A stretch of 64,000 nucleotides of DNA, taken from Synechococcales cyanobacterium C42_A2020_086. Lineage in GTDB: Bacteria > Cyanobacteriota > Cyanobacteriia > Elainellales > Elainellaceae. The notes beneath the pieces were generated by a model. The model ran no database searches and was not told the origin of the DNA. It was given only the letters and a program-made list of their open reading frames with translations. The stretch covers positions 434,001 to 498,000 of the forward strand of contig JACYLU010000015.1 in the NCBI GenBank assembly GCA_015272325.1, given 5' to 3'. Positions 1 through 64,000 of the stretch are shown here, piece by piece (position 1 is the first letter of the stretch; each line of letters opens with the position of its first letter). A program made the translations under genes and the position numbers.

Positions 1-829
1 CGGAAACCCCCATACGCGCGCCTTTGCAGTTGGCTCCTCGTAAATCAGCTCCGCTCAAGTCTGCCCCAATGAGATTGGCTCCTTGCAAGTTGGCTTGGCT
101 AAGGTTCGCCTCGAGCAAATTTGCCCGAAACAAATTGGCTCCGTTCAGGTTTGCCCCCGTCAAGTTGACGCGGTGTAAGAAGGCATCGCTCAAATTAGCA
201 TTGCTAAGATTGGCATGGCTGAGGTTGCGACCCGATAAATCTTTCTCGTGCAGATCCGCTCCACTGAGGTCAGCTCCGCTGAGATCGGGCGGCTGCTTGC
301 GCGGCTGATGTCGAGACCGATCGCCAGTAGCTCCACCAGTCGATCCGTTTGGTGACGTGTGGGCAGAGTGGGCCGAAGACGGCGAATAATAGGAAGACTG
401 ATAAGGGGAAGAGTAATACCGAGGCGGAGTCTGGTGATGGGAGCGGGGTGGCGTTTGACTCCGCGGTGCCTGTGAAGATGCGGAATAGGAGGAGTATCTT
501 GCCTGGGAGGATGACCCTGAGCGAGATTGAGATGACTGTCCAGCCCGCGACGAGGAAGACGATCCGGATGAGGAACGCGAAGAAGATGCCTGTCCATAGT
601 TCGATCCGTTGCCATGGTTCTGCCGCTGCGACCGCAATAGATCGCGAGCTTGGTTCAGCTCCTTCAGCTTTTGCTGGGCCTTCTCTTGCAAGCGGGGGTT
701 ATCCTTGGGAAGGCGATCGGGGTGCCAAACAAATGCCAAATCTCGGTAGGCCTGGTTCACCTCCTCTAAGGTTGCTCCAGGTTCTAACCCAAGCACTCTG
801 TAGCAGCTCTCTAGGTCACTCATCGCCAT
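1..829 (-). CDS. J-domain / pentapeptide-repeat protein (3' end outside window)
   Basis: About 276 codons are visible and the C-terminus runs off the window. Residues about 5-70 form a DnaJ-type J domain: the reading frame gives CYRVLGLEPGATLEEVNQAY followed by the diagnostic HPD (WHPDRLPKDN). Then comes a linker of about 110 residues rich in Ser, Gln, Pro and Tyr. From about residue 180 there are pentapeptide repeats of A(D/N)LSx type (LSGADLSGADL, ANLSNANLSDAF) that continue to the edge. J domains recruit and stimulate Hsp70, while pentapeptide repeats fold as a right-handed beta-helix, so a DnaK adaptor with a scaffold tail is a reasonable inference; the client is unknown. ATGs at 829 and 823 are in frame. 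No strong ribosome site separates them, so the longer was chosen. The gene stands alone, divergent from ilvB. Confidence 0.85.
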   Translation of the reverse strand, partial: MAMSDLESCYRVLGLEPGATLEEVNQAYRDLAFVWHPDRLPKDNPRLQEKAQQKLKELNQARDLLRSQRQNHGNGSNYGQASSSRSSSGSSSSSRAGQSSQSRSGSSSQARYSSYSASSQAPRSQTPPRSHHQTPPRYYSSPYQSSYYSPSSAHSAHTSPNGSTGGATGDRSRHQPRKQPPDLSGADLSGADLHEKDLSGRNLSHANLSNANLSDAFLHRVNLTGANLNGANLFRANLLEANLSQANLQGANLIGADLSGADLRGANCKGARMGVS

Positions 830-1123
830 CACGGGTGTTTATTCCTAATGCTACTAGGTCGCCTTGGCTGCCTGCACGTAGAAACCAAAAAAATTCCTGG
901 TAATGCCCAAGATAGATTCTGCAATTCTGTATGATGAATTCTTGACAGCGCCATTGCAAGAGGCTCTGGTTCAAAATGTGTCCTGCTGGTGATTTGGATA
1001 GAGTTGAGTGGGCCGGAGCACTTGCAGGGCTGCCTGGCCTAAGCCTCGACAGGCGTAACCTTTCAGCACTAGACTAAATTATCCTTACATTTGTGCATCC
1101 GTAGATACAGATTTTAAAGCTCT

Positions 1124-3013
1124 ATGCGTAAAGCTCTCCCTATCTCGCTTCAGAACGCTGCACTGACTCAGAAAACTCCGCTCCCTGCCCCAACGCCCAT
1201 TCGCGCCACGGGTGCTTTTGCTCTCATAGATAGCCTGAGACGGCACGGGGTTAAGCATATTTTCGGCTATCCTGGTGGGGCAATTCTGCCGATCTATGAT
1301 GAGCTTTACCGAGCAGAATCTGCAGGGTTTTTGCAGCATATTCTGGTGCGGCACGAACAGGGAGCAGCCCACGCAGCAGATGGATATGCTCGTGCTACGG
1401 GCAAAGTGGGTGTTTGTTTTGGCACTTCGGGTCCAGGCGCGACGAATTTGGTAACAGGCATCGCAACGGCTCAGATGGATTCGATCCCGATGATAGTGAT
1501 TACGGGACAGGTGAGCCGAGCGGCTATTGGCAGTGATGCCTTCCAAGAAACCGATATTTACGGCATTACTCTACCGATCGTGAAGCACTCTTATGTGGTG
1601 CGCGATCCTGCAGACATGGCTCGGATTGTTGCCGAAGCATTTCACATTGCCAGCACCGGCCGCCCCGGTCCAGTGCTGATTGATGTGCCGAAGGATGTCG
1701 GACTGGAAACCTGTGACTATGTGCCCGTAGAGCCAGGAACGGTGAAACTCCCCGGCTATAAGCCAACGGTAAAGGGGAACCCGCGACAAATAATTCAGGC
1801 GCTGAAGTTAATTCGTGAAGCAGAGCGACCGCTGCTCTACGTGGGTGGTGGTGCCATTGCCTCTGGCGCTCATGCCGAAGTTACTGAACTGGCAGAGCGG
1901 TACAATATCCCCGTCACTACTACCCTGATGGGCTTGGGGGTATTCGACGAGCATCATCCCCTGTCGCTGGGTATGCTGGGCATGCATGGCACAGCCTACG
2001 CAAACTTTGCCGTCACTGAGTGTGATTTGCTGATTGCGGTTGGGGCACGATTTGATGATCGGGTTACCGGTAAACTCGATGAGTTTGCCTCTCGTGCTAA
2101 GGTTATCCACATCGATATTGACCCCGCAGAGGTGGGCAAAAATCGCATTCCGGACGTGCCGATTGTGGGGGATGTCCGCCACGTACTGCTGGATCTACTG
2201 CAGCGGGACTCGGAAGATGGTCAGCCCAGTACATCTGGCCAAACTCAGGACTGGCTACAGCGCATTGAACGCTGGCGGCGTGATTACCCGCTCGTAGTAC
2301 CTTCCTATCCAGACTGCATCTCGCCTCAGGAAGTGATTGTGGAGATCGGTCGTCAAGCACCACATGCTTTCTACACCACCGATGTGGGGCAACACCAGAT
2401 GTGGGCTGCTCAATTCTTGACGATGGGACCTCGCCGCTGGATCTCTAGCTCCGGCTTGGGCACGATGGGCTACGGGCTGCCCGCTGCTATGGGTGCCAAG
2501 ATGGCACTGCCGCAGGAGGAAGTCATCTGCATCAGTGGAGATGCTAGCTTCCAGATGAACTTCCAGGAGCTAGGTACATTGGCGCAGTACGACATCAACG
2601 TCAAGACCGTCATTATTAACAATGGCTGGCAGGGGATGGTGCGTCAGTGGCAGCAAGCCTTCTATGAGGAGCGCTATTCGTCTTCTAACATGCAGACGGG
2701 CATGCCAGATTTTGTCAAGCTGGCAGATGCCTTTGGCATTAAGGGTATGGTTGTGCGAACTCGCGACGAGCTGCAAGCTGCTATTGCTGAAATGCTGGCT
2801 CATCCGGGTCCAGTGGTGGTTGACGCTCAAGTGAAGCGGGATGAAAACTGCTACCCCATGGTGGCTCCTGGGAAGAGCAACGCCCAGATGGTTGGTCTGC
2901 CAAAACCAGTTGAGCAGGAGTTTGTCTCAACTGAACCGATTACCTGCATCACTTGCGGCACTGAAAATGCTCCAGGCAACAAGTTCTGTCCAGAGTGCGG
3001 CGCTAAGCTGTAG
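1124..3013 (+). CDS. ilvB: Acetolactate synthase, large subunit, with C-terminal zinc ribbon
   Basis: Thiamine-diphosphate enzyme that condenses two pyruvates (or pyruvate and 2-oxobutyrate) in the first step common to valine, leucine and isoleucine synthesis. The 629-residue frame shows the catalytic-glutamate region ([18 protein letters not shown]), the GTSGPGATN loop, a central FAD-type domain with RFDDRVTGK, and the C-terminal ThDP-binding [12 protein letters not shown] with [11 protein letters not shown] downstream. The core is normal in length. The last ~22 residues add a four-cysteine motif, CITC then CPEC with ten residues between, which looks like a zinc ribbon and is not part of the enzyme fold. 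The ATG at 1124 has no good Shine-Dalgarno sequence, but no better start precedes the conserved domain. The small subunit ilvN is not in the window. Confidence 0.96.
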
Positions 3014-3024
3014 GAACACCCCTA

Positions 3025-3052
3025 GCGTCTAGATGAACCAGACCTAGGACGC
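3025..3052 (+). terminator. Hairpin just after ilvB, weak terminator candidate
   Basis: GCGTCTAG pairs with CTAGGACGC with one bulged G around an 11-base loop, starting 12 bases after the ilvB stop. There is no following T-run, so intrinsic termination is only a possibility. Confidence 0.3.
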
Positions 3053-3192
3053 ACACTTAGAATAGAAACTCAGACATAGTCAGACATCGATAGAGGGGTG
3101 ATGGGGTTTGCAACCTATCACTCCTTTGTTTGTCCAAGTTTGACCAATCTATTTTGCCGATTCTCTTGCCAACTCACTGGGAGCCTAGAACA

Positions 3193-4227
3193 CTAGCCTT
3201 CAATCCCGGTCAGAATCAGCTCACCAGAACCAGCAATCACTTCTCCGATTTGAAAGGCGGGCAGCCGCTGCTCGGTGAACCACTGGAGAGTTCGCTCGAC
3301 TTCGCCAGCAGACACCAGGACCGCAAAACCAATGCCCATGTTGAAGGTATTAAACATTTCTGCCTGAGCCACTTTCCCCTCAGCTGCGAGCCATTGAAAA
3401 ATGCCAGGCAACTCCCAGCGGCGCGGATCGACCCGAATCGCTTGATTGGGGCCAAGACAGCGGGGCAAATTTTCAGGGAGACCGCCACCGGTAATATGCG
3501 CCATCCCATGAAGCGCTAATCCTGCTTGGCGAGCCGCTAGGACCGGCTGAACGTAGATTTGAGTGGGGGTGAGCAACTCTTCTGCCAACGACTTGCCGGA
3601 TAGTTGAGCCGGGCAATCACTGAGAGACGCTCCGCTTTGCTCAATAATTTTGCGCACCAGGCTAAACCCGTTGCTATGGACGCCTTGGCTAGCTAGTCCA
3701 ATGACTGCATCCCCGATCTGCACCTGGGAGCCATCTAGAATCTGACTTTTCTCGACAATACCGACACAAAACCCGGCGAGGTCATAGTCTCCCGGCTGAT
3801 AAAAACCTGGCATTTCTGCCGTTTCGCCACCAATCAAGGCACAGCCCGCCTGACGGCAGCCCTCAGCAATGCCAGCAACCACCTCAGCCAACTGGTCGGG
3901 ATTCAGCTTGCTGGTTGCTAGATAGTCTAGAAAAAACAATGGTTCTGCGCCAGACGTCAGGACGTCGTTGACGCACATCGCGACCAGATCAATGCCGACG
4001 CTATCATGACGATTGCACTGCTGAGCCAGCTTTAACTTGGTGCCTACCCCGTCAGTACCGGCTACCAGAACTGGCTCGCGGTAACCACTAGGCAACTGAA
4101 AAAAGCCGCCAAATCCGCCGAGGTTGCCAAGCACCTCCCGCCGATAGGTACTTTCTACAAGCCCACGAATTTGCTGTACGAAGCTGCGTCCCGCTTCAAC
4201 ATCTACCCCTGCGTCCCGATAGTCCAT
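3193..4227 (-). CDS. purM: Phosphoribosylformylglycinamidine cyclo-ligase (AIR synthetase)
   Basis: Closes the imidazole ring in step five of de novo purine synthesis, using ATP to convert FGAM to AIR. The 344-residue product is the usual family length. It starts [20 protein letters not shown] and contains the conserved GGFGGFF and [14 protein letters not shown] segments, [22 protein letters not shown] and [12 protein letters not shown], which build the PurM-type ATP-binding fold. The ATG at 4227 is preceded by a purine-rich GGGGGAA. It is monocistronic here. It converges on ilvB across a spacer of about 180 bp, and its own promoter must lie in the gap downstream of the DUF4168 gene. Confidence 0.97.
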
Positions 4228-4331
4228 CGGTTCCCCCTACTTAACCCTATACCGACCGGCGTTTCCCCGCTGGCAAGGATGCAGCCCAAGAAGCAGGCTT
4301 CCTGGGCCATTCCTGTACAGCCGAAACAGTC

Positions 4332-4346
4332 CCTCCTGACAGGAGG
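4332..4346. other. Perfect short hairpin between the DUF4168 gene and purM
   Basis: CCTCCTG-A-CAGGAGG is an almost perfect palindrome, and outer CAGT/ACTG arms can extend it. It lies between the end of the DUF4168 gene and the start of purM, both on the minus strand. There is no T-run on either side, so a terminator is not established. It could be an mRNA-processing or leader structure. Confidence 0.3.
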
Positions 4347-4423
4347 TATTGTACTGGGCGAGAGAGTCTGGTGGAGCAGGATCAGCGTTAAGTTGCCCTC
4401 AAGTTCTGTAAACTTGCGAGCCG

Positions 4424-4939
4424 TTAGTTCTGCAACTCCTGCTGCACGCGCTGACGCAGTTCCGGATCTTGCCTCACTAGCGTCATGATCTGGTTAAACC
4501 GGGTGGAATCTAGCCCTTCTTCTTGAATAGCCGCATTGACTCGGGTTTGGGTTGTCTGCTGAATTTCAGTGAGCTGGCTGAGCACCTGATCGAAATTTTG
4601 CTGTTCCTCAGGTGTCACTTCCGGTTGCGGCTGAGCCTGAGGATTTTGCTGCGACTGCAGGATTTCTCCAAAACGTTCAGGGGTAATGCCTTCGCTTTCA
4701 AATACCTGATCGGCCTGACGCTGGGCCTCTTGCTGGATCGATTGAATTTGTTTGATGGCATTAGCAAACTGCTGGACCTCTTCGGCACTGGGTTCTGCGG
4801 CCGCTGGGGGTGCCTCAGGAACTGCAGGCTGCGGATTGGACTCTGGAGTACTGGGAGCCGGGGTTTGAGCCTGAGCCGTCATCCCCGATATCAATAACCC
4901 TGTGCAGATAGAACTGCCGATGAGAATTCGCTTCAGCAT
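4424..4939 (-). CDS. Exported DUF4168 protein
   Basis: A secreted or envelope protein of about 171 residues and unknown function. The start at 4939 is chosen because GGAG lies nine bases upstream and the product then opens with a clean signal peptide (MLKRILIGSSICTGLLIS, predicted cleavage after AQA). A frame extension to 5008 exists but would bury the signal sequence. After a Pro/Ala/Glu-rich linker there are two helical blocks with similar ends, QSIQQEAQRQADQVFESEGI and TEIQQTTQTRVNAAIQEEGL, each followed by TPERFGEIL or DSTRFNQIM. This internal duplication is typical of DUF4168 proteins. It is a single gene, divergent from the small exported protein at 5269. Confidence 0.8.
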   Translation of the reverse strand: MLKRILIGSSICTGLLISGMTAQAQTPAPSTPESNPQPAVPEAPPAAAEPSAEEVQQFANAIKQIQSIQQEAQRQADQVFESEGITPERFGEILQSQQNPQAQPQPEVTPEEQQNFDQVLSQLTEIQQTTQTRVNAAIQEEGLDSTRFNQIMTLVRQDPELRQRVQQELQN

Positions 4940-5268
4940 GGTGGATTTCTCCATAATCACAGCACACTTCGTACAGGCATCTGCCCAGCACAAAGTTTTA
5001 CGGGTCAAAGTCCAACATCGTAGTTCACTTCATCTGGGAATAAATCCTTCAGTTGGCGGACGACGCTCTTCCTGAACTGTGGTGACTCGCCTCAATTCGG
5101 ATTATCCTTTGACTAGGTAAATTGCGAGTGCGGGCGTTTAATCGAGGATGTCTTTGCCTTGAAAAAGTTTATCTGTCTAGGCTTCAGACTTTTTTGCGGG
5201 ACTAAATGCCTACCGCCCTCTCAAAGTTTCTTTGCTGAATGCGAGGAAATTACTACTCCCTGAAGAGA
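4940..5268. other. Divergent intergenic region
   Basis: About 330 bases between two divergently transcribed exported-protein genes. An A-run and a T-run near 5160-5195 (AAAAAGT and ACTTTTT flanking a small CTG/CAG stem) could pair. No promoter could be fixed with confidence and no gene was found. Confidence 0.4.
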
Positions 5269-5739
5269 ATGACAAACTTAACAAAACGTTATCTTTTCCC
5301 GACCTTGCTTTTGAAACTCGGTACCCTGCTGGGGCTGGGTAGCCTATGGGCTGGGTTGTTTAGTGGACTGTCCGGCGAACAGCCTGCGGCGGCCCAGACC
5401 TGTACCGCTCGGTGTGGTTCGCGCCAGATTCAGTTCACCCCAGGGCAGCGCATCCGTATTCAAGTGGTGAACCGCACACCCTATGCTATTCAAGTTGAGC
5501 AAATTGCAGGGACAAAGGCAGTTTTGCTAGCTCCAGATGCGGTGTTAAATGGGGATCCTCACTTTGGGACGCGCCCGAATGCTTCAATTGTGTTCTGGGA
5601 AGATGCGGCGCTGCCTGTGCAGGCGGTTTTATTTCGCCCTGAGTCTAACGCGCTGCAGATCGAGCTGGTTCCGGGTCGCTATGGTCCTGGAGATCGAACC
5701 GTCTACATCAACGATGATGGGCGAGTCGTTATTTTTTGA
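5269..5739 (+). CDS. Small exported protein of unknown function
   Basis: About 156 residues. The N-terminus is basic then hydrophobic (KRYLFPTLLLKLGTLLGLGS, more hydrophobic residues, then AAAQ), a Sec signal peptide with likely cleavage near AAAQ-TCTARCGS. The mature part is compact, probably all-beta, with two early cysteines (CTARC) and phrases such as IRIQVVNRTPYAIQVEQ and YGPGDRTVYINDDGRVVIF. I do not recognise a named family. A start at 5239 is also in frame but has no ribosome site; 5269 puts the charged signal n-region closer to the start. It lies upstream of recJ, separated by 206 bases with palindromic repeats, so the two are unlikely to be co-transcribed. Confidence 0.72.
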   Translation: MTNLTKRYLFPTLLLKLGTLLGLGSLWAGLFSGLSGEQPAAAQTCTARCGSRQIQFTPGQRIRIQVVNRTPYAIQVEQIAGTKAVLLAPDAVLNGDPHFGTRPNASIVFWEDAALPVQAVLFRPESNALQIELVPGRYGPGDRTVYINDDGRVVIF

Positions 5740-5902
5740 AATGCGCCATCCCAAATCAGGAATGATACAGTGGATGGCTAAATTCCCAAATTGTGCTCAA
5801 CGATACTGTCTTTCCTGGTCTTGCTTGGTCATCTGATTGCGCTTGCAGTCCCCGGAATTGGCATCCTCAACGTCCCTTAGACATCCTGTTTTGGCATCTT
5901 AA

Positions 5903-5932
5903 TTACGTAATTACGTAACTATTACGTAACTA
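5903..5932. repeat. Three TTACGTAA palindromes upstream of recJ
   Basis: The 8-base perfect palindrome TTACGTAA occurs at 5903, 5911 and 5922. The last two belong to a perfect 11-bp tandem repeat, TTACGTAACTA. The array ends 13 bases before the first possible recJ start codon, where a repressor or activator could act. It could equally be a slippage duplication like others in this window. Confidence 0.75.
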
Positions 5933-5945
5933 GTCTTGATTCCTC

Positions 5946-8900
5946 TTGGTTTTGCCTGTGGCTCGCTCTGACTTCTCATTTCGGCTCCCTTGCCAACGCT
6001 GGCAAATTGCGCCTCCGCAGCCCGAGCAGGCGGCTCAACTGGCGCAGGCTACTCAACTGTCGCCTTTGCTCACGCAGGTGTTGATCAATCGCCACATCCA
6101 TACCCCAGAGGCGGCTCGCACGTTTTTAGACCCAGAGTTGCAGTTATTGCCCTCTCCACTGGTCGAATTTCCAGATCTGCCAATTGCGCTAGAGCTGTTG
6201 TTGCGGGCAATTTCGCTGCGGCAGTTTATTGCCATTTGCGGCGACTACGACGCCGACGGCATGACGAGCACAGCCCTGTTGCTGCGGGCACTGCGGTTTT
6301 TGGGGGGGATCGTAGACTACGCCATCCCCAGCCGTATGCAGGAAGGCTACGGCATCAACTCGCGCATCGTGCAAGACTTTCATCAGGAAGGGGTAGGGCT
6401 GATCCTCACGGTGGATAACGGCATTGCGGCCCATGAGCCAATTGCCCTAGCTCGCGAGTTGGGCATGGCCGTCATCGTCACAGACCACCACGATTTGCCC
6501 CCTAGCCTACCGGTTGCCAACGCCATTCTCAATCCGAAGTTGCTCCAGAACGACTCGCCTTATCGCGGCATTGCTGGTGTGGGCGTCGCTTATATCCTGG
6601 CGGTTTGTCTGGCGCAAAGCCTACAGAAAACCCAAGACTTAACAACTCCCCTGATCGAACTCTTCACGCTAGGCACAATTGCTGACCTCGCACCCTTGAC
6701 CGGGGTGAACCGTCGCTGGGTGAAGCGGGGCTTGAAGCTGCTGCCCAAATCGCGCATTGCTGGCGTGCAGGCGTTGATTCAGGTTGCTGGCCTAAGCAAC
6801 GAGCGAACGCTGAAACCTGAGGCGATTGGATTTCGACTCGGTCCTCGGATTAACGCCATTGGTCGCCTCTCGGATCCGCAAATTGTCATTGAGTTGCTGA
6901 CAACGGACGACGAAGGGCGGGCACTGGAACTGGCGATGAAATGTGAGCAGGTCAACCAACTGCGGCAGCGACTCTGCGAACTGATTGAGCAAGATGCGAT
7001 TGCTTGGTGCCAGCAGACCCAGTTTGATCCGCAGCAATCGCGGGTCTTGGTGATCGTTCAGCCCGGTTGGCATCATGGGGTGATTGGCATTGTGGCTTCG
7101 CGGCTCGTTGAACGGTACGGGGTGCCCGTATTTATTGGCACCTATGAGGATGAAGCCGCCGTAGATCCTGTCTCAGATTGTGGAGAAACGGGACAGCCCT
7201 CTGGCACAACAAGTCCGACAGAGGAGACGGTAGAGCCGCCGCCTGCCACCAAAATTCGCGGATCCGCTCGCGGTATTCCTGAATTTAATGTGTTCGAGGC
7301 GCTGCAAGCCTGTGGCGATCTACTCGACAAGTTTGGTGGACATCGAGCTGCCGGCGGATTCACGTTCGCGGCTGCCCATTTGGATGCCTTCCGGTCCCGC
7401 TTGCAGCAGTTTGCTCATCATGTGCTGCGCCCCGAGCACCTCAAGCCCTTAGTGACGATTGACGCTCAAGCCGACTTCCGTAGCCTCACCCTAGAACTCT
7501 ATAACCAAATTGACTGGCTGCATCCCTGCGGTATTGAGAATCCTGATCCGGTGTTCTGGACAGCCGATGTGCGAGTCGTTGAACAGCAGACTGTGGGGCG
7601 TGGGCAGACCCATCTAAAGTTAACCCTAGCCCAAGAGAGTGACCCCAGCACGGCGATTCGAGCGATTGCCTGGCGTTGGGGAGAGTATTACCCGCTGCCG
7701 AATCGCCTGGATGTAGCTTACCGACTGCGGCTAAACGAGTGGAACGGTACCCAGTCTGTAGAGCTAGAGTTGGTTGGCGTGCGGGCTGCTATGACCGCCG
7801 CAGATTCTGAGCCGCAGCCACCCTATCCGCCAGCACCACCTGCACCCCCATTCCCCCCGCTAGCCGATGCTTCGCCCTCCTCGCAGGACATCACCTCGAT
7901 CCCCCCCGGACTGCTCAACCGACCTGAGTCCGCTCAATCGTCTGCTCAATCCAAGTCTACGGACATCGAAGCTACCTTAAATGCGAATGCGGACGCTTCC
8001 TGCTTTGAAAAGGCAAGACATTCTCCGGTAACTCCTCCCACTCAAATTGAGTTCTACTACAATAAACGCCGCTATGCAGGAGATGTGTACCAAAATGGAG
8101 CCGGAAAAGAACTGCGAATTCACAATTTGGAAGGGCAGCTATTAATTATTCAGCCGGAACAGCGACGGGGATTGTTGGGTTACTGCCGCGAAGATGCCCG
8201 TGAAATCGATGTTTCTCATCCTTATTATTTCAATCTGATCCGCTCAGCGCTTTGCGCTTGGGAACTAGCCGAAAAAGATCAGATTATTCAGCAAAAGAAT
8301 CAACTCATTGCTGCTAAAGAAAAGCAGATTGCGCGTCTGCTCCACCACATAGAAGAGCTAGAACAACGGCTCGAACATTATGCGCTAGGACATGCTTTAG
8401 GGCATTCCCAGAGTGGTAAACCGTTATTAACTCTGTTGACAGCAGTAGATGATTCTGATGAAGTCAGTCTTAATAAATGTGTTAATGAAGCAGTGGATGA
8501 ACCAGCAGCAACTGTTGGTATAGACAGAGCAACTGACGCTAGCGCAGAGGCAGCAATGCTAGTCAATCCAGCTCCGACTATCGATGAGGACTCTGGTGCA
8601 GAATCGGTATCATCTACCCAGACGCAGGGTATAAAATCGACAGCGCCGCTCTGTGATGTAGGCAGCTTGGCGACGATTCTGGATCAGCTTGTAGATCCCA
8701 AACAGCAACTGCCGGACCTGCTAGGTGACGCCGTATGGAGGAAGCTCGATCGCCGCAGCCAGAAGGACTTGATTGCCGCCTACCAAACGTTGGCCGCTCT
8801 GCAAACAGCCCCAACCGCCGAGGAGGAACGCGACTATTCCGATGTAGCTCTGCGCCTCTGCTCCGTGATTGAACGAGAGGTCGTTCAGCCCTTTTTTAAG

Positions 8901-9323
8901 CGCCTTCATCAATTCTTGCAGGCGACGGACGGTTCTAGCGAAATTGGAGGCGTGACCTTGCGGGCCCGCAAAAAATATACGCTAGGTATGGTGCCGCCAT
9001 TACTTGCCGAGCACTGGCACAGCGTTCAAGACGATGCATGGGCTGCGGGCGTCGCGGATGCGGCAGAGCACTACGTAACCAGCGCCAGTGCAGTCGATCC
9101 AACCGAGCGTCAGCTAGTTCAAACCTGCTTGCAGCAGTGGCAAACTCCACTGGCTATCTGGCTGCAAACTCCAACGGCTGCTTCCGCGATTGCGCGAATT
9201 GATCGTCTGCTGACCATCGCCGCAGATGCAGATACCATTTTCCGACAAGGGCACTTTGCACTGCTACACGCGCTAGTGATGGGCAATGAAACGATGGCAG
9301 GACTGCTGCAAGCCATTGTTTGA
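5946..9323 (+). CDS. recJ: Single-stranded-DNA-specific exonuclease RecJ with long C-terminal extension
   Basis: 5'-3' exonuclease acting on single-stranded DNA in recombination and mismatch repair. DHH-family motifs appear in order: GDYDADG (residues 99-105), TVDNG (~155), VTDHHD (~178), then LGTIADLAPL. The DHHA1 domain follows with HHGVIGIVASR (~375) and GGHRAAGGF (~464), then an OB-like region to ~600. About 30 residues of Asp/Glu/Ser/Thr-rich sequence interrupt the DHHA1 domain at ~405-435. At 1125 residues it is nearly twice a typical RecJ: after a proline-rich linker (~620) there is a small globular block (IEFYYNKRRYAGDVYQNG), a predicted coiled coil (~773-815), an acidic linker and a helical ~220-residue end domain. 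No ATG is usable: an in-frame stop sits at 5937, so translation begins at TTG 5946, TTG 5952 or GTG 5958. Confidence 0.93.
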   Translation: MVLPVARSDFSFRLPCQRWQIAPPQPEQAAQLAQATQLSPLLTQVLINRHIHTPEAARTFLDPELQLLPSPLVEFPDLPIALELLLRAISLRQFIAICGDYDADGMTSTALLLRALRFLGGIVDYAIPSRMQEGYGINSRIVQDFHQEGVGLILTVDNGIAAHEPIALARELGMAVIVTDHHDLPPSLPVANAILNPKLLQNDSPYRGIAGVGVAYILAVCLAQSLQKTQDLTTPLIELFTLGTIADLAPLTGVNRRWVKRGLKLLPKSRIAGVQALIQVAGLSNERTLKPEAIGFRLGPRINAIGRLSDPQIVIELLTTDDEGRALELAMKCEQVNQLRQRLCELIEQDAIAWCQQTQFDPQQSRVLVIVQPGWHHGVIGIVASRLVERYGVPVFIGTYEDEAAVDPVSDCGETGQPSGTTSPTEETVEPPPATKIRGSARGIPEFNVFEALQACGDLLDKFGGHRAAGGFTFAAAHLDAFRSRLQQFAHHVLRPEHLKPLVTIDAQADFRSLTLELYNQIDWLHPCGIENPDPVFWTADVRVVEQQTVGRGQTHLKLTLAQESDPSTAIRAIAWRWGEYYPLPNRLDVAYRLRLNEWNGTQSVELELVGVRAAMTAADSEPQPPYPPAPPAPPFPPLADASPSSQDITSIPPGLLNRPESAQSSAQSKSTDIEATLNANADASCFEKARHSPVTPPTQIEFYYNKRRYAGDVYQNGAGKELRIHNLEGQLLIIQPEQRRGLLGYCREDAREIDVSHPYYFNLIRSALCAWELAEKDQIIQQKNQLIAAKEKQIARLLHHIEELEQRLEHYALGHALGHSQSGKPLLTLLTAVDDSDEVSLNKCVNEAVDEPAATVGIDRATDASAEAAMLVNPAPTIDEDSGAESVSSTQTQGIKSTAPLCDVGSLATILDQLVDPKQQLPDLLGDAVWRKLDRRSQKDLIAAYQTLAALQTAPTAEEERDYSDVALRLCSVIEREVVQPFFKRLHQFLQATDGSSEIGGVTLRARKKYTLGMVPPLLAEHWHSVQDDAWAAGVADAAEHYVTSASAVDPTERQLVQTCLQQWQTPLAIWLQTPTAASAIARIDRLLTIAADADTIFRQGHFALLHALVMGNETMAGLLQAIV

Positions 9324-9505
9324 TAGCTCGAAGACATTCCAGAGAAAGACTCACTTTTCAGCCAGTGGGTAGAGACAGAGTTTCGCAAAAATTCGCTATG
9401 GTCTGAGCAATTTACTCACTCTTGTCTGGTCCTGCCTGGTCATGTCTAGGGATGTTGAGCCACTGGCCTGCATACTTAGAACAACACGGGTTGGATAGAA
9501 CAATA

Positions 9506-9525
9506 TAGGTTGGATTAGGTTGGAT
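9506..9525. repeat. 10-bp tandem duplication before htpX
   Basis: TAGGTTGGAT occurs twice head to tail, with a further TTGGAT just upstream. It lies in the probable leader of htpX. Confidence 0.8.
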
Positions 9526-9569
9526 ATAGAGTGGGTTCTAAATCATTTAGCGAACTGTGGATGCGAGCT

Positions 9570-10451
9570 ATGTTTGGAGTAAATCAACTTAAAACGACAG
9601 CGTTGTTAGGGTTACTGAGCGGTTTGATTGTGCTGGCCGGTTACTACTTGATCGGTAACGAGCAGGGGCTAATCCTCGGACTCGTGTTTGCCGCCTTTAC
9701 CTCGATTGGCTCGTGGTATTTTTCGGATCGGGCTGCCTTGGCCGCCTACCGGGCACAGCCGCTCGCACGGGAACAAGCTCCACAGCTCTATGACATGGTG
9801 GCTCGACTCAGCGACCGAGCTGAAATTCCCATGCCGACCCTGTTTGTGGTGCCTACCCAATCCCCCAATGCCTTTGCTACGGGACGCGATCCGCAGCATG
9901 CTGCTGTGGCAGTTACCGAGGGGATCCTCAACTTGCTCTCCCCGGAAGAGTTAGAAGGTGTACTGGCGCATGAGCTGACCCACATCAAGAACCGCGACAC
10001 GCTGACCCAGGCCGTTGCTGCGACCTTGGCAGGTGCCATTACCTTTGTGGGACGCATCCTAACCTTTGGGGCCCTATATGGTCCAGTGACCTACGATAAT
10101 CGCCGTAATGTCAACCCGTTAGGACTGTTGTTTTTGATCGTGCTAGCACCCCTCTCGGCAGGGCTAATTCAGCTAGCCATTTCCCGGACGCGTGAATATG
10201 CAGCCGATCAAGGATCAGCGGAATTGACTGGCAATCCCCTCGCGTTAGTGAATGCTCTACGGAAACTTGAGGAGGTCGGTCGCCGTATCCCCATGAACGG
10301 TAATCCTGCTCTATCGCCACTGCTGATCATCAATCCCTTATCGTTGGAGGGGCTGCAAACCTTATTCTTAACCCATCCTCCCACCGAAGAGCGGATTCGC
10401 CGTTTAATGGAGCTAGCGCAACAACAGCCAGCCACTACGGCAATGGCGTAA
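9570..10451 (+). CDS. htpX: Membrane zinc metalloprotease HtpX
   Basis: M48-family protease of the cytoplasmic membrane that degrades damaged membrane proteins. The zinc site HELTHIKNRD (HExxH) and the downstream zinc ligand region TREYAADQGSAEL are present. Two hydrophobic hairpins lie at the N-terminus (TALLGLLSGLIVLAGYYLIG, LGLVFAAFTSIGSWYF) and two after the HExxH helix, the normal topology. A GTG at 9531 would add 13 residues. The start at 9570 is preferred because it leaves MFGVNQLKTTALLG, close to the usual HtpX N-terminus; the ribosome site is weak for both. A stable hairpin follows the gene at 10537. Confidence 0.94.
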   Translation: MFGVNQLKTTALLGLLSGLIVLAGYYLIGNEQGLILGLVFAAFTSIGSWYFSDRAALAAYRAQPLAREQAPQLYDMVARLSDRAEIPMPTLFVVPTQSPNAFATGRDPQHAAVAVTEGILNLLSPEELEGVLAHELTHIKNRDTLTQAVAATLAGAITFVGRILTFGALYGPVTYDNRRNVNPLGLLFLIVLAPLSAGLIQLAISRTREYAADQGSAELTGNPLALVNALRKLEEVGRRIPMNGNPALSPLLIINPLSLEGLQTLFLTHPPTEERIRRLMELAQQQPATTAMA

Positions 10452-10536
10452 AGATGGATCGAGGATTGAGTTGCGGCTTGCGCTTCTAATTCAATGACGT
10501 AGCTCAGTGATCAGTAGTAGGTAGCAATCAGTATTT

Positions 10537-10559
10537 GCAGGGTGTCGGAAGCGCCCTGC
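10537..10559 (+). terminator. Hairpin after htpX, probable terminator
   Basis: GCAGGGTG pairs with CGCCCTGC (8 bp, one G-T) around a 7-base loop, about 85 bases after the htpX stop. It is followed by TATCTATTTGT, a moderate T-rich tail. Confidence 0.5.
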
Positions 10560-10566
10560 TATCTAT

Positions 10567-10594
10567 TTGTCCGTCATTGATTGTCCGTCATTGA
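10567..10594. repeat. 14-bp tandem duplication
   Basis: TTGTCCGTCATTGA occurs twice in direct succession between htpX and the glucokinase gene. Confidence 0.9.
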
Positions 10595-10634
10595 ATTGCG
10601 GTTATTGACTAGCATTCCAATTCATCATTGAGTT

Positions 10635-10658
10635 GTTTCAACTAGTGTTTCAACTAGT
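10635..10658. repeat. 12-bp tandem duplication overlapping a stop codon
   Basis: GTTTCAACTAGT occurs twice. The second copy contains the TAG stop (10656-10654, minus strand) of the glucokinase gene, so the duplication reaches into the coding end. Confidence 0.88.
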
Positions 10659-11400
10659 TGTTAGGCTCAACGTTATTACTCTCAACCGCGCGAGTAGGAA
10701 ATTGGTCGCGCCAGAGGGCAATGCCGCCGAGCAAGCCAGCCACATTGCGAACCACTTTCACCGTTGGTGGCAAATCAAAACTAATTTTTTTGGCGTTGCC
10801 GCCGCCGATATATAGACAATCGTAGTTATAAATGCGTTCTAACAAATCGATTGCCTTAGCCAGTCGATTATTCCACTGCTTTTTACCGCGAGCGTCAAGG
10901 GCAGCCTGTCCCAACTGTTGCTCGTAGGTGTCTCCTTTGCGAAATGGGTGGTGTCCTAGCTCTAGGTTCGGTACAAGCTGCCCCTCGAGAAACAGCGCAG
11001 AGCCGAAGCCGGTCCCCAACGTGATGACTAGCTCCACGCCATTGCCTTCGATGGCACCTAATCCTTGAATATCGGCATCATTGGCGGCTCTCACGGGCTT
11101 GCCAAGCCGCTGAGACAATACTGAGGCCAGATCAAAGCCAATCCATTCGGGGTGCAGATTCACGGCAGATTTTGTTACACCATGACGCACGATTCCGGGG
11201 AAGCCCACCGAAACGCGGTCAAAGTCTTTCCCCATTGCCAACTCTTGAATAGCGTGTAGCACGGCTGCTGTGGTGGCAGGGCGGGGAGTATCCACTCGCT
11301 CTCGTTCGGTGAGGGGCGCTCCTTGGTCATCTAAGACCATGACTTTGATGCCGCTGCCACCAATGTCTACAGATAAGGTTCGAATTGGTTTTTCCCCCAT
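10654..11400 (-). CDS. ppgK: Polyphosphate glucokinase-type ROK kinase
   Basis: ROK-family sugar kinase of 248 residues, the size of polyphosphate glucokinases, which phosphorylate glucose with polyphosphate or ATP. The phosphate-binding motif LSVDIGGSGIKVMVLD is at the N-terminus, followed by VSVGFPGIV, catalytic AANDADIQGLG, the second phosphate loop ITLGTGFGSALF and the late glycine motif YIGGGNAKKI. The sequence resembles the PPGK branch rather than the larger repressor-type ROK proteins; there is no N-terminal DNA-binding domain. Strict polyphosphate use cannot be read from the sequence. It lies 131 bp downstream of typA on the same strand. Confidence 0.88.
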   Translation of the reverse strand: MGEKPIRTLSVDIGGSGIKVMVLDDQGAPLTERERVDTPRPATTAAVLHAIQELAMGKDFDRVSVGFPGIVRHGVTKSAVNLHPEWIGFDLASVLSQRLGKPVRAANDADIQGLGAIEGNGVELVITLGTGFGSALFLEGQLVPNLELGHHPFRKGDTYEQQLGQAALDARGKKQWNNRLAKAIDLLERIYNYDCLYIGGGNAKKISFDLPPTVKVVRNVAGLLGGIALWRDQFPTRAVESNNVEPNN

Positions 11401-11531
11401 GATTCAGTCAACCTAGATCCTGCTTACAAAATGCATTCCATGATAACTGCATTGCCGGAAATGGCAGCAGAACCTTAGGAATTAATACAAAATTCAGCAG
11501 CCGTGGTTACGAGATCATGGTCATTCGCCAA

Positions 11532-13322
11532 TTACCGCTTGGCTAGCTTCTTCGTCAGCTTCCGCAGGCGGATTGACTCTGGCGTCACCTCTAGTAGCTC
11601 ATCAGGACCGATGTACTCTAGTGCCCGCTCTAGACTCATCTCCATTGGGGCTTGCAACTGCACCAGTTCCTCGCCGCTCGATGCTCGATGGTTGGTGAGC
11701 TGCTTGGTTTTGCAGACATTCAATTCTAGGTCCTGCGGACGGTTATGCTCGCCGACGATCATGCCTTTGTAGACCTTAGTGCCGGGGGTAATGAAAAAGA
11801 CGCCGCGATCTTCGGCGTTCTTCATGGCATAGAAGGTGGCAGTCCCTTCTTCAAAAGCAATCAGCACACCATTGCGCCGCGTTTCCACATCGCCCGACAG
11901 TGGTCGGTAATCCAGGAAGCTGTGGTTCATGATGCCGTCGCCGCGCGTCAACCGCATGAATTCACCCCGGAAGCCGATTAGCCCCCGCGCCGGAATCACA
12001 AATTCCAGCTGTGTGCGGCCATTGCTGCCGACCTGCATATCCTGCATTTCGCCCTTACGCTGCCCCAACCGCTCGATGCAGCCGCCTACTGCTTCTTCAG
12101 GCACATCCAGTACCAGCAGCTCAAACGGTTCGCAGGGCTGCCCGTTGACTTCGCGGTAGATTACCTGCGGCTGCGATACCTGGAATTCATACCCCTCGCG
12201 GCGCATGGTTTCGATCAAAATGCCTAGGTGCAGTTCGCCTCGTCCGGAAACCAGAAACTTATCGGGGGAATCGGTTTCTTCCACCCGCAGCGCTACGTTG
12301 GTTTCTAGCTCGCGCATTAGCCGGTCGCGCACTTGCCGCGAGGTGACGTAGCTGCCTTCTTGCCCGGCAAAGGGGGAATCGTTGACGGAAAAGGTCATCT
12401 GCAGCGTCGGCTCATCGACTTTAATCAGTGGTAGGGCCTGCGGCTCGCTAGGATCGGTAATAGTCTCGCCAATATTGGCATCGGCAAATCCGGCTACGGC
12501 GACAATATTGCCTGCTGTGGCTGTTTCTAGATCAATCCGTTTCAGCCCCTCGAAGCCGAGCAGCTTGGTAATCTTAGCTTTCACCATGCTGCCGTCTTCT
12601 TTGACGAGAGCAGCCTGCTGCCCCACGCGGATTGTGCCATTGTGGATGCGACCAATCACGATCCGCCCCAGATACTCGGAATAATCGAGAGTAGTCACCT
12701 GTAACTGCAGCGGCTTGGCAGCATCGCCCACCGGCGGTGGTACGTGGCAGAGGATCTCTTCAAACAGCGGCTGCATGTCTACCGCTTCGTCGTCGAGGTC
12801 TTTCTTGGCATAGCCGGCCAGCCCCGAAGCGAACAGATAGGGAAACTCGCATTGATCGTCGTCTGCTCCCAGTTCTAAGAACAGATCCAGCACTTTATCG
12901 ATCGCGCCGTAGGGATCGGCTTGGGGACGGTCAATCTTGTTGACAACGACAATCGGGCGCAGCCCCTTCTCTAGCGCCTTTTTCAGCACGAAGCGGGTCT
13001 GCGGCATCGGCCCTTCGTTGGCATCTACGATTAAGATGCAGCCGTCTACCATGCCTAGCACCCGTTCGACTTCGCCGCCAAAATCGGCGTGACCGGGCGT
13101 ATCAACAATATTGATCAAGGTTTCCTTGTAGCGAACGGCGGTGTTTTTGGCCAGGATCGTGATTCCTCGTTCTCGTTCGAGATCGTTGGAGTCCATGACG
13201 CAGTCCGGAACCTCTTCTCCTTCGCGAAACGTGCCAGACTGCTTGAGCAGCGCATCAACGAGCGTAGTTTTGCCATGATCAACGTGGGCAATGATGGCAA
13301 CATTGCGAATCGGCAGAGTCAT
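11532..13322 (-). CDS. typA: Translational GTPase TypA/BipA
   Basis: Ribosome-associated GTPase linked to 50S assembly and stress adaptation. The 596-residue length is standard. G-motifs are intact: [15 protein letters not shown] (G1), RGITI (G2), [14 protein letters not shown] (G3) and [12 protein letters not shown] (G4). EF-G-like domains II, III and V and the TypA-specific C-terminal domain follow ([13 protein letters not shown] early; [20 protein letters not shown] late). The ATG at 13322 is the only sensible start. A gap of about 480 bp without genes lies upstream. Confidence 0.97.
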
Positions 13323-13799
13323 AAGAGGTGTCCAGGACGGGTGTGACTGTGGGCTAGAAAGCTAGGGATTACAAATAATCGGCATTCTTAAGCAAGTTTT
13401 CCTTGCAAAACAGAAATCTTTTGTGTAAAGAAGCCGTAATGATCTTAGCGTAATCGTTCCCCAAACGGCTCGCTGGTTTAGAAATCCAGTCCAGTTGCTA
13501 CAGGTAGATTGATGAGGGCAGAGGGTTTAGAGGTGTGCGAACTCATTGCCTTAAAGCCGCCGCTCCTTCAGGACCAACTCCTTTCGACTTCCAGCAGCGC
13601 GACGACCGCATTAGCGCGGCAAGGCGAAGCCCATATGCCCCTATCCTGTGTCCCCTAAATGCCCCTTAAACAGCATCAACCCGTTGCCGATGGCTGAGTC
13701 ACCTTACTGCAACGAGTTGATCTTTTGCGGTTAATAGTTTAGTGACTCAGAGCAGCGGCAGGTTCACACCCCCCTTCGCTCCATGACTCAACTAGGCGG
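13323..13799. other. Gene-free interval between the DUF4912 fusion gene and typA
   Basis: 477 bases with no convincing coding sequence. It contains a GC-rich patch with several GCGCGRC-like words near 13598-13625 that may be a worn dispersed repeat. It also holds the 9-bp inverted repeat at 13694-13750. The typA promoter should lie in the 13323-13450 part. Confidence 0.5.
13694..13750. repeat. 9-bp inverted repeat CTGAGTCAC / GTGACTCAG
   Basis: Perfect 9-bp arms at 13694-13702 and 13742-13750 with a 39-base AT-rich spacer, 50 bases beyond the stop of the minus-strand DUF4912 gene. There is no T-run, so it may be an mRNA 3'-end stem, an operator or the ends of a very short element. Confidence 0.7.
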
Positions 13800-15863
13800 T
13801 CAATAGGTAGACGAGGTGGACTCGCTTCCCGAGGTAGAGATCTGTACCGGAGCCGAGCGGGCAATCCGCAGCCAGCGGCCGTTGTCGGCAATGTAGCCAA
13901 TCTCGGCAATATATTCGCCAGCTTCCGGTACCGCCACATGCCGATCTCGATCGGACTCGTTGCAGCGGAACTCCTGCACATTGTGGGGCGCTTGATGATC
14001 CAGATTAATGCCGGTTACATCACAGATGCGCAGCACAAAATCCTGTCCGCCGTGCTGTTTAGCAATGGCTTTGTGTTGCTCTAGCACCTCCCAATAGGCA
14101 TAGGCTTCTTGGGAATTGCGGGGCACTAGCACAATCTGGCTGCGCTTGATCCGAGGCTGACGTTGGTTGGCAGCGGTGACTCCGGCAGCGGTCACTCCAG
14201 TGCCAGCAGCGGTTGCGGCGGCTGTCGCACCTAGCGAGGGGTCAACTGCAGGGGGAGTGTCCGGGGCAACGTCTGCTACTGGCGTGGAGGATCCATCAAC
14301 CTGCAAGCTCTCTGCGGCTGGGGTATGCACTGCAGCCGAGCGAGCGAGCGCCACCCAGCGATCTTGGTAGGTTACATACCCAATCTCCGCGACGTAATCG
14401 CGATCGGGTTCAACCGGAACATGCTTGTCTTGGATAAACTCGTCGCACTCAAACTCTTGAATGCTGTGGGCAGGATGCCGATCAAACTCTAGCCCAGTCA
14501 CATCGTAGAGTCGCAAGGCCAAGTGATGTCCACCTTCTTCTCGGCGAATTCGCATTCGGTGAGCCTCGGGCACTTCCCAATAGGCGTAGGCATCGTGGCT
14601 GCTGCGCGGCGTTAGCACAATCCGGCTGCGTTCGCCCGACTGCTCGGCCGCCAGAGCGGTAGGAGCAACTGCCCGACGGGGGCTGGGTTCTTCCTCGGAG
14701 GAGCGATTCAGACCATTCAGCAAGACCCAGAGCAATGCCCCTAGCAGCGGAATCGACAACAGCCACAGCCACCCCGGCACACCTCTACCGCCGGCCTCTG
14801 TGGTGATGTCTGTGGGTGGGGCTTGAGCAACTGTGGGGTCAGCCGGAGCAGTATCGGCTGCAGGAGCTTCTGGCGCAGCCGCATCAGGAGCAGGCTCAGC
14901 TTCTGGTGCAGCCGTGTCTGGAGAGGGACTCGCCGATTCTGATTGTCCGCCCCCGAAGAAGGATGGAAGCGACAAAAATCCGCCCCAACCACTGGGTTTT
15001 ACCTCGGTTGTGGCGAGCAGTTGCTGGTTTCCGGGCGTGGCAGCAAACCCTAAAAACGCCAAGGCTCCTGGGCTGGGATTAGCAGCTTTGTAAACATAGG
15101 TCAATGGCTGCGAGAACGAGTAGGCTGGATCGTCGGGCAAAACACCATACACTGACAGAATTCGCACATTGTCATTATCTGCCACCTGATCGACAATGGC
15201 GTAGCCGATGCCGTCATCCCCTAACCGCCGAATCATGGCATTGGTGTCGTCGCTGTTGATCGACTCAACCGTTGGTCCAGGGGTGAACGGCTGCAGTACC
15301 GAGTAGTTTTGCAAGGCTCGACGAGTGTCGCTGGTTTCTGGACGGTCTATAAATCGAATAGGCTTTGGCTCACCCCCAAGCTGCGACCAATCGGTGATTT
15401 CGCCGCGAAAAATTTGAGCAAACTGCACATCCGTCAAATCACCAGTGAAGGGATTGTCTTTGCCGACAACAATGGCAATTTTGCGCCGAGTCACTGGAGT
15501 TTGCGCGAAGCCTTCTGCTTGTTCCTCAGGTGTCAACGGTCGGGCAATGGCAGCTAAATCAATCCTGTCTTCTCGCAGAGCTTGCAGTGCTGCATCAGAC
15601 CCCCCTCGTCCCAGGTCCACCTGAGTTCCCGAAAATTGAGTTTCAAACTGTTTTTTCAGAGCCTGGTTAATGGCGACCATACTTTCGGAACCATCAATCC
15701 GCACTCGGGTTCCCTCGGGAACCGTCGCAGGGGCCGAAACCGGGGCCGGTGCCGATTGGGCCTGGGCTGCTGAAATCAAATAACGACTGCAGGATTCTGA
15801 AACAGCTCCCAGAGTCAACACTATAGCCAAAGTCGCTACCGGGAAGGGGGTTCGTCGCAACAT
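13800..15863 (-). CDS. Phosphate-binding-protein-like domain fused to two DUF4912 domains
   Basis: The start at 15863 is preferred because AGG lies nine bases upstream and the product then opens with a signal-type sequence (MLRRTPFPVATLAIVLTLGA). Residues about 45-300 resemble the PstS/SphX periplasmic binding fold (RIDGSESMVAINQALKKQFE, VDLGRGGSDAALQAL, IAIVVGKDNPFTGDLT). A Pro/Ala/Glu linker and one transmembrane helix follow (WLWLLSIPLLGALLWVLLNG). Then come two DUF4912 copies, each starting RIVLTPRSSHDAYAYWEVPE or QIVLVPRNSQEAYAYWEVLE and ending DRWVALARS or GRWLRIARS. If the signal is cleaved, the DUF4912 pair would be cytoplasmic and the binding domain periplasmic, suggesting a ligand-sensing membrane protein; this is inference. 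An in-frame ATG at 15908 is the alternative start. Confidence 0.85.
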   Translation of the reverse strand: MLRRTPFPVATLAIVLTLGAVSESCSRYLISAAQAQSAPAPVSAPATVPEGTRVRIDGSESMVAINQALKKQFETQFSGTQVDLGRGGSDAALQALREDRIDLAAIARPLTPEEQAEGFAQTPVTRRKIAIVVGKDNPFTGDLTDVQFAQIFRGEITDWSQLGGEPKPIRFIDRPETSDTRRALQNYSVLQPFTPGPTVESINSDDTNAMIRRLGDDGIGYAIVDQVADNDNVRILSVYGVLPDDPAYSFSQPLTYVYKAANPSPGALAFLGFAATPGNQQLLATTEVKPSGWGGFLSLPSFFGGGQSESASPSPDTAAPEAEPAPDAAAPEAPAADTAPADPTVAQAPPTDITTEAGGRGVPGWLWLLSIPLLGALLWVLLNGLNRSSEEEPSPRRAVAPTALAAEQSGERSRIVLTPRSSHDAYAYWEVPEAHRMRIRREEGGHHLALRLYDVTGLEFDRHPAHSIQEFECDEFIQDKHVPVEPDRDYVAEIGYVTYQDRWVALARSAAVHTPAAESLQVDGSSTPVADVAPDTPPAVDPSLGATAAATAAGTGVTAAGVTAANQRQPRIKRSQIVLVPRNSQEAYAYWEVLEQHKAIAKQHGGQDFVLRICDVTGINLDHQAPHNVQEFRCNESDRDRHVAVPEAGEYIAEIGYIADNGRWLRIARSAPVQISTSGSESTSSTY

Positions 15864-16048
15864 ATCCAAAAACCTGGTTGATCTAAGATTTTCGAGAGGC
15901 ACGCCCATGATACTGCGGGGGAGTCAGAGTGAGTCACGTTGGTAGGAATAATTTAATTAGTTAATTCATTCAGTTCTGCTGACCCATTCCACTTAGTTTT
16001 AGTTCTATCTGATTCCATTTCCATCTTCCATCTCATGAATTTGCAACT

Positions 16049-17311
16049 ATGCCTGCGATCGACATTGTGCTGCTCTCCAACGGTCCTGGTGAAATTACAA
16101 CCTGGGTGAGACCGGTGGTAAAAGCCTTACGGCGTCAGCTTGGTCATGATCGGCAGCAGGTGCGCCTCTCGCTGGTGCTGTCTCCCTGCCCCAATGCCAG
16201 CGGTCAAGAAGTCGCAATTGCCCAGCGCTATCCTGAATTAGACCGGATTCAGGGTGCAGAGCATTTCCTACCATTTTTGCTCTGGGGCAAGACCGCCGCC
16301 AATTGGGATTGGCGTTCCCACGGCATCGTAATTTTTCTAGGCGGCGATCAGTTCTACACTGTCGTGATCGGCAAACGACTGGGCTACAAAACGCTCGTCT
16401 ACAGCGAGTGGGAAACGCGCTGGCACCGCTGGATTGACGGCTTTGCAACAATGAACGCTGACTTGGTGCAGCAAGCTCCGCCCGCCTATGCGGCTAAATT
16501 TACAGTCGTAGGTGACCTCATGGCGGAAGCGCGGCAGGAGTTGCAGGTCGGTACGGCAGCCATACCTTCCTCTGAGCCTTTGATTGGGCTGCTGCCCGGC
16601 TCTAAACCTGCCAAGCTCGCCCAAGGGGTGCCGCTAGGATTGGCAGTGGCGCAGATCATCCATGCTGAGCAGCCGCAAACCCGCTTTGTGATTCCGGTCG
16701 CTCCTACTCTCGATCTGCCAACTCTGGCTCGCTTTGCCAATCCAGCGACCAACCCGGTTTTGCAGCAGTTTGGTGACGTTAGTGCAGCGCTAGTCTGGGA
16801 CGAGCAGCCCTATTTGCAAATGCCTAGCGGGCTGCGCATCCTGCTGTGGACAGCATTTCCAGCCTATGAGGTGCTAGTGCAGTGCCAGTTCTGCTATACA
16901 ACGGTTGGTGCCAATACGGCAGAACTCGGCTCGCTAGCCGTGCCAATGATTGTGCTGGTACCAACGCAACAGCTCGATGCAATGCGAGCCTGGGATGGAC
17001 TACCAGGACTGCTAGCAAACTTACCCGGAGTTGGATCCGTCTTTGCTAAGCTGATCAACCAGCGGTTTTTGCGTCAGCCCAGATTGCTAGCTTGGCCCAA
17101 CATCTGGGCAGGCACTGCAATCGTTCCCGAGTTGATTGGCGAACTGCAACCCCAAGCTGTTGCAGAGCTAGGCCTTGCGTTGCTCAATGATCCGTCTCAG
17201 TTGGCCCACATGCGGCAGCAGTTACGTCAGGTCCGCGGAGCTACCGGAGCTGCCCAACGCCTCGCTGAGCGAGTCGCTGATCTTCTAGACTCATCTCAGC
17301 AGTCTAGATAA
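16049..17311 (+). CDS. LpxB-like glycosyltransferase family protein
   Basis: 420 residues related to lipid-A-disaccharide synthase and other GT-B enzymes. Visible signals are the N-terminal IDIVLLSNGPGEITTWVRPV, a Rossmann-like loop FLGGDQFYTVVIGKRLGYKT, LIGLLPGSKPAKLAQGVPL in the nucleotide-sugar half, and YTTVGANTAELGSLAVPMIV near the C-terminus, matching the LpxB GTNTLE-type donor-binding region. Cyanobacteria carry this diverged form and generally lack classical lipid A, so the acceptor is unknown; a cell-envelope glycolipid is a reasonable guess. The ATG at 16049 begins directly at the conserved fold. It is followed 63 bp later by a small membrane protein on the same strand. Confidence 0.82.
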   Translation: MPAIDIVLLSNGPGEITTWVRPVVKALRRQLGHDRQQVRLSLVLSPCPNASGQEVAIAQRYPELDRIQGAEHFLPFLLWGKTAANWDWRSHGIVIFLGGDQFYTVVIGKRLGYKTLVYSEWETRWHRWIDGFATMNADLVQQAPPAYAAKFTVVGDLMAEARQELQVGTAAIPSSEPLIGLLPGSKPAKLAQGVPLGLAVAQIIHAEQPQTRFVIPVAPTLDLPTLARFANPATNPVLQQFGDVSAALVWDEQPYLQMPSGLRILLWTAFPAYEVLVQCQFCYTTVGANTAELGSLAVPMIVLVPTQQLDAMRAWDGLPGLLANLPGVGSVFAKLINQRFLRQPRLLAWPNIWAGTAIVPELIGELQPQAVAELGLALLNDPSQLAHMRQQLRQVRGATGAAQRLAERVADLLDSSQQSR

Positions 17312-17374
17312 AATACCGATGGATCTGCTAACTCCTGCTAGCTCATTTAGCTCTCTTGCTTTGGGGTGAGGCCT

Positions 17375-17821
17375 GTGAAGAAAATGCCCTGGCTTTCGCT
17401 CGTTCTCCTCTTTGCTGCCTATACTACCTTTAGCTGGTTCATTACGAATGCTACAGCTACTTGGCTCGTTTGGGTTATGGTGCTCACGTTCACTCTGACA
17501 CAAGCCCTGCTGCTGACCACCTGGTTTGACGGGTTTAAGCGGTTTCTGAACCGTTGGTTGCGCTCAGATGTTGGCTACTTCACGCTGATTATTGTGGCGT
17601 CTCTGAGTTTGACCTTGGCCCTGGTCTGGTTTAAAACCTTCGGCTACATTCTGGTGCTGATTTCATCCGAACTGCTAGCACGGCTCGACCTACAAACTGC
17701 TGGCTTCAATCGCCTTCAGGCACTAATTATTCTGACGATTTTCTCCCTAGCTGGACTGGCAACCGGTTGGAGTGCAAGCCAACACCCGCTCTTTCGGCTG
17801 CCCGCACTTGCCACCGTCTGA
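17375..17821 (+). CDS. Small multi-pass membrane protein
   Basis: About 148 residues with four hydrophobic segments: WLSLVLLFAAYTTFSWFI, TWLVWVMVLTFTLTQALLLT, YFTLIIVASLSLTLALVWF and a C-terminal LIILTIFSLAGLATG. A short basic loop (FKRFLNRWLRSD) lies between helices two and three. There are no catalytic residues and I do not recognise a named family. Starts at GTG 17366, GTG 17375 or ATG 17384 are all possible; 17375 follows GAGG by three bases. It is probably co-transcribed with the LpxB-like gene, which suggests an envelope role, but that rests on position only. Confidence 0.72.
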   Translation: MKKMPWLSLVLLFAAYTTFSWFITNATATWLVWVMVLTFTLTQALLLTTWFDGFKRFLNRWLRSDVGYFTLIIVASLSLTLALVWFKTFGYILVLISSELLARLDLQTAGFNRLQALIILTIFSLAGLATGWSASQHPLFRLPALATV

Positions 17822-17890
17822 GACGACAGCTCGCTCATGCCTAGTTTCGGTGTCTAGTTGGTCTGAGATGTCTGAAAAGAGGGCTATATC

Positions 17891-17916
17891 GTCGCTGTTA
17901 CCTGTCGCTGTTACCT
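17891..17916. repeat. 13-bp tandem duplication
   Basis: GTCGCTGTTACCT occurs twice head to tail, followed by a decayed partial copy (ATTGTTACCC), in the convergent gap before the phoH stop. Confidence 0.9.
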
Positions 17917-17946
17917 ATTGTTACCCATTGCTGCCGAAGGCTTGCC

Positions 17947-18927
17947 CTAGTGAGACGACGTTAATTTCGCAGAAGATTTCTCAAAATCCTCGTAGGCGGC
18001 AACGATCCGCTGTACTAGAGGATGCCGTATCACATCTGCTTTAGTGAGCTGACAAAAGGCAATCCCTTCCACATTCTGCAAAATACGCTGCGCCACAGAC
18101 AGCCCCGATTGTTGGTAGGAGGGCAGATCGGTTTGGGTAATGTCTCCAGTCACCACCATCCGCGAGCGGAAGCCCAGGCGCGTCAAAACCATTTTCATTT
18201 GCGCTGGCGTTGTGTTCTGTGCCTCATCAAGAATCACAAACGCATTGTTCAGTGTTCGACCTCGCATATAGGCTAGTGGAGCTACCTCGATCACGCCCCG
18301 CTCCATTAAGCCAGGAATTTTCTCGGGGTCTAGCATTTCGTAGAGAGCATCATACAGCGGCCGCAAGTAGGGATTCACCTTTTGCTGCAAGTCTCCTGGC
18401 AGGAAGCCAAGCTTTTCTCCCGCTTCAACGGCAGGACGAGTCAAAATTAGCCGCTCAACTTGATTAGCAAGCAGTGCCTGCACGGCAACTACTGCCGCGA
18501 GAAAGGTCTTTCCAGTGCCAGCCGGTCCAATACAGAAAGTCAGATCATGGGATTGAATCGCATCGATGTATTGCCGCTGCCGAAAGGTTTTAGCCCGAAT
18601 TTCTTCACCGCGGCGCGTTCGAGCCAGCACGTTTTGCTGCAGCGATTGCAGTTCCGCTTGGCGATCGGTGTTGAGCGCATGGCGAGCCGTTAACAGATCC
18701 ACCGCAGAAATGGACTTGCCTTGGCTCCAGTAAGGTTCCAGGGCCCGCACAAGCTGCTCACACTGCTCAACTTGCTGTTCCATGCCAGTAATGCGCAGAT
18801 CCTGACCATGTAAAACCACAGTCGCTCCTGTCTGCTGAGCGAGCAGCTTCAAGTTCTCTTCCTGATAGCCAGCGAGGGCAATCGCGCTCTCAGGACTCGG
18901 CAATTCAATCGTCAAAGTTGTTCCCAT
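17947..18927 (-). CDS. phoH: PhoH-family ATPase
   Basis: 326 residues. The N-terminal part is a small KH-like region (LKLLAQQTGATVVLHGQDL). The C-terminal two thirds is the PhoH P-loop ATPase, with Walker A GPAGTGKTFLA and Walker B NAFVILDEAQNTTPAQMK, then GFRSRMVVTGDITQTDLP. PhoH proteins are linked to RNA metabolism and, in other bacteria, form part of the YbeZ/YbeY ribosome-maturation system. It is the last gene of rpsP-khpA-phoH on the minus strand, a pairing with ribosomal protein S16 and an RNA-binding KH protein that supports an RNA or ribosome role. Confidence 0.93.
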   Translation of the reverse strand: MGTTLTIELPSPESAIALAGYQEENLKLLAQQTGATVVLHGQDLRITGMEQQVEQCEQLVRALEPYWSQGKSISAVDLLTARHALNTDRQAELQSLQQNVLARTRRGEEIRAKTFRQRQYIDAIQSHDLTFCIGPAGTGKTFLAAVVAVQALLANQVERLILTRPAVEAGEKLGFLPGDLQQKVNPYLRPLYDALYEMLDPEKIPGLMERGVIEVAPLAYMRGRTLNNAFVILDEAQNTTPAQMKMVLTRLGFRSRMVVTGDITQTDLPSYQQSGLSVAQRILQNVEGIAFCQLTKADVIRHPLVQRIVAAYEDFEKSSAKLTSSH

Positions 18928-19017
18928 TCAGCTGTTATCGCGGGAACGAGAAGTGGGCGTTGCGGATAGCATAATCAAATTAAAGGGACGGTATTAGGTC
19001 AACGGGTAGCCGATGCC

Positions 19018-19404
19018 TCAGTGCCGAGAGCGAGTCTTGGGTGATCGTTGAGACGGCGAACGGGATGAACGCTCGTCCGATACTCCCTCGCGTCCTGATG
19101 GAGCACCCAACGACGGCCCACCAAAAACCTCCAGATAGGCCGAATGCCCTGCAGCTTGGGCAACTGCCTGAATCACCGTCCGGACTGCCTGAATATTTCG
19201 TCCGCCTCGCCCAAATACCCGTCCTTTGTCTTCCCCTTCAAAGGCAACTCGAATAAGCACGCGGGAAGTACGCAGCAACTCACAGTCCACCCGCAGAGAT
19301 TCCGGTGAATCTAAAAACGGCTGCACCAAAAAATTGACCAGTCCTTTGTAATCTGGACTGCTTGTAGCGGGCTGAGAAGACAAAGTCACATTAGAATCAG
19401 GCAC
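19018..19404 (-). CDS. khpA: KH-domain RNA-binding protein (KhpA/YlqC family)
   Basis: 128 residues. The single KH domain at about 20-95 has LVNFLVQPFLDSPESLRVDC and the nucleic-acid loop GRVFGRGGRNIQAVRTVIQA (GxxG within it). An Arg/Ser-rich tail of about 25 residues follows. KhpA proteins bind RNA broadly and act with KhpB in cell-division control in other phyla. Translation starts at GTG 19404. It lies 36 bp downstream of rpsP and 90 bp upstream of phoH on the same strand. Confidence 0.9.
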   Translation of the reverse strand: MPDSNVTLSSQPATSSPDYKGLVNFLVQPFLDSPESLRVDCELLRTSRVLIRVAFEGEDKGRVFGRGGRNIQAVRTVIQAVAQAAGHSAYLEVFGGPSLGAPSGREGVSDERSSRSPSQRSPKTRSRH

Positions 19405-19440
19405 AGGCGGAACGCGCTAACTGAGGGGCTGCAATCAATT

Positions 19441-19689
19441 TCAGACTTTCGCCGGTTCAAGAATGTTTGCCTTTTCTAGCAGGCGGCGAACCGTTCGAGT
19501 CGGCTGAGCTCCTTGCTGCAATCGTCGCTCAATGGCTTCGGTGTGCAGCTTCACTTCATCAGTTCTGGGATTGTAAAATCCGAGTTCTTCGAGGGGACGA
19601 CCATCGCGGCGAGCATCGCTGTTGATCGCCACAATGCGATAGCTTGCCTCAAATTTTTTGCCAAATCGCTTTAAGCGCAGCTTGATCAT
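19441..19689 (-). CDS. rpsP: 30S ribosomal protein S16
   Basis: 82 residues, a normal S16 length. It begins [20 protein letters not shown] and continues with the characteristic [17 protein letters not shown] and a C-terminal [17 protein letters not shown]16 is an early-binding protein needed for 30S assembly. First gene of the rpsP-khpA-phoH operon; the purine-rich GGAG upstream is about 14 bases from the ATG. Confidence 0.97.
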
Positions 19690-20209
19690 GCTTGAAAATT
19701 GAGCTCCTGTTCAGAATGATGAATATCGGTGAGTCATCGATGATTAGCAAACCATGACTTGCAGACTTGCAAAATCACCACTGCCTTTGGTCCGGTCTCA
19801 ACCGAAGCAACAGCAGTTCATCAATTCTAGGACCTTTGAGAAGACAATACCACTCCCCTCAAAATCCTGAACGAATTTTGACCCTTCAGATCATAACGCA
19901 GATGCAGCAGAATTAGAGCGTCGCGCCCCAGTTACTCAAGTCACTCAGCATCTTAGTGGCAAGGGCTGCGTTCAGTCTAGTTCAGCCTATTTACAGGGCG
20001 ACCTAAATCTTTTACAGTCCAGGATCAGGGGCATCGGTTGCCTTCCGCAACTCCTTCCATAGCTATATTGCCTGAGGGCCTTGCGGATTTGTCGATTGTT
20101 TCAGCGATTGTTTTTTAGCTCATCTGCTTCCTCAACGTTAGCTCCAAATTGGCTCCAATCAATTCTCAGTATTGAGATCAGTCAATACCTTGAATATCGG
20201 ATAAATGTT
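19690..20209. other. Gene-free divergent interval
   Basis: About 520 bases between rpsP (minus) and the NnrU/Z-ISO homologue (plus). The frame upstream of 20210 is open to 20081 but lacks domain-like sequence and is probably untranslated. No tRNA, terminator or clear promoter was recognised. Confidence 0.5.
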
Positions 20210-20923
20210 ATGCCTGATTCTTGGTTGACCAACAGCCACTTCACTATGTTTGGGCTGCTCCTAGGGTTTGCCATTGCTCACAGTGGGCTGGCCGCTCTCC
20301 GTCTACGAGGGGAGAAACTTGTGGGAGCACGGCTTTACCGCATTTTTTTTGCGTTGGTCAGCCTGCCGTTCGCAACCGTTCTGGTCATTTATTTCATCAA
20401 TCACCGTTATGACGGGCTGCGATTGTGGAATCTTCAAGGAGTGCCCGGCGTTGCGGCCTTGGTTTGGGGATTGTCTGCCCTGTCTTTTCTATTCCTCTAT
20501 CCAGCCACATTTAATTTACTAGAGGTGGCTGCTGTGCAGAAACCGCAAGTCCATCTTTACGAGACGGGGATCATTCGGATTACGCGACATCCACAAATGA
20601 TAGGTCAGGTGATCTGGTGCATCGCTCACACGCTCTGGATAGGCACCAGCTTCATGATGGTGACCTCCTTGGGGTTAATTCTGCATCACCTGTTTAGCGT
20701 TTGGCACGGGGATCGACGCTTGCGACTGCGCTATGGCGAATCTTTTGAATCCTTGAAATCTCGAACGTCTGTTATTCCTTTTTTAGCGGTGCTGCAAGGG
20801 CGACAAACGCTGGATTGGCGGGAGTTTCTGCGTCCAGCCTATCTAGGAGTCGCAGTTTTTGTGCTGTTATTTTGGTGGGCGCATCCCATATTGATTCGTG
20901 CGACAGGGAACGTAGGCTGGTAG
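20210..20923 (+). CDS. NnrU-family membrane protein, Z-ISO (15-cis-zeta-carotene isomerase) homologue
   Basis: About 237 residues with six or seven hydrophobic segments, starting MPDSWLTNSHFTMFGLLLGF. NnrU-family signatures are visible: AHSGLAALR, the RLYRIFFALVS segment, YETGIIRITRHPQMIGQVIW and HHLFSVWHGDRRLRLRYGES. Plant Z-ISO, a haem-dependent isomerase acting on 9,15,9'-tri-cis-zeta-carotene, belongs to this family, and cyanobacteria carry orthologues. The conserved histidines in AHSGL and TRHPQ are candidate haem ligands. Carotenoid function is likely but not proven by sequence, because NnrU proteins of denitrifiers share the fold. The ATG at 20210 is chosen over an upstream non-ATG extension. 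Confidence 0.82.
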   Translation: MPDSWLTNSHFTMFGLLLGFAIAHSGLAALRLRGEKLVGARLYRIFFALVSLPFATVLVIYFINHRYDGLRLWNLQGVPGVAALVWGLSALSFLFLYPATFNLLEVAAVQKPQVHLYETGIIRITRHPQMIGQVIWCIAHTLWIGTSFMMVTSLGLILHHLFSVWHGDRRLRLRYGESFESLKSRTSVIPFLAVLQGRQTLDWREFLRPAYLGVAVFVLLFWWAHPILIRATGNVGW

Positions 20924-20972
20924 CATGATCCCAAGGTGGGCGTTCAGCATGTTTGCAAGCAATAGAGGTGTC

Positions 20973-21332
20973 ATGGCGCTAGCAGTTAATGAATCAACGT
21001 TTAAACAAGAAGTTTTAGCCTCCTCAATTCCGGTTCTCGTGAATTTTTGGGCTCCTTGGTGCGGGGTTTGTCGGTTGATCCATCCCATGTTGACCGAACT
21101 ACAAACCCAGTGGGACGGACAAGTTAAACTCGTGAGTATCAACGCCGATGAAAATTTGAAGCTCGCCAGTCATCACCGCCTAACCACCCTGCCAACGGTA
21201 ATGCTATTTGATCAGGGTAGACTGCTGTGCCGATTGGAGCAATTCCATCAGCGAGATGACTTCCAGCGAGCCGCCAGCGATTTGCATGGGGTGCTAGGGC
21301 AAGTTATACCGCGCTATAGCTGCTCAGCCTAA
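20973..21332 (+). CDS. Thioredoxin-like protein
   Basis: 119 residues with one thioredoxin fold and active site FWAPWCGVCRLIHP (CGVC rather than the classic CGPC). The cis-proline loop is TTLPTVMLFDQG. AGAGG four to five bases before 20973 sets the start at MALAVNESTFKQEV. It lies about 50 bp after the Z-ISO homologue and is probably co-transcribed. The changed dipeptide between the cysteines normally alters redox potential, so it may have a dedicated partner. A stem-loop that could end transcription lies at 21393. Confidence 0.9.
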   Translation: MALAVNESTFKQEVLASSIPVLVNFWAPWCGVCRLIHPMLTELQTQWDGQVKLVSINADENLKLASHHRLTTLPTVMLFDQGRLLCRLEQFHQRDDFQRAASDLHGVLGQVIPRYSCSA

Positions 21333-21392
21333 CCTTCAGGTTTCCCAGCAGCTAGGTTTTCCGTTAATGATATAAAATAATCTCTTTAATGC

Positions 21393-21414
21393 CCCTAGTC
21401 CGATGCGGCTAGGG
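21393..21414 (+). terminator. Stem-loop after the thioredoxin gene
   Basis: CCCTAGTC pairs with GGCTAGGG (8 bp, one T-G) around loop CGATGC and is followed by TTTGTTG. It lies 60 bases after the thioredoxin stop. Confidence 0.55.
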
Positions 21415-21810
21415 TTTGTTGTAGGCAAGGTACTTCAGGTTCAGGACCTCGAGCTAGGGCGTCCTGTTCTAGAATTATCCCGACCAGTGGCGACTGCCCG
21501 AGAATTGAGAAGCAGCGCCATACCCCAACCAAAACCCAAGTACCTCGGGCTGGATTTGCCTCCTACAACACTTCTATCGCCTACATGCCTAGTGCCAGAT
21601 CAGCCAGATTAGTAGAAACTCAGTAGAACCGGGCGGTTAAGGTTTAGATTCCCTAATTCAGATTTTCTCGGTTCGGATTTGCCTGATTTAGATGTGCTTA
21701 ATTCACTTGATATTCAAATGTGTCTGTTTGTATCCGTCCCACCTGTCCGATCTGCTAATCTCCTGAGTTCATCCTGTCCACACAATTCTGTGATGTTTTT
21801 GCAAAAAGTT

Positions 21811-21838
21811 TTGTCAATTTCACCAGACCAGAGATAAT
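21811..21838 (+). promoter_or_regulatory. Sigma70-type promoter candidate for the membrane kinase
   Basis: TTGTCA (21811-21816), 16 bases, then GATAAT (21833-21838). Transcription would start near 21845, leaving a leader of about 230 nt before the kinase ATG. Confidence 0.5.
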
Positions 21839-22074
21839 AAGTTGCAAAAAATGAATTTCTGCCTGTTGCTGGCTTGCTCCTTGGCTGCGAGTCAATCCTG
21901 GGCCAAGGCAGTTTCTCTTGGCTAGCAACTGGTTAGCGACGGTGATAGCTTCGGCGAGGCGCTGCTAAGATGTGGAATTTCATAGATGCCAGCAGATCGA
22001 AGCTACTTCCCCATTCGCTGTAGTAGCTTGCCCAGCCTTTTGCTTGTTCTCTGTACCTGCATTTCCTGATCACC

Positions 22075-23832
22075 ATGAGCGATCTTCCGGATTTCTTACC
22101 CTATGGCTATGAGGCCAAGAAGGAGCTAGGGGCTAATCGAGCCGGGGGTAGAGTCACGTACCTCGCAACTGCGTTATCAACCCAAGAGCCAGTTGTGATC
22201 AAGCAATTTCAGTTTGCTCGATCGAGCGCCGGCTGGTCTGGATACGATGCCTATCATCGCGAAATTGAGGTGCTCCAGGGGCTAGATCATCCTGGCATTC
22301 CTCGCTATCTCGACTCGTTTCAAACGGAAGCAGGCTTCTGCATGGTGCAGGAGTACAAAAACGCCCAGTCTCTCAAAACGACGCGCAGCTTTAGCCCCGA
22401 TGATGTGAAGCAAATTGCTGTTTCTGCGCTAGAAATCTTGATTTACCTGCAAAATCGGATTCCACCGGTGATCCATCGCGACATCAAGCCAGAAAATATT
22501 CTCGTCGATGAGCAGATGCAGGTGTATCTAGTCGATTTTGGCTTTGCGCGGGTGGGAGATGGCGAAGTTGGTGTCAGCAGTGTGGTGAAAGGTACGCTGG
22601 GGTTTATGCCACCGGAACAGCTCTTCAACCGGCAACTCACCGAAGCATCTGATCTGTATGGACTGGGGGTGACTCTGATTTGCCTGCTCACCAAGACTCA
22701 GTCGGAGGACATTGGCAACTTAGTTGATATTAGCTATCGCGTCAGCTTTAAACATTTGCTGCCCAAGCTCAGTATCCACTGGATTACCTGGCTGGAGCGC
22801 ATGGTAGAACCCAAGGTGAAGGACCGCTTCGCCAATGCGGCGACTGCTCTAGCCGCTCTACCTTCCTCACCCTTGCGTTTACCCGAAGCCCGCTTCAGTG
22901 AGTCGGCGTTGCATTTTGCTGCTACTCAACTAGGGGAGCAAATCCGGCATACGGTAACGATTACTAATCTGGTTCCCGATACGGTGCTAGAAGGCAAATG
23001 GGAGGTTGCTCCCCATACCAGCGATCCGCCCCACACTCCCGAAACCCATGCCTGGATTGCCATTCAGCCCGCTAGCTTTCGCTGCAACCAAGTTGATTGC
23101 CAGATTACCCTGAACACCTATAGGCTCATGGCCGATAAGGTCTACCAGCGGACCCTACTGCTGCATACCAATTCCTTTCCCAAGACCTACTCGCTGACGC
23201 TGCACGTTAGAACGGCTCCAGTGCCTATTCGGATGATGCGACTGCCTTACTCGCTGCTAGTCACGACCTTTCTTGGCTTTGGTGTAGCCGCTTGGATCGT
23301 GGCTCTGCTGCTGTTCATGGCAGGTACAATTCTTGACGCCCCTCTTGCCCTGGGCTTAGGAGGCATTGTCGGCAGTGCTATTGGTCTGCAACTAGCGGCA
23401 TGGGTTTTGTCGTTGGCAGGGGCATCGGTGGGGGCAGTTGCCTCAGTGATTGCGGGTAGCATCATGGCTGGATTAGCGCTGATTAGCGTGATCTCAGGAG
23501 GAAGTACGATGACTGGGCTGCCTCTAGTTGTGGGAGTGGGTATCGGCGTGGTTGCTGGCGGCTTAGCTGGAGGGGTGCTGGGCAGTGTGGTAGAGAAGCT
23601 TGTGGAGCGCCATGTGCCTAGAGGTTTATCTACCAGCATAGTATTAATAACGGCTGCTGCCGGACTGAGCATGGGGTTGTGCTTTGCTCCGGGTGTAGTA
23701 ACACCGCTGATAGTGTCTGCGACAGTCGGCATTGGGTTGCTATGGGCAGCCACAGCGGCCTATCTGCCGCTACAGCGCCAGAAACTGATCTCTGCCTACC
23801 GAGAGTTCGAGCAGCATTTGATCAAACCCTGA
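22075..23832 (+). CDS. Hanks-type serine/threonine kinase with polytopic glycine-rich membrane domain
   Basis: 585 residues. Kinase domain at ~12-265: VAIK-type lysine K43 (VVIKQFQF), catalytic loop HRDIKPEN (H134-D136) and DFG (154-156) are all present, followed by a PPEQ motif (GFMPPEQLF), so activity is expected. The glycine loop is irregular (LGANRAGGRVTY). Residues ~270-375 form an all-beta, Ig-like segment (HTVTITNLVPDTVLEGKWEV). From ~385 to ~555 there are five or six small-residue-rich helices (GVAAWIVALLLFMAG, VGVGIGVVAGGLAGGVLG) and a short cytoplasmic tail. The beta segment precedes the membrane part, so it is probably cytoplasmic. The gene has its own promoter candidate and faces the PAP kinase tail to tail. 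Confidence 0.9.
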   Translation: MSDLPDFLPYGYEAKKELGANRAGGRVTYLATALSTQEPVVIKQFQFARSSAGWSGYDAYHREIEVLQGLDHPGIPRYLDSFQTEAGFCMVQEYKNAQSLKTTRSFSPDDVKQIAVSALEILIYLQNRIPPVIHRDIKPENILVDEQMQVYLVDFGFARVGDGEVGVSSVVKGTLGFMPPEQLFNRQLTEASDLYGLGVTLICLLTKTQSEDIGNLVDISYRVSFKHLLPKLSIHWITWLERMVEPKVKDRFANAATALAALPSSPLRLPEARFSESALHFAATQLGEQIRHTVTITNLVPDTVLEGKWEVAPHTSDPPHTPETHAWIAIQPASFRCNQVDCQITLNTYRLMADKVYQRTLLLHTNSFPKTYSLTLHVRTAPVPIRMMRLPYSLLVTTFLGFGVAAWIVALLLFMAGTILDAPLALGLGGIVGSAIGLQLAAWVLSLAGASVGAVASVIAGSIMAGLALISVISGGSTMTGLPLVVGVGIGVVAGGLAGGVLGSVVEKLVERHVPRGLSTSIVLITAAAGLSMGLCFAPGVVTPLIVSATVGIGLLWAATAAYLPLQRQKLISAYREFEQHLIKP

Positions 23833-23863
23833 GCATCCTCTACCCAGATGACGCATCGCAAAT

Positions 23864-23889
23864 TCTAGAACACTAATCTAGAACACTAA
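23864..23889. repeat. 13-bp tandem duplication overlapping a kinase stop codon
   Basis: TCTAGAACACTAA occurs twice. The second copy covers the stop codon (23880-23878, minus) and the last residues of the PAP-operon kinase. Confidence 0.88.
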
Positions 23890-25803
23890 ATCAATGCCAA
23901 CCTGACTGAGATCCAACTGGTAGAGACTGCCTTGACCGGCGCTCCAGGTAGCCACAAGCAGGTCGCGGGGTGGTCGGACTGCCAAGGCGGTGATTGCCTC
24001 AGGAGCGCTAATTTCACCGACCAAGCGCCCACTTTGATCTAAAACGCTGATTTGCCCTTGAGCACTGGCCACAATGTAGCCCCAGTCGCTCGCTGCAAGC
24101 AGATGAGGAGCCATACCGACCCACAGCCGCGTTACGCGATAGGGTTTGAGATCGACCAGCAGCAGGGATTGGGGATGATCCGCATCAACTGCCAGCAGTT
24201 GATAGGCAGTGGCAGTTAGCACGCTATACCCCAAGCGCAGGGGCAGCACCAACGAGCCGACTTGGGTACCCCGACGAGTGACGATCTGAAGGTATGTTCC
24301 AGCTTGCTGGCTTTTGGTTGGTTCAGCAGGCTCGGGCAGTTGCATCATCAGGGCAACATGTCCACCGTCTAGGGGCAGCAATCGGGAGTCTGGTGCCAGA
24401 GGGGTAGGCAGCGATAGCGGCACAGGATGAGCGACTAGCCCGCGGGCAGCTCCACCCGGCAAGGGCCAGAAAGCCAGCTGAGTCCGTGGCAACTGATGGG
24501 TTAGCGTCAATGTTGCCAACCAATGCCCTCGAGCTTCGATAGCGCTGAGGCAGTCCTCTGGAAACTCCCAGAGCGGACGATGCTGATCCAAGGCAGCTGG
24601 TGCAGTCAGGAATGCTGTCGGAGGCAACCTGTAGACTGCTCGGCGCGTAGTAATAAAGCAACCTTGAGGGCGCAACCACAAAGCTTCGATTGGTAAGGGC
24701 AGGGGTGCTAGATAGTGTAGCGACCGCGTTGCCGAAGTTTGGCGATATGGCAGAGTGACTGAGTCCTGCCAGCCTACCTGTTGAGCAGTAGCCGCATACA
24801 CCTGTGGCATTGCTGTAGTCTGAGCTGCGGCCACAGCAATGTGGCGTAGCGGTGCCAATAACGGCTCCTGATGCTGCCAGCGAAACGAACCGCGGGGTGG
24901 TGTTTCCAAGGGCAAGAAGGGTGGCAAAGCAGCCGATGCAGCAGAGGTTGGGATCGGCGAGGTCGGAGCTAGAAATTGAGCCTCTATGCCTTCAGCTGCG
25001 GCAATCTCCTGCACCAGCGAGCGCATTTCTCGCGCTGAACGAAAGCGGCGGGCGGGCAATTTTTGCAAAGCTTGAATCAGCAGCGGTTGCCAAGGGGCAG
25101 AAATTGAGTCTGGTATTTTCAAAGGCAGGTTGAGATGGGCGCTCATTAGCTCTGCCGGCGTACCCGAAAATGGACGATAGCCAGCCAGCAACTCGAACAG
25201 GAGAATACCCACAGAGTACAGATCAGAGGCAGGGAAGGACTGTCCATAAAACCGCTCCGGTGCCATGTAGGCAGGAGAACCCGTGTTGCCCAGCTCACAC
25301 GCCACATCCTCTTGACATAGCCGCGCGATTCCAAAATCGGAAATGCGAGCAGTCCAGCCAGTGGCCTGAACATGCAGCAAAATATTCTCGGGTTTAATAT
25401 CGCAGTGGATAATCTGGCGGCTGTGGGCATGTTCTAACCCCGTGAGCACATCCACCACTAGCTTGATGCTGTAGGGCAGGCTGAGGCGGTAGTCTTCCCG
25501 CATTAAGCTACGAAGGGTGCCTCCCTCGCAATAGTCCATCACCAAACAGCGCCCGGTTGGGGTGTGCTCTAGGGCTTGACAAGTCACAATATTGGGATGC
25601 TGCAAGCTCAGTAAAAAGCGTAGCTCGCGAAGAAATCGATGGGTGGAAAGCCGCCGATGGTCTAGATGCTTCAGCGCGACCAGTTGCCCTGTCTGTCGAT
25701 GGACCGCGCAAAAGACCTGACCAAATTGTCCCTGTCCAACAAGCCCCAGAATCCGATAGTGTGAGCGCTTAACTTCTTCCAATCTCCTCCAGGGCAGTAA
25801 CAC
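23878..25803 (-). CDS. Serine/threonine kinase ending the PAP-like operon (SpkG-like), C-terminal propeller-like domain
   Basis: 641 residues. Kinase domain ~16-265: GQGQFGQV loop, K45 (LVALKHLD), SDFGIAR and GSPAYMAPERF. The catalytic loop reads HCDIKPEN near 134, with Cys replacing Arg, so it is a non-RD kinase that may not need activation-loop phosphorylation. The C-terminal ~330 residues have repeated short beta phrases (YAATAQQVGWQ, SLVLPLRLGYSVL, LLAASDWGYIVASAQGQISV, ITALAVRPPRDLLVATW) suggesting a beta-propeller. The start is GTG 25803 after AGGGGGGA; a TTG seven codons in, after GGAGGAGA, is the alternative. In Synechocystis the PAP operon ends with kinase SpkG (slr0152), and this gene occupies that position, 233 bp after the V4R gene. 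Confidence 0.87.
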   Translation of the reverse strand: MLLPWRRLEEVKRSHYRILGLVGQGQFGQVFCAVHRQTGQLVALKHLDHRRLSTHRFLRELRFLLSLQHPNIVTCQALEHTPTGRCLVMDYCEGGTLRSLMREDYRLSLPYSIKLVVDVLTGLEHAHSRQIIHCDIKPENILLHVQATGWTARISDFGIARLCQEDVACELGNTGSPAYMAPERFYGQSFPASDLYSVGILLFELLAGYRPFSGTPAELMSAHLNLPLKIPDSISAPWQPLLIQALQKLPARRFRSAREMRSLVQEIAAAEGIEAQFLAPTSPIPTSAASAALPPFLPLETPPRGSFRWQHQEPLLAPLRHIAVAAAQTTAMPQVYAATAQQVGWQDSVTLPYRQTSATRSLHYLAPLPLPIEALWLRPQGCFITTRRAVYRLPPTAFLTAPAALDQHRPLWEFPEDCLSAIEARGHWLATLTLTHQLPRTQLAFWPLPGGAARGLVAHPVPLSLPTPLAPDSRLLPLDGGHVALMMQLPEPAEPTKSQQAGTYLQIVTRRGTQVGSLVLPLRLGYSVLTATAYQLLAVDADHPQSLLLVDLKPYRVTRLWVGMAPHLLAASDWGYIVASAQGQISVLDQSGRLVGEISAPEAITALAVRPPRDLLVATWSAGQGSLYQLDLSQVGIDLVF

Positions 25804-26036
25804 TCCCCCCTCTCAGCCAGTTGCTCGATAAACCGAAAACCGATGGTAAGTCCGCTGAATTCTTATGAATTCTTATTCTTAATTCTGCCGGATCGGGGCT
25901 ATGCGGCGGGCAACGTTTTGTCAACAGGTGGGTCAACCGGTCAGTTCAGGCACTTGCTCTACGAGGCAGTCAACCTACGAATTACCTGTTGCATGATCAT
26001 TCGTTAGGCTGCATGACTCAGTCAAGGTGCAGAGGT

Positions 26037-26702
26037 TCAAGGTGCGGATGCTGGGCAGAGCTGCTGCAAAATCGCATCGTGATTGAGGTTGGTAACCATG
26101 GTTTCGGCGGGTTCGAGGCGGTGAGGCAAGCCCAGGATAAAGCGGTTGCAGTCTGCTCCCATAGACTCACAGGTAGTTTGCAGACAGTACAATTCTCGCC
26201 CTGCTAGGCTGCTAAAAAACGAAGCCAATACTCCCGCCTCTAAATGGCACACTGGATGATGTCCGGCAGGAGCCAAACGCGCATAGGGAGAGTTCCAGAT
26301 ATTGACAACCAAAAACCCCGAGGCTTGATAGGTTTGGTCCAGCTCGAGCCTGCCCCATCCGTGGCAGCGCCAACACTGCTGCAATGCCTGCAAAAAGTCT
26401 GCCATTGACATGGCCGCGACCGAGGTGTTGTAGTAGCCTGCAAGCTGCTCACAAAAGCGTGTGTAAAAGCATTTGCCCCACCACTTACCGCAGTTAAACA
26501 GTACCAGCCGCGAGGCTTGCCCAGTTTCTTTCTCAAGACCAGCATAGATAGCTTGAATCAGGGTAGCTGGCAGTGCCAGCAACCGCTCGCCCTGACGATT
26601 TTCTAGTAGTCCCAACTCGAGATCGCCTCGGACGTAGGTTTCGAAAGCAAAGTAATTGCCTGGCACCCGGTTGTGGGTCAGTAAATCAGCGACAGAAATC
26701 AT
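26037..26702 (-). CDS. V4R-domain protein (PAP-like operon)
   Basis: 221 residues. The C-terminal half has the V4R (4-vinyl-reductase-like) signature: HLEAGVLASFFSSLAGRELY, then the cysteine-rich TTCESMGADCNRFILGLP. V4R domains bind small hydrophobic ligands or metals and occur in bacteriochlorophyll and bilin-related proteins. In Synechocystis the PAP-operon proteins Slr0144 and Slr0147 carry this domain, so a role in photosystem II assembly is likely. There is no signal peptide. It follows a phycobiliprotein-like gene by 97 bp. The start ATG at 26702 is unambiguous. Confidence 0.86.
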   Translation of the reverse strand: MISVADLLTHNRVPGNYFAFETYVRGDLELGLLENRQGERLLALPATLIQAIYAGLEKETGQASRLVLFNCGKWWGKCFYTRFCEQLAGYYNTSVAAMSMADFLQALQQCWRCHGWGRLELDQTYQASGFLVVNIWNSPYARLAPAGHHPVCHLEAGVLASFFSSLAGRELYCLQTTCESMGADCNRFILGLPHRLEPAETMVTNLNHDAILQQLCPASAP

Positions 26703-26799
26703 AAGGTCACGGTAGATAACGCTAAGACGGAATTGAGAGAAAGGCTGAAACTCAACGGCATGTCTAGCAACGATCCGCCCTCGTGCTCAGCAAGCATTC

Positions 26800-27279
26800 C
26801 TAGTGATTCGCTGGTGGCAATGGAGCGGCTGAAAAAGCCTGTTGCGCCAACTGCAACAAGGGGGTGAGATAAGCCAACTGCTGGGACGAAAAAAGCTGAG
26901 CGAGCTGCTGATTGAGCAACCGACAGAGGAGGATATCCAGGGACAGGGTATTGAAGATGCGGGCAGTGGGTCCGACCCAGCTCACATACTCTTGGATGAT
27001 GGTTTCGTCATTTAGCAACATTGCCATGGCACAATGGCGGAGCATCAGCAGTGCTTGTCTCAGGCTCCGTTCTAGTTCAACCTGACCTGCCTGCGGTAGG
27101 GCAAGTTGCAGCTGATGGGTGACTGCCTGCATCACCTCTAGTTCGCGGTTGCGCAGAGTGCGATAAATAACAATTCGCTCTGGCAGTGAGCCAACATACT
27201 GACTCATCTGCTTGAGTTCTTCAGGCTTAAGGTAGCGGTGTTCAGCTTCGTCAAAGAGAGTAGCAAGGTGAGGAGACAT
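26800..27279 (-). CDS. Phycobiliprotein-like protein without bilin cysteine (PAP-like operon)
   Basis: 159 helical residues in the size range of phycobiliprotein subunits. The region SLRQALLMLRHCAMAMLLND aligns by eye with the allophycocyanin helix that carries the bilin ([20 protein letters not shown]). The attachment cysteine is Ser here, so covalent bilin binding is not expected at that site. The rest (QYVGSLPERIVIYRTLRNRE) also fits the globin-like family. The start at ATG 27279 is preferred over a TTG five codons upstream. It lies between the small protein and the second V4R gene, as in the slr0144-slr0147 arrangement I recall. Confidence 0.78.
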   Translation of the reverse strand: MSPHLATLFDEAEHRYLKPEELKQMSQYVGSLPERIVIYRTLRNRELEVMQAVTHQLQLALPQAGQVELERSLRQALLMLRHCAMAMLLNDETIIQEYVSWVGPTARIFNTLSLDILLCRLLNQQLAQLFSSQQLAYLTPLLQLAQQAFSAAPLPPANH

Positions 27280-27430
27280 AGCAGGTATCGACAAAATAGC
27301 AAAACAGCATTGAGCGAGATAGTTTAGAGAGACAGTTTAGGGATCAAGCAGTACCCAGAACATTTAGAGCGAAACGGTTTCTAAGAATCTCCTGAAACTT
27401 TGCAGCCAATCAGCAGTCTAGGTCAGCCCA

Positions 27431-27766
27431 TCAAAACAGTCCCGAAAAGTCATCTAGCGTCAAGGCATCTGTATCTTGGTCTGCAGGCGCATTGACGTTC
27501 GGCGCAACAGGAAGCGGAGCGGCAATTTGCGTCCCTTCCCAATTAACAGCGCTCAAGAATTGCTGAACGGTCAGCAGTAAACTGAGGGGTTCTGGGTTGC
27601 CCAGCCCAGCAGACTGTTGCCATGCCTGCAGGTCGGGGGGGTGGTTGTCCCAGTTGCAGTGGCTAAAGAACTGCTCGACAGACTGCCGCAGCCACAGGCT
27701 AGGGTCCTGAGTGGGGGCAGCCGTTGTGGTTGAGACAGTCCTTGCCCGAGTCATTACACCTGTCAT
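27431..27766 (-). CDS. Small acidic protein with two QF(F/L)-NW motifs (PAP-like operon)
   Basis: 111 residues, no signal peptide. Two similar blocks, SVEQFFSHCNWDNHP and TVQQFLSAVNWEGTQ, are separated by about 30 residues, so the protein is an internal duplication of a short QF-x4-NW motif. The end is acidic (TLDDFSGLF). It overlaps the upstream V4R gene by four bases (ATGA) and has GGAGG eight bases before its ATG, so translation is probably coupled. Position corresponds to slr0145 of the Synechocystis operon. Biochemical function unknown. Confidence 0.8.
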   Translation of the reverse strand: MTGVMTRARTVSTTTAAPTQDPSLWLRQSVEQFFSHCNWDNHPPDLQAWQQSAGLGNPEPLSLLLTVQQFLSAVNWEGTQIAAPLPVAPNVNAPADQDTDALTLDDFSGLF

Positions 27767-28452
27767 CGCAGCACCTCCCCTGCTCGCAGTCGCTTCTCAA
27801 TGTCGCGGGCTGTAGCACCTTCTTTGAACCAGAAAGCAGCAGCATCGATCCGGTCTTGACCGCCAAGCAGAAACTTGCAGTAGGTTTCACCCATGGAGTA
27901 GCACTGAATTTCAATGCAGCTCAGCTGCTTTTTGACCAATTCCGTAAAGAAGCCCGCAAACAAGCCCGCATAGAGGAAACAAACCGGCTTACCGACATCG
28001 CCAAGGGTGCGAGCAACCGCAGAATCAAAAATATTGATAAACATAAAGCCCTGCTGGCGGTCGCCCATGTCCACTTCCCAGCGCCCCCAACCTTGGGCTG
28101 TAAACGGCCACCACCAGGTTTCGAGCAAAAACATCAGGTTCGTTTGGCGAATATTGCGCTCAAATTCGGTTTCAAACCATTTCTCAAAGAAAAAGGCGTC
28201 TTTCTGCCCCCACTCGCAGCCGATGGTATACATCGTGGCGGCAGATGCTTCTCCTACTTCTTCTTCTAGCCCTTCTACTAGCCCAATAATGAAGTCTTCG
28301 GTGGTGAGCACGTTGTAGCTCTCATTCCAGTCCACGATTGTGCCTTGTTCGGGGTCAAAATGAAAAAAGTCCCGAAAGCCATAGTGGTTGTGCTTCTTGG
28401 GATGCCTACGCTTACCCGGATGCTGGGTATCTAGAACCTTTACCGTCGTCAT
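27763..28452 (-). CDS. V4R-domain protein (PAP-like operon)
   Basis: 229 residues. The N-terminus is basic (HPGKRRHPKKHNHYGFRDFF), the middle is aromatic (NLMFLLETWWWPFTAQGWGR), and the V4R core reads YAGLFAGFFTELVKKQL followed by CIEIQCYSMGETYCKFLLG. It is the longer partner of the V4R protein at 26037-26702 and shares the cysteine pattern, so one probably arose by duplication. Its stop overlaps the start of the small protein (ATGA). Expected cytoplasmic or thylakoid-peripheral; binding of a tetrapyrrole-like ligand is inference from the domain family. Confidence 0.87.
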   Translation of the reverse strand: MTTVKVLDTQHPGKRRHPKKHNHYGFRDFFHFDPEQGTIVDWNESYNVLTTEDFIIGLVEGLEEEVGEASAATMYTIGCEWGQKDAFFFEKWFETEFERNIRQTNLMFLLETWWWPFTAQGWGRWEVDMGDRQQGFMFINIFDSAVARTLGDVGKPVCFLYAGLFAGFFTELVKKQLSCIEIQCYSMGETYCKFLLGGQDRIDAAAFWFKEGATARDIEKRLRAGEVLR

Positions 28453-28723
28453 AGTTCAGTCCTATTGTGTTGCTAGCTGTGCCACCGAACCGCCCAATAC
28501 ATGAGATGAGAAATAGAAAATAGAGGAAAATAGAGCCATCAAATCAGAGGGAATCAAAATCTGATAGTTCGCCAAGTGCAGCATGAATACCCTGCCTGCA
28601 GGCAACAGCAAGCCCAAAAATTTTGCATCCTGATTGTTCCCGAAGCTGGGTTGGGTCTAACATCATCTCGATAAGACCTGATGAGATTTGATGAGGGCGG
28701 AATGCTGCGTCAAATCGAACTAA

Positions 28724-28751
28724 CCGAATTGAACCAGCCGAATTGAACCAG
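28724..28751. repeat. 14-bp tandem duplication inside the PAP-like operon
   Basis: CCGAATTGAACCAG occurs twice in a row, immediately past the stop of the 158-residue phycobiliprotein-like gene, in the gap before the V4R gene. Confidence 0.9.
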
Positions 28752-28761
28752 TCAGATTCGC

Positions 28762-29238
28762 CTACGAGGCAGCCCCGAACGCGCGGCGACTCATCTCTAG
28801 CAGCGGACACACCAACTCTGCCTGAGGGGCTGTCAAATGCTGTCGGATGATGTCTTGTAAAACTTGGTAGGTCATGCTGCAACTCTGCTGCGCTCCAAAG
28901 GCCCGCATAATGGTTTGAAACCAGAGCAGCATCCGTTCGCGAAAGGTGTCTGGATCATGGGTGAGCACAGCGACCGCCACATATCGTAGGACCCGGATGG
29001 TATCACGCTTCCATTTGGCGCTGACGTCAGTGTTGCCATGGACAAACCAGGCGGGGTTGAGGGCGCGCATTTGGAGATAGGTCTGTTGCACTAGGGCTGC
29101 TTCTATTTCTTGAAGTTTGAGATAGGTCTGCACTCGCAGATTGAACGAGCGCACATAGTCGATGGCAAACTCTAGTTCGGCATCGCTGGCGTAACGCCCA
29201 TCAGTTTCTCGTCTGAGGTGTTCAAATTGACTCAGCAT
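28762..29238 (-). CDS. Phycobiliprotein-like protein without bilin cysteine (PAP-like operon)
   Basis: 158 residues, helical, phycobiliprotein size. The segment WKRDTIRVLRYVAVAVLTHD matches the bilin-helix pattern of allophycocyanin, with Trp where the chromophore cysteine would be. LEFAIDYVRSFNLRVQTYLK and the end CPLLEMSRRAFG resemble the ends of the family fold and of the companion at 26800-27279. Loss of the cysteine in both points to a structural or non-covalent ligand role. It lies 109 bp downstream of the ferredoxin gene, matching the slr0148-slr0149 order as I recall it. Confidence 0.8.
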   Translation of the reverse strand: MLSQFEHLRRETDGRYASDAELEFAIDYVRSFNLRVQTYLKLQEIEAALVQQTYLQMRALNPAWFVHGNTDVSAKWKRDTIRVLRYVAVAVLTHDPDTFRERMLLWFQTIMRAFGAQQSCSMTYQVLQDIIRQHLTAPQAELVCPLLEMSRRAFGAAS

Positions 29239-29347
29239 AATGTTTAAGGCTTACCAAATGCTTGGACTTTATGCTTGGATTTTTTGCTAACCGAATTCAT
29301 AGTGCCCAGTTTGCCAAGTCTGGCTCTGTAGCCATAGGAAATCTTGG

Positions 29348-29833
29348 TTAAACCTCACTGCTCTGTGAGAAGAACTGAGCCATGTTGAAGCTTGTTTGAT
29401 GTTGAATTTGCTTCAGCATGGAACGAGTGATTAACTTTCCAGCTTCTACCAGGATTTGCCCCGTCACAGGATGTAGTAAATTCTGCTCGGCTCGACGACC
29501 AATCAAGGCTTCGATGTCCTGGATGGAATTGATGTACATCCCCGGCGGCAGTTCGACTATCACTCCATTGCCGGTGACTCGGGCTTGACAAGCCAACCGC
29601 GAGTTGAACTGGCACGAGGTAATCACTTCTAGCGTGCGCTGCTCGCGACGATTCATAGGCGATAGGGCTTCCATCCCCGCCTTGACATACACATGGCAGG
29701 TGGCACACATACCTCGTCCACCGCAGGCCTGCAGCACGTCTAGGTCTTTTGCGAGCAACACTGAAAGCAGACTGCCATTGGTTTCTATGGCGGTTTCTTG
29801 GGCAATAGGCTCTAGGCGGACAGTTTTAGTCAT
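29348..29833 (-). CDS. 2Fe-2S plant-type ferredoxin-like protein (PAP-like operon)
   Basis: 161 residues. Cluster ligands are C37, C43, C46 (CGGRGMCATC) and C82 (NSRLACQARV), a C-x5-C-x2-C spacing as in adrenodoxin/HcaE-like ferredoxins rather than the C-x4-C of photosynthetic PetF. A 65-residue C-terminal extension (INSIQDIEALIGRRAEQNLL) follows the ferredoxin fold. It corresponds to slr0148 of the PAP operon. A one-electron carrier with a specialised partner in assembly or repair of photosystem II is plausible. Clear ATG at 29833. Confidence 0.9.
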   Translation of the reverse strand: MTKTVRLEPIAQETAIETNGSLLSVLLAKDLDVLQACGGRGMCATCHVYVKAGMEALSPMNRREQRTLEVITSCQFNSRLACQARVTGNGVIVELPPGMYINSIQDIEALIGRRAEQNLLHPVTGQILVEAGKLITRSMLKQIQHQTSFNMAQFFSQSSEV

Positions 29834-29977
29834 GAGGTTTAGCCATGAAGATTCGCTGAAGATTTGCTATAAGATTAAGCCCGGTATGATGGTCTTCAGA
29901 GGGGTCTAAGATAAGCCGTAGTTGGCAAGCCTTAGCAGGGGTCAGCCAGAGCCAACACTAGAATGATCGCAATGGTC

Positions 29978-30790
29978 TCAGGGCCTATCCGTCGATGCTC
30001 CCTTGGCAAACAGGAGTGCCTGCTGGGAATTGCTGAGAGCCGATTCTGCCAGTTGGGCAAAGTCCCGAATGACCTCAGAGCATCGTTCGATGAAGCACTC
30101 TACCCAGTTCTGGAGCCACTGCACCTGCTCGGGAGTTAGGGTATGCGATTGAGCGAGCCGAGACTCCTCCAACTGCAGTTGGCCCGAGCGGGCAATTTGA
30201 ATCGAGAGCAGCCATTCCACGTTAGGACGGCTAGCTGCCCAAGCGTTAGCTACCACCATAGTGCCCAAATAGCGTGTAGTGAATTGGCTCAGGTGGTTCA
30301 TAGCAGCCAAAAACTCGTCTAGCAACACTGCCGGTTGAGGTGAGGCAGTGGAGGGAACAGCAGATTGAGTTGCCAGAGTGGCTGCCATCACGGCTTCGGA
30401 CTGCTGCAAACAGGTCAATTGGGATAAGGGGCACAAGGCATCTTGCAGGTGCTGAACTGCCGCTGTGTAGGTTGCCCTAGTGAGGGACCGATCGGCTAGC
30501 ACCAGCAGAATTAGCCCACGGTCGAAGCGGTGCAGGTAGACGCTGTAGAGTGAATAGTGGAACTCAAAGCAGGGATAGTCGCTCGGGATCGTCTCCACCA
30601 CTTGCTGCAGATCTAATATGAAGGGCTGCTCAGCGGTGAGGAAGCCATCCAACCCGTAGCAATAAGGAGGGGTTATCCCATCCATCAGAGCAATGCCCTG
30701 AATTCCTGGTACATTCAGAAAGTCCTGGATAACCTCCCGCTTCATCATTGCTGTTTTAAAGTCCCCATCGACCTGGAATCCCCTATTCAT
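29978..30790 (-). CDS. Roadblock/LC7-like protein heading the PAP-like operon
   Basis: 270 residues, soluble. The first ~115 residues (VIQDFLNVPGIQGIALMDGI ... YSVYLHRFDRGLILLVLADR) resemble a roadblock/LC7 small-GTPase-partner fold; the domain match is by eye and moderate. The second half is helical (LLDEFLAAMNHLSQFTTRYL, WLQNWVECFIERCSEVI) with a Ser/Ala/Pro linker between. Start at ATG 30790; internal ATGs at 30748 and 30745 are possible and none has a strong ribosome site. First gene of the minus-strand operon, divergent from rbcR across ~230 bp, so its promoter and that of rbcR share this gap. I do not recall a counterpart in the Synechocystis operon. Confidence 0.72.
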   Translation of the reverse strand: MNRGFQVDGDFKTAMMKREVIQDFLNVPGIQGIALMDGITPPYCYGLDGFLTAEQPFILDLQQVVETIPSDYPCFEFHYSLYSVYLHRFDRGLILLVLADRSLTRATYTAAVQHLQDALCPLSQLTCLQQSEAVMAATLATQSAVPSTASPQPAVLLDEFLAAMNHLSQFTTRYLGTMVVANAWAASRPNVEWLLSIQIARSGQLQLEESRLAQSHTLTPEQVQWLQNWVECFIERCSEVIRDFAQLAESALSNSQQALLFAKGASTDRP

Positions 30791-31019
30791 TATGATTCTT
30801 TATAGCTAGATCTCTTGCTGTCGTGGCTGGTTCACGACGTTTTTAGAACCAGATTGACTCGATCATGATCCATAGTCCCCTTGATTGACCTAAACTTTGG
30901 CGATATTCGGTACTTCTGCCTTGGCAGCATTACCCCGCGGATCCCCTAGCGGCCGCCGGTTTTGGATCGTTTATTGAACCCAATTTTTAGGCTTACTTTC
31001 CTGATTGGATGCAATAGCC

Positions 31020-32030
31020 ATGTCTGATCTTCCTTTTACTTTGGATCAGTTGCGCATTCTGAAAGCGATCGCCGCTGAAGGAAGCTTTAAGCGCGCTGCC
31101 GATAGTCTGTATGTGTCTCAGCCTGCCGTGAGTCTTCAGGTGCAAAACCTGGAGCGTCAGCTTGATGTTCCCCTGTTTGATCGCGGGGGGCGTCGGGCCC
31201 AACTGACAGAAGCTGGCTACCTCCTGCTTAACTACGGCGATCGCATTTTGAGCCTGTGCGAAGAGACCTGCCGTGCCATCGAGGATTTGCAAAATCTGCA
31301 GGGTGGTACGCTGATCGTAGGTGCGAGCCAAACCACAGGCACCTATTTACTGCCTCGCATGCTCGGTTTGTTTCGGCAGCGCTATCCAGATGTTGCGGTG
31401 CAACTGCATGTTCATTCCACCCGACGAACGGCCTGGAGTGTCGCCAACGGGCAAGTTGACTTGGCCATCATTGGTGGAGAAGTGCCCCCTGAATTGCAAG
31501 AGTCTTTAGAAATTATTCCCTATGCGGAAGATGAACTTGCGTTGATTTTGCCAGTGTTTCATCCGCTAGCACGGTTGAGCCAGATCGAGCGGGACGATTT
31601 GTACAAACTGCAATTCATTGCTCTTGACTCTCAGTCCACCATTCGCAAGGTGATTGATCAAGTCCTAACGCGCTGCGGCATTGAAACGCGGCGTCTCAAA
31701 ATAGAGATGGAGCTGAACACGATCGAGGCAATCAAAAATGCTGTTCAGTCGGGGTTGGGAGCCGCCTTTGTTTCGATTTCTGCCATTGAGAAGGAACTGC
31801 AAATGGAGGTGCTACATCGTGCCCGCATTGAGGGAGTAGTGGTCAACCGTACACTCTCAGTGATTTTTAACCCCAATCGCTATCGATCTAAGGCGGCCGA
31901 AGCGTTTACTCAGGAAATTCTGCCTCAGTTTTCTACCTGTAAGCCGGCAAGCGCTAGTGACAAGGTAGAGCCTCTCAGCGAACACCATGTGCCTCTAGAG
32001 ACTCCCCTTCCTCATCCCAGTGGCACCTAG
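31020..32030 (+). CDS. rbcR: LysR-family regulator, RbcR (Ycf30) type
   Basis: 336 residues. The N-terminal helix-turn-helix ([40 protein letters not shown]) is nearly identical to cyanobacterial and algal RbcR, which controls RuBisCO and carbon-metabolism genes in response to metabolites. The effector domain has the LysR pattern, for example [20 protein letters not shown] and [20 protein letters not shown]. The ATG at 31020 gives [11 protein letters not shown], the known family N-terminus; a TTG five codons upstream is rejected. The family also includes CmpR and NdhR, but the N-terminus favours RbcR. It is divergent from the PAP-like operon, which it could regulate. Confidence 0.9.
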
Positions 32031-32261
32031 CAAGAGTTGCTAGCAATCCAGAGAACTCTAAGGATAGGATCAGGCATAGACCGAAGATCTGTTGATTTCG
32101 TCTACGTTTTGTCTACGCTAGAGGGGCAAGCGTTTACGGGTATGGCCCACGGTTGAGTCTACCTTAGGCGCTTCGGGTTAACCGGTCACTGAGTACGGTT
32201 CTAGTGGCAATTAACGGGCGATTCATGGGCGTAAGTCTGGCCTTTATCCTTCTCAACCGTC

Positions 32262-33770
32262 ATGGAGATCTACTGCACCCGTCCGAGTTGTCCTCGTCCT
32301 GTCAATCACTTTACTGATCTCGATGACAGTACAACCTTGCGGACTGTGCCTGAGAAGTACTGCATGACCTGCGGCATGCGGCTGATTTTAGACAACCGCT
32401 ACTTACCCATCAAGCTTTTGGGTCGTGGTGGTTTTGGAGCGGCATTCCTAGCTCGCGATCGGCGGCGACCTGGGCTGCCATTCTGTGTAGTGAAGCAGTT
32501 TCAGCCGGCAGGCCACCTCACTGCCGATCAACTTCAGATTGCCCAACGGCTCTTCGAACGGGAAGCCGAAGTGCTGGAAACCTTAGGCAAGCAGCATCCT
32601 CAGATTCCGGATCTGCTGGCTTTCTTCCCGCTCGATGCTCCTGGACGTACTCCGGGTCAGTCCGAGCAGTTTTTCTACCTGGTGCAGGAGTTTGTAGACG
32701 GGCAGGACATGGAAGCCGAACTGGCACAGAAAGGCAAATTTAGTGAAGCCGAAGTGCTAGATATTTTGCGGGAACTGCTGAAGATTCTGCAATTTGTGCA
32801 CGACAATGGCTCGATTCATCGGGATATCAAACCTTCCAACATTATGCGTCGTCGCGATGGTGTGCTATTCCTGCTGGATTTTGGAGCGGTCAAACAGCAA
32901 ATGAGCACGGCAGCAGCTCCTGCTGGACGGTCTACGGGTATCTATTCCATGGGCTATGCGCCGCCTGAGCAAATGCAGGGTGGTCAAGTCTATCCGTCTA
33001 CCGATTTGTATGCTCTGGCTGTCACATGCGTGATGTTTCTGACGGGCAAGCCTCCTAACGAGCTTTATGACCCCTATAGCAATACTTGGAATTGGCGCAG
33101 CTATGCTCAGGTAAGCGACCGCCTAGCGGCAGTGCTGAACCGGATGCTATTGCCAAGCCCCAGCCAGCGCTTTGCTTCGGCGAATGAAGTCTTGGCCGCC
33201 TTGACGACGCCAGCTCCTGCTGCCCCCACACCAGCGCCAGCTCCCACGCGGCCATCTGGAGCAACCTCTGGAACACCCTCTGGAGTAATACCTGGGGCAA
33301 CACCTGCTCCTATGCAGCCCTCTCCGTCTGCCGGTGGGCGTCCGTTCAAGCCACAATCTCGCGCTGCGTTTTCGCTGTGGGAGGTGTTGGGCAGCGCTGC
33401 TTTTACGGGGTTTGAAGGCGGGTTGCTGGCCATTGCCATTGCCAGCCTCTTAGGAACGTCGGCACTAGCTCCCGGCTTCTGGTTAATTCTTCTGGGTGTG
33501 CTGGGGGGCATGATTTTTGCTCAGTCTCGCCGCTGGATCGAGAAGGTGGACCTAGCGATTATTGCTGTCATTTCGCTGCTGCTGGTGCAGTTCCTGCCGT
33601 TTTTGCACCGGGTTGTTCTGTTGCCGCCCCTGGCTGCCTTGGCCCAATCCTTGGGGATTAGCAGCCCAATTCCGGTTATTTTGCTGGTGGCGGGGGTTAG
33701 TTGCCTGCTGGCCATTGCCGCGACGGCACTGTTTCGCTTGATCTACAATCTGCTTTCGCGGTTCCTCTAA
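32262..33770 (+). CDS. Serine/threonine kinase with N-terminal zinc ribbon and C-terminal membrane helices
   Basis: 502 residues. A four-cysteine module comes first: C5, C10, C34, C37. The kinase domain follows with LGRGGFGAAFLA, FCVVKQFQP as the lysine strand, HRDIKPSN (H186-D188), DFG at 206 and GYAPPEQMQGG, all intact. A Pro/Ala/Thr linker (~310-365) leads to three or four hydrophobic helices (EGGLLAIAIASLLGTSALAP, WLILLGVLGGMIFA, LAIIAVISLLLVQFLPFL, VILLVAGVSCLLAIAATALF). The zinc-ribbon kinase layout occurs in many cyanobacteria (SpkB-like), where the cysteines are thought to be redox-sensitive. The following receptor gene starts 45 bp on and is probably co-transcribed. Confidence 0.92.
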   Translation: MEIYCTRPSCPRPVNHFTDLDDSTTLRTVPEKYCMTCGMRLILDNRYLPIKLLGRGGFGAAFLARDRRRPGLPFCVVKQFQPAGHLTADQLQIAQRLFEREAEVLETLGKQHPQIPDLLAFFPLDAPGRTPGQSEQFFYLVQEFVDGQDMEAELAQKGKFSEAEVLDILRELLKILQFVHDNGSIHRDIKPSNIMRRRDGVLFLLDFGAVKQQMSTAAAPAGRSTGIYSMGYAPPEQMQGGQVYPSTDLYALAVTCVMFLTGKPPNELYDPYSNTWNWRSYAQVSDRLAAVLNRMLLPSPSQRFASANEVLAALTTPAPAAPTPAPAPTRPSGATSGTPSGVIPGATPAPMQPSPSAGGRPFKPQSRAAFSLWEVLGSAAFTGFEGGLLAIAIASLLGTSALAPGFWLILLGVLGGMIFAQSRRWIEKVDLAIIAVISLLLVQFLPFLHRVVLLPPLAALAQSLGISSPIPVILLVAGVSCLLAIAATALFRLIYNLLSRFL

Positions 33771-33789
33771 AGTTACCCTGAGAGAAAGG

Positions 33790-33807
33790 CGTCGTGTACG
33801 TCGTGTA
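33790..33807. repeat. 9-bp tandem duplication in the kinase-receptor spacer
   Basis: CGTCGTGTA occurs twice in direct succession in the 44-base gap between the zinc-ribbon kinase and the receptor gene. Confidence 0.75.
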
Positions 33808-33814
33808 AAGGTCT

Positions 33815-35230
33815 ATGTCGCAGAAAAACGAAACCCCTGTGCTTGTGCTGTCGCTTCTGGCAACCCTGCTGCTGCTTGCGGGAGGATTCTGGTGGTTTTC
33901 GCGACGCCTGCAACCCAGTGATAGTACTAGCAACCAAGCCGCGACCCCCAGCGAGGTTTCAGTCCCAGACTCTCCTCAAGATTTAGCCAATCGCCTCAGC
34001 AGTGGAGAGCGACTGCTAACATCTGATGCGTCTGTGGCGAAACAGGCAGGTGTGGCTGCCTATGCTGCCCAAGACTATGCTCAAGCCGTTTCAGAACTAG
34101 AGGCAGCGCTGCAAACCCGGCGCAATGACCCGGAGGCGCTGATTTATCTCAACAATGCCCGCATTGGAGCCGATCCAGCTTATACGATCGCGGTGGCTGT
34201 GCCGATTGCAACGTCGGTTAATCCGGCTTTGGAGATTCTGCGGGGTGTCGCGCAGGCACAGCAGGAAATCAACGAGGGCGGCGGCGTGAATGGCACTCCT
34301 GTGAAAATACTTATCGTCAGCGATGACAATGACCCCCAGGTCGCGCAACAAATGGCAAACCTGCTGGTGCAATACCAAGAGGTACTAGGAGTCATTGGGC
34401 ACTTTGGTAGCGATGCCACCTTGGCAGCGGGCAACGTCTACGAGCAGGGTCGGCTGGTGATGATTTCGCCGACGAGTACCTCGGTTCAGGTGTCCAGTCT
34501 GGGGAATTATATTTTTCGGACTGTACCTAGCGACCGCTTCACGGCAGCGGCACTGTCGCGCTACATGCTCAACAGCTTGCAGCGTCAGAATGCGGCAGTG
34601 TATTACAACTCTATGAGCGACTACAGCCAATCTCTGAAAAACGAGTTCGCGACGGCGCTCAGTACGGATGGTGGTCAGGTGGTGGCCGAATTTGATCTTG
34701 CAGATCCTAGCTTCAGTGCACTCGATACCCTCAAACAGGCTGCCCAGCAGGAAGCAGAGGTGTTGGTGCTGGCGTCGAATACAGCCACCCTCGATCCGGC
34801 GCTACAGGTCGTGGCGGTGAATCGTGGCAATTTGCCGTTACTGGGCGGAGACAGCATTTACAACCCAAAGACGCTGCAAGTGGGTGGGGAGTCTGCCGTG
34901 GGTATGGTCGTCGCTGTTCCTTGGGTCCTGTTAGCTAATCCTCAGAGTGCCTTTGTTCGGACGGCGAAGACGCTGTGGGGTGGAGATGTCAACTGGCGCA
35001 CCGCCATGGCCTATGACGCTACTCTGGCGCTGGCTGCTGCCTTGCAACAAGACTCTAGTCGCGATGGCGTTCAGCAGGCACTCAGCCGTCCTGGCTTTTC
35101 GGTGATGGGAGCAACCGGCACAGTGCGCTTTCTGCCATCCGGTGACCGCAACCAAGCCATGCAGCTAGTTGTCGTTGAACCCGGTGCAAGGTCGGGCTAT
35201 GGATACGACTTTGTGCCTGTGTCTCGGTAG
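33815..35230 (+). CDS. Branched-chain-amino-acid-type periplasmic binding protein with N-terminal anchor
   Basis: 471 residues. An uncleaved-looking hydrophobic helix (LSLLATLLLLAGGFWWF) is followed by a TPR-like stretch (GVAAYAAQDYAQAVSELEAA, NDPEALIYLNNARIG). Residues ~125-471 show the type I periplasmic fold of LivJ-like receptors: VAVPIATSVNPALEILRGVA, VSDDNDPQVAQQMANLLVQY, VIGHFGSDATLAAGN and ISPTSTSVQVSSLGNYIFRT. No permease or ATPase genes are adjacent. The direct kinase neighbour suggests the receptor supplies input to a membrane kinase rather than to an importer; this is inference. AAAGG lies a few bases before the ATG at 33815. Confidence 0.87.
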   Translation: MSQKNETPVLVLSLLATLLLLAGGFWWFSRRLQPSDSTSNQAATPSEVSVPDSPQDLANRLSSGERLLTSDASVAKQAGVAAYAAQDYAQAVSELEAALQTRRNDPEALIYLNNARIGADPAYTIAVAVPIATSVNPALEILRGVAQAQQEINEGGGVNGTPVKILIVSDDNDPQVAQQMANLLVQYQEVLGVIGHFGSDATLAAGNVYEQGRLVMISPTSTSVQVSSLGNYIFRTVPSDRFTAAALSRYMLNSLQRQNAAVYYNSMSDYSQSLKNEFATALSTDGGQVVAEFDLADPSFSALDTLKQAAQQEAEVLVLASNTATLDPALQVVAVNRGNLPLLGGDSIYNPKTLQVGGESAVGMVVAVPWVLLANPQSAFVRTAKTLWGGDVNWRTAMAYDATLALAAALQQDSSRDGVQQALSRPGFSVMGATGTVRFLPSGDRNQAMQLVVVEPGARSGYGYDFVPVSR

Positions 35231-35267
35231 ATGCACGGAGAGCCAGGCGTGAAGTTAGCAGGCTCAG

Positions 35268-35963
35268 CTACGAGTTGCTGCGAGCAATGGCCTCAGCGGG
35301 CAGACAAAGGAGGTTGTCGCCGTAAGTGCGAATCATGCCGCGCTGCCGTAGTTTTCCCATCAGCCGGGTGACAGTGACTCGCGTGGAGCCAATCGCGCTG
35401 CCAATTTGAGCATGAGTTAGCGCCCAAGGCAGACAGTAGCCCTCTTCGCAAGGCTCACCAAATTCTTCGATGAGCAGAGTCAGGAAGCCCAGCAGTCGAT
35501 CGATTGTGCGGCGCTGCCCTAGGGTGCTCAGCCAAAGTAACTTCCGCTGATGCTGATAGCGGAACGCGTCCAAAACTTCTCGACGGAAGTGAGGCCAGTT
35601 GTCGAGATCGTGCCAGTACAGCCAGATCACCGAGGTTTGATCAACATGGGCAAAGCTTTGAATCGTGAAGGGCGACTGCGCCACAATTTCAAAGGGCTGT
35701 CCGGCTCCGACAAACCCCAGAAATGCTTCTTCAGAGTTGATGCGCGGCACTCGAGATGATCCTGAGGAGGTGGCAGTCACCTGGGCTTCACCGACTAATC
35801 GAATTGCTCCACGTTGAACCAGATACAGCAATCCGGCCCGGGTGGGCAGTTTCTCGTCCTTACCAAACGTGCGGCAGCGATAGTGTTCCTGCGCCCAGTC
35901 AGAGATCCGTTGCCAGGTCAAGAACGGGCGGGAAGTTTCAGAGGAAGAGGATACTGAAAACAT
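35268..35963 (-). CDS. Crp/Fnr-family transcription regulator
   Basis: About 231 residues from ATG 35963. The N-terminal cyclic-nucleotide-binding-like beta-roll (GLLYLVQRGAIRLVG, SEEAFLGFVGAGQPFEI) is followed by a dimerisation helix and a C-terminal winged helix: LTHAQIGSAIGSTRVTVTRL, MGKLRQRGMI. It resembles the NtcA/PamR-like regulators of cyanobacteria, but the cAMP pocket residues cannot be confirmed by eye. A longer frame to TTG 36050 adds 29 residues with no ribosome site and is less likely. It is convergent with the receptor gene, 37 bp apart. Confidence 0.88.
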   Translation of the reverse strand: MFSVSSSSETSRPFLTWQRISDWAQEHYRCRTFGKDEKLPTRAGLLYLVQRGAIRLVGEAQVTATSSGSSRVPRINSEEAFLGFVGAGQPFEIVAQSPFTIQSFAHVDQTSVIWLYWHDLDNWPHFRREVLDAFRYQHQRKLLWLSTLGQRRTIDRLLGFLTLLIEEFGEPCEEGYCLPWALTHAQIGSAIGSTRVTVTRLMGKLRQRGMIRTYGDNLLCLPAEAIARSNS

Positions 35964-36248
35964 AGGTAAAGTGCTGTTGTAATCATCAGTAGAGACGGGG
36001 GAATCTGCACTGAAGCCAGAGCGGTTAAGCCAAACTAGCTGCAATTCCAACTAGCCGATGAACAGGGGGAGGGAACCAGCCTAACCTTAACACTCTTTTC
36101 ACAGAGTAGATAAAATTACGGAGCTAAGCTGCGAACCAAATACCTTGAAACTATCTCCAGGCTACCTTTCTCTGATCAAAACATCATTTTACAGTCAAAA
36201 AAAATAATTAATTCTGCTGGGCTAAGGTCGCGTCGATCCAGCGACCAT

Positions 36249-37292
36249 GTGAAATTTTTAACCAACTTCTTGCCCCATCCTGTGAAATCACGATGTGTGT
36301 TTATCCTATCCCTTGCTCTCCGGTCGTTGCTAGTTAATACGCTACAAAAAGCAGCTAATCCGCCTAAAAAAGCAGTTGGCCTCTCCACTTCAGAGAATTT
36401 CACTGACCTTCCTCCTGCCGTTGTTGCGCTCTCGCTGGCAAACCCCATTTCCTTAAAGCGCGTAGCTGAGAGCACCCAAATCCGCTATGTATCAGCTATT
36501 GCTCTGCAGTGGGCACCTCGTCTGCAACAGCCTGCCAGTCAGCTTGCCGAGCAGATTGCAGCGCAGGTGCAGCATTTTATTGCGGATATTGCGGAACCGG
36601 TAGCCCCGCTGGAATACCCGCTAATTCAACGTCTGCTGCCGCATATCACCGTGACGTCTGCTGGGGGACAGATTATTGTTCAGGTTGGTGCAGCCGGAGT
36701 CGCTGAATGGCTGCAATGGCTGGTGACCTGCCCTTCAGAGCTGCCTGACGTTATCTCACCCGCTGCTGCGTGTCGCTCGCCGTTGCCAACCCCATTGCCT
36801 CGGTTTTCGCTGCTGCATGCCCATGCCCGCTGTTGTTCCCTGTTGCAGGCGGCGCAGCGAGAAGGCTGGATTCAGACCGTCAGTGAACCGGAACTCGCCC
36901 CTTGGCTCGAACCGCAGCCTTTGCCTTGGTTGACGACTGATGGTCAGTTGCGGTGCCAGCAGCCCGAGCGGCAGTTGATTGCAGCGCTGATCGACACGGT
37001 AGATGGTTTAGCTGCCCTAGAGTCACAGCTCAATGCCTCTGCCCATTCCCCAGGGCGATCGACGGCAAGGGCTACAGCAGCGAAACACTCCCTAAGAGCA
37101 TGGGAGCGACAGCTAGAAGACTTAGCTCAGGTTTTTCAGCAATTTCACGCCAGTTGTCGTCTTTGGGGAGAGGTTCGCCGCGAGCAGCCGGCATTGGCGC
37201 TGGTGCGTTTAGGACTGGTCAAAGCAACTCAAGTGGTGTTGCAAGTTGGGTTGGCAGCTGGATTCGGAGTGCTCGCGCCTCGGGAACTGTAG
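36249..37292 (+). CDS. Stand-alone DALR anticodon-binding-domain protein
   Basis: 347 residues. The C-terminal part (~180-347) has the DALR domain that ArgRS and other class I synthetases use to hold the anticodon stem: SLLHAHARCCSLLQAAQREG, then EPQPLPWL and long helices ending VRLGLVKATQVVLQVGLAAG. No HIGH or KMSKS catalytic domain is present, so it is not a synthetase. The N-terminal ~175 residues include a helical stretch AIALQWAPRLQQPASQLAEQ and a beta region ITVTSAGGQIIVQVGAAGVA. GTG 36249 is the listed start; a later TTG near 36328 is possible. A tRNA-related or structural RNA role is inferred from the domain only. Confidence 0.75.
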   Translation: MKFLTNFLPHPVKSRCVFILSLALRSLLVNTLQKAANPPKKAVGLSTSENFTDLPPAVVALSLANPISLKRVAESTQIRYVSAIALQWAPRLQQPASQLAEQIAAQVQHFIADIAEPVAPLEYPLIQRLLPHITVTSAGGQIIVQVGAAGVAEWLQWLVTCPSELPDVISPAAACRSPLPTPLPRFSLLHAHARCCSLLQAAQREGWIQTVSEPELAPWLEPQPLPWLTTDGQLRCQQPERQLIAALIDTVDGLAALESQLNASAHSPGRSTARATAAKHSLRAWERQLEDLAQVFQQFHASCRLWGEVRREQPALALVRLGLVKATQVVLQVGLAAGFGVLAPREL

Positions 37293-37346
37293 CCTGTGCT
37301 AAGCAAATTGCATCCCAACTTCATGAAATGAACTTGGAGTATAACC

Positions 37347-37380
37347 CAAGCCTGCCAAGGTCACAAGCCTGCCAAGGTCA
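37347..37380. repeat. 17-bp tandem duplication
   Basis: CAAGCCTGCCAAGGTCA occurs twice in direct succession. GAGTATAA flanks the pair on both sides (37338 and 37382). Confidence 0.92.
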
Positions 37381-37451
37381 TGAGTATAATTACTCTCTAT
37401 GGTTCCTAGACAAAATATTTGTCATGCCTATGCAACATTTTCGTCAAAGAG

Positions 37452-37481
37452 CTGACAAATCCGAAGCAAGTCTGCTAGACT
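37452..37481 (+). promoter_or_regulatory. Promoter candidate for the small RNA
   Basis: CTGACA (37452-37457), 18 bases, then TAGACT (37476-37481). The predicted start near 37488 would give an RNA of about 73 nt ending at the terminator. Confidence 0.5.
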
Positions 37482-37487
37482 AACGGA

Positions 37488-37560
37488 CGTGTGAGGAGCG
37501 AACCAGCAAGGGCATCGAGACGAAACACGGTCAGTCGTCGGTGCCCTTTCTGATTTTTTT
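37488..37560 (+). ncRNA. Candidate small RNA with intrinsic terminator
   Basis: A compact unit: promoter-like boxes at 37452-37481, an unstructured 5' part, and a strong terminator in which AAGGGCA (37508-37514) pairs with TGCCCTT (37542-37548). An inner GACG/CGTC stem lies within it and a run of seven T follows. GTGTGAGGAG at 37489-37498 is the exact complement of CTCCTCACAC, the conserved core of the cyanobacterial sRNA Yfr1 as I remember it. The loop contains GAAACA, slightly like the Yfr2/Cyano-1 signature GGAAACA. It could be a trans-acting RNA, a Yfr1-titrating RNA or just a terminator with an upstream promoter. The 5' end is a prediction. Confidence 0.55.
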
Positions 37561-37714
37561 GGCATTCCCTCTTGAAGCCGCCAGAGGCATTTCTTAAGCC
37601 GCTTGAGCAGGTCAAACCAGGCATAAACTTAGATAGCCGCAAACAGGCGCTGCATTCTGGGTGGCTTCTAGCTACATGCTATGTCCAGCCTCCTTGATGG
37701 CAATTCTCCAGCAT

Positions 37715-38455
37715 TTAGCCGTTGCAAGGCGTATAGCTGGCCACAACTCGCCCTGCTCCCCGATATTGGCGATAGTAAGCCTGGCTAACCGCATCGCCTT
37801 GGTTCGACAGCACATCAATGCCAATGCCATTGCGACCTTGGTCTTTGCCAGAGCTGTGAATATAATAGCCTTCCCCTAGCCACAGTCCCACATGGGTGGC
37901 GCGTTCCGACGACCCGAAGAAAACCAGATCGCCAGGCTGGATCTGCTCAAGGGTAATGGGCTGCACAAACGCTTCCTGCTGATAGGCGTCTCTGGGTAGC
38001 CAGATGCCGGCAGCCGCAAAGGCAGTCTGCATCAGCCCCGAGCAATCATAATTGGGACCAACCGTACCACCCCACAAATAGTGATTGGACTGGGCCATCG
38101 CTTGCTGGGTGTAGGCAATTACCTGAGGCAGCCGCGAGCGAATTTCGGCTTCTGACAGAGTTATGGCTCGATACGGCGTCTCGGCACTCTCCAGTAAATC
38201 CACATCCTCTGTAGGGAGCCAGGCCTGATAGTCATCCTCGCAAAGCTGTACTTGCAGGGCAGAGGTTGCCTGGGCTGTTGGCAGAATGCGGAGCTGGCGG
38301 CCAGCAACTGCTTGGGTCGCCAACCGTTCCAGGGTTGGAGAATCGTACAGATTCAGATTGGCATGACACTGATATTCCAAAGGTTGCCCGGTCACCAAGG
38401 CAGCCTGAATGGCTTGTAGAGATACCACGGCAGAGGATGCAATCAAAAAACGCAA
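37715..38455 (-). CDS. NlpC/P60 peptidoglycan endopeptidase with N-terminal SH3b
   Basis: Up to 246 residues. An SH3b domain (PLEYQCHANLNLYDSP, RQLRILPTAQATSALQVQL) comes first, then the NlpC/P60 catalytic domain: nucleophile Cys in GPNYDCSGLMQTAF, His in ATHVGLWLGEGYYIHSSG, and QPGDLVFFGSS. Order and spacing match the crystallised Anabaena and Nostoc gamma-D-glutamyl-diamino-acid endopeptidases, which cut the peptide stems of the cell wall. No ATG is available. TTG 38455 is the longest start; GTG 38395 or TTG 38398 would give a product beginning just before EYQC, as in those homologues, so the start is uncertain. Confidence 0.9.
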   Translation of the reverse strand: MRFLIASSAVVSLQAIQAALVTGQPLEYQCHANLNLYDSPTLERLATQAVAGRQLRILPTAQATSALQVQLCEDDYQAWLPTEDVDLLESAETPYRAITLSEAEIRSRLPQVIAYTQQAMAQSNHYLWGGTVGPNYDCSGLMQTAFAAAGIWLPRDAYQQEAFVQPITLEQIQPGDLVFFGSSERATHVGLWLGEGYYIHSSGKDQGRNGIGIDVLSNQGDAVSQAYYRQYRGAGRVVASYTPCNG

Positions 38456-38641
38456 TAGAAATAAAGAGGCAATGGAAGCTGCAAGACAATGAAGGATGAC
38501 TATAGCATTTCAGGCTGATATCGGAAGCTGTTATCAATCGTAAGGCGGGATAGTGCCGTCTAGGCGCTGGATCAGCGAGATAATTAGACTAGCGAAGAGC
38601 GGGCAGCGCCACGGTGAGACCCGCAACTTCGGCAAATTCTG

Positions 38642-39598
38642 GTGAGGTTTGGCACCACTATGCTGTTCTTTCGTCGCGATGAAGCGCTAAATCACTGGGG
38701 CGACCAGATTTTAGAGGCAGCCTGGACTGAGTTTCCTGAACTTGCGCAACACCAGATTGCCCTGACGTGGCTCGTGTACGATCAGCCGGTGCCGGTCAAC
38801 ACTGGAGGAGCCTTAACGGCGGAAGAGTTCTGGCGCTATGGCATGCGCGGCTACAGCTACCGAGGCGTGGAGCCAATCTATCCGGCTAGTGTGGTGAAGC
38901 TGTTTTATTTGGTGGCCATCCACGAGTGGCTAGAAAAGGGGATGGTGCCACCCTCGAAGGAGTTGGAACGGGCTATAACCGACATGATTGTTGACTCCAG
39001 CAATGATGCCACAAGTTTGGTGGTCGATGTTCTGACGGGCACCACTAGCGGACCAGAACTGCCGCCAGGGCCGCTGGAAACCTGGCAGGCTCAACGGAAT
39101 ATTGTGAATCGCTATTTTCAGTCGCTGGGGTGGGTCGAGCTAGAAAGCATCAATGTGAATCAGAAAACCTGGTGCGATGGAGCTTACGGGCGAGAGCGGA
39201 TCTTTCTGGGAGCCAATTTCGAGAACCGCAATAAGCTGACCACCAATGCTACGGCTCGCTTGCTGCATAGCATTGTCGGTGGGGTTGCGGTGTCGTCTAA
39301 CCGCTCACAGCAGATGATGGCGCTGCTGAAACGACCGCTGGACCCTGTCGAGCTAGAAGCCAATCCGGAGAATCAAGTCGTGGGGTTCTTGGGGGGCGGG
39401 TTGCCGCAGACGGCGCAGCTGTGGTCGAAAGCGGGCTGGATGAGCCAAGTGCGTCACGATGCTGCCTACATCGAAATTCCTGGTTTACAGCCCTATCTGC
39501 TGGTGGTTTTCACCGAGGGCAAAGCGCAGAGCCAGAATCAGGAGCTACTGCCTTTCATCTCGCGGCAGGTTGTAGCCGCTATGGAGCATATGCATTAA
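38642..39598 (+). CDS. Class A beta-lactamase-like serine hydrolase
   Basis: 318 residues. The SxxK motif is in YPASVVKLF, an SDN-like SSND follows about 40 residues later, and the KTG-box position reads KAG in LWSKAGWMSQ. These mark the penicillin-binding/beta-lactamase fold. There is no obvious signal peptide, and the motifs are diverged, so it may be an intracellular or envelope peptidase rather than an antibiotic-resistance enzyme. The GTG at 38642 and the ATG at 38660 are both possible starts. It is divergent from the cell-wall endopeptidase upstream, which suggests a wall-related role by proximity. Confidence 0.82.
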   Translation: MRFGTTMLFFRRDEALNHWGDQILEAAWTEFPELAQHQIALTWLVYDQPVPVNTGGALTAEEFWRYGMRGYSYRGVEPIYPASVVKLFYLVAIHEWLEKGMVPPSKELERAITDMIVDSSNDATSLVVDVLTGTTSGPELPPGPLETWQAQRNIVNRYFQSLGWVELESINVNQKTWCDGAYGRERIFLGANFENRNKLTTNATARLLHSIVGGVAVSSNRSQQMMALLKRPLDPVELEANPENQVVGFLGGGLPQTAQLWSKAGWMSQVRHDAAYIEIPGLQPYLLVVFTEGKAQSQNQELLPFISRQVVAAMEHMH

Positions 39599-39643
39599 GC
39601 GATTAGCGCTTTCTCCTGGATGGCTGACCTAGCGCGGGCATGA

Positions 39644-40327
39644 CTATTTGCATTGCAAAGAGCCAAACACGCGAGCGGCGTCCTGAGCGGCAGTTTCCCC
39701 CAACGCGGAAACCACGACCATCTGATTATCGGCATCTAGAACCACTTCTGCCTGGTAGCGAATCGCGGGAAACGTGACCTCTTCTGCAATCGTTAGCTTG
39801 CCTTGCTGGATGGTCACTGGGGTCTGAACGCCGCAAAGTGCCATGTTTGCAACGCGATTATTGTTGACCTGAAACGCTTCGGGGGCTTGGTAAGAAAACG
39901 AGAAGCCCGAAAACAGCTCGTAGGTAGGGCGAGCCGCAAGATCGGTGCCGTCGAGTTCTTTCATTTCGCCAGCTAAGGGAATGCGCGCCACAAACAGTTC
40001 CACTGCAGGTGGAGCTGCTGCTACGGCCGGATCGGGTGGTGGTTCTGCCCAGGCTAAACTGCTCAGAACAGCCATCTTGCCGCCTCCCACATTGGCGCCA
40101 AACACCCCTCGGGATCCTCCGGGAATCTCGTAGGCTATCATGCTATGGGCAATAGCCTCTGCCCGCTGCGGATCGAAGGCATTGGTTAGCGCCTTGACGC
40201 CCAGCCCAGCTAGCCCGATAAGCGTCAGCAAGATGGCTCCACCGGCAATCGCAATCCCTTCCCAAACGCTAACGGAATAGGAGGGAACAGGATGAACGGC
40301 ATTAGTAGGGTCGTCGATGTTGCCCAT
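39644..40327 (-). CDS. Membrane-anchored protein of unknown function
   Basis: About 227 residues. A hydrophobic segment GIAIAGGAILLTLIGLAGLG follows a short acidic/polar N-terminus, so it is likely an inside-anchored single-pass protein. The remainder is beta-rich, for example ELFSGFSFSYQAPEAFQVNN and TFPAIRYQAEVVLDADNQMV, with two cysteines (CGVQT and a C-terminal CK). No family recognised. A start at 40396 would overlap the upstream transglutaminase gene by 19 bases; ATG 40327 avoids this. It is probably co-transcribed with the transglutaminase. Confidence 0.68.
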   Translation of the reverse strand: MGNIDDPTNAVHPVPSYSVSVWEGIAIAGGAILLTLIGLAGLGVKALTNAFDPQRAEAIAHSMIAYEIPGGSRGVFGANVGGGKMAVLSSLAWAEPPPDPAVAAAPPAVELFVARIPLAGEMKELDGTDLAARPTYELFSGFSFSYQAPEAFQVNNNRVANMALCGVQTPVTIQQGKLTIAEEVTFPAIRYQAEVVLDADNQMVVVSALGETAAQDAARVFGSLQCK

Positions 40328-40377
40328 AGGCGGTGTTGCAGGATGAGAATTCGGGGAGGTGAACGGATTTGTTCCGG

Positions 40378-41157
40378 CTAGGCGGCATCTACCCATACTT
40401 GCATGTTCAGCAACTGCATAGGTCCAAATTGGGTTGCCAGAGCTACATCGGCGGCATCACGTCCATAGGCAATGGCGATGCGGTTGCCGCGAGGTTCCTT
40501 TTGCGTGGCATCAAAGGTGTACCAGCGGTTTCCGACAAAGGCTTCAAACCAGGCGTGTAGGTCCATGGGGTCTAACTTGTACAGATAGCCCACGACCATG
40601 CGAGCCGGGATGTTGAGGCTGCGGCAGAGGGCAATGCCGAGATGGGCGAAGTCGCGGCAAACCCCAACCCGCTGCTTTAGCGTATCCAGTGCCCAGGTAG
40701 AGGCGTCACTAGTGCCATAGCGATACGTCACATGGGACTGAATCCAACCGCGAATGGCCTCCACCTGATCGTAACCAGGAGCTGCATCACCAACAATGTC
40801 CAGGGCCTGATTCCCCATTTGATCTGCCGGACAGTAACGACTCGGCAGCAAAAATTGCAGCACGGTTTCGGGCAACTCCTGCACTGGTACATAGGGTGCA
40901 CCGGGGGCAACATCAATGGCGTCTGCGGTTTCAACGCTAGCAGCGGTTCGCACCCGAAAATCGCCTGGGGGTACTACCAAGCGCTGGCAGAGGTTGCCGT
41001 AGCCATCGGTGTATTCCACCACCGGCACGCTAGGCTCCAGCAGATATTCTTCGCGAACCACCCACTGCCCGTAGCCACTTCGGGGGCGCAGCATCAAAAT
41101 CACGGGAGTAGGAGCGCTGGCTTCAAAGGCAATTTGGCATCCGGCTTCGACTCGCAT
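40378..41157 (-). CDS. Transglutaminase-like cysteine protein
   Basis: 259 residues. The C-terminal half has the transglutaminase triad: Cys in VGVCRDFAHLGIALCRS, His in DLHAWFEAF and Asp in WYTFDATQ. The N-terminal ~110 residues form a beta-sandwich of the bacterial transglutaminase N-domain type. Such enzymes usually act as cysteine proteases or amidases, and the substrate is unknown. ATG at 41157. It is followed by the membrane protein at 40327, and the pair likely forms a two-gene unit. Confidence 0.9.
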   Translation of the reverse strand: MRVEAGCQIAFEASAPTPVILMLRPRSGYGQWVVREEYLLEPSVPVVEYTDGYGNLCQRLVVPPGDFRVRTAASVETADAIDVAPGAPYVPVQELPETVLQFLLPSRYCPADQMGNQALDIVGDAAPGYDQVEAIRGWIQSHVTYRYGTSDASTWALDTLKQRVGVCRDFAHLGIALCRSLNIPARMVVGYLYKLDPMDLHAWFEAFVGNRWYTFDATQKEPRGNRIAIAYGRDAADVALATQFGPMQLLNMQVWVDAA

Positions 41158-41256
41158 TCTCGTCTCCTGGTTTGTTGGCCATTCTGATAGGACCCTTGAT
41201 AAGACTCTTGTTCTCTCGGCTATCGTCCTCGATTATTCTACGAGCGACAGTAGAAT

Positions 41257-43713
41257 TCAATTCAAATTAACGCCTAGGAAGCGATCGAGGAAGCGAGTTC
41301 GCCAGATGAACCGCAGCATAAACCCCCACTCGATGGCTACTAAGCCAATAAAAACATAGTGAATCGGATCAAGGGGGTATAGCTCAAAGAAGCGACGCAG
41401 CGGTGGCACCGCAACGATCAAAAAATACACCCCCAGCAGAGCGATGGCCACTAGTGTGTAGCGCCAGTCACCACTGTAGGGTTCACCGCCAACCCAAGCT
41501 CGCGTCGGGGGTTTGATGAAGGGAATCAGCAGCAGTTCGCCCATCACTAAAATGGCGACTAGGGCACTGCGAGGAATCGCGTGATTCACCTGAGCCAAAT
41601 CCGCGCCGGGTGGCAGATCGAGCACGGCTACAACCAGGTAGAACAAGTACACCAGCAGCGCCACCAGCGTCAGAGTTAGGGTGGCTGGAACGACGAAATG
41701 CAAAATCGAGCGCACCATGCTGCGACGAGGCAAGAGTCCCGGTTTTGCCCAAATGGGAATACACATTGTAGGAAAGCCCACTCCGATTAGTGCCACAATC
41801 GCGCTTTGCTTGTTTTGCAGCGGAAAGCTATCGGTAACAATGGCGCTGGCAAAGATCAGCAGCGTCACACAAAACGTGCGGATCAAAAACAGCTTGAGCA
41901 CATCCTGAATGCCGTTGCGGATTCGCTGTCCTTCGAGGAAGGCACGCGGCAGAGCGGCAAAAGAATCCTTCAGCAGCACAATGTCGGCCACGCCTCGGGT
42001 GGCTTTGCTGCCGCTTTCCATGGCGATGGCTAGATTTGCTTGCTTCAGCGACAGCACATCGTTGACGCCATCTCCAATCATGGCGACATAGCAACCAGTT
42101 TGGCGTAACTGCCGCACCAGCATCGCTTTTTGCTCGGGGCTAATCCGCCCAAACACGGTGCAGGTCCGGGCAGCATGGGCAACTTGAGCAGGGTCCATCT
42201 TCGCCAGTTCGGCACCCGAAACCACCAACAGATCGCCGCTCAGCCCGGCTTGTTTTGCCAGCGCCACGACGGTCTGCGGATGGTCGCCCGAGATAATCTT
42301 GACGCGGATGCCCGCTCTGGCAAATTCAGCTAGGGTTGCGGCGGCTTCTGGGCGGAGCTGATCGCTAAAGCGCAGTAGACCTAGAGGCACAAGACCAGCG
42401 GGGAGTTGCGGCGATGTATCGGGATGGTCCAATGCTCGTGCATTCGGGCTATGGGCAAACAGGACAACCCGCAGCCCTTGCCTAACGCCAGCCTGAATGT
42501 AATCGTTAAGTTCAGAAGGGAGCGGTCCGCTGCTCGCCTGCAGGGCCTCTGGTGCTCCTAGCACATAAACTCCATCCTCGAAAGCAATAGCGCTCCACCG
42601 TCGTGCAGAGGCGAAAGGCACCTCTGCTTTGACCGAGCGTGTCTGGCCGGGACAGACGGCAGCAATGGCTTCACTGGTGCGATTGCTGGCACTGAGATTG
42701 GCTGCAAAGTCGCCGAGCAACTCCAGCAACTCTGCTTGTGACAGCCCAATGGGGTAAAGATCTACAAGCTGGATCTGGTTCGTCGTCAAGGTGCCGGTTT
42801 TATCCAAACACAAGGTGTCTACATTACTGAGGGACTCGACCGCATTGGCCTGTTGAATCAACACATCCTGCCCAACCATGCGTACTGCCCCTAGTCCGTA
42901 GGCGAGCGTAATTGCCAGCAGCAGCCCCGCTGGTACTAGTCCAGCAATGACAGCAAACCGCTGCACAATTTCATTGGCAGAATATTTACTGCTAAAAAAG
43001 CTGATGCCCACTAGTGCCCAGAGAAAGCAGGCAATCAGCATAAAGATGCGAATCACGAGATTAATCTCGACTTGCAGCGGCGTCAACGAGCGGCGAAAGG
43101 CTCTCGCCCCTGCCATCAGCTTATAGGCAACGGTTTCCGCCCCCACTTTCTGGGCTGCATAGCAGGCAGTGCCGCTGACGCAAAAACTTCCCGAGTACAC
43201 CAAATCGCCGCACTGTTTCGGAATCAGGTCCGATTCGCCGGTCAACAGCGATTCATCGACCTCGATCCGCCCCTCGCCGACCACCTGCCCGTCTACCAGG
43301 ATTTGATCGCCCGGCTGCACCAGCAGCAAATCGTCTAGCACAATCTCGCTAGGGTCGATCCCTTGCTCTTGCCCAGCACGAATTACGGTGGCTTTGGGAC
43401 GATTGAGTAAGGCAATTCGATCGAGTTGCCGTTTGGCCCAAATTTCCTGGTAGATGTTGACCAAGACGCCGCCGAAGATCACTACCACCACTAAGACCCC
43501 ATCGCTAAACCGCCCCAACCGAAACATCACCAGACTGATCGCAAAAAAGATGGTGTTGATGACGGTGAACAGGTTTTCTTGCAGGATCTGGCGATAGGAG
43601 CGACTGGTTTGCAGTTTGACATCATTGCTGTGACCGGCCGCTCGGCGAGCAGACACGTCCTGCGGCGTTAAACCCTGGAGGCTCGCGGGAGGGCTAGTCA
43701 ATGGCTGGTCCAT
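41257..43713 (-). CDS. P-type cation-transporting ATPase
   Basis: 818 residues, about ten predicted membrane helices. Actuator motif LLTGES, phosphorylation motif DKTGTLTTNQ, the nucleotide-domain hinge MIGDGVNDVLSLKQA and SGDHPQT are all intact. Helix four reads AGLVPAGLLLAITLAYGLGA. PxGL without CPx excludes a copper/heavy-metal P1B pump and resembles the calcium/manganese or Exp7-like group. The ion cannot be fixed by sequence reading. Good ATG at 43713; single gene, divergent from pyrR. Confidence 0.9.
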   Translation of the reverse strand: MDQPLTSPPASLQGLTPQDVSARRAAGHSNDVKLQTSRSYRQILQENLFTVINTIFFAISLVMFRLGRFSDGVLVVVVIFGGVLVNIYQEIWAKRQLDRIALLNRPKATVIRAGQEQGIDPSEIVLDDLLLVQPGDQILVDGQVVGEGRIEVDESLLTGESDLIPKQCGDLVYSGSFCVSGTACYAAQKVGAETVAYKLMAGARAFRRSLTPLQVEINLVIRIFMLIACFLWALVGISFFSSKYSANEIVQRFAVIAGLVPAGLLLAITLAYGLGAVRMVGQDVLIQQANAVESLSNVDTLCLDKTGTLTTNQIQLVDLYPIGLSQAELLELLGDFAANLSASNRTSEAIAAVCPGQTRSVKAEVPFASARRWSAIAFEDGVYVLGAPEALQASSGPLPSELNDYIQAGVRQGLRVVLFAHSPNARALDHPDTSPQLPAGLVPLGLLRFSDQLRPEAAATLAEFARAGIRVKIISGDHPQTVVALAKQAGLSGDLLVVSGAELAKMDPAQVAHAARTCTVFGRISPEQKAMLVRQLRQTGCYVAMIGDGVNDVLSLKQANLAIAMESGSKATRGVADIVLLKDSFAALPRAFLEGQRIRNGIQDVLKLFLIRTFCVTLLIFASAIVTDSFPLQNKQSAIVALIGVGFPTMCIPIWAKPGLLPRRSMVRSILHFVVPATLTLTLVALLVYLFYLVVAVLDLPPGADLAQVNHAIPRSALVAILVMGELLLIPFIKPPTRAWVGGEPYSGDWRYTLVAIALLGVYFLIVAVPPLRRFFELYPLDPIHYVFIGLVAIEWGFMLRFIWRTRFLDRFLGVNLN

Positions 43714-43864
43714 GAAGTGCTCAGCTTACAGTAGAGGGTTAAGGCAGCCTGACATCTGCTAATCATCAGGACAATCATTCAGAGAGATAATACGGAGAAG
43801 AGAGAGCCGTCTGACTCGCGCTCTGCGTCTTGGTTTAGTCTTTGTTGAGTCTTTAACTAAAAAT

Positions 43865-44413
43865 ATGCCCTCTGAAGTCGTTGAGATCCTCTCGGCAGAC
43901 GAGTTACGTCGCACCCTGAACCGCCTTGCTTCCCAGATTGTAGAACGGGCCAGCGATCTATCGAAGCTAGTATTGCTGGGAATTTACACGCGGGGTGTGC
44001 CCTTGGCCGAGCTACTAGCGCGGCAAATTGACGCTCTGGAACAGGTACAGGTTCCCGTTGGGTCGCTAGATATCACTTTTTATCGGGACGATCTCGACCA
44101 GATTGATCTGCGTACCCCCGAAAAAACCGATATTCCCTTTGACCTGTCGGGTAAAACCGTGGTGTTGGTTGACGACGTGATCTTCAAAGGACGCACGATT
44201 CGAGCAGCCCTGAATGCGGTCCACGAATACGGTCGCCCGGCTGCTATTTGGCTGGCGGTCCTGGTGGATCGCGGGCATCGAGAGCTGCCGATCCATCCCG
44301 ACTTCACTGGCAAAATCCTACCGACTGCTAAAGAGGAAAAAGTTAAGGTTTACTTACAGCAGGTTGATGGGCGCGATGCCGTGGAACTCATTCCCCGACC
44401 GGGATCAGTCTGA
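43865..44413 (+). CDS. pyrR: Bifunctional pyrimidine regulator / uracil phosphoribosyltransferase PyrR
   Basis: 182 residues, the PyrR length. The PRPP loop [20 protein letters not shown] and [16 protein letters not shown] are characteristic, as is [15 protein letters not shown]. In Gram-positive bacteria PyrR binds pyr mRNA to cause attenuation; in cyanobacteria the regulatory role is less established and phosphoribosyltransferase salvage is the safe assignment. No pyrimidine genes are adjacent. ATG at 43865. The following pseudokinase gene starts 85 bp downstream. Confidence 0.93.
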
Positions 44414-44497
44414 AGCGGGATGCGTTTCTCGGGCGTGCGGCTCAATCTTCTGGTCAGAAAGCGATAGCATAGGTGAGACCGTTAGCGCGAAGTGTCT

Positions 44498-45853
44498 ATG
44501 AACCTTACGGCTGGAGCGACTTTGCAAAACAACAAGTATGTCATCCGGACGCTGCTCAGCCAAAGCGACTGGGGCATGACCTACGAAGCGTTTCATACCT
44601 ACTTGGAATGTCCGGTCATTTTGCAGACGCTGAATCCGGCAATGCGGCAGCGCAGCGATTTTGACGAGTTGCGGCAGCGGTTCATAGCTGGCGTCCGCCA
44701 ATTCACCCAATTGCAAAGACCCAATACGTCAGTACGAGTCCTCGATTGTTTTCACGAAGAGGATTGGCCCTTTGTGGTCCTGGAGCGCACAGGTGAGCAG
44801 CCCCTCCCCGATTTTCTTGGGCTTGCTCCGCTGACCGTTTCCGAGGCTGCGGCTCCTAGAACCGACGATGCACCCCGTGCTGCCGAAGACGCTGCTGTAC
44901 CTGTTGCTGACACGATCACTGTGCCTGTCGCTGACACCGCCGTTGACACTGCGACCCGTAGCAAAACTAGCAGTAAGGCTAACGCGATGGACATTGCTGC
45001 GGTGGTACGAGCGATTGCTGCCAAAGCAGCCCCAGCCGCTGAACGAAATCGTCCTCAGCACCAGCCAGAGAATGCAATCGGAAATCCAGATCATGATCCA
45101 GATCATCTGGTAGTGGCTGCCACAGCCTCTCCGCAGCTAGCGTCATCAAGCGATTCCCTGGCAGCTCAAGCAGCGCTGCCTCAAGTCGCTGAGAAGGCCG
45201 ATCCATTGATGCCGTCGAGCAGTGCATCGCTTCCGCTTCATTCGTCCGCTCAAGGGCTGCCGCGCATCATCATACCGTCTGGGCCAAGGGCAAAAGCTTG
45301 GATGCCAATTCTGCTGATTGCCTCCTGCATTGGTGGTTTGTTGGGTATTGCGCTGGGCTTGAGTCTGCGGCTCAGCTTGGTACGTCAGACGGCAGAGCAG
45401 CCGCGCCTGGCACCTGCGCTGTTTAGCCGTGAACAGACATTTCCTGGCAATGGGGAATGGCCCGTGTCTGAACCTCCGGATTATCTCGCTCCTCAGGCAG
45501 TAGAGCAGCCCGTCTATCGTGTCAGTCCCCCGCTGGAGTCCTTTGGGGATCCGTTGCCGCTACCTAGTCCGACAACCTTTGCTCCACCGTCTTCCCTGCC
45601 CGAGGAACCGCCTCCACTCGATCCCGTTGAACCGATTGAGCCTACCGCGGATTTGAATCAACCCTCACCGCTGCCTAGTGCTGCTCCTAGTGCTCCTCCA
45701 CCTGCCGCAGTGACCCTGCCTCCCGACCCTGTACCCCCACCTGCTGCACCCGTAGCGCCCCCACCGCCCCTCGTTTCCCCGCCTGCTGTTGAACCATCAC
45801 CCCCAGAGCCTGCACCTCGCACAGCACCGCCGCCGATGGTGATTCGGCAATAA
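44498..45853 (+). CDS. Pseudokinase fragment (N-lobe only) with membrane helix and proline-rich tail
   Basis: 451 residues. Residues ~1-105 follow the kinase N-lobe, but the glycine loop is degenerate (LLSQSDWGMTYEA) and the ATP-binding lysine strand reads VILQTL, with Gln in place of Lys. There is no C-lobe, HRD or DFG. A 170-residue Ala/Asp/Ser-rich region follows, then one membrane helix (MPILLIASCIGGLLGIALGL), then a ~150-residue proline-rich segment in the periplasm. The sequence is not interrupted by stops, so this looks like a maintained gene. Likely role: a non-catalytic binding or scaffold partner of an active kinase; which one is unknown. GTG 44492 is an alternative start. Confidence 0.83.
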   Translation: MNLTAGATLQNNKYVIRTLLSQSDWGMTYEAFHTYLECPVILQTLNPAMRQRSDFDELRQRFIAGVRQFTQLQRPNTSVRVLDCFHEEDWPFVVLERTGEQPLPDFLGLAPLTVSEAAAPRTDDAPRAAEDAAVPVADTITVPVADTAVDTATRSKTSSKANAMDIAAVVRAIAAKAAPAAERNRPQHQPENAIGNPDHDPDHLVVAATASPQLASSSDSLAAQAALPQVAEKADPLMPSSSASLPLHSSAQGLPRIIIPSGPRAKAWMPILLIASCIGGLLGIALGLSLRLSLVRQTAEQPRLAPALFSREQTFPGNGEWPVSEPPDYLAPQAVEQPVYRVSPPLESFGDPLPLPSPTTFAPPSSLPEEPPPLDPVEPIEPTADLNQPSPLPSAAPSAPPPAAVTLPPDPVPPPAAPVAPPPPLVSPPAVEPSPPEPAPRTAPPPMVIRQ

Positions 45854-45938
45854 CGGTCCCTTTCAGAATTCAACGCCGAGCGGAAGACTGGGCTAGAATC
45901 TAGAAACGTTGATTCTTGCGCCCTGGTGGTGCTTTGGC

Positions 45939-46337
45939 ATGGCAGCTTCCGATCTTTCTCATCTGATCAATCCAATTCATCCTGAGCCTGGTCAGAATCA
46001 CCAACCTGATCATCTTCATGATCACGACGATCTGTTGACTCATCCCCATGAATCCGAGCATTCCCATGTGCATAGCGAAGAATCGCTGCGGCGGATCATT
46101 AATCGCCTCTCGCGGATTGAGGGGCATATTCGCGGGATCAAAACGATGGTGCATGAAAGCCGCTCTTGCCCAGATGTATTGGTGCAGCTTGCGGCCGTGC
46201 GCGGCGCGATCGATCGGGTGTCGCGAATTATCCTCGACGAGCATTTAACGGAATGCATTGCCCGCGCTGCTAAAGAAGGGCAAATCGAAACCGAAATCGA
46301 GGAATTGAAGGCGGCACTCGATCGGTTTTTGCCATGA
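45939..46337 (+). CDS. CsoR/RcnR-family metal-responsive repressor (InrS-like)
   Basis: 132 residues from ATG 45939. The DUF156 four-helix core has IINRLSRIEGHIRGIKTMV and the metal ligands Cys77, His102 and Cys106, the C-H-C set of CsoR and InrS. The N-terminal ~45 residues contain 11 histidines (for example HLHDHDD, HESEHSHVHS), as in the nickel sensor InrS of Synechocystis. Metal binding would release the protein from its operator. Nickel is favoured by the histidine tail, copper remains possible. No metal exporter is adjacent. Its stop codon lies inside the tandem duplication at 46331. Confidence 0.88.
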   Translation: MAASDLSHLINPIHPEPGQNHQPDHLHDHDDLLTHPHESEHSHVHSEESLRRIINRLSRIEGHIRGIKTMVHESRSCPDVLVQLAAVRGAIDRVSRIILDEHLTECIARAAKEGQIETEIEELKAALDRFLP

Positions 46338-46355
46338 TGGAGATGCCATGATGGA
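46331..46355. repeat. Tandem duplication overlapping the CsoR-like stop codon
   Basis: GCCATGATGGAGAT is followed by a copy of its first 11 bases. The first copy contains the TGA stop (46335-46337). Confidence 0.88.
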
Positions 46356-46524
46356 AATAAGAGTCTATTGGCTTAGGTCTAGTTTCTGAGCCTCCTAAGC
46401 ACTCGTTGTGTTGACGGTTTACGGCACTATCTTTAAGTCCATATAAGCCCATTAAGCTTGAAGTCAATTAAGTCTAGTTTAAGTTCAACTCAGTCAATCG
46501 CTTCTTCTATTGCCGCAGGTTTTC

Positions 46525-48153
46525 ATGTCCACTGAACTCGCCACCGAATTGCAGTCTGCCGTTGAAAAGCGTCGCAACTTTGCGATTATCTCTCACCCCG
46601 ACGCCGGAAAAACTACCCTCACCGAGAAGCTGTTGCTCTACGGAGGTGCAATTCACGAAGCTGGAGCGGTGAAGGCGCGGCGAGCACAGCGGCATGTGAC
46701 GTCGGACTGGATGGCCATGGAGCAGCAGCGGGGTATTTCGATCACTTCAACCGTGCTGCAATTTCAATATGACGGCTACTGGATCAATCTGCTGGACACG
46801 CCCGGTCACCAAGACTTCAGCGAAGACACCTACCGGACGCTAGCCGCCGCCGACAATGCCGTGATGCTGGAAGACGCCGCCAAGGGTCTAGAACCCCAGA
46901 CGCGCAAGCTGTTTGAAGTCTGCCGAATGCGCGAGCTGCCGATCTTCACCTTCTTCAACAAGCTCGACCGCCCGGGGCGCGATCCCTTCGAGCTAATGGA
47001 CGAAATCGAGCAAGAGCTGGGTCTGCAAACCTATGCTGTTAACTGGCCGATTGGCATGGGCGACCGCTTCAAAGGCGTGTTTGACCGCCGCCAGCGGCAG
47101 ATTCACCTATTCGAGCGCACTGCCCACGGCAGCCGCGAAGCCGCCAACACAGTTATCGATCTGGGCGACCCCCGCATCGAAGAGCTACTAGAACAGGATC
47201 TCTATTACAAGCTCAAAGAAGATCTAGAGCTGCTCGAAGGCGTCGGGGCGGAATTCGATCTCGATCTGGTGCATCAGGGTAAGATGACCCCGGTGTTTTT
47301 TGGCAGCGCCATGACCAACTTTGGGGTCGAGCTGTTTCTGGAAGCCTTCTTGGACTATGCGCTAAAGCCAAGCCCCCGCCGCAGCACCATCGGCGATATT
47401 GATCCGGAGCACCCTGAGTTTTCTGGCTTTGTGTTTAAGCTGCAAGCCAACATGGATCCTAAGCATCGGGACCGCATCGCCTTTGTTCGCGTCTGCTCGG
47501 GCAAATTTGAGAAAGACATGGTGGTGAACCACGCCCGCTCGGGCAAAACCGTACGCCTCTCTCATCCCCAGAAGCTGTTTGGACAAGACCGGGAATCGCT
47601 GGCGGAAGCCTATCCGGGTGATGTAATCGGTCTGAACAACCCAGGCGTGTTTGCCATCGGCGACACGATCTACAGCGGACCCAAGCTGGAATTCGAGGGC
47701 ATTCCCATGTTCTCGCCCGAACTGTTTGCCTATTTGAAAAACCCCAACCCCTCGAAGTTCAAGCAGTTTCGCAAGGGTGTCAGTGAGCTGCGGGAAGAGG
47801 GAGCCGTGCAGATCATGTACTCGGTGGATGAAGCCAAGCGCGATCCGATTCTGGCTGCCGTCGGGCAATTGCAATTTGAAGTCGTGCAGTTTCGCCTGCA
47901 AAACGAGTACGGCGTTGAAACTCTCCTAGAACCCTTGCCCTACAGCGTCGCTCGCTGGGTGGACGGCGGCTGGGAAGCGCTGAGCAAAGTGGGACGGCTG
48001 TTCAACACGGTCGCCGTTAAAGATAGCTGGGGACGCCCAGTGCTGCTATTCCGCAATGAGTGGAACTGCCAGCAGGTGGAAGGCGAACACCCAGAGCTGA
48101 AGCTGAAGAAAGTAGCCCCGGTCGTGTCTGGGCAAGAGCCAGAGTCGCTTTAG
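46525..48153 (+). CDS. prfC: Peptide chain release factor 3
   Basis: 542 residues. GTPase that removes RF1/RF2 from the ribosome after termination. G-motifs: [15 protein letters not shown] (G1), RGISIT (G2), [14 protein letters not shown] (G3) and [12 protein letters not shown] (G4). Downstream domains II and III have the RF3 phrases [20 protein letters not shown] and [23 protein letters not shown] 46525 is the conserved start (MSTELATEL); a TTG at 46510 is a shadow. Its stop lies just before a stretch of short tandem repeats. Confidence 0.97.
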
Positions 48154-48228
48154 ATGATTGCTCTAGGTGAGATGATTGCTCTAGGTGGATTGCTTTAGGT
48201 CATTAGAGTCATTAGAAGAGTCATTAGA
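48153..48228. repeat. Complex short tandem repeats after prfC
   Basis: An 18-bp unit starting GATGATTGCTCTAGGTGA is repeated once with one mismatch at the end, then a decayed third copy (GATTGCTTTAGGT). Three CATTAGA words follow at 48201, 48210 and 48222. The first copy starts at the last base of the prfC stop. Confidence 0.88.
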
Positions 48229-48282
48229 TAGCTGCGTTATCGTAAGCGGATTGTCAGGAAGCGGGAAATGTGACATCACCGC

Positions 48283-50517
48283 TTAGCCAGCCGGCTCTGG
48301 TGCTGCTTCGGTCGGCAGCAGCGATGGGTTGTTGGGAGCAGGCAGCGCCTCAGGAAGAGCCGGTTCATAGGGCAGGGGCGATGGAGCAGCCGGTTCGGGA
48401 ACAATCACCGGATGAGGCTGAACTGTTGCAGCGGGTGGATTGGGCGGCATCGGCTCGGTCGATGGCGGTGGCACCGTGATTAGCTCTGGCGGTAGTGGTG
48501 TCGGTGCCAGCTTCAAGTCCGATGGGTCAATGCCTGCCGCCGGATCGGGCGATGTTTCAAACAGCGGCAGATCGTCAATTTGGGGGCTATCGTCGGCAGC
48601 GGGACGGGGTGGGTTGAGCTGCAGTTGCCAGCGCTCTATGGCGGCTCTCGCCTGCCCAGATAGGACCCGACCCGAACCAATCTGGCTAGCTACGTCGATG
48701 GCTGCGGCCAGATTGCCAGCCTCTGCTAGGGCAGTCGCCCGATCTAGAATTGGCTGATCTTCAGCTAACTGGATATTAACAATCTGGCGATCGCGCCACT
48801 CGCGGATAGCCACCTGGGCATCATCATACAGAGCGCGACCAGGAGCAATCTGAGCAGCAACTTCGATGGCTTGTGCAAGCTGCCCTTCATCGGCTAGTGC
48901 CACCGCCCGATTAAACAGCGGCTGATCTTCCAGCGTCTGAATTTGCGACCGCCAAGTGGCAATGAGATCTTGAGCGCGACCGCGTAATGCCCGCCCGAGC
49001 TGAATCTGGCTCGCTGCTTGGATAGCAGCCTGCAAGCTTGGAATAGTCCCAGCCCTAGCGAGCTGCATTGCCTGATCAAGCTGTGGTTGGTCTTCCAAGC
49101 GCTCAATCTGCCGGTTCCAGAAAGCAATCAACGTTTGTGCTTGTACTCGTCGCGGTCGGTCTGGGCTAACCTGCATGGCTTGATTGATCGCAGCCGTCAG
49201 GGTGGATCGCTGCCCCAACTCCGCTGCCAGACTGGCATATTTGATCTGCACCAAATCCTGATACTGAGCCTGCCAGTCTTGCCGATGCGCCTGCGCCTGG
49301 GTATAGAAGGGGCTACTCGCAGGAATCTGCTCCATGGCTGCCACCGCTTCCTTTAGCTTCAGCAGGCTGCCAATCGATGGTACCCAGGTCCACGAGAGGG
49401 CTTCATCGGCAAGTTGGTAGGCGCGGCTAAAGGCAAGTAATTCTTTGACCTCGGGAGTGTCCTGCACCTGCTCGGGCAGTTTCAAGATAGCTAGGGCCTC
49501 GACTCGCTTGCCCTGCTGCCACTTTTGAGTGCCCAGCGTCAGGAGGCGATTGCTCCACTGGCTGAGGCTAGCGGCAGCTTCAGCCGCCGCATAACTCTGA
49601 GCAGGAATTTGTTGCGCAACTGGAATGGCCTGCTGCAGTTGAGCAGGCGTACCAGATTGAGCCAGATTTTGCGCCCGAAGCAACACCTGCCAAGCTTGCT
49701 TCTCAACGCCCAGCTGTTGCGCCAGAGCATCCGCTCCCTGCTCTCGCTCCCAGTAGTTCCGTTCAAACTCAGCCATCAGCACAATCTGCTGGGAAACCAC
49801 AGTCCAGTTCTTCTGCCGAAGAGCCGTTTGGGCTTTGGCATAGATGGCGTCAGCGTCTTTGGCATACATGCGCCAGCGTTTAAGGGCGTCCTGAGCCTCA
49901 GCATAGGCCGGAACCGAGTCTGGAATATGGCTAAGGGCAGCTTCTGCCCCCTGCAAATCTCCCTGCTTGACCCGGTGGCGAGCAATGGTCAAGATCTGCT
50001 GCGACCACTCCTGGGCTAGGCGCTGCCCTTCTCGGTAGAGGGGGTGATCGGGATCCCACTGCTTCAGCAACTCTAGGCTGGCAATCAGCTTCGGCAGTTC
50101 CCCGGTTTGAGCAGCCTCCTGGGCACAATACAAGCGCTCCATGTCGAGGGTCAATTGGGCTGGATCACTACAGTCGATCTGAGGCGGCAGAGAAATCAGC
50201 CAGATCAGCGCTGAGGTACCCATGCCACCCAAAATTCCCAAGGCAGCCAGCCAGATCAGCGACCAGCGCCAGCGCATAGGTCGAGGAGAATCCCCCTTGG
50301 GTGAGCCAGGAGCCGTCCCTTCCGGAGGTGCTGACCGTGATCCAGACGAAGCGGCTTCATTAGTACCGCCGATCAAAAATTCCGTAGGGACCATCGGCTC
50401 ATGGACGTGCCGCCACGTAGCGCGCCTGCTCCATCGCTGGAGAGACTGAAGATACTGCCGAAGAGTAGCCCGAACTATTGGACGAGAATCTGGTTCTGGA
50501 AATAGTCGTTTCACCAT
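48283..50517 (-). CDS. Membrane-anchored repeat protein, paralogue 1
   Basis: 744 residues. An N-terminal ~85-residue cytoplasmic region, one membrane helix (WSLIWLAALGILGGMGTSAL), then a long helical array whose units of ~35-40 residues carry LEDQP...A..LA..G.L..AI..A.QI..GRAL...AQ..I..W. The last three are clearest: AIQAASQIQLGRALRGRAQD, AIEVAAQIAPGRALYDDAQV, AIDVASQIGSGRVLSGQARA. A ~100-residue proline-rich tail ends the protein. Topology places the array in the periplasm or lumen. The function is unknown; similar cyanobacterial proteins are often labelled chromosome-segregation ATPase-like, but no ATPase motif is present. It is colinear with the gene at 51359. Confidence 0.8.
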   Translation of the reverse strand: MVKRLFPEPDSRPIVRATLRQYLQSLQRWSRRATWRHVHEPMVPTEFLIGGTNEAASSGSRSAPPEGTAPGSPKGDSPRPMRWRWSLIWLAALGILGGMGTSALIWLISLPPQIDCSDPAQLTLDMERLYCAQEAAQTGELPKLIASLELLKQWDPDHPLYREGQRLAQEWSQQILTIARHRVKQGDLQGAEAALSHIPDSVPAYAEAQDALKRWRMYAKDADAIYAKAQTALRQKNWTVVSQQIVLMAEFERNYWEREQGADALAQQLGVEKQAWQVLLRAQNLAQSGTPAQLQQAIPVAQQIPAQSYAAAEAAASLSQWSNRLLTLGTQKWQQGKRVEALAILKLPEQVQDTPEVKELLAFSRAYQLADEALSWTWVPSIGSLLKLKEAVAAMEQIPASSPFYTQAQAHRQDWQAQYQDLVQIKYASLAAELGQRSTLTAAINQAMQVSPDRPRRVQAQTLIAFWNRQIERLEDQPQLDQAMQLARAGTIPSLQAAIQAASQIQLGRALRGRAQDLIATWRSQIQTLEDQPLFNRAVALADEGQLAQAIEVAAQIAPGRALYDDAQVAIREWRDRQIVNIQLAEDQPILDRATALAEAGNLAAAIDVASQIGSGRVLSGQARAAIERWQLQLNPPRPAADDSPQIDDLPLFETSPDPAAGIDPSDLKLAPTPLPPELITVPPPSTEPMPPNPPAATVQPHPVIVPEPAAPSPLPYEPALPEALPAPNNPSLLPTEAAPEPAG

Positions 50518-51358
50518 GACACCCCTACCGACGTGCAGTCTGCTGAAGGATCACTGACGAGGAGCAGCTAAACCAGGATCCACTTCTAAATTTCACAACT
50601 CTAAAGGTCAATGGGTTGCAGGCAACCTCACCTGCCAACCTATCCTGCCAACCCAAGAGTTCAATTCACTCAATTCATTCAGTCAATTCATTTCCGTTCA
50701 GAGTTTACCAAACTTGCAAAAACGGTCTCCTATGGTGTGCCCCCAGCAAACAGTCTAGGCTCAGCATGAAGCCGCTACGCTGAAACAGCGGCAGCGCACT
50801 GCCGTCTAGAATCGGGGGATCCACCAGTTTTGATACCTGCGTCAAGATCAAGTCAACCGCATCAATCTACTATTCGGTGCTGGATCAGGATAGTGGACGA
50901 AGCAGTACCACGGCTCAAACAGTACCACGGCTCAAACAGTACCACGGCTCAAACAGTGCCGCTAATCACTCTGACGAGGAGTCATCGTGAATGGAATGCA
51001 GTCTCAGGCGGTTTGAATCTGAAGCCCGCCAACAGAATCTGATGCAATGAGGTGCTTGCCAGTGGGGTCATCAGCTTGATCATTAGCTTGGTCAATCAAT
51101 CGGGTTGCGGGAAAGGTTCTAGGAGCTAGCTAATAGATGCCCTCGTAGCACCCTAAACCAGAAATCTCCTGTAGTACACAGGGCTTTACAATTTCTTAAT
51201 ATTTTGAAATACTCTGCTCTACGCTGCAAGATATGACGCTGCTTCCCTATGGATTAATGGGTTAAATTCCATTCAGGTAGTGTTCCCTCGGCGGGGGGCG
51301 CTCTCGCGCTTCCTCACGGGTCTCGCTATTAGTTTTGCTATTAGTATTTTCAGTGTTC
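50518..51358. other. Intergenic region between the two paralogues
   Basis: 841 bases with no convincing gene. Present are three TCAATTCA words (50661-50690), a CGGCAG/CTGCCG stem (50789-50804) and a 17-bp repeat in three copies (50904). The downstream ~300 bases hold nothing recognisable. Confidence 0.55.
50904..50954. repeat. 17-bp unit in three perfect tandem copies
   Basis: AGTACCACGGCTCAAAC occurs three times in succession (50904, 50921, 50938), followed by AGT. A 17-bp period cannot keep a reading frame, so it is non-coding. Confidence 0.95.
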
Positions 51359-53518
51359 TCACTGTTCTGCATCAGAGACATCTCCCTCGCTTGTTGTCCC
51401 CTCAGATTCACTGGTTTCCTCCGATGGGCTGGAAGAAGGCTCTGCTTCGCTAAGACTTGCTTCGGAAGCCTCGGAACCAATTCCCTCTCCTGGCGAAGGT
51501 GCTGTCATGGAAGCACCGTCTTCAGTTGCCCAGGTTTTCCAAATGCTGTCCCGTTCTTTGAGCCAGATGCCAATTAATCCTTGGGCTTCAAAATACAAGG
51601 CCCGTCCAGGAGCAATCTGGGATGCGACCTCAATGGCTAGCGTGAGTCGGTCTCGCGACGCCAGATCCCGCGCCTGATCCAGAAGTTTTTGATCTTCCGC
51701 TATTTGTATCTCCCGCAGTTTCGCCTTCCAGGTCTCGACACTTGCCTGCACTTCCAGATACAGCGCTCGCTCTGGGCGGATGGCGGCAGCAGCTTGGATT
51801 GCCTCCTCTAGCTTGCCTCGGTCGGCGAGGGCTTTTGCCTGGTTCCACAATGGCTGATCTTCCAAGATCTCGATTTGCCGCTGCCACGTCATAATCTGCG
51901 ATTGCGCTTCGCTCCACAGCGCCCGATGGCTGGGAATTACCTGAGCTTGGGCAATGGCCTGCTGCAGGTTGGGAATTTGTCCAGCGGCTGCCAGCTGGTG
52001 TGCTCGCTGCAGATAGGGCCGATCCTCTAGTTGTTCAATCTTTTGCTGCCAAGTGGCAATGAGCGACTGCGCCTGTGCTTGCCGTGGCCGATCGGCGGCA
52101 ACCTGCCGAGCACGCTCAATGGCTGCCTCCAAGGCGGGTTTTTGCCCGATACCTGCCAGCATCGCTGCTAGCTGGAGTTGCGTCATGTCCTCCAGTTCTG
52201 CCTGCCAGACTTGCAATTGCACTTGCGCTTCCTTGTAAACCAAGCTGTCGGTTGAAATTTGCTGCATGGCGGCGATGGCCTCGGTTAAATTCCAGACTTG
52301 CTTCCAGCTTGGCTGCGGGTCTTGCAAGCTCTCGGCTACTCGTTGGTGGGCATGGCTAAAGGTCACCAAATCTTTGGCGGCGGCAGGCAGCGACAGATGC
52401 AGCGGAATTTGCCGGGCGGTCGTTAGGGCAGCATTTACTTCTCCGGCTTGCCATTGCTGAAGCCCCGTGGTGAGCAGAGTCTGCCCCCACTGTTGTAGCA
52501 CGGTTTGCGCTTCTGCCCAGGCATCGGTGCCCGGCGCAACTTGCATAGCTAGCTCAATCGCTTCTCCCAGTTTTTCCGGTGAGTTGCCCTTAGCCAGCTT
52601 CTGAGCCTGGGTCAATCTTTCCCGCGATTGTTTTTGCAGCAAAATTTGCTTGGACAGCACATCTGCTTGCTGCAGTCGCCAATAGTCTTGTTCCAGATAG
52701 CCCATCTCGGCCACCTGCTCAAAGGCCAGCTTCCAGTCCTGCTGCTTGACTGCCTCCAGCGCCTTGGCGTAAAGTGCTTCTCCCGCTTGCCACTGCTGTT
52801 GCCAGTTAGCAATCGCCTGCTGCGCCTCTTCATAGACCGGGCTAGTTTTGGGAATTTGATTGGCGGCATCAATTGCGCCCTGTAAATCGCTCTGGTTGAT
52901 CTTTTCTTGCGCTAGCAGCAGCACCAGCCGTGACCACTTAGCAATCGACTGCTGGGCTTCTTGGTAGAGCGGATGATCTGCCGTCAGAGGCTCTAGCATC
53001 TTGATGCCTTTGAGCAGGTCCGAAAGCTTCCCCGAGCGGGCAACGTCCTGAGCACAATACAATCGCTGGGTTTCCGGCGACAGCAGCGAGATTTTTTCGC
53101 AGTCGGGTAGGGGCGGCAACCCCGATAGCCAGAGATAAGCCGTCAGGCCGATGGTGCCAAAAACTGCCAGGGTGCCGATGCCCACCAGTGACCAGCGCCA
53201 GGGTTTTTCGGGCGTCCGCATCGGTGAAACACTGGACTGAGGGCAAGTAGCGCTTCGCGGCGGAATGACAGTTGCCTGAGGCAGGGCATCTCGGTCGATT
53301 TCGGACAGGTCGATTTCGGACGGGGCGGTGGTTTGATTGGCAGAGGAAGCAGCGGTTGGCTTGGGAACAGGAGTTGGCCTGTCCTGGGATGGTTGCGGAG
53401 GCGGCTCAAGAAATTCAGCTGAATGCCCTACCCGGTTGGTTTGCCGCCGCAGACGCCGCGAGACGCGCGGGTAGAACGGTTGGGGGGCGCTAGATGGGTT
53501 GATATGTCCTCTCACCAT
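51359..53518 (-). CDS. Membrane-anchored repeat protein, paralogue 2
   Basis: 719 residues from ATG 53518. Same architecture as the product of 48283-50517: proline/glutamate-rich cytoplasmic part, one membrane helix (WSLVGIGTLAVFGTIGLTAY), a YCAQ-type start of the array, then helical repeats (AIQAAAAIRPERALYLEVQA, AIEVASQIAPGRALYFEAQG). The two proteins align end to end, for example at LYCAQD/LYCAQE, CxxxxxLTxxxxRLYCAQ and WSxQILxxA. The acidic C-terminal ~50 residues differ from the proline-rich tail of the paralogue. It is probably a tandem duplication followed by divergence. A longer frame to 53545 exists but has no better start signal. Confidence 0.8.
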   Translation of the reverse strand: MVRGHINPSSAPQPFYPRVSRRLRRQTNRVGHSAEFLEPPPQPSQDRPTPVPKPTAASSANQTTAPSEIDLSEIDRDALPQATVIPPRSATCPQSSVSPMRTPEKPWRWSLVGIGTLAVFGTIGLTAYLWLSGLPPLPDCEKISLLSPETQRLYCAQDVARSGKLSDLLKGIKMLEPLTADHPLYQEAQQSIAKWSRLVLLLAQEKINQSDLQGAIDAANQIPKTSPVYEEAQQAIANWQQQWQAGEALYAKALEAVKQQDWKLAFEQVAEMGYLEQDYWRLQQADVLSKQILLQKQSRERLTQAQKLAKGNSPEKLGEAIELAMQVAPGTDAWAEAQTVLQQWGQTLLTTGLQQWQAGEVNAALTTARQIPLHLSLPAAAKDLVTFSHAHQRVAESLQDPQPSWKQVWNLTEAIAAMQQISTDSLVYKEAQVQLQVWQAELEDMTQLQLAAMLAGIGQKPALEAAIERARQVAADRPRQAQAQSLIATWQQKIEQLEDRPYLQRAHQLAAAGQIPNLQQAIAQAQVIPSHRALWSEAQSQIMTWQRQIEILEDQPLWNQAKALADRGKLEEAIQAAAAIRPERALYLEVQASVETWKAKLREIQIAEDQKLLDQARDLASRDRLTLAIEVASQIAPGRALYFEAQGLIGIWLKERDSIWKTWATEDGASMTAPSPGEGIGSEASEASLSEAEPSSSPSEETSESEGTTSEGDVSDAEQ

Positions 53519-53677
53519 AAGTGCTGTTGAAAGTAGGCCTACCAAGACGCGATATTCTCTGCTTGTCTGGATAAGCTTACTCGCAAATTGCAGATCTGCA
53601 TCACCCGCTCAGCGAAAGTTTTTAGTTGGGAGCGGCAGATGAAGTGGCATCCTGGTGAGATAGTGGCCGGCAGCGAA

Positions 53678-55282
53678 TTAGCGCGAACCGCCCATTACGA
53701 CGTCGGCATCGGCATTGCCAGTCTGCTGCCTGCGGGCTTCCTCGTCCAGATAGCGAGCGACCTGCCCCTCAATCTCGCGGCGGACGATGGCCCGATATTC
53801 CAGAAAGTGCTCAATCTGGGCGCAAACCGAGAGATAGCTGCTAACACCGCCTGGGTTGTAGCGGACCATGTTCCACAGGTTGCGCCAAAACGGCCAGCGG
53901 GTATCGCGTAGCACGCCCTGCCGCCAGCAGATCGTCAGCAGCGCCCGTATCGTTACCCAATTCAGCAGTTTGCGGGAGCCTTTTCCTTTCTTGGGATAGG
54001 TGGCTTCCCCCAGCAGTCGGTAATGCCGATAGGCGCGATCGAGAAAGCGCTTTGGCTCATAAAGCTGGTCAAACGCCTCGACGTACTCTCGGGCAATATC
54101 TTCCAGGGGTCGCGTCGGCACGAAGTTCATCAGCGTTGTTTGGTTGATGTTGGCAGACTTGCTGCGCAATCGCCCCTCTTTGGCGAGCCGATGCCATAGC
54201 GCCGTGTCGGGGAGGGCCTGCAACATGCTAAACAATGCCGTTGGGATGGCTGTCTGCTCCACAAACTGGACGATGCGGTCCCCGGCCCCGGCTTTCTCGC
54301 CATCAAAGCCGATGATGAATCCCGCCATGACCCGTAGCCCTGAGCGAGTAATCCGGTTGACGGCATCGCTGAGCGAATCTCGCGTATTCTGGTGCTTCTG
54401 GGTCAGCGTTAGGCTAGCCTCGTCGGGGGTCTCAATGCCGAGAAACACCGCGCCAAAATTGCACTGCACCATGGCATCCATTAATTCCTGATCCTGCGCT
54501 AGGTCCACTGAGGCTTCGGTGGCAAAGGAAAAGGGATACTGATGCGCCTCTATCCAGGGCTTCAGCTCCTTGAGGAACAGCTTGACGTTGCGCTTGTTGC
54601 CGATGAAATTGTCGTCCACCATGAAAATGCTGCGCCGCCAGCCCAATTCGTAGAGGCGATCGAGTTCCGCTAGGAGCTGCTGCGGGGTTTTAGTGCGCGG
54701 CTTGCGGCCGTAAAGCACGATAATGTCGCAGAATTCGCACTGAAACGGGCACCCCCGCGAAAACTGCACCGACATTTCCGCATAGGCATCCATGTCTAGC
54801 AGGTCGAATCGGGGAATTGGCGTCTTGGTAACGTCCGGCTTTTCACCGTTGGCTCGAAATACACCCGATTCTGCTCCGGTTGAAATCGCCTCGACGAACA
54901 GCGGCAGCGTGATTTCCCCTTCGTCCAGAATCAAATAATCCGCCCCCGCCGCTTGAGCTTCCTCGGGTAGGGCCGTGGCGTAGGGTCCACCCACCGCTAC
55001 CCGCTTGCCACGTTGCTTCGCCGCCTGAATTTGCTCCAGCAAATCGTCTTTCTGCACAATCATCGCCGACAGAATCACCAGATCCGCCCAGTCCCATTCG
55101 GCGTCGGTGACCGAACGAACATTGCGGTCCACCAGCTTGAACTCCCAGTTTTGCGGCAGAATTGCAGCAACTGTCACCAGTCCCAAGGGCGGCAGCATGG
55201 CTTTACGATTCAGCAGTGCCAGCGTTTTCTCGAATGACCAAAAGCTTTTAGGAAATAGCGGATACAGCAGTAAAACACGCAT
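53678..55282 (-). CDS. Cobalamin-binding radical SAM protein (DUF4070 type)
   Basis: 534 residues. An N-terminal B12-binding domain begins MRVLLLYPLFPKSFWSFEK and continues VGGPYATALPEEA. The radical SAM core has the cluster motif CPFQCEFC (CxxxCxxC) and VFLGIETPDEASL. The C-terminal ~150 residues are DUF4070-like. Relatives include the hopanoid C-2 methylase HpnP and other methylases; the first twenty residues resemble HpnP, but hopanoid genes are not nearby and many paralogues share this start, so the substrate is not assigned. The ATG at 55282 is chosen over one at 55327 because it begins at the conserved domain. Confidence 0.85.
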   Translation of the reverse strand: MRVLLLYPLFPKSFWSFEKTLALLNRKAMLPPLGLVTVAAILPQNWEFKLVDRNVRSVTDAEWDWADLVILSAMIVQKDDLLEQIQAAKQRGKRVAVGGPYATALPEEAQAAGADYLILDEGEITLPLFVEAISTGAESGVFRANGEKPDVTKTPIPRFDLLDMDAYAEMSVQFSRGCPFQCEFCDIIVLYGRKPRTKTPQQLLAELDRLYELGWRRSIFMVDDNFIGNKRNVKLFLKELKPWIEAHQYPFSFATEASVDLAQDQELMDAMVQCNFGAVFLGIETPDEASLTLTQKHQNTRDSLSDAVNRITRSGLRVMAGFIIGFDGEKAGAGDRIVQFVEQTAIPTALFSMLQALPDTALWHRLAKEGRLRSKSANINQTTLMNFVPTRPLEDIAREYVEAFDQLYEPKRFLDRAYRHYRLLGEATYPKKGKGSRKLLNWVTIRALLTICWRQGVLRDTRWPFWRNLWNMVRYNPGGVSSYLSVCAQIEHFLEYRAIVRREIEGQVARYLDEEARRQQTGNADADVVMGGSR

Positions 55283-55530
55283 GATTAAACGCGAGGGAAC
55301 ACCATTCCCCCATGAGACGACCAGCAAACAACAGAGCAGAAAGCGAGAACCAGAGCAGAATAGGTGCCTATATTAAGTGCCTATCAAAAAACGCGAAGCT
55401 CGTTGGATGGTACCTTGCCTACCCGATCCCTACTGCTTGACTAGCTTAGTGGAATGTTTGTGCCTTTAGGGAAATCCGGTTTGTCACGCCTAAAAGCGTC
55501 TTGAAGCGAAAAGACTTTTTACACCAGCTT

Positions 55531-56196
55531 TCATCGGCCCAAATCATGCAGGTTATGAATGGCGGCCACACACTGCCGCGTCACGGCGTCTAGCTCCTCG
55601 CGTTGGGTAGACAGAGGCGCGGGAATTGGGGAACCGATTCGGATCGTCACGGGCACGGGGCGCGGCCATTTGCTGCCTTTCGGGATAATTGCCTGCGTCC
55701 CCCAGAGGCTGACCGGCAGCAGCGGTGCTTGAGCTTTAGCGGCAATCAGGGCAGCGCCCAGCTTGGGATCAGAGATCCGGGCATCGGGTGTGCGGGTGCC
55801 CTGCAAGAAAATGCCAACGGCCCAGCCGTCCTCTAGTTGGGTCAGGGCTGCCCGCAGCGCACTGCGATCGGGAGAGCCGCGCTTCACTGGATAGGCTCCA
55901 TAGAGGCGAATCGCCTGACTCAGCACCGGCACCCGAAACAGCTCCTCCTTTGCCATGAACGACACCGGCCGCCGCACACAGTTGGAGAGGATCGGCGGAT
56001 CGAAATCGCTGGCATGATTCGCTACCACCACCAGCGGTCCCCGTTGCGGCACCTGCTCGGCTCCGTAGATGCGTCCCCGAAAATAGCCATGCAGCATCGG
56101 GCTGACGATCGACCACTTGAACAGGTGGTAGAGCATCAGGCTAACGACAGGCTCGCGGCTTCGGGTCCGGGGAGGGGCAGCAGGGGAAGCACTCAT
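55531..56196 (-). CDS. plsC: 1-acyl-sn-glycerol-3-phosphate acyltransferase
   Basis: 221 residues. Converts lysophosphatidate to phosphatidate in membrane lipid synthesis. The acyltransferase motif is VANHASDFDPPIL (NHxxxxD) followed by the FLQGTRTPD motif (EGTR-like) and a late PVSLWGTQAIIP. The start ATG overlaps the fabD stop by four bases (ATGA), showing translational coupling. Last gene of plsX-fabH-fabD-plsC. Confidence 0.93.
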   Translation of the reverse strand: MSASPAAPPRTRSREPVVSLMLYHLFKWSIVSPMLHGYFRGRIYGAEQVPQRGPLVVVANHASDFDPPILSNCVRRPVSFMAKEELFRVPVLSQAIRLYGAYPVKRGSPDRSALRAALTQLEDGWAVGIFLQGTRTPDARISDPKLGAALIAAKAQAPLLPVSLWGTQAIIPKGSKWPRPVPVTIRIGSPIPAPLSTQREELDAVTRQCVAAIHNLHDLGR

Positions 56197-57074
56197 GCCG
56201 GCAACTCAGCGTAGCAACCGATATTCTCCAACTGTAAATCGGGACAGGTGCGCTTGATGATGCCGGTCAATACTTTTCCAGGACCGATTTCGACCACCCG
56301 CTCGATGCCCTCAGCTGGAAGCTGCAGCGAAATCTCCCGCCAGCGCACTGAACCCGTCATCTGGCGATTCAGGCGGTCTTTTAGGCTAGCCGCATCGGTC
56401 GTCGGCGTCGGATCCACATTCGACAACACTGGCACTCGCGCTGTCTGAAACTCTACCTGATCGAGCACCGCCCGAAATTCGGCAGCCGCCTCTGCCATCA
56501 GCGGCGAGTGGAAGGCTCCGCTGACGTTCAGTTTCACGCCCCGCTTAGCTTTTACATTCGCCAGCACCGACTCCACGGCCGCTACGGTGCCCGAGATCAC
56601 CACCTGCCCGGCATTGTTGTCGTTGGCTAGCACCACATCCGGCGTTTGGGCGATCTGCTGTTCGAGCTGGTCGCGGTCGAACCCTAGCAGAGCCGCCATG
56701 ATGCCGTCGGAAGCGCTATCCATCAGCTCGGCCCGCCGCTTTACTAACTGCAAGCCGGATGCAAAATCAAAGACACCTGCCGCATACAGTGCCCCATACT
56801 CGCCCAGGCTATGCCCTGCCACTAAAGCCGGCTGCTGCCCGCGGGCGTGCAGTTCATCGACCAGCAGACTTTCGACCACATAGAGGCAGGGCTGGGTATA
56901 GAGCGTGTTCGACACTTTGTCGTCGGGGCTTTGGCAGATCTCCGGCACCGACCAGCCCAGAATCTCTGCGGACTGCTCTAGCTTGGTCTGCGCTGTCGGC
57001 CGCTCAAACAGATCGGCGCCCATACCGACTGACTGCGAACCCTGTCCCGGAAACACCCATGCGGTCTTGGTCAT
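56193..57074 (-). CDS. fabD: Malonyl-CoA:ACP transacylase
   Basis: 293 residues. Loads malonate on ACP for fatty-acid synthesis. N-terminal FPGQGSQSVGMGADLFERP, nucleophile GHSLGEYGALYAAG and a late SGAFHSPLM histidine motif are present. ATG 57074 is used; the TTG at 57083 is three codons upstream and not needed. It is 213 bp downstream of fabH with a small gap of low coding signal, and upstream of plsC by overlap. Confidence 0.96.
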   Translation of the reverse strand: MTKTAWVFPGQGSQSVGMGADLFERPTAQTKLEQSAEILGWSVPEICQSPDDKVSNTLYTQPCLYVVESLLVDELHARGQQPALVAGHSLGEYGALYAAGVFDFASGLQLVKRRAELMDSASDGIMAALLGFDRDQLEQQIAQTPDVVLANDNNAGQVVISGTVAAVESVLANVKAKRGVKLNVSGAFHSPLMAEAAAEFRAVLDQVEFQTARVPVLSNVDPTPTTDAASLKDRLNRQMTGSVRWREISLQLPAEGIERVVEIGPGKVLTGIIKRTCPDLQLENIGCYAELPA

Positions 57075-57295
57075 AGTGATCAACGAGTCATACTTTGTAA
57101 CCAGACCTACATTTTACGGCTTGCCGGTGCCATTCCTGAGATGGGCTAGAGGATTTCTGCTAAGTTCACGATCAGACCAGGCAGTACCGCCTTTCATGAG
57201 AGGGTCGCCGGTGCGTCCGCCTAGAGGTGGAAGACAGGCTAGTTTGAAAAATCAGCCTTGTTCTGCTTTGTTCTTTGTCTCCAATTATGCTCATC

Positions 57296-58291
57296 CTACC
57301 GCCAACGGAAGATGGCTGCCCCCCAAGTTAGACCTGCGCCAAAGCCTGCGGCCGCAATCACGTCTCCGGGCTGAACGCGGCCCGAGCGCACCACTTCATC
57401 GAGCGCCAGCGGAATCGAAGCAGCAGAGGTGTTGCCGTACTGCGCCATGTTGCTGATCACCTTTTCGTCGGGAATGCCGAGGCGCTGGGCAACCGCGTCT
57501 AGAATCCGCTGATTGGCTTGGTGCAGCAGTAGCCAGTCGATTTGCTCGACGCTGAGATGGGCGCGAAACAGAGCTTTTTCGATTACCTCGGGCACTTTTT
57601 TGACGGCAAAACGGTAGACCTCCTGCCCATTCATGGCAATTGGCTGAAAGCTGCCCTGCCCGATGGCAATGTCATCGACTAGATGATGCGGCTGCGGCTG
57701 AAACGCTAGAGTCAGGCAATTGTTTTGGTTGCCGTCGCTGCGCAGCTCAAAGCCTAGCAGTCCGTCTCTCTCAGAAGTAGACTGCATAACAATCGCTCCG
57801 GCTCCGTCCCCAAACAGCACACAGGTGCGGCGGTCGCTCCAATCAGTCCAGCGCGACAGCACATCGGCTCCGATTAGGACAATCGTGCGATACGTGCCGG
57901 TACGGATGAATTGGGCTGCCGTCACCAGACCAAACACGAACCCGGAGCAGGCGGCTGTTAGATCAAACGCAGCAGCTCGGGTAGCTCCTAGCTCAGCCTG
58001 AATCTGGCTGGCCGTACCAAACAGATCGTCCGGCGTTGAGGTCGCTAGGATAATCAGGTCTACGTCGGTTGCCTGCACAGCAGCCATTTCCAGGGCTTGT
58101 CGGGCGGCATCGCTGGCCAGCTGTCGCAGGGAGCCTTGGGCATCTGCCAAGCGTCGCTGCCGAATTCCAGTGCGGGTGGAGATCCATTCGTCTGACGTGT
58201 CTACAAGGCGGCTCATGCCGTCATTACCCAGTGCCACATTCGGAACGGCAGATCCGCATCCGGTAATGGCTATTCCCGATAGTTGCACCAT
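57296..58291 (-). CDS. fabH: Beta-ketoacyl-ACP synthase III
   Basis: 331 residues. Initiates fatty-acid synthesis by joining acetyl-CoA and malonyl-ACP. Catalytic triad: Cys in DLTAACSGFVFGLVTAA, His in WLLLHQANQRILDAVA, and Asn in QYGNTSAASIPLALDE. The start overlaps the plsX stop by one base (TAATG), so the two are translationally coupled. The length is normal and no signal peptide is present. Confidence 0.97.
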   Translation of the reverse strand: MVQLSGIAITGCGSAVPNVALGNDGMSRLVDTSDEWISTRTGIRQRRLADAQGSLRQLASDAARQALEMAAVQATDVDLIILATSTPDDLFGTASQIQAELGATRAAAFDLTAACSGFVFGLVTAAQFIRTGTYRTIVLIGADVLSRWTDWSDRRTCVLFGDGAGAIVMQSTSERDGLLGFELRSDGNQNNCLTLAFQPQPHHLVDDIAIGQGSFQPIAMNGQEVYRFAVKKVPEVIEKALFRAHLSVEQIDWLLLHQANQRILDAVAQRLGIPDEKVISNMAQYGNTSAASIPLALDEVVRSGRVQPGDVIAAAGFGAGLTWGAAIFRWR

Positions 58292-59325
58292 TATTCTCCG
58301 TCTGTGGCGGTTGCTTCCGTTTGCTGATACTGAAATTGAATGCGCTCCAGGACGCGGTTATCCACGGCTTCCTTGGCTAGCCGTACGGCATTAAAGATTG
58401 AAGGCGCTTGAGAACTGCCATGGCTAATAATGCAGATGCCATCTACGCCTAGCAGCAAGCCGCCGCCATGTTCGGCATGATCGACGCGTTGCTTGATCCG
58501 CCGCAAATTGGGCCGCAGCAACGCCGTGCCCAAGCGACCACGCCAGCCTTGCGGCAGCTCTTCGCGCAGAATTTGCAGCAGCACCCCACCCACCGCTTCG
58601 GCAAACTTCAGCAGCACGTTGCCCGCAAAGCCATCGCAGACCACTACATCAAACTGACCCGACAGCACATCCCGCCCTTCCGCATTGCCCACAAACGATA
58701 CACGAGGATGGGCTTGCAGCAAGGGATAGGTGCGCACCGCCAGCTCATTGCCTTTCGACGATTCTTCACCAATGTTCAGCAGCCCTACTTTAGGGTCTTC
58801 AACCCCCAGCACGTACTGAGAGTAGAGCGTTCCCATCACCGCAAACTGCTCCAAAAACTTTGGGCGGCAATCCACATTAGCGCCCACATCCAGGATCAGC
58901 ACGGATTTCCCCGCCATAATCGTCGGCAGCACGACCCCAATTGCCGGACGATCAATTCCCGGCAGCCGCCCTAGACGCAGCAGCGCTGCCGCCATCGCTG
59001 CACCCGAATGCCCTGCGGAAACTACGGCATCAGCCTGCCCCTGCTTGACCAAGGACATCGCCACATTAATTGAGGCTTTTGGCTTACGCCGCAAGGCACC
59101 CAACGGCTCCTCGTGCATCTCTACTGTGCCTTCCGCCGGGACAATTTCGAGCTGAAGCGAAGGGTTGTGTTGCCGCATGCAGGCATCGATCTGCTGCGGA
59201 TCGCCAACAAGTAGAACCTGTACCCCCAATTCTGCCTGTGCTCTCAGCGCCCCAGCAACTATTTCAGCGGGGGCAAAATCTCCCCCCATCGCGTCGATTG
59301 CAATCCGTGCCTGAGTCGATCCCAT
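58291..59325 (-). CDS. plsX: Phosphate acyltransferase PlsX
   Basis: 344 residues. Makes acyl-phosphate from acyl-ACP for glycerolipid synthesis. The N-terminal IAIDAMGGDFAPAEIVAGAL is diagnostic, followed by SAGHSGAAMAAALLRLGRLP and LLNIGEESSKGNELAVRTYP. First gene of the lipid operon plsX-fabH-fabD-plsC. The ATG at 59325 is clear; 140 bases separate it from rpaB, which is also on the minus strand and lies upstream. Confidence 0.97.
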   Translation of the reverse strand: MGSTQARIAIDAMGGDFAPAEIVAGALRAQAELGVQVLLVGDPQQIDACMRQHNPSLQLEIVPAEGTVEMHEEPLGALRRKPKASINVAMSLVKQGQADAVVSAGHSGAAMAAALLRLGRLPGIDRPAIGVVLPTIMAGKSVLILDVGANVDCRPKFLEQFAVMGTLYSQYVLGVEDPKVGLLNIGEESSKGNELAVRTYPLLQAHPRVSFVGNAEGRDVLSGQFDVVVCDGFAGNVLLKFAEAVGGVLLQILREELPQGWRGRLGTALLRPNLRRIKQRVDHAEHGGGLLLGVDGICIISHGSSQAPSIFNAVRLAKEAVDNRVLERIQFQYQQTEATATDGE

Positions 59326-59465
59326 TGATCAAAGTGATAGAAGCCTCACAAATTCTATCAGATAGCCTCTACCCATTGGCGCAATTTGCTCGCGCAATTC
59401 CTTAGAGCAGCTCGATAGATGACCAGCAAGCGCGGCTGAACAACCCGATTCCCAAGGCAGTCCAG

Positions 59466-60197
59466 CTACTCGACCTCTCCGGGTGGCACAATCCGCTGGA
59501 AGAGATAGCCGGTGCCCCGGGCGGTCAAGATCAGTTCGGGGTTGCTGGGGTCATCTTCCAGCTTGGCCCGCAGCCGCGAGATATGCACATCTACGACGCG
59601 CGTATCCACATGCCGCTCCGGGGTGTAGCCCCAGACTTCCTGCAGGATCTCTGAGCGAGAAAACGGCTCGCCCGAGCGACCCACTAGCAGCTCCAGCAAG
59701 CTAAACTCCATGCCCGTCAGCCGAATCCGCTCGTCGCCTTTGTAGACTTGGCGCTTGTTCGTGTCGATGCGGATGTTGTTGATATGGATGACGCCCGAGC
59801 TGGGAATGCCCGAGGTGCTGACTTTTTCTACGCGCCGCAGCACTGAGCGAATCCGGGCTTCCAGTTCCTTGGGTGAAAAAGGCTTCACCACATAATCGTC
59901 GGCTCCCAGCTCCAGCCCAGTGATTCGGTCGGCCACATCGCCCAGTGCCGTTAGCATGATAATGGGAACGTCGGATTCTTTGCGCAGTTCCTGACAGACA
60001 CCGTAGCCGTCGAGCTTGGGCATCATCACGTCCAGCACGACAAGATCGGGGTTGGCATTGCGAAAGGTTTCCAGGGCTTCTTCGCCATCCGCAGCGGTGA
60101 CGACGTCGTAGCCAATCATCGAGAGGCGGGTTTCTAGGATGCGGCGAATGCTTGCTTCATCATCCACAACCAGGATCTTTTCTTTGTGATTTTCCAA
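59466..60197 (-). CDS. rpaB: Response regulator RpaB (Ycf27) with forced UUG start
   Basis: 243 residues. OmpR-family regulator of high-light, photosystem and other genes in cyanobacteria, partner of the Hik33/NblS kinase. The receiver has phospho-acceptor DVMMPKLDGYG and switch residues VKPFSPKELEARIRSVLRR; the winged helix has LLELLVGRSGEPFSRSEILQ. It starts MENHKEKILVVDDEAS, the known N-terminus. The start codon is TTG: an in-frame TAA lies just upstream and no ATG/GTG precedes the domain. AAGGAG sits eleven bases before it (60214-60209). It is divergent from radA; the shared 190-bp gap should hold both promoters. Confidence 0.97.
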   Translation of the reverse strand: MENHKEKILVVDDEASIRRILETRLSMIGYDVVTAADGEEALETFRNANPDLVVLDVMMPKLDGYGVCQELRKESDVPIIMLTALGDVADRITGLELGADDYVVKPFSPKELEARIRSVLRRVEKVSTSGIPSSGVIHINNIRIDTNKRQVYKGDERIRLTGMEFSLLELLVGRSGEPFSRSEILQEVWGYTPERHVDTRVVDVHISRLRAKLEDDPSNPELILTARGTGYLFQRIVPPGEVE

Positions 60198-60208
60198 CTT
60201 ACTTTACA

Positions 60209-60214
60209 CTCCTT
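60209..60214 (-). promoter_or_regulatory. Ribosome binding site fixing the rpaB UUG start
   Basis: AAGGAG on the minus strand, 11 bases before TTG 60197. Together with the in-frame TAA between them (GTG TAA AGT AAG TTG), it forces initiation at UUG. Confidence 0.8.
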
Positions 60215-60387
60215 AAAGCAAATTTTTTTAGTTAATTTTCGTCACTTTATCATTAAGATATTAGCTCACTTGCTCCACCTTAGAACGCTGGACTTCCTAT
60301 TCTAACTACATTTCAAAGTTTTTTAAGATTCCCTGCAATTTCAAATAATTCTAAAGCAATCTCGAAATTAGAACTCGATTATTTGCA

Positions 60388-61893
60388 ATGCCAAAACCAC
60401 GATCCCTTTATGTTTGCAATCAATGCGGTGCGGAATTTCCACAATATTTTGGGAAGTGTCCGGGCTGCGGCGAATGGAATTCCCTCATCGAGCAAACGAT
60501 CGTTTCTGCCCCTGCCGCTAGCCGTACCGCTCCCCTAGCAGCGGCTCGGTCTACCTCGCATCGCAGCGCTCCTCGGCAGCCCCCGCAGCCAATCGCCGCA
60601 CTAACGCTGAATCAAATTTCTGACCATCCCCAGACGCGCCTTGATTCAGGCTACAGCGAGTTCGATCGGGTCCTAGGGGGTGGAATTGTGCCGGGGTCGC
60701 TGGTGCTGATTGGTGGAGATCCAGGCATCGGCAAGTCTACGCTGCTGCTGCAGGTGGCAAACCAGCTTGCGGAGCGCTACCGAGTGCTGTATGTGTGTGC
60801 CGAAGAGTCAGGGCAGCAGGTGAAGCTGCGCTCCCAACGTCTTGGTGTAGGAGTTACTGATCGGCACAGGCAGACCAACGGGCAAAAAAAAACAGAAACG
60901 CTAGACCAGTCTGATGATCTCTCGGCTGCCGAAACGCTCTATCTGCTGCCCGAGACGGATCTAGAAGCAGTACTGCGCGAGCTAGAAGCGCTGCGACCGC
61001 AGGTCGCCGTGATTGACAGTATTCAGGCGCTGTATTTTGCCTCACTCAATTCCGCTCCTGGCTCAGTTTCCCAAGTGCGAGAGTGCACCTCGGCGCTGAT
61101 GCAGGTGGCCAAGCGGGAGCACATCACCCTGTTCATCGTGGGGCATGTCACCAAGGAAGGCGCGATAGCCGGACCCAAGGTGCTAGAGCATTTAGTAGAT
61201 ACCGTGCTCTATTTTGAAGGTGACCGTTTTGCTAGTCATCGCTTACTGCGCTCGGTGAAGAACCGCTTTGGCGCTACCCACGAACTCGGTATCTTTGAAA
61301 TGGCCGATGCCGGTCTCGAAGAAGTGCGCAACCCGTCGGCACTGTTTCTCGGCAACCGCGATGAGCAATCTCCAGGGACTGCAACCATTGTGGCCTGCGA
61401 AGGCACTCGCCCCCTAGTCGTCGAACTACAGGCATTGGTGAGTCCTACGAGCTATCCTTCACCGCGCCGATCCACCACGGGCATTGAATACAATCGGCTG
61501 CTGCAAATCCTGGCGGTACTAGAAAAGCGGGTTGGCATTCCCCTCTCCAAGTTAGATGCCTACGTTGCTCCCTCGGGGGGATTGAGCGTTGCTGAGCCTG
61601 CGGCCGACCTAGGCGTGGCAGTTGCCGTGGCTGCCAGTTTTCGCGATCGAATTGTCGATCCAGAAACCGTTTTAATCGGGGAAGTGGGGTTAGGGGGTCA
61701 AGTGCGCCCAGTGTCGCAATTAGAACTGCGGCTTAAGGAGGCAGCGAAGCTAGGCTTTAAGCGCGCCATTGTGCCGGCCAGCCAGGTTATTTCAGGAATG
61801 GAGCTAGAGATTATCCCGGTAACGCGCGTCATGGATGCCATTGCTGTTGGTCTTGTAGGGGGTGGACGGGCAGATGCCATCAGCGACGAGTAG
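60388..61893 (+). CDS. radA: DNA repair protein RadA
   Basis: 501 residues. Branch-migration helicase-like protein of recombination. Zinc finger CNQCGAEFPQYFGKCPGCGE (residues 9-28), Walker A GGDPGIGKSTLLLQV, RadA motif KNRFGATHELGIFEM and a Lon-like C-terminal domain with PSGGLSVAEPAADLGVAV. The conserved N-terminal start KPRSLYVCNQCG follows ATG 60388. There is an insertion (RHRQTNGQKKTETLDQ) between the Walker A region and the next strand. No ribosome site is visible. Monocistronic. Confidence 0.96.
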   Translation: MPKPRSLYVCNQCGAEFPQYFGKCPGCGEWNSLIEQTIVSAPAASRTAPLAAARSTSHRSAPRQPPQPIAALTLNQISDHPQTRLDSGYSEFDRVLGGGIVPGSLVLIGGDPGIGKSTLLLQVANQLAERYRVLYVCAEESGQQVKLRSQRLGVGVTDRHRQTNGQKKTETLDQSDDLSAAETLYLLPETDLEAVLRELEALRPQVAVIDSIQALYFASLNSAPGSVSQVRECTSALMQVAKREHITLFIVGHVTKEGAIAGPKVLEHLVDTVLYFEGDRFASHRLLRSVKNRFGATHELGIFEMADAGLEEVRNPSALFLGNRDEQSPGTATIVACEGTRPLVVELQALVSPTSYPSPRRSTTGIEYNRLLQILAVLEKRVGIPLSKLDAYVAPSGGLSVAEPAADLGVAVAVAASFRDRIVDPETVLIGEVGLGGQVRPVSQLELRLKEAAKLGFKRAIVPASQVISGMELEIIPVTRVMDAIAVGLVGGGRADAISDE

Positions 61894-62708
61894 CTGTGGG
61901 CGTCGTTTTACCCCGGCCGCATGAAAAACATTAAGAGACGTGAATTTGCTACTTCAAACGATACGATCTCCCCAAATCTCCTTAGATAAAATAGAACTAT
62001 CAGGACCAATGAGATGAAGTTAGCAAATTGCTGGTTCATGTCATGATCCGGAGGAACGATCCTAATCCAATGATCCAAAACGAGCTAAACGCCGAGCACA
62101 GGCGGTGGCATCTACCTTCTGACGTTGTTGCAATCAGCACAGCGAAGGATTCGTTAAGATAGAGTTGGCAGATATTCGTAGGGCAATAGTGGTGCGAGCT
62201 GGAAGGGAGACCGCTGCTGCTCCCCCAGACTTGCCAGTTACGGTGCATCTACCATCTAGAGCTAGAAGGCAGTAGGAGTGCTATTGCAGGAGACATCTTG
62301 CGTCCGATTAGCAGAGATTGCTAACGAGCTAGGACCAAGAATATGGGAATGCTCCGTTGTAGCACCTCAGCGCTCTGTAAAACCCTAATTTAATGGTTTA
62401 TCCCTGAAACCAGGGAAAATCGTAAATTTAAGTTGAAGACGCTAGAGGGTTCCGGGATAGCGGCAAACGCAACTGGATCCACAGACAGTAGAGCAAGCCT
62501 AAAGGTAAGCAGAACTTAGGCTGCCCCCTACCTACTTCCCCAACAATTCCACAAATTCTTTCTACCGTTTCATTAGAACGGTGAAAGATTCCAAGCTCCC
62601 TCAACCATAAGAGCTTGACCAGCTTAATGCGGTCAATCGCAGCTGCATGCCCCTGCACAGCGATTGGTCACTTACTCTGCTGCTTTCACATCTCCAGGAG
62701 TTTAACAT
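61894..62708. other. Long leader region upstream of the repeat-domain protein
   Basis: 815 bases without a convincing gene. A TCCCTG/CAGGGA hairpin lies at 62401-62416, with no T-run. A 39-codon open frame from 62043 and a 76-codon minus-strand frame (62428-62658) are present but have no family resemblance or ribosome site. Confidence 0.5.
62696..62700 (+). promoter_or_regulatory. Ribosome binding site of the terminal repeat-domain gene
   Basis: AGGAG eight bases before ATG 62709, one of the clearest ribosome sites in the window. It fixes the start of the truncated last gene. Confidence 0.8.
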
Positions 62709-64000
62709 ATGCAACCGTCTCAAACTGCATCTCAAAACACGAATGAGCTGCCTTTAGTCTCATCTCCATCGTCAGTAGTCAAAGTAGGCGGAACCCCTTC
62801 TCTTAGTACAACTCCTCAGGCCGCAACAAGCGCAACTTCACCAACCTTTCCCCATACGCTAACCGGAGGGGGGGCGCGCTGGACCGTAGAAAATAATCTA
62901 CCCGGACTCGGTATCGGTGCTGCATCGATCGGGAATCAAGGAAATGCCTACGATGCTGGTTTGCAACTGATGGTGAACGGTCAGCCGCTGGTAGCACCCA
63001 TTGCTAGCGCCACCTCAAACCTCCTGACAACTCAGCCTGTGAGACTAGCGTCGGGACTGGAGGTGACCGTGCAGTACTTTGCGGTTCCCGATGACGGCAT
63101 TCTGCGGACGCTGGTGAGCTTCCGTAACCCGAGCAGCAGTACCATTTCGACGCAAGTGGATTGGGCGACTGACGTCGGTTCTGATGCCAAGACCACCATT
63201 GCTGCCACAAGCGATAACGATACGGTTGTCGAAGCCAGCGACCGTTGGATCATTACTGAAGATGGCAACTCCCTGGGTGGTGATGTAGCCAATCTGCATG
63301 TCTTGTTTGGTTCGGGTCGCCCAGCTGTGACGCCAGCGCAAACTAGCACCACCTTGGCATCCGGGGCAGAAGGCATTCTCAGCCGCTACAATATCTCGGT
63401 TCCGGGCAATGCAACCCGATCGCTGCTCTTCTTTAATGGCATTGCTGGCACCACCGCAGGAGCCAAGCACGATACCAGCCAGTTTGAATCAGTCTCGCGG
63501 CTGCTGGGCACCAACCTCCTGAATGGATTGACGGCGCAACAGCGGCAGGAAGTATTGAACTGGGATCTGTCGGGTACCGCAACCCTGACTGGCGGTGGTG
63601 CCACCTGGACCATCACTAACGATCTGGGGACCAGCAATCAGTTGCCAAGCGGCGGCGAAATTGATGATGTTCACCCTGGTCTCGGCTTTGGCGTTCTCGA
63701 TGCTGCAGTTAGCTCCCATGGCGATGCGGTGGATGGCGGCATGATGCTGTTTGTGAACAATCAGCAGTTTGTGGCACCAACCACCGGCAACAGCCAATCT
63801 GGGCGCACCTATACAACGGGCGAAGTCACGATGTCAGGGCTGAATGTCAAGGTGCAGTACCATGCTATGGCGCATCAGCCTGTGTTGCGCTCCTTGGTTA
63901 GCTTCCGCAACCCCACGAATGCCGATATTACGATTCCGGTCAGCTGGGCAACAAACGTTGGCTCAGACAGCAACACCACTATTGTTTCGACCAGCAGCGG
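62709..64000 (+). CDS. Large repeat-domain, probably surface or exported protein (3' end outside window)
   Basis: 430 codons are visible and the frame is open at the edge. No signal peptide: the N-terminus is Ser/Gln/Pro-rich (MQPSQTASQNTNELPLVSS). Two homologous domains of roughly 230 residues follow, both starting TLTGGGARWTV or TLTGGGATWTI, with SIGNQGNAYDAGLQLMVNGQ / SSHGDAVDGGMMLFVNNQQ, then TLVSFRNPSSSTIS / SLVSFRNPTNADIT, and ending WATDVGSDAKTTI / WATNVGSDSNTTI. The composition (Gly, Asn, Thr, Asp, very few Lys) is that of beta-rich secreted proteins, often exported by type I systems without an N-terminal signal. A C-terminal secretion signal would lie outside the window. Function unknown. 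Confidence 0.85.
   Translation, partial: MQPSQTASQNTNELPLVSSPSSVVKVGGTPSLSTTPQAATSATSPTFPHTLTGGGARWTVENNLPGLGIGAASIGNQGNAYDAGLQLMVNGQPLVAPIASATSNLLTTQPVRLASGLEVTVQYFAVPDDGILRTLVSFRNPSSSTISTQVDWATDVGSDAKTTIAATSDNDTVVEASDRWIITEDGNSLGGDVANLHVLFGSGRPAVTPAQTSTTLASGAEGILSRYNISVPGNATRSLLFFNGIAGTTAGAKHDTSQFESVSRLLGTNLLNGLTAQQRQEVLNWDLSGTATLTGGGATWTITNDLGTSNQLPSGGEIDDVHPGLGFGVLDAAVSSHGDAVDGGMMLFVNNQQFVAPTTGNSQSGRTYTTGEVTMSGLNVKVQYHAMAHQPVLRSLVSFRNPTNADITIPVSWATNVGSDSNTTIVSTSS

Follow-up and report, generated by a model that had tools for sequence, protein, structure and literature searches.

A Yfr2-family small RNA with a Yfr1-complementary 5′ end in the cyanobacterium C42_A2020_086

The locus and its small-RNA unit

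The window, a 64-kb stretch of DNA from Synechococcales cyanobacterium C42_A2020_086, contains a small-RNA element of about 73 nt at 37488–37560 on the plus strand, its two ends placed by a promoter and a T-run. Directly upstream, outside the RNA and on the same strand, is a gene for a DALR-domain protein (Pfam PF05746; 36249–37292), while a gene for an NlpC/P60 protein follows downstream on the opposite, minus strand (37715–38455). The DALR-domain gene is a conserved neighbour: at 74 of the 100 named orthologous loci with enough flanking sequence it is the immediate upstream gene and shares the strand of the small RNA, from which it is 57–339 nt away, and its family forms the largest cluster of neighbours, represented at 29 of the loci in the neighbour comparison. 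The DALR-domain gene is itself adjoined upstream by a gene for a Crp-type regulator (HTH_Crp; 35268–36050, minus strand), whose product is 74–96% identical in many of the relatives collected and which keeps its place beside the DALR-domain gene.

The promoter consists of a −35 box CTGACA (37452–37457, plus strand) and, 18 nt further on, a −10 box TAGACT (37476–37481), together matching the consensus at 9 of 12 positions and giving a predicted transcription start at about 37488–37489. Of 147 distinct upstream regions from orthologues, 138 have a sigma-70-type promoter that matches at least 9 of 12 positions, with the TGACA core retained. Since the end of the −10 box lies 6–8 nt (usually 7) before GTGTGAGG in nearly all of these regions, the motif is placed at the very start of the transcript. 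Judged by consensus and conservation, then, the element has its own promoter, as first-pass annotation of the sequence had proposed in describing a complete small-RNA unit here.

Downstream of the 5′ motif, a long stem-loop (37504–37552, plus strand; −26.7 kcal/mol, z −2.75) carries the 12-nt loop GAAACACGGUCA at 37522–37533. A single unpaired G at 37537, after three base pairs, forms a bulge at a distance of 4 nt from the loop. Across 52 aligned sequences, 98.8% of the stem cells form standard pairs, two-sided changes occur at 8 of the 17 stem pairs, and 80 cells are changed on both sides against a mean of 22 in shuffled alignments; the lower stem thus covaries strongly. The stem is followed by seven T (37554–37560), a likely intrinsic terminator that is weakly conserved: orthologues mostly have 3–6 T in the 10 nt past the stem, so that the run seen here is the stronger one, and a simple terminator scan of the element reported none. 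The “strong U-run terminator” of the earlier description therefore applies to the seven T of this copy, and does not extend to its relatives.

Assignment to the Yfr2 family

No Rfam family matched anywhere in the 64-kb window at the gathering threshold. In a permissive search of 421 bases around the element, Cyano-1 (RF01701) matched over its full model with 33.0 bits (E 0.00057); a snoRNA match from the permissive Rfam search (E 5.9) was set aside as chance. On the basis of the sequences, we equate Cyano-1 with the Yfr2 family, since the model's consensus contains the motifs given for Yfr2 in the literature (PMC2662882). A default Rfam scan misses the element because 33.0 bits falls short of the curated RF01701 cut-off of 41 bits, which is a matter of curation and no biological feature. 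A subfamily-specific model, R1, scores the element at 98.3 bits, although the element's own sequence is part of that model.

Yfr2 RNAs have been described as having two conserved single-stranded stretches, a 12-nt loop and a bulge at −4 from the loop (PMC2662882). With the known members (Yfr2–Yfr5 of Prochlorococcus MED4, Yfr2a–c of Synechocystis and RF01701) the element shares its 5′ GUGUGAGGAG and the complementarity to Yfr1 that this brings, a long stem capped by the 12-nt GAAACA loop and interrupted by a bulge 4 nt away from it, a promoter of its own and a length of about 65–95 nt. Known Yfr2 RNAs are further characterised as abundant small transcripts, with high light or nitrogen starvation as inducers. 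The predicted 5′ end of the element, bearing (U)GUGUGAGGA, counts as unpaired: the motif is mostly single-stranded at its centre and, through a weak 3-bp helix, about half paired at its outer positions. The element is therefore an additional member of a known small-RNA family with a known partner. The first-pass annotation had remarked that the GAAACA loop “faintly” recalls Yfr2; the likeness is real but was understated, since the RNA is a Yfr2, and the known family was overlooked.

The 5′ motif, its Yfr1 partner and alternative readings

The Yfr1-pairing motif GUGUGAGGAG spans 37489–37498 on the plus strand, where its DNA form, GTGTGAGGAG, is the sole exact copy within the window. Across the whole genome there are 14 exact copies of this 10-mer, compared with 5 of a reversed control pattern, so complementarity by itself is no evidence. 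Twelve of the 14 lie outside the genome's two Yfr2 copies and are not Yfr2-like: one, at 16.7 bits with R1, comes from the strand opposite to Yfr1, and the remaining eleven reach at most 13.4 bits with R1 or were not reported by it. At L241 (around 1485–1512, minus strand), GTGTGAGGAG occurs in a ribosome-site-like place close upstream of an in-frame ATG in the 275-aa frame of a predicted secreted protein, whose mRNA is a possible Yfr1 target.

Conservation was assessed in 40 orthologous loci scoring below the cut-off that had been collected with the Rfam model, without use of the motif. The element is present at all 40, and 39 carry GTGTGAGGAGCGAACCA exactly; the fortieth (L072) has GTGTGGGGAG, a single A-to-G change that still allows a G–U pair with Yfr1. 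The first-pass annotation had named loss of the 10-mer alongside retention of the terminator as the pattern that would count against its reading. What is seen in the relatives is the reverse, with the 10-mer conserved and the U-run not.

The partner is encoded in the same genome: a canonical Yfr1 (RF01116, 57.4 bits) lies as a gene of its own between trxA and guaB on a different contig (L001). Its single-stranded CUCCUCACAC complements the element's 5′ motif exactly, which bears out the earlier statement that this end of the RNA matches the Yfr1 core, and GUUCACUCCUCACAC is found in nearly all Yfr1 sequences collected from the relatives. The predicted duplex comprises 10 bp over GUGUGAGGAG, a C·A mismatch at 37499 and a 4-bp extension, GAAC/GUUC, in which the element contributes GAAC at 37500–37503 (plus strand). 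With a plausible Yfr1 5′ end, the predicted fold leaves the Yfr1 core entirely single-stranded, and the net co-fold energy of the two RNAs is −20.4 kcal/mol, as against −14.7 with a rearranged 10-mer, a crude test. With an over-long 5′ end the net energy was only −11.5, matched by 115 of 500 shuffled Yfr1 sequences, which serve poorly as a control, the structure of Yfr1 being lost on shuffling. Pairing of the GAAACA loop with UGUUUC in Yfr1 was also considered. This idea was dropped, since UGUUUC is an arm of Yfr1's 5′ hairpin and its conservation is thereby already explained; nor does the co-fold pair the two.

Yfr1–Yfr2 pairing was proposed in 2008 (PMC2518516). In Prochlorococcus it was shown in 2019 with a pull-down, a GFP reporter and assays with RNase E: Yfr2 cancelled the repression of the reporter by Yfr1, and in the presence of Yfr1 it was protected against RNase E (PMC6778093). 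In Nostoc, gel shifts supported the pairing in 2020, accompanied by a sequestration model (PMC6974561). The titration of Yfr1 raised for this locus by the first-pass annotation thus agrees with what is already published for Yfr2. Because Yfr2–Yfr1 binding is published, the best reading of the element is as a Yfr1 sponge, perhaps acting on other RNAs through its loop. Transcription would start at, or one base before, GUGUGAGGAG, placing the Yfr1-binding arm at the very 5′ end of the RNA, to be followed by the stem-loop with its conserved GAAACA loop and then the terminator. Pairing with the cell's own Yfr1, through 10 bp, one mismatch and 4 bp, would most likely cover the invariant single-stranded core of Yfr1 and so free its mRNA targets, while the GAAACA loop probably touches other RNAs or a protein. 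We infer that the copy at 37488–37560 is expressed and has sponge activity.

The genomic setting bears on two other explanations. The element could be a 5′ leader or read-through cassette (an “actuaton”) of the downstream gene, an arrangement known in Synechocystis for Yfr2b and Yfr2c, two of its three copies (PMC2662882, PMC5386190); as the next gene here lies on the opposite strand, and the downstream gene, whether NlpC/P60 or a different protein, does so too in most of the relatives collected, we regard this as highly improbable. Hardly more credible is that the RNA arises by processing from the 3′ end of the DALR-gene mRNA and lacks its own promoter. Its conserved place downstream of that gene, on the same strand, would fit, yet the distance between the two is variable and the −35/−10 pair stands at a fixed spacing before the 5′ motif in those 138 of 147 orthologues.

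A more serious rival, though still one we consider unlikely, accepts the element as a Yfr2 but holds that its 5′ motif serves mainly mRNAs or a protein, with Yfr1 pairing secondary. It draws on the many targets besides Yfr1 recovered in a Yfr2 pull-down (PMC6778093) and on GGA motifs noted as possible protein sites (PMC2662882); against it, the match to Yfr1 is exact, both partners conserve it, and the GAAC/GUUC extension is kept as well. Taken together, these considerations leave us with high confidence that the element is a free-standing Yfr2-family small RNA whose 5′ end is a Yfr1-binding arm, most likely pairing with its own Yfr1.

A subfamily below the Rfam cut-off

The genome also encodes a second, diverged Yfr2 copy (L002, G000:C23:80519-80591, minus strand), which scores 48.8 bits with RF01701, above the threshold, and is linked to the element by R1 at 48 bits. 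This copy has GUGUGAGGAGU, giving 11 bp to Yfr1 without the GAAC extension, and its predicted net energy with Yfr1 (−20.5 kcal/mol) is about equal to that of the element. Most of 60 related genomes have two or more Yfr2 matches, typically one of about 72–77 nt that passes the cut-off and another of 68 nt that falls short of it, orthologues of the 68-nt subfamily mostly scoring 31–39 bits against the RF01701 threshold of 41.

A search of 244 genomes from the phylum with R1 gave matches in 92 at E 0.001. Among the matches listed, 78 score at least 71 bits and a second group at most 61.5 bits, and these two groups separate the subfamily from its paralogues. Twenty of the genomes that R1 does not match are listed (a further 132 being unlisted), and 19 of these, 1.6–3.0 Mb in size, come from a single family, presumably that of the marine picocyanobacteria. 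When named genomes were scanned with a pattern, so that the motif is invariant by construction, at least 118 loci were returned, including records from Nostoc, Calothrix, Crocosphaera, Oscillatoria, Leptolyngbya and Gloeomargarita. A nearly invariant subfamily, with a 10+4-bp arm and a conserved C·A mismatch, is spread across cyanobacteria outside the picocyanobacteria.

Within this subfamily the start of the stretch between the two motifs is nearly invariant (CGAACCAG), whereas it is unconserved among the eight Yfr2 members compared in PMC2662882. Since yfr2 genes have been described at unconserved loci (PMC6778093, PMC2662882), the positionally conserved subfamily appears to be an exception. 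Tentatively, and with rather less than even confidence, we suggest that most non-picocyanobacteria have two Yfr2 lineages, a DALR-linked, near-invariant, 10+4-bp dedicated Yfr1 sponge and a set of variable paralogues, with the C·A mismatch perhaps tuning the stability or cleavage of the duplex.

The pairing of Yfr2 with Yfr1 has been shown in other species by earlier work; what this locus adds to PMC2662882 and PMC6778093 is the position of the subfamily, its near-invariance, its extended pairing arm and the effect of the Rfam threshold, the Cyano-1 cut-off hiding an entire, highly conserved Yfr2 subfamily. A known circuit of two small RNAs is thereby extended to C42_A2020_086 and, if the subfamily's genomic place is fixed, it would offer a single deletable copy with which the Yfr1-sponge model could be tested outside Prochlorococcus.
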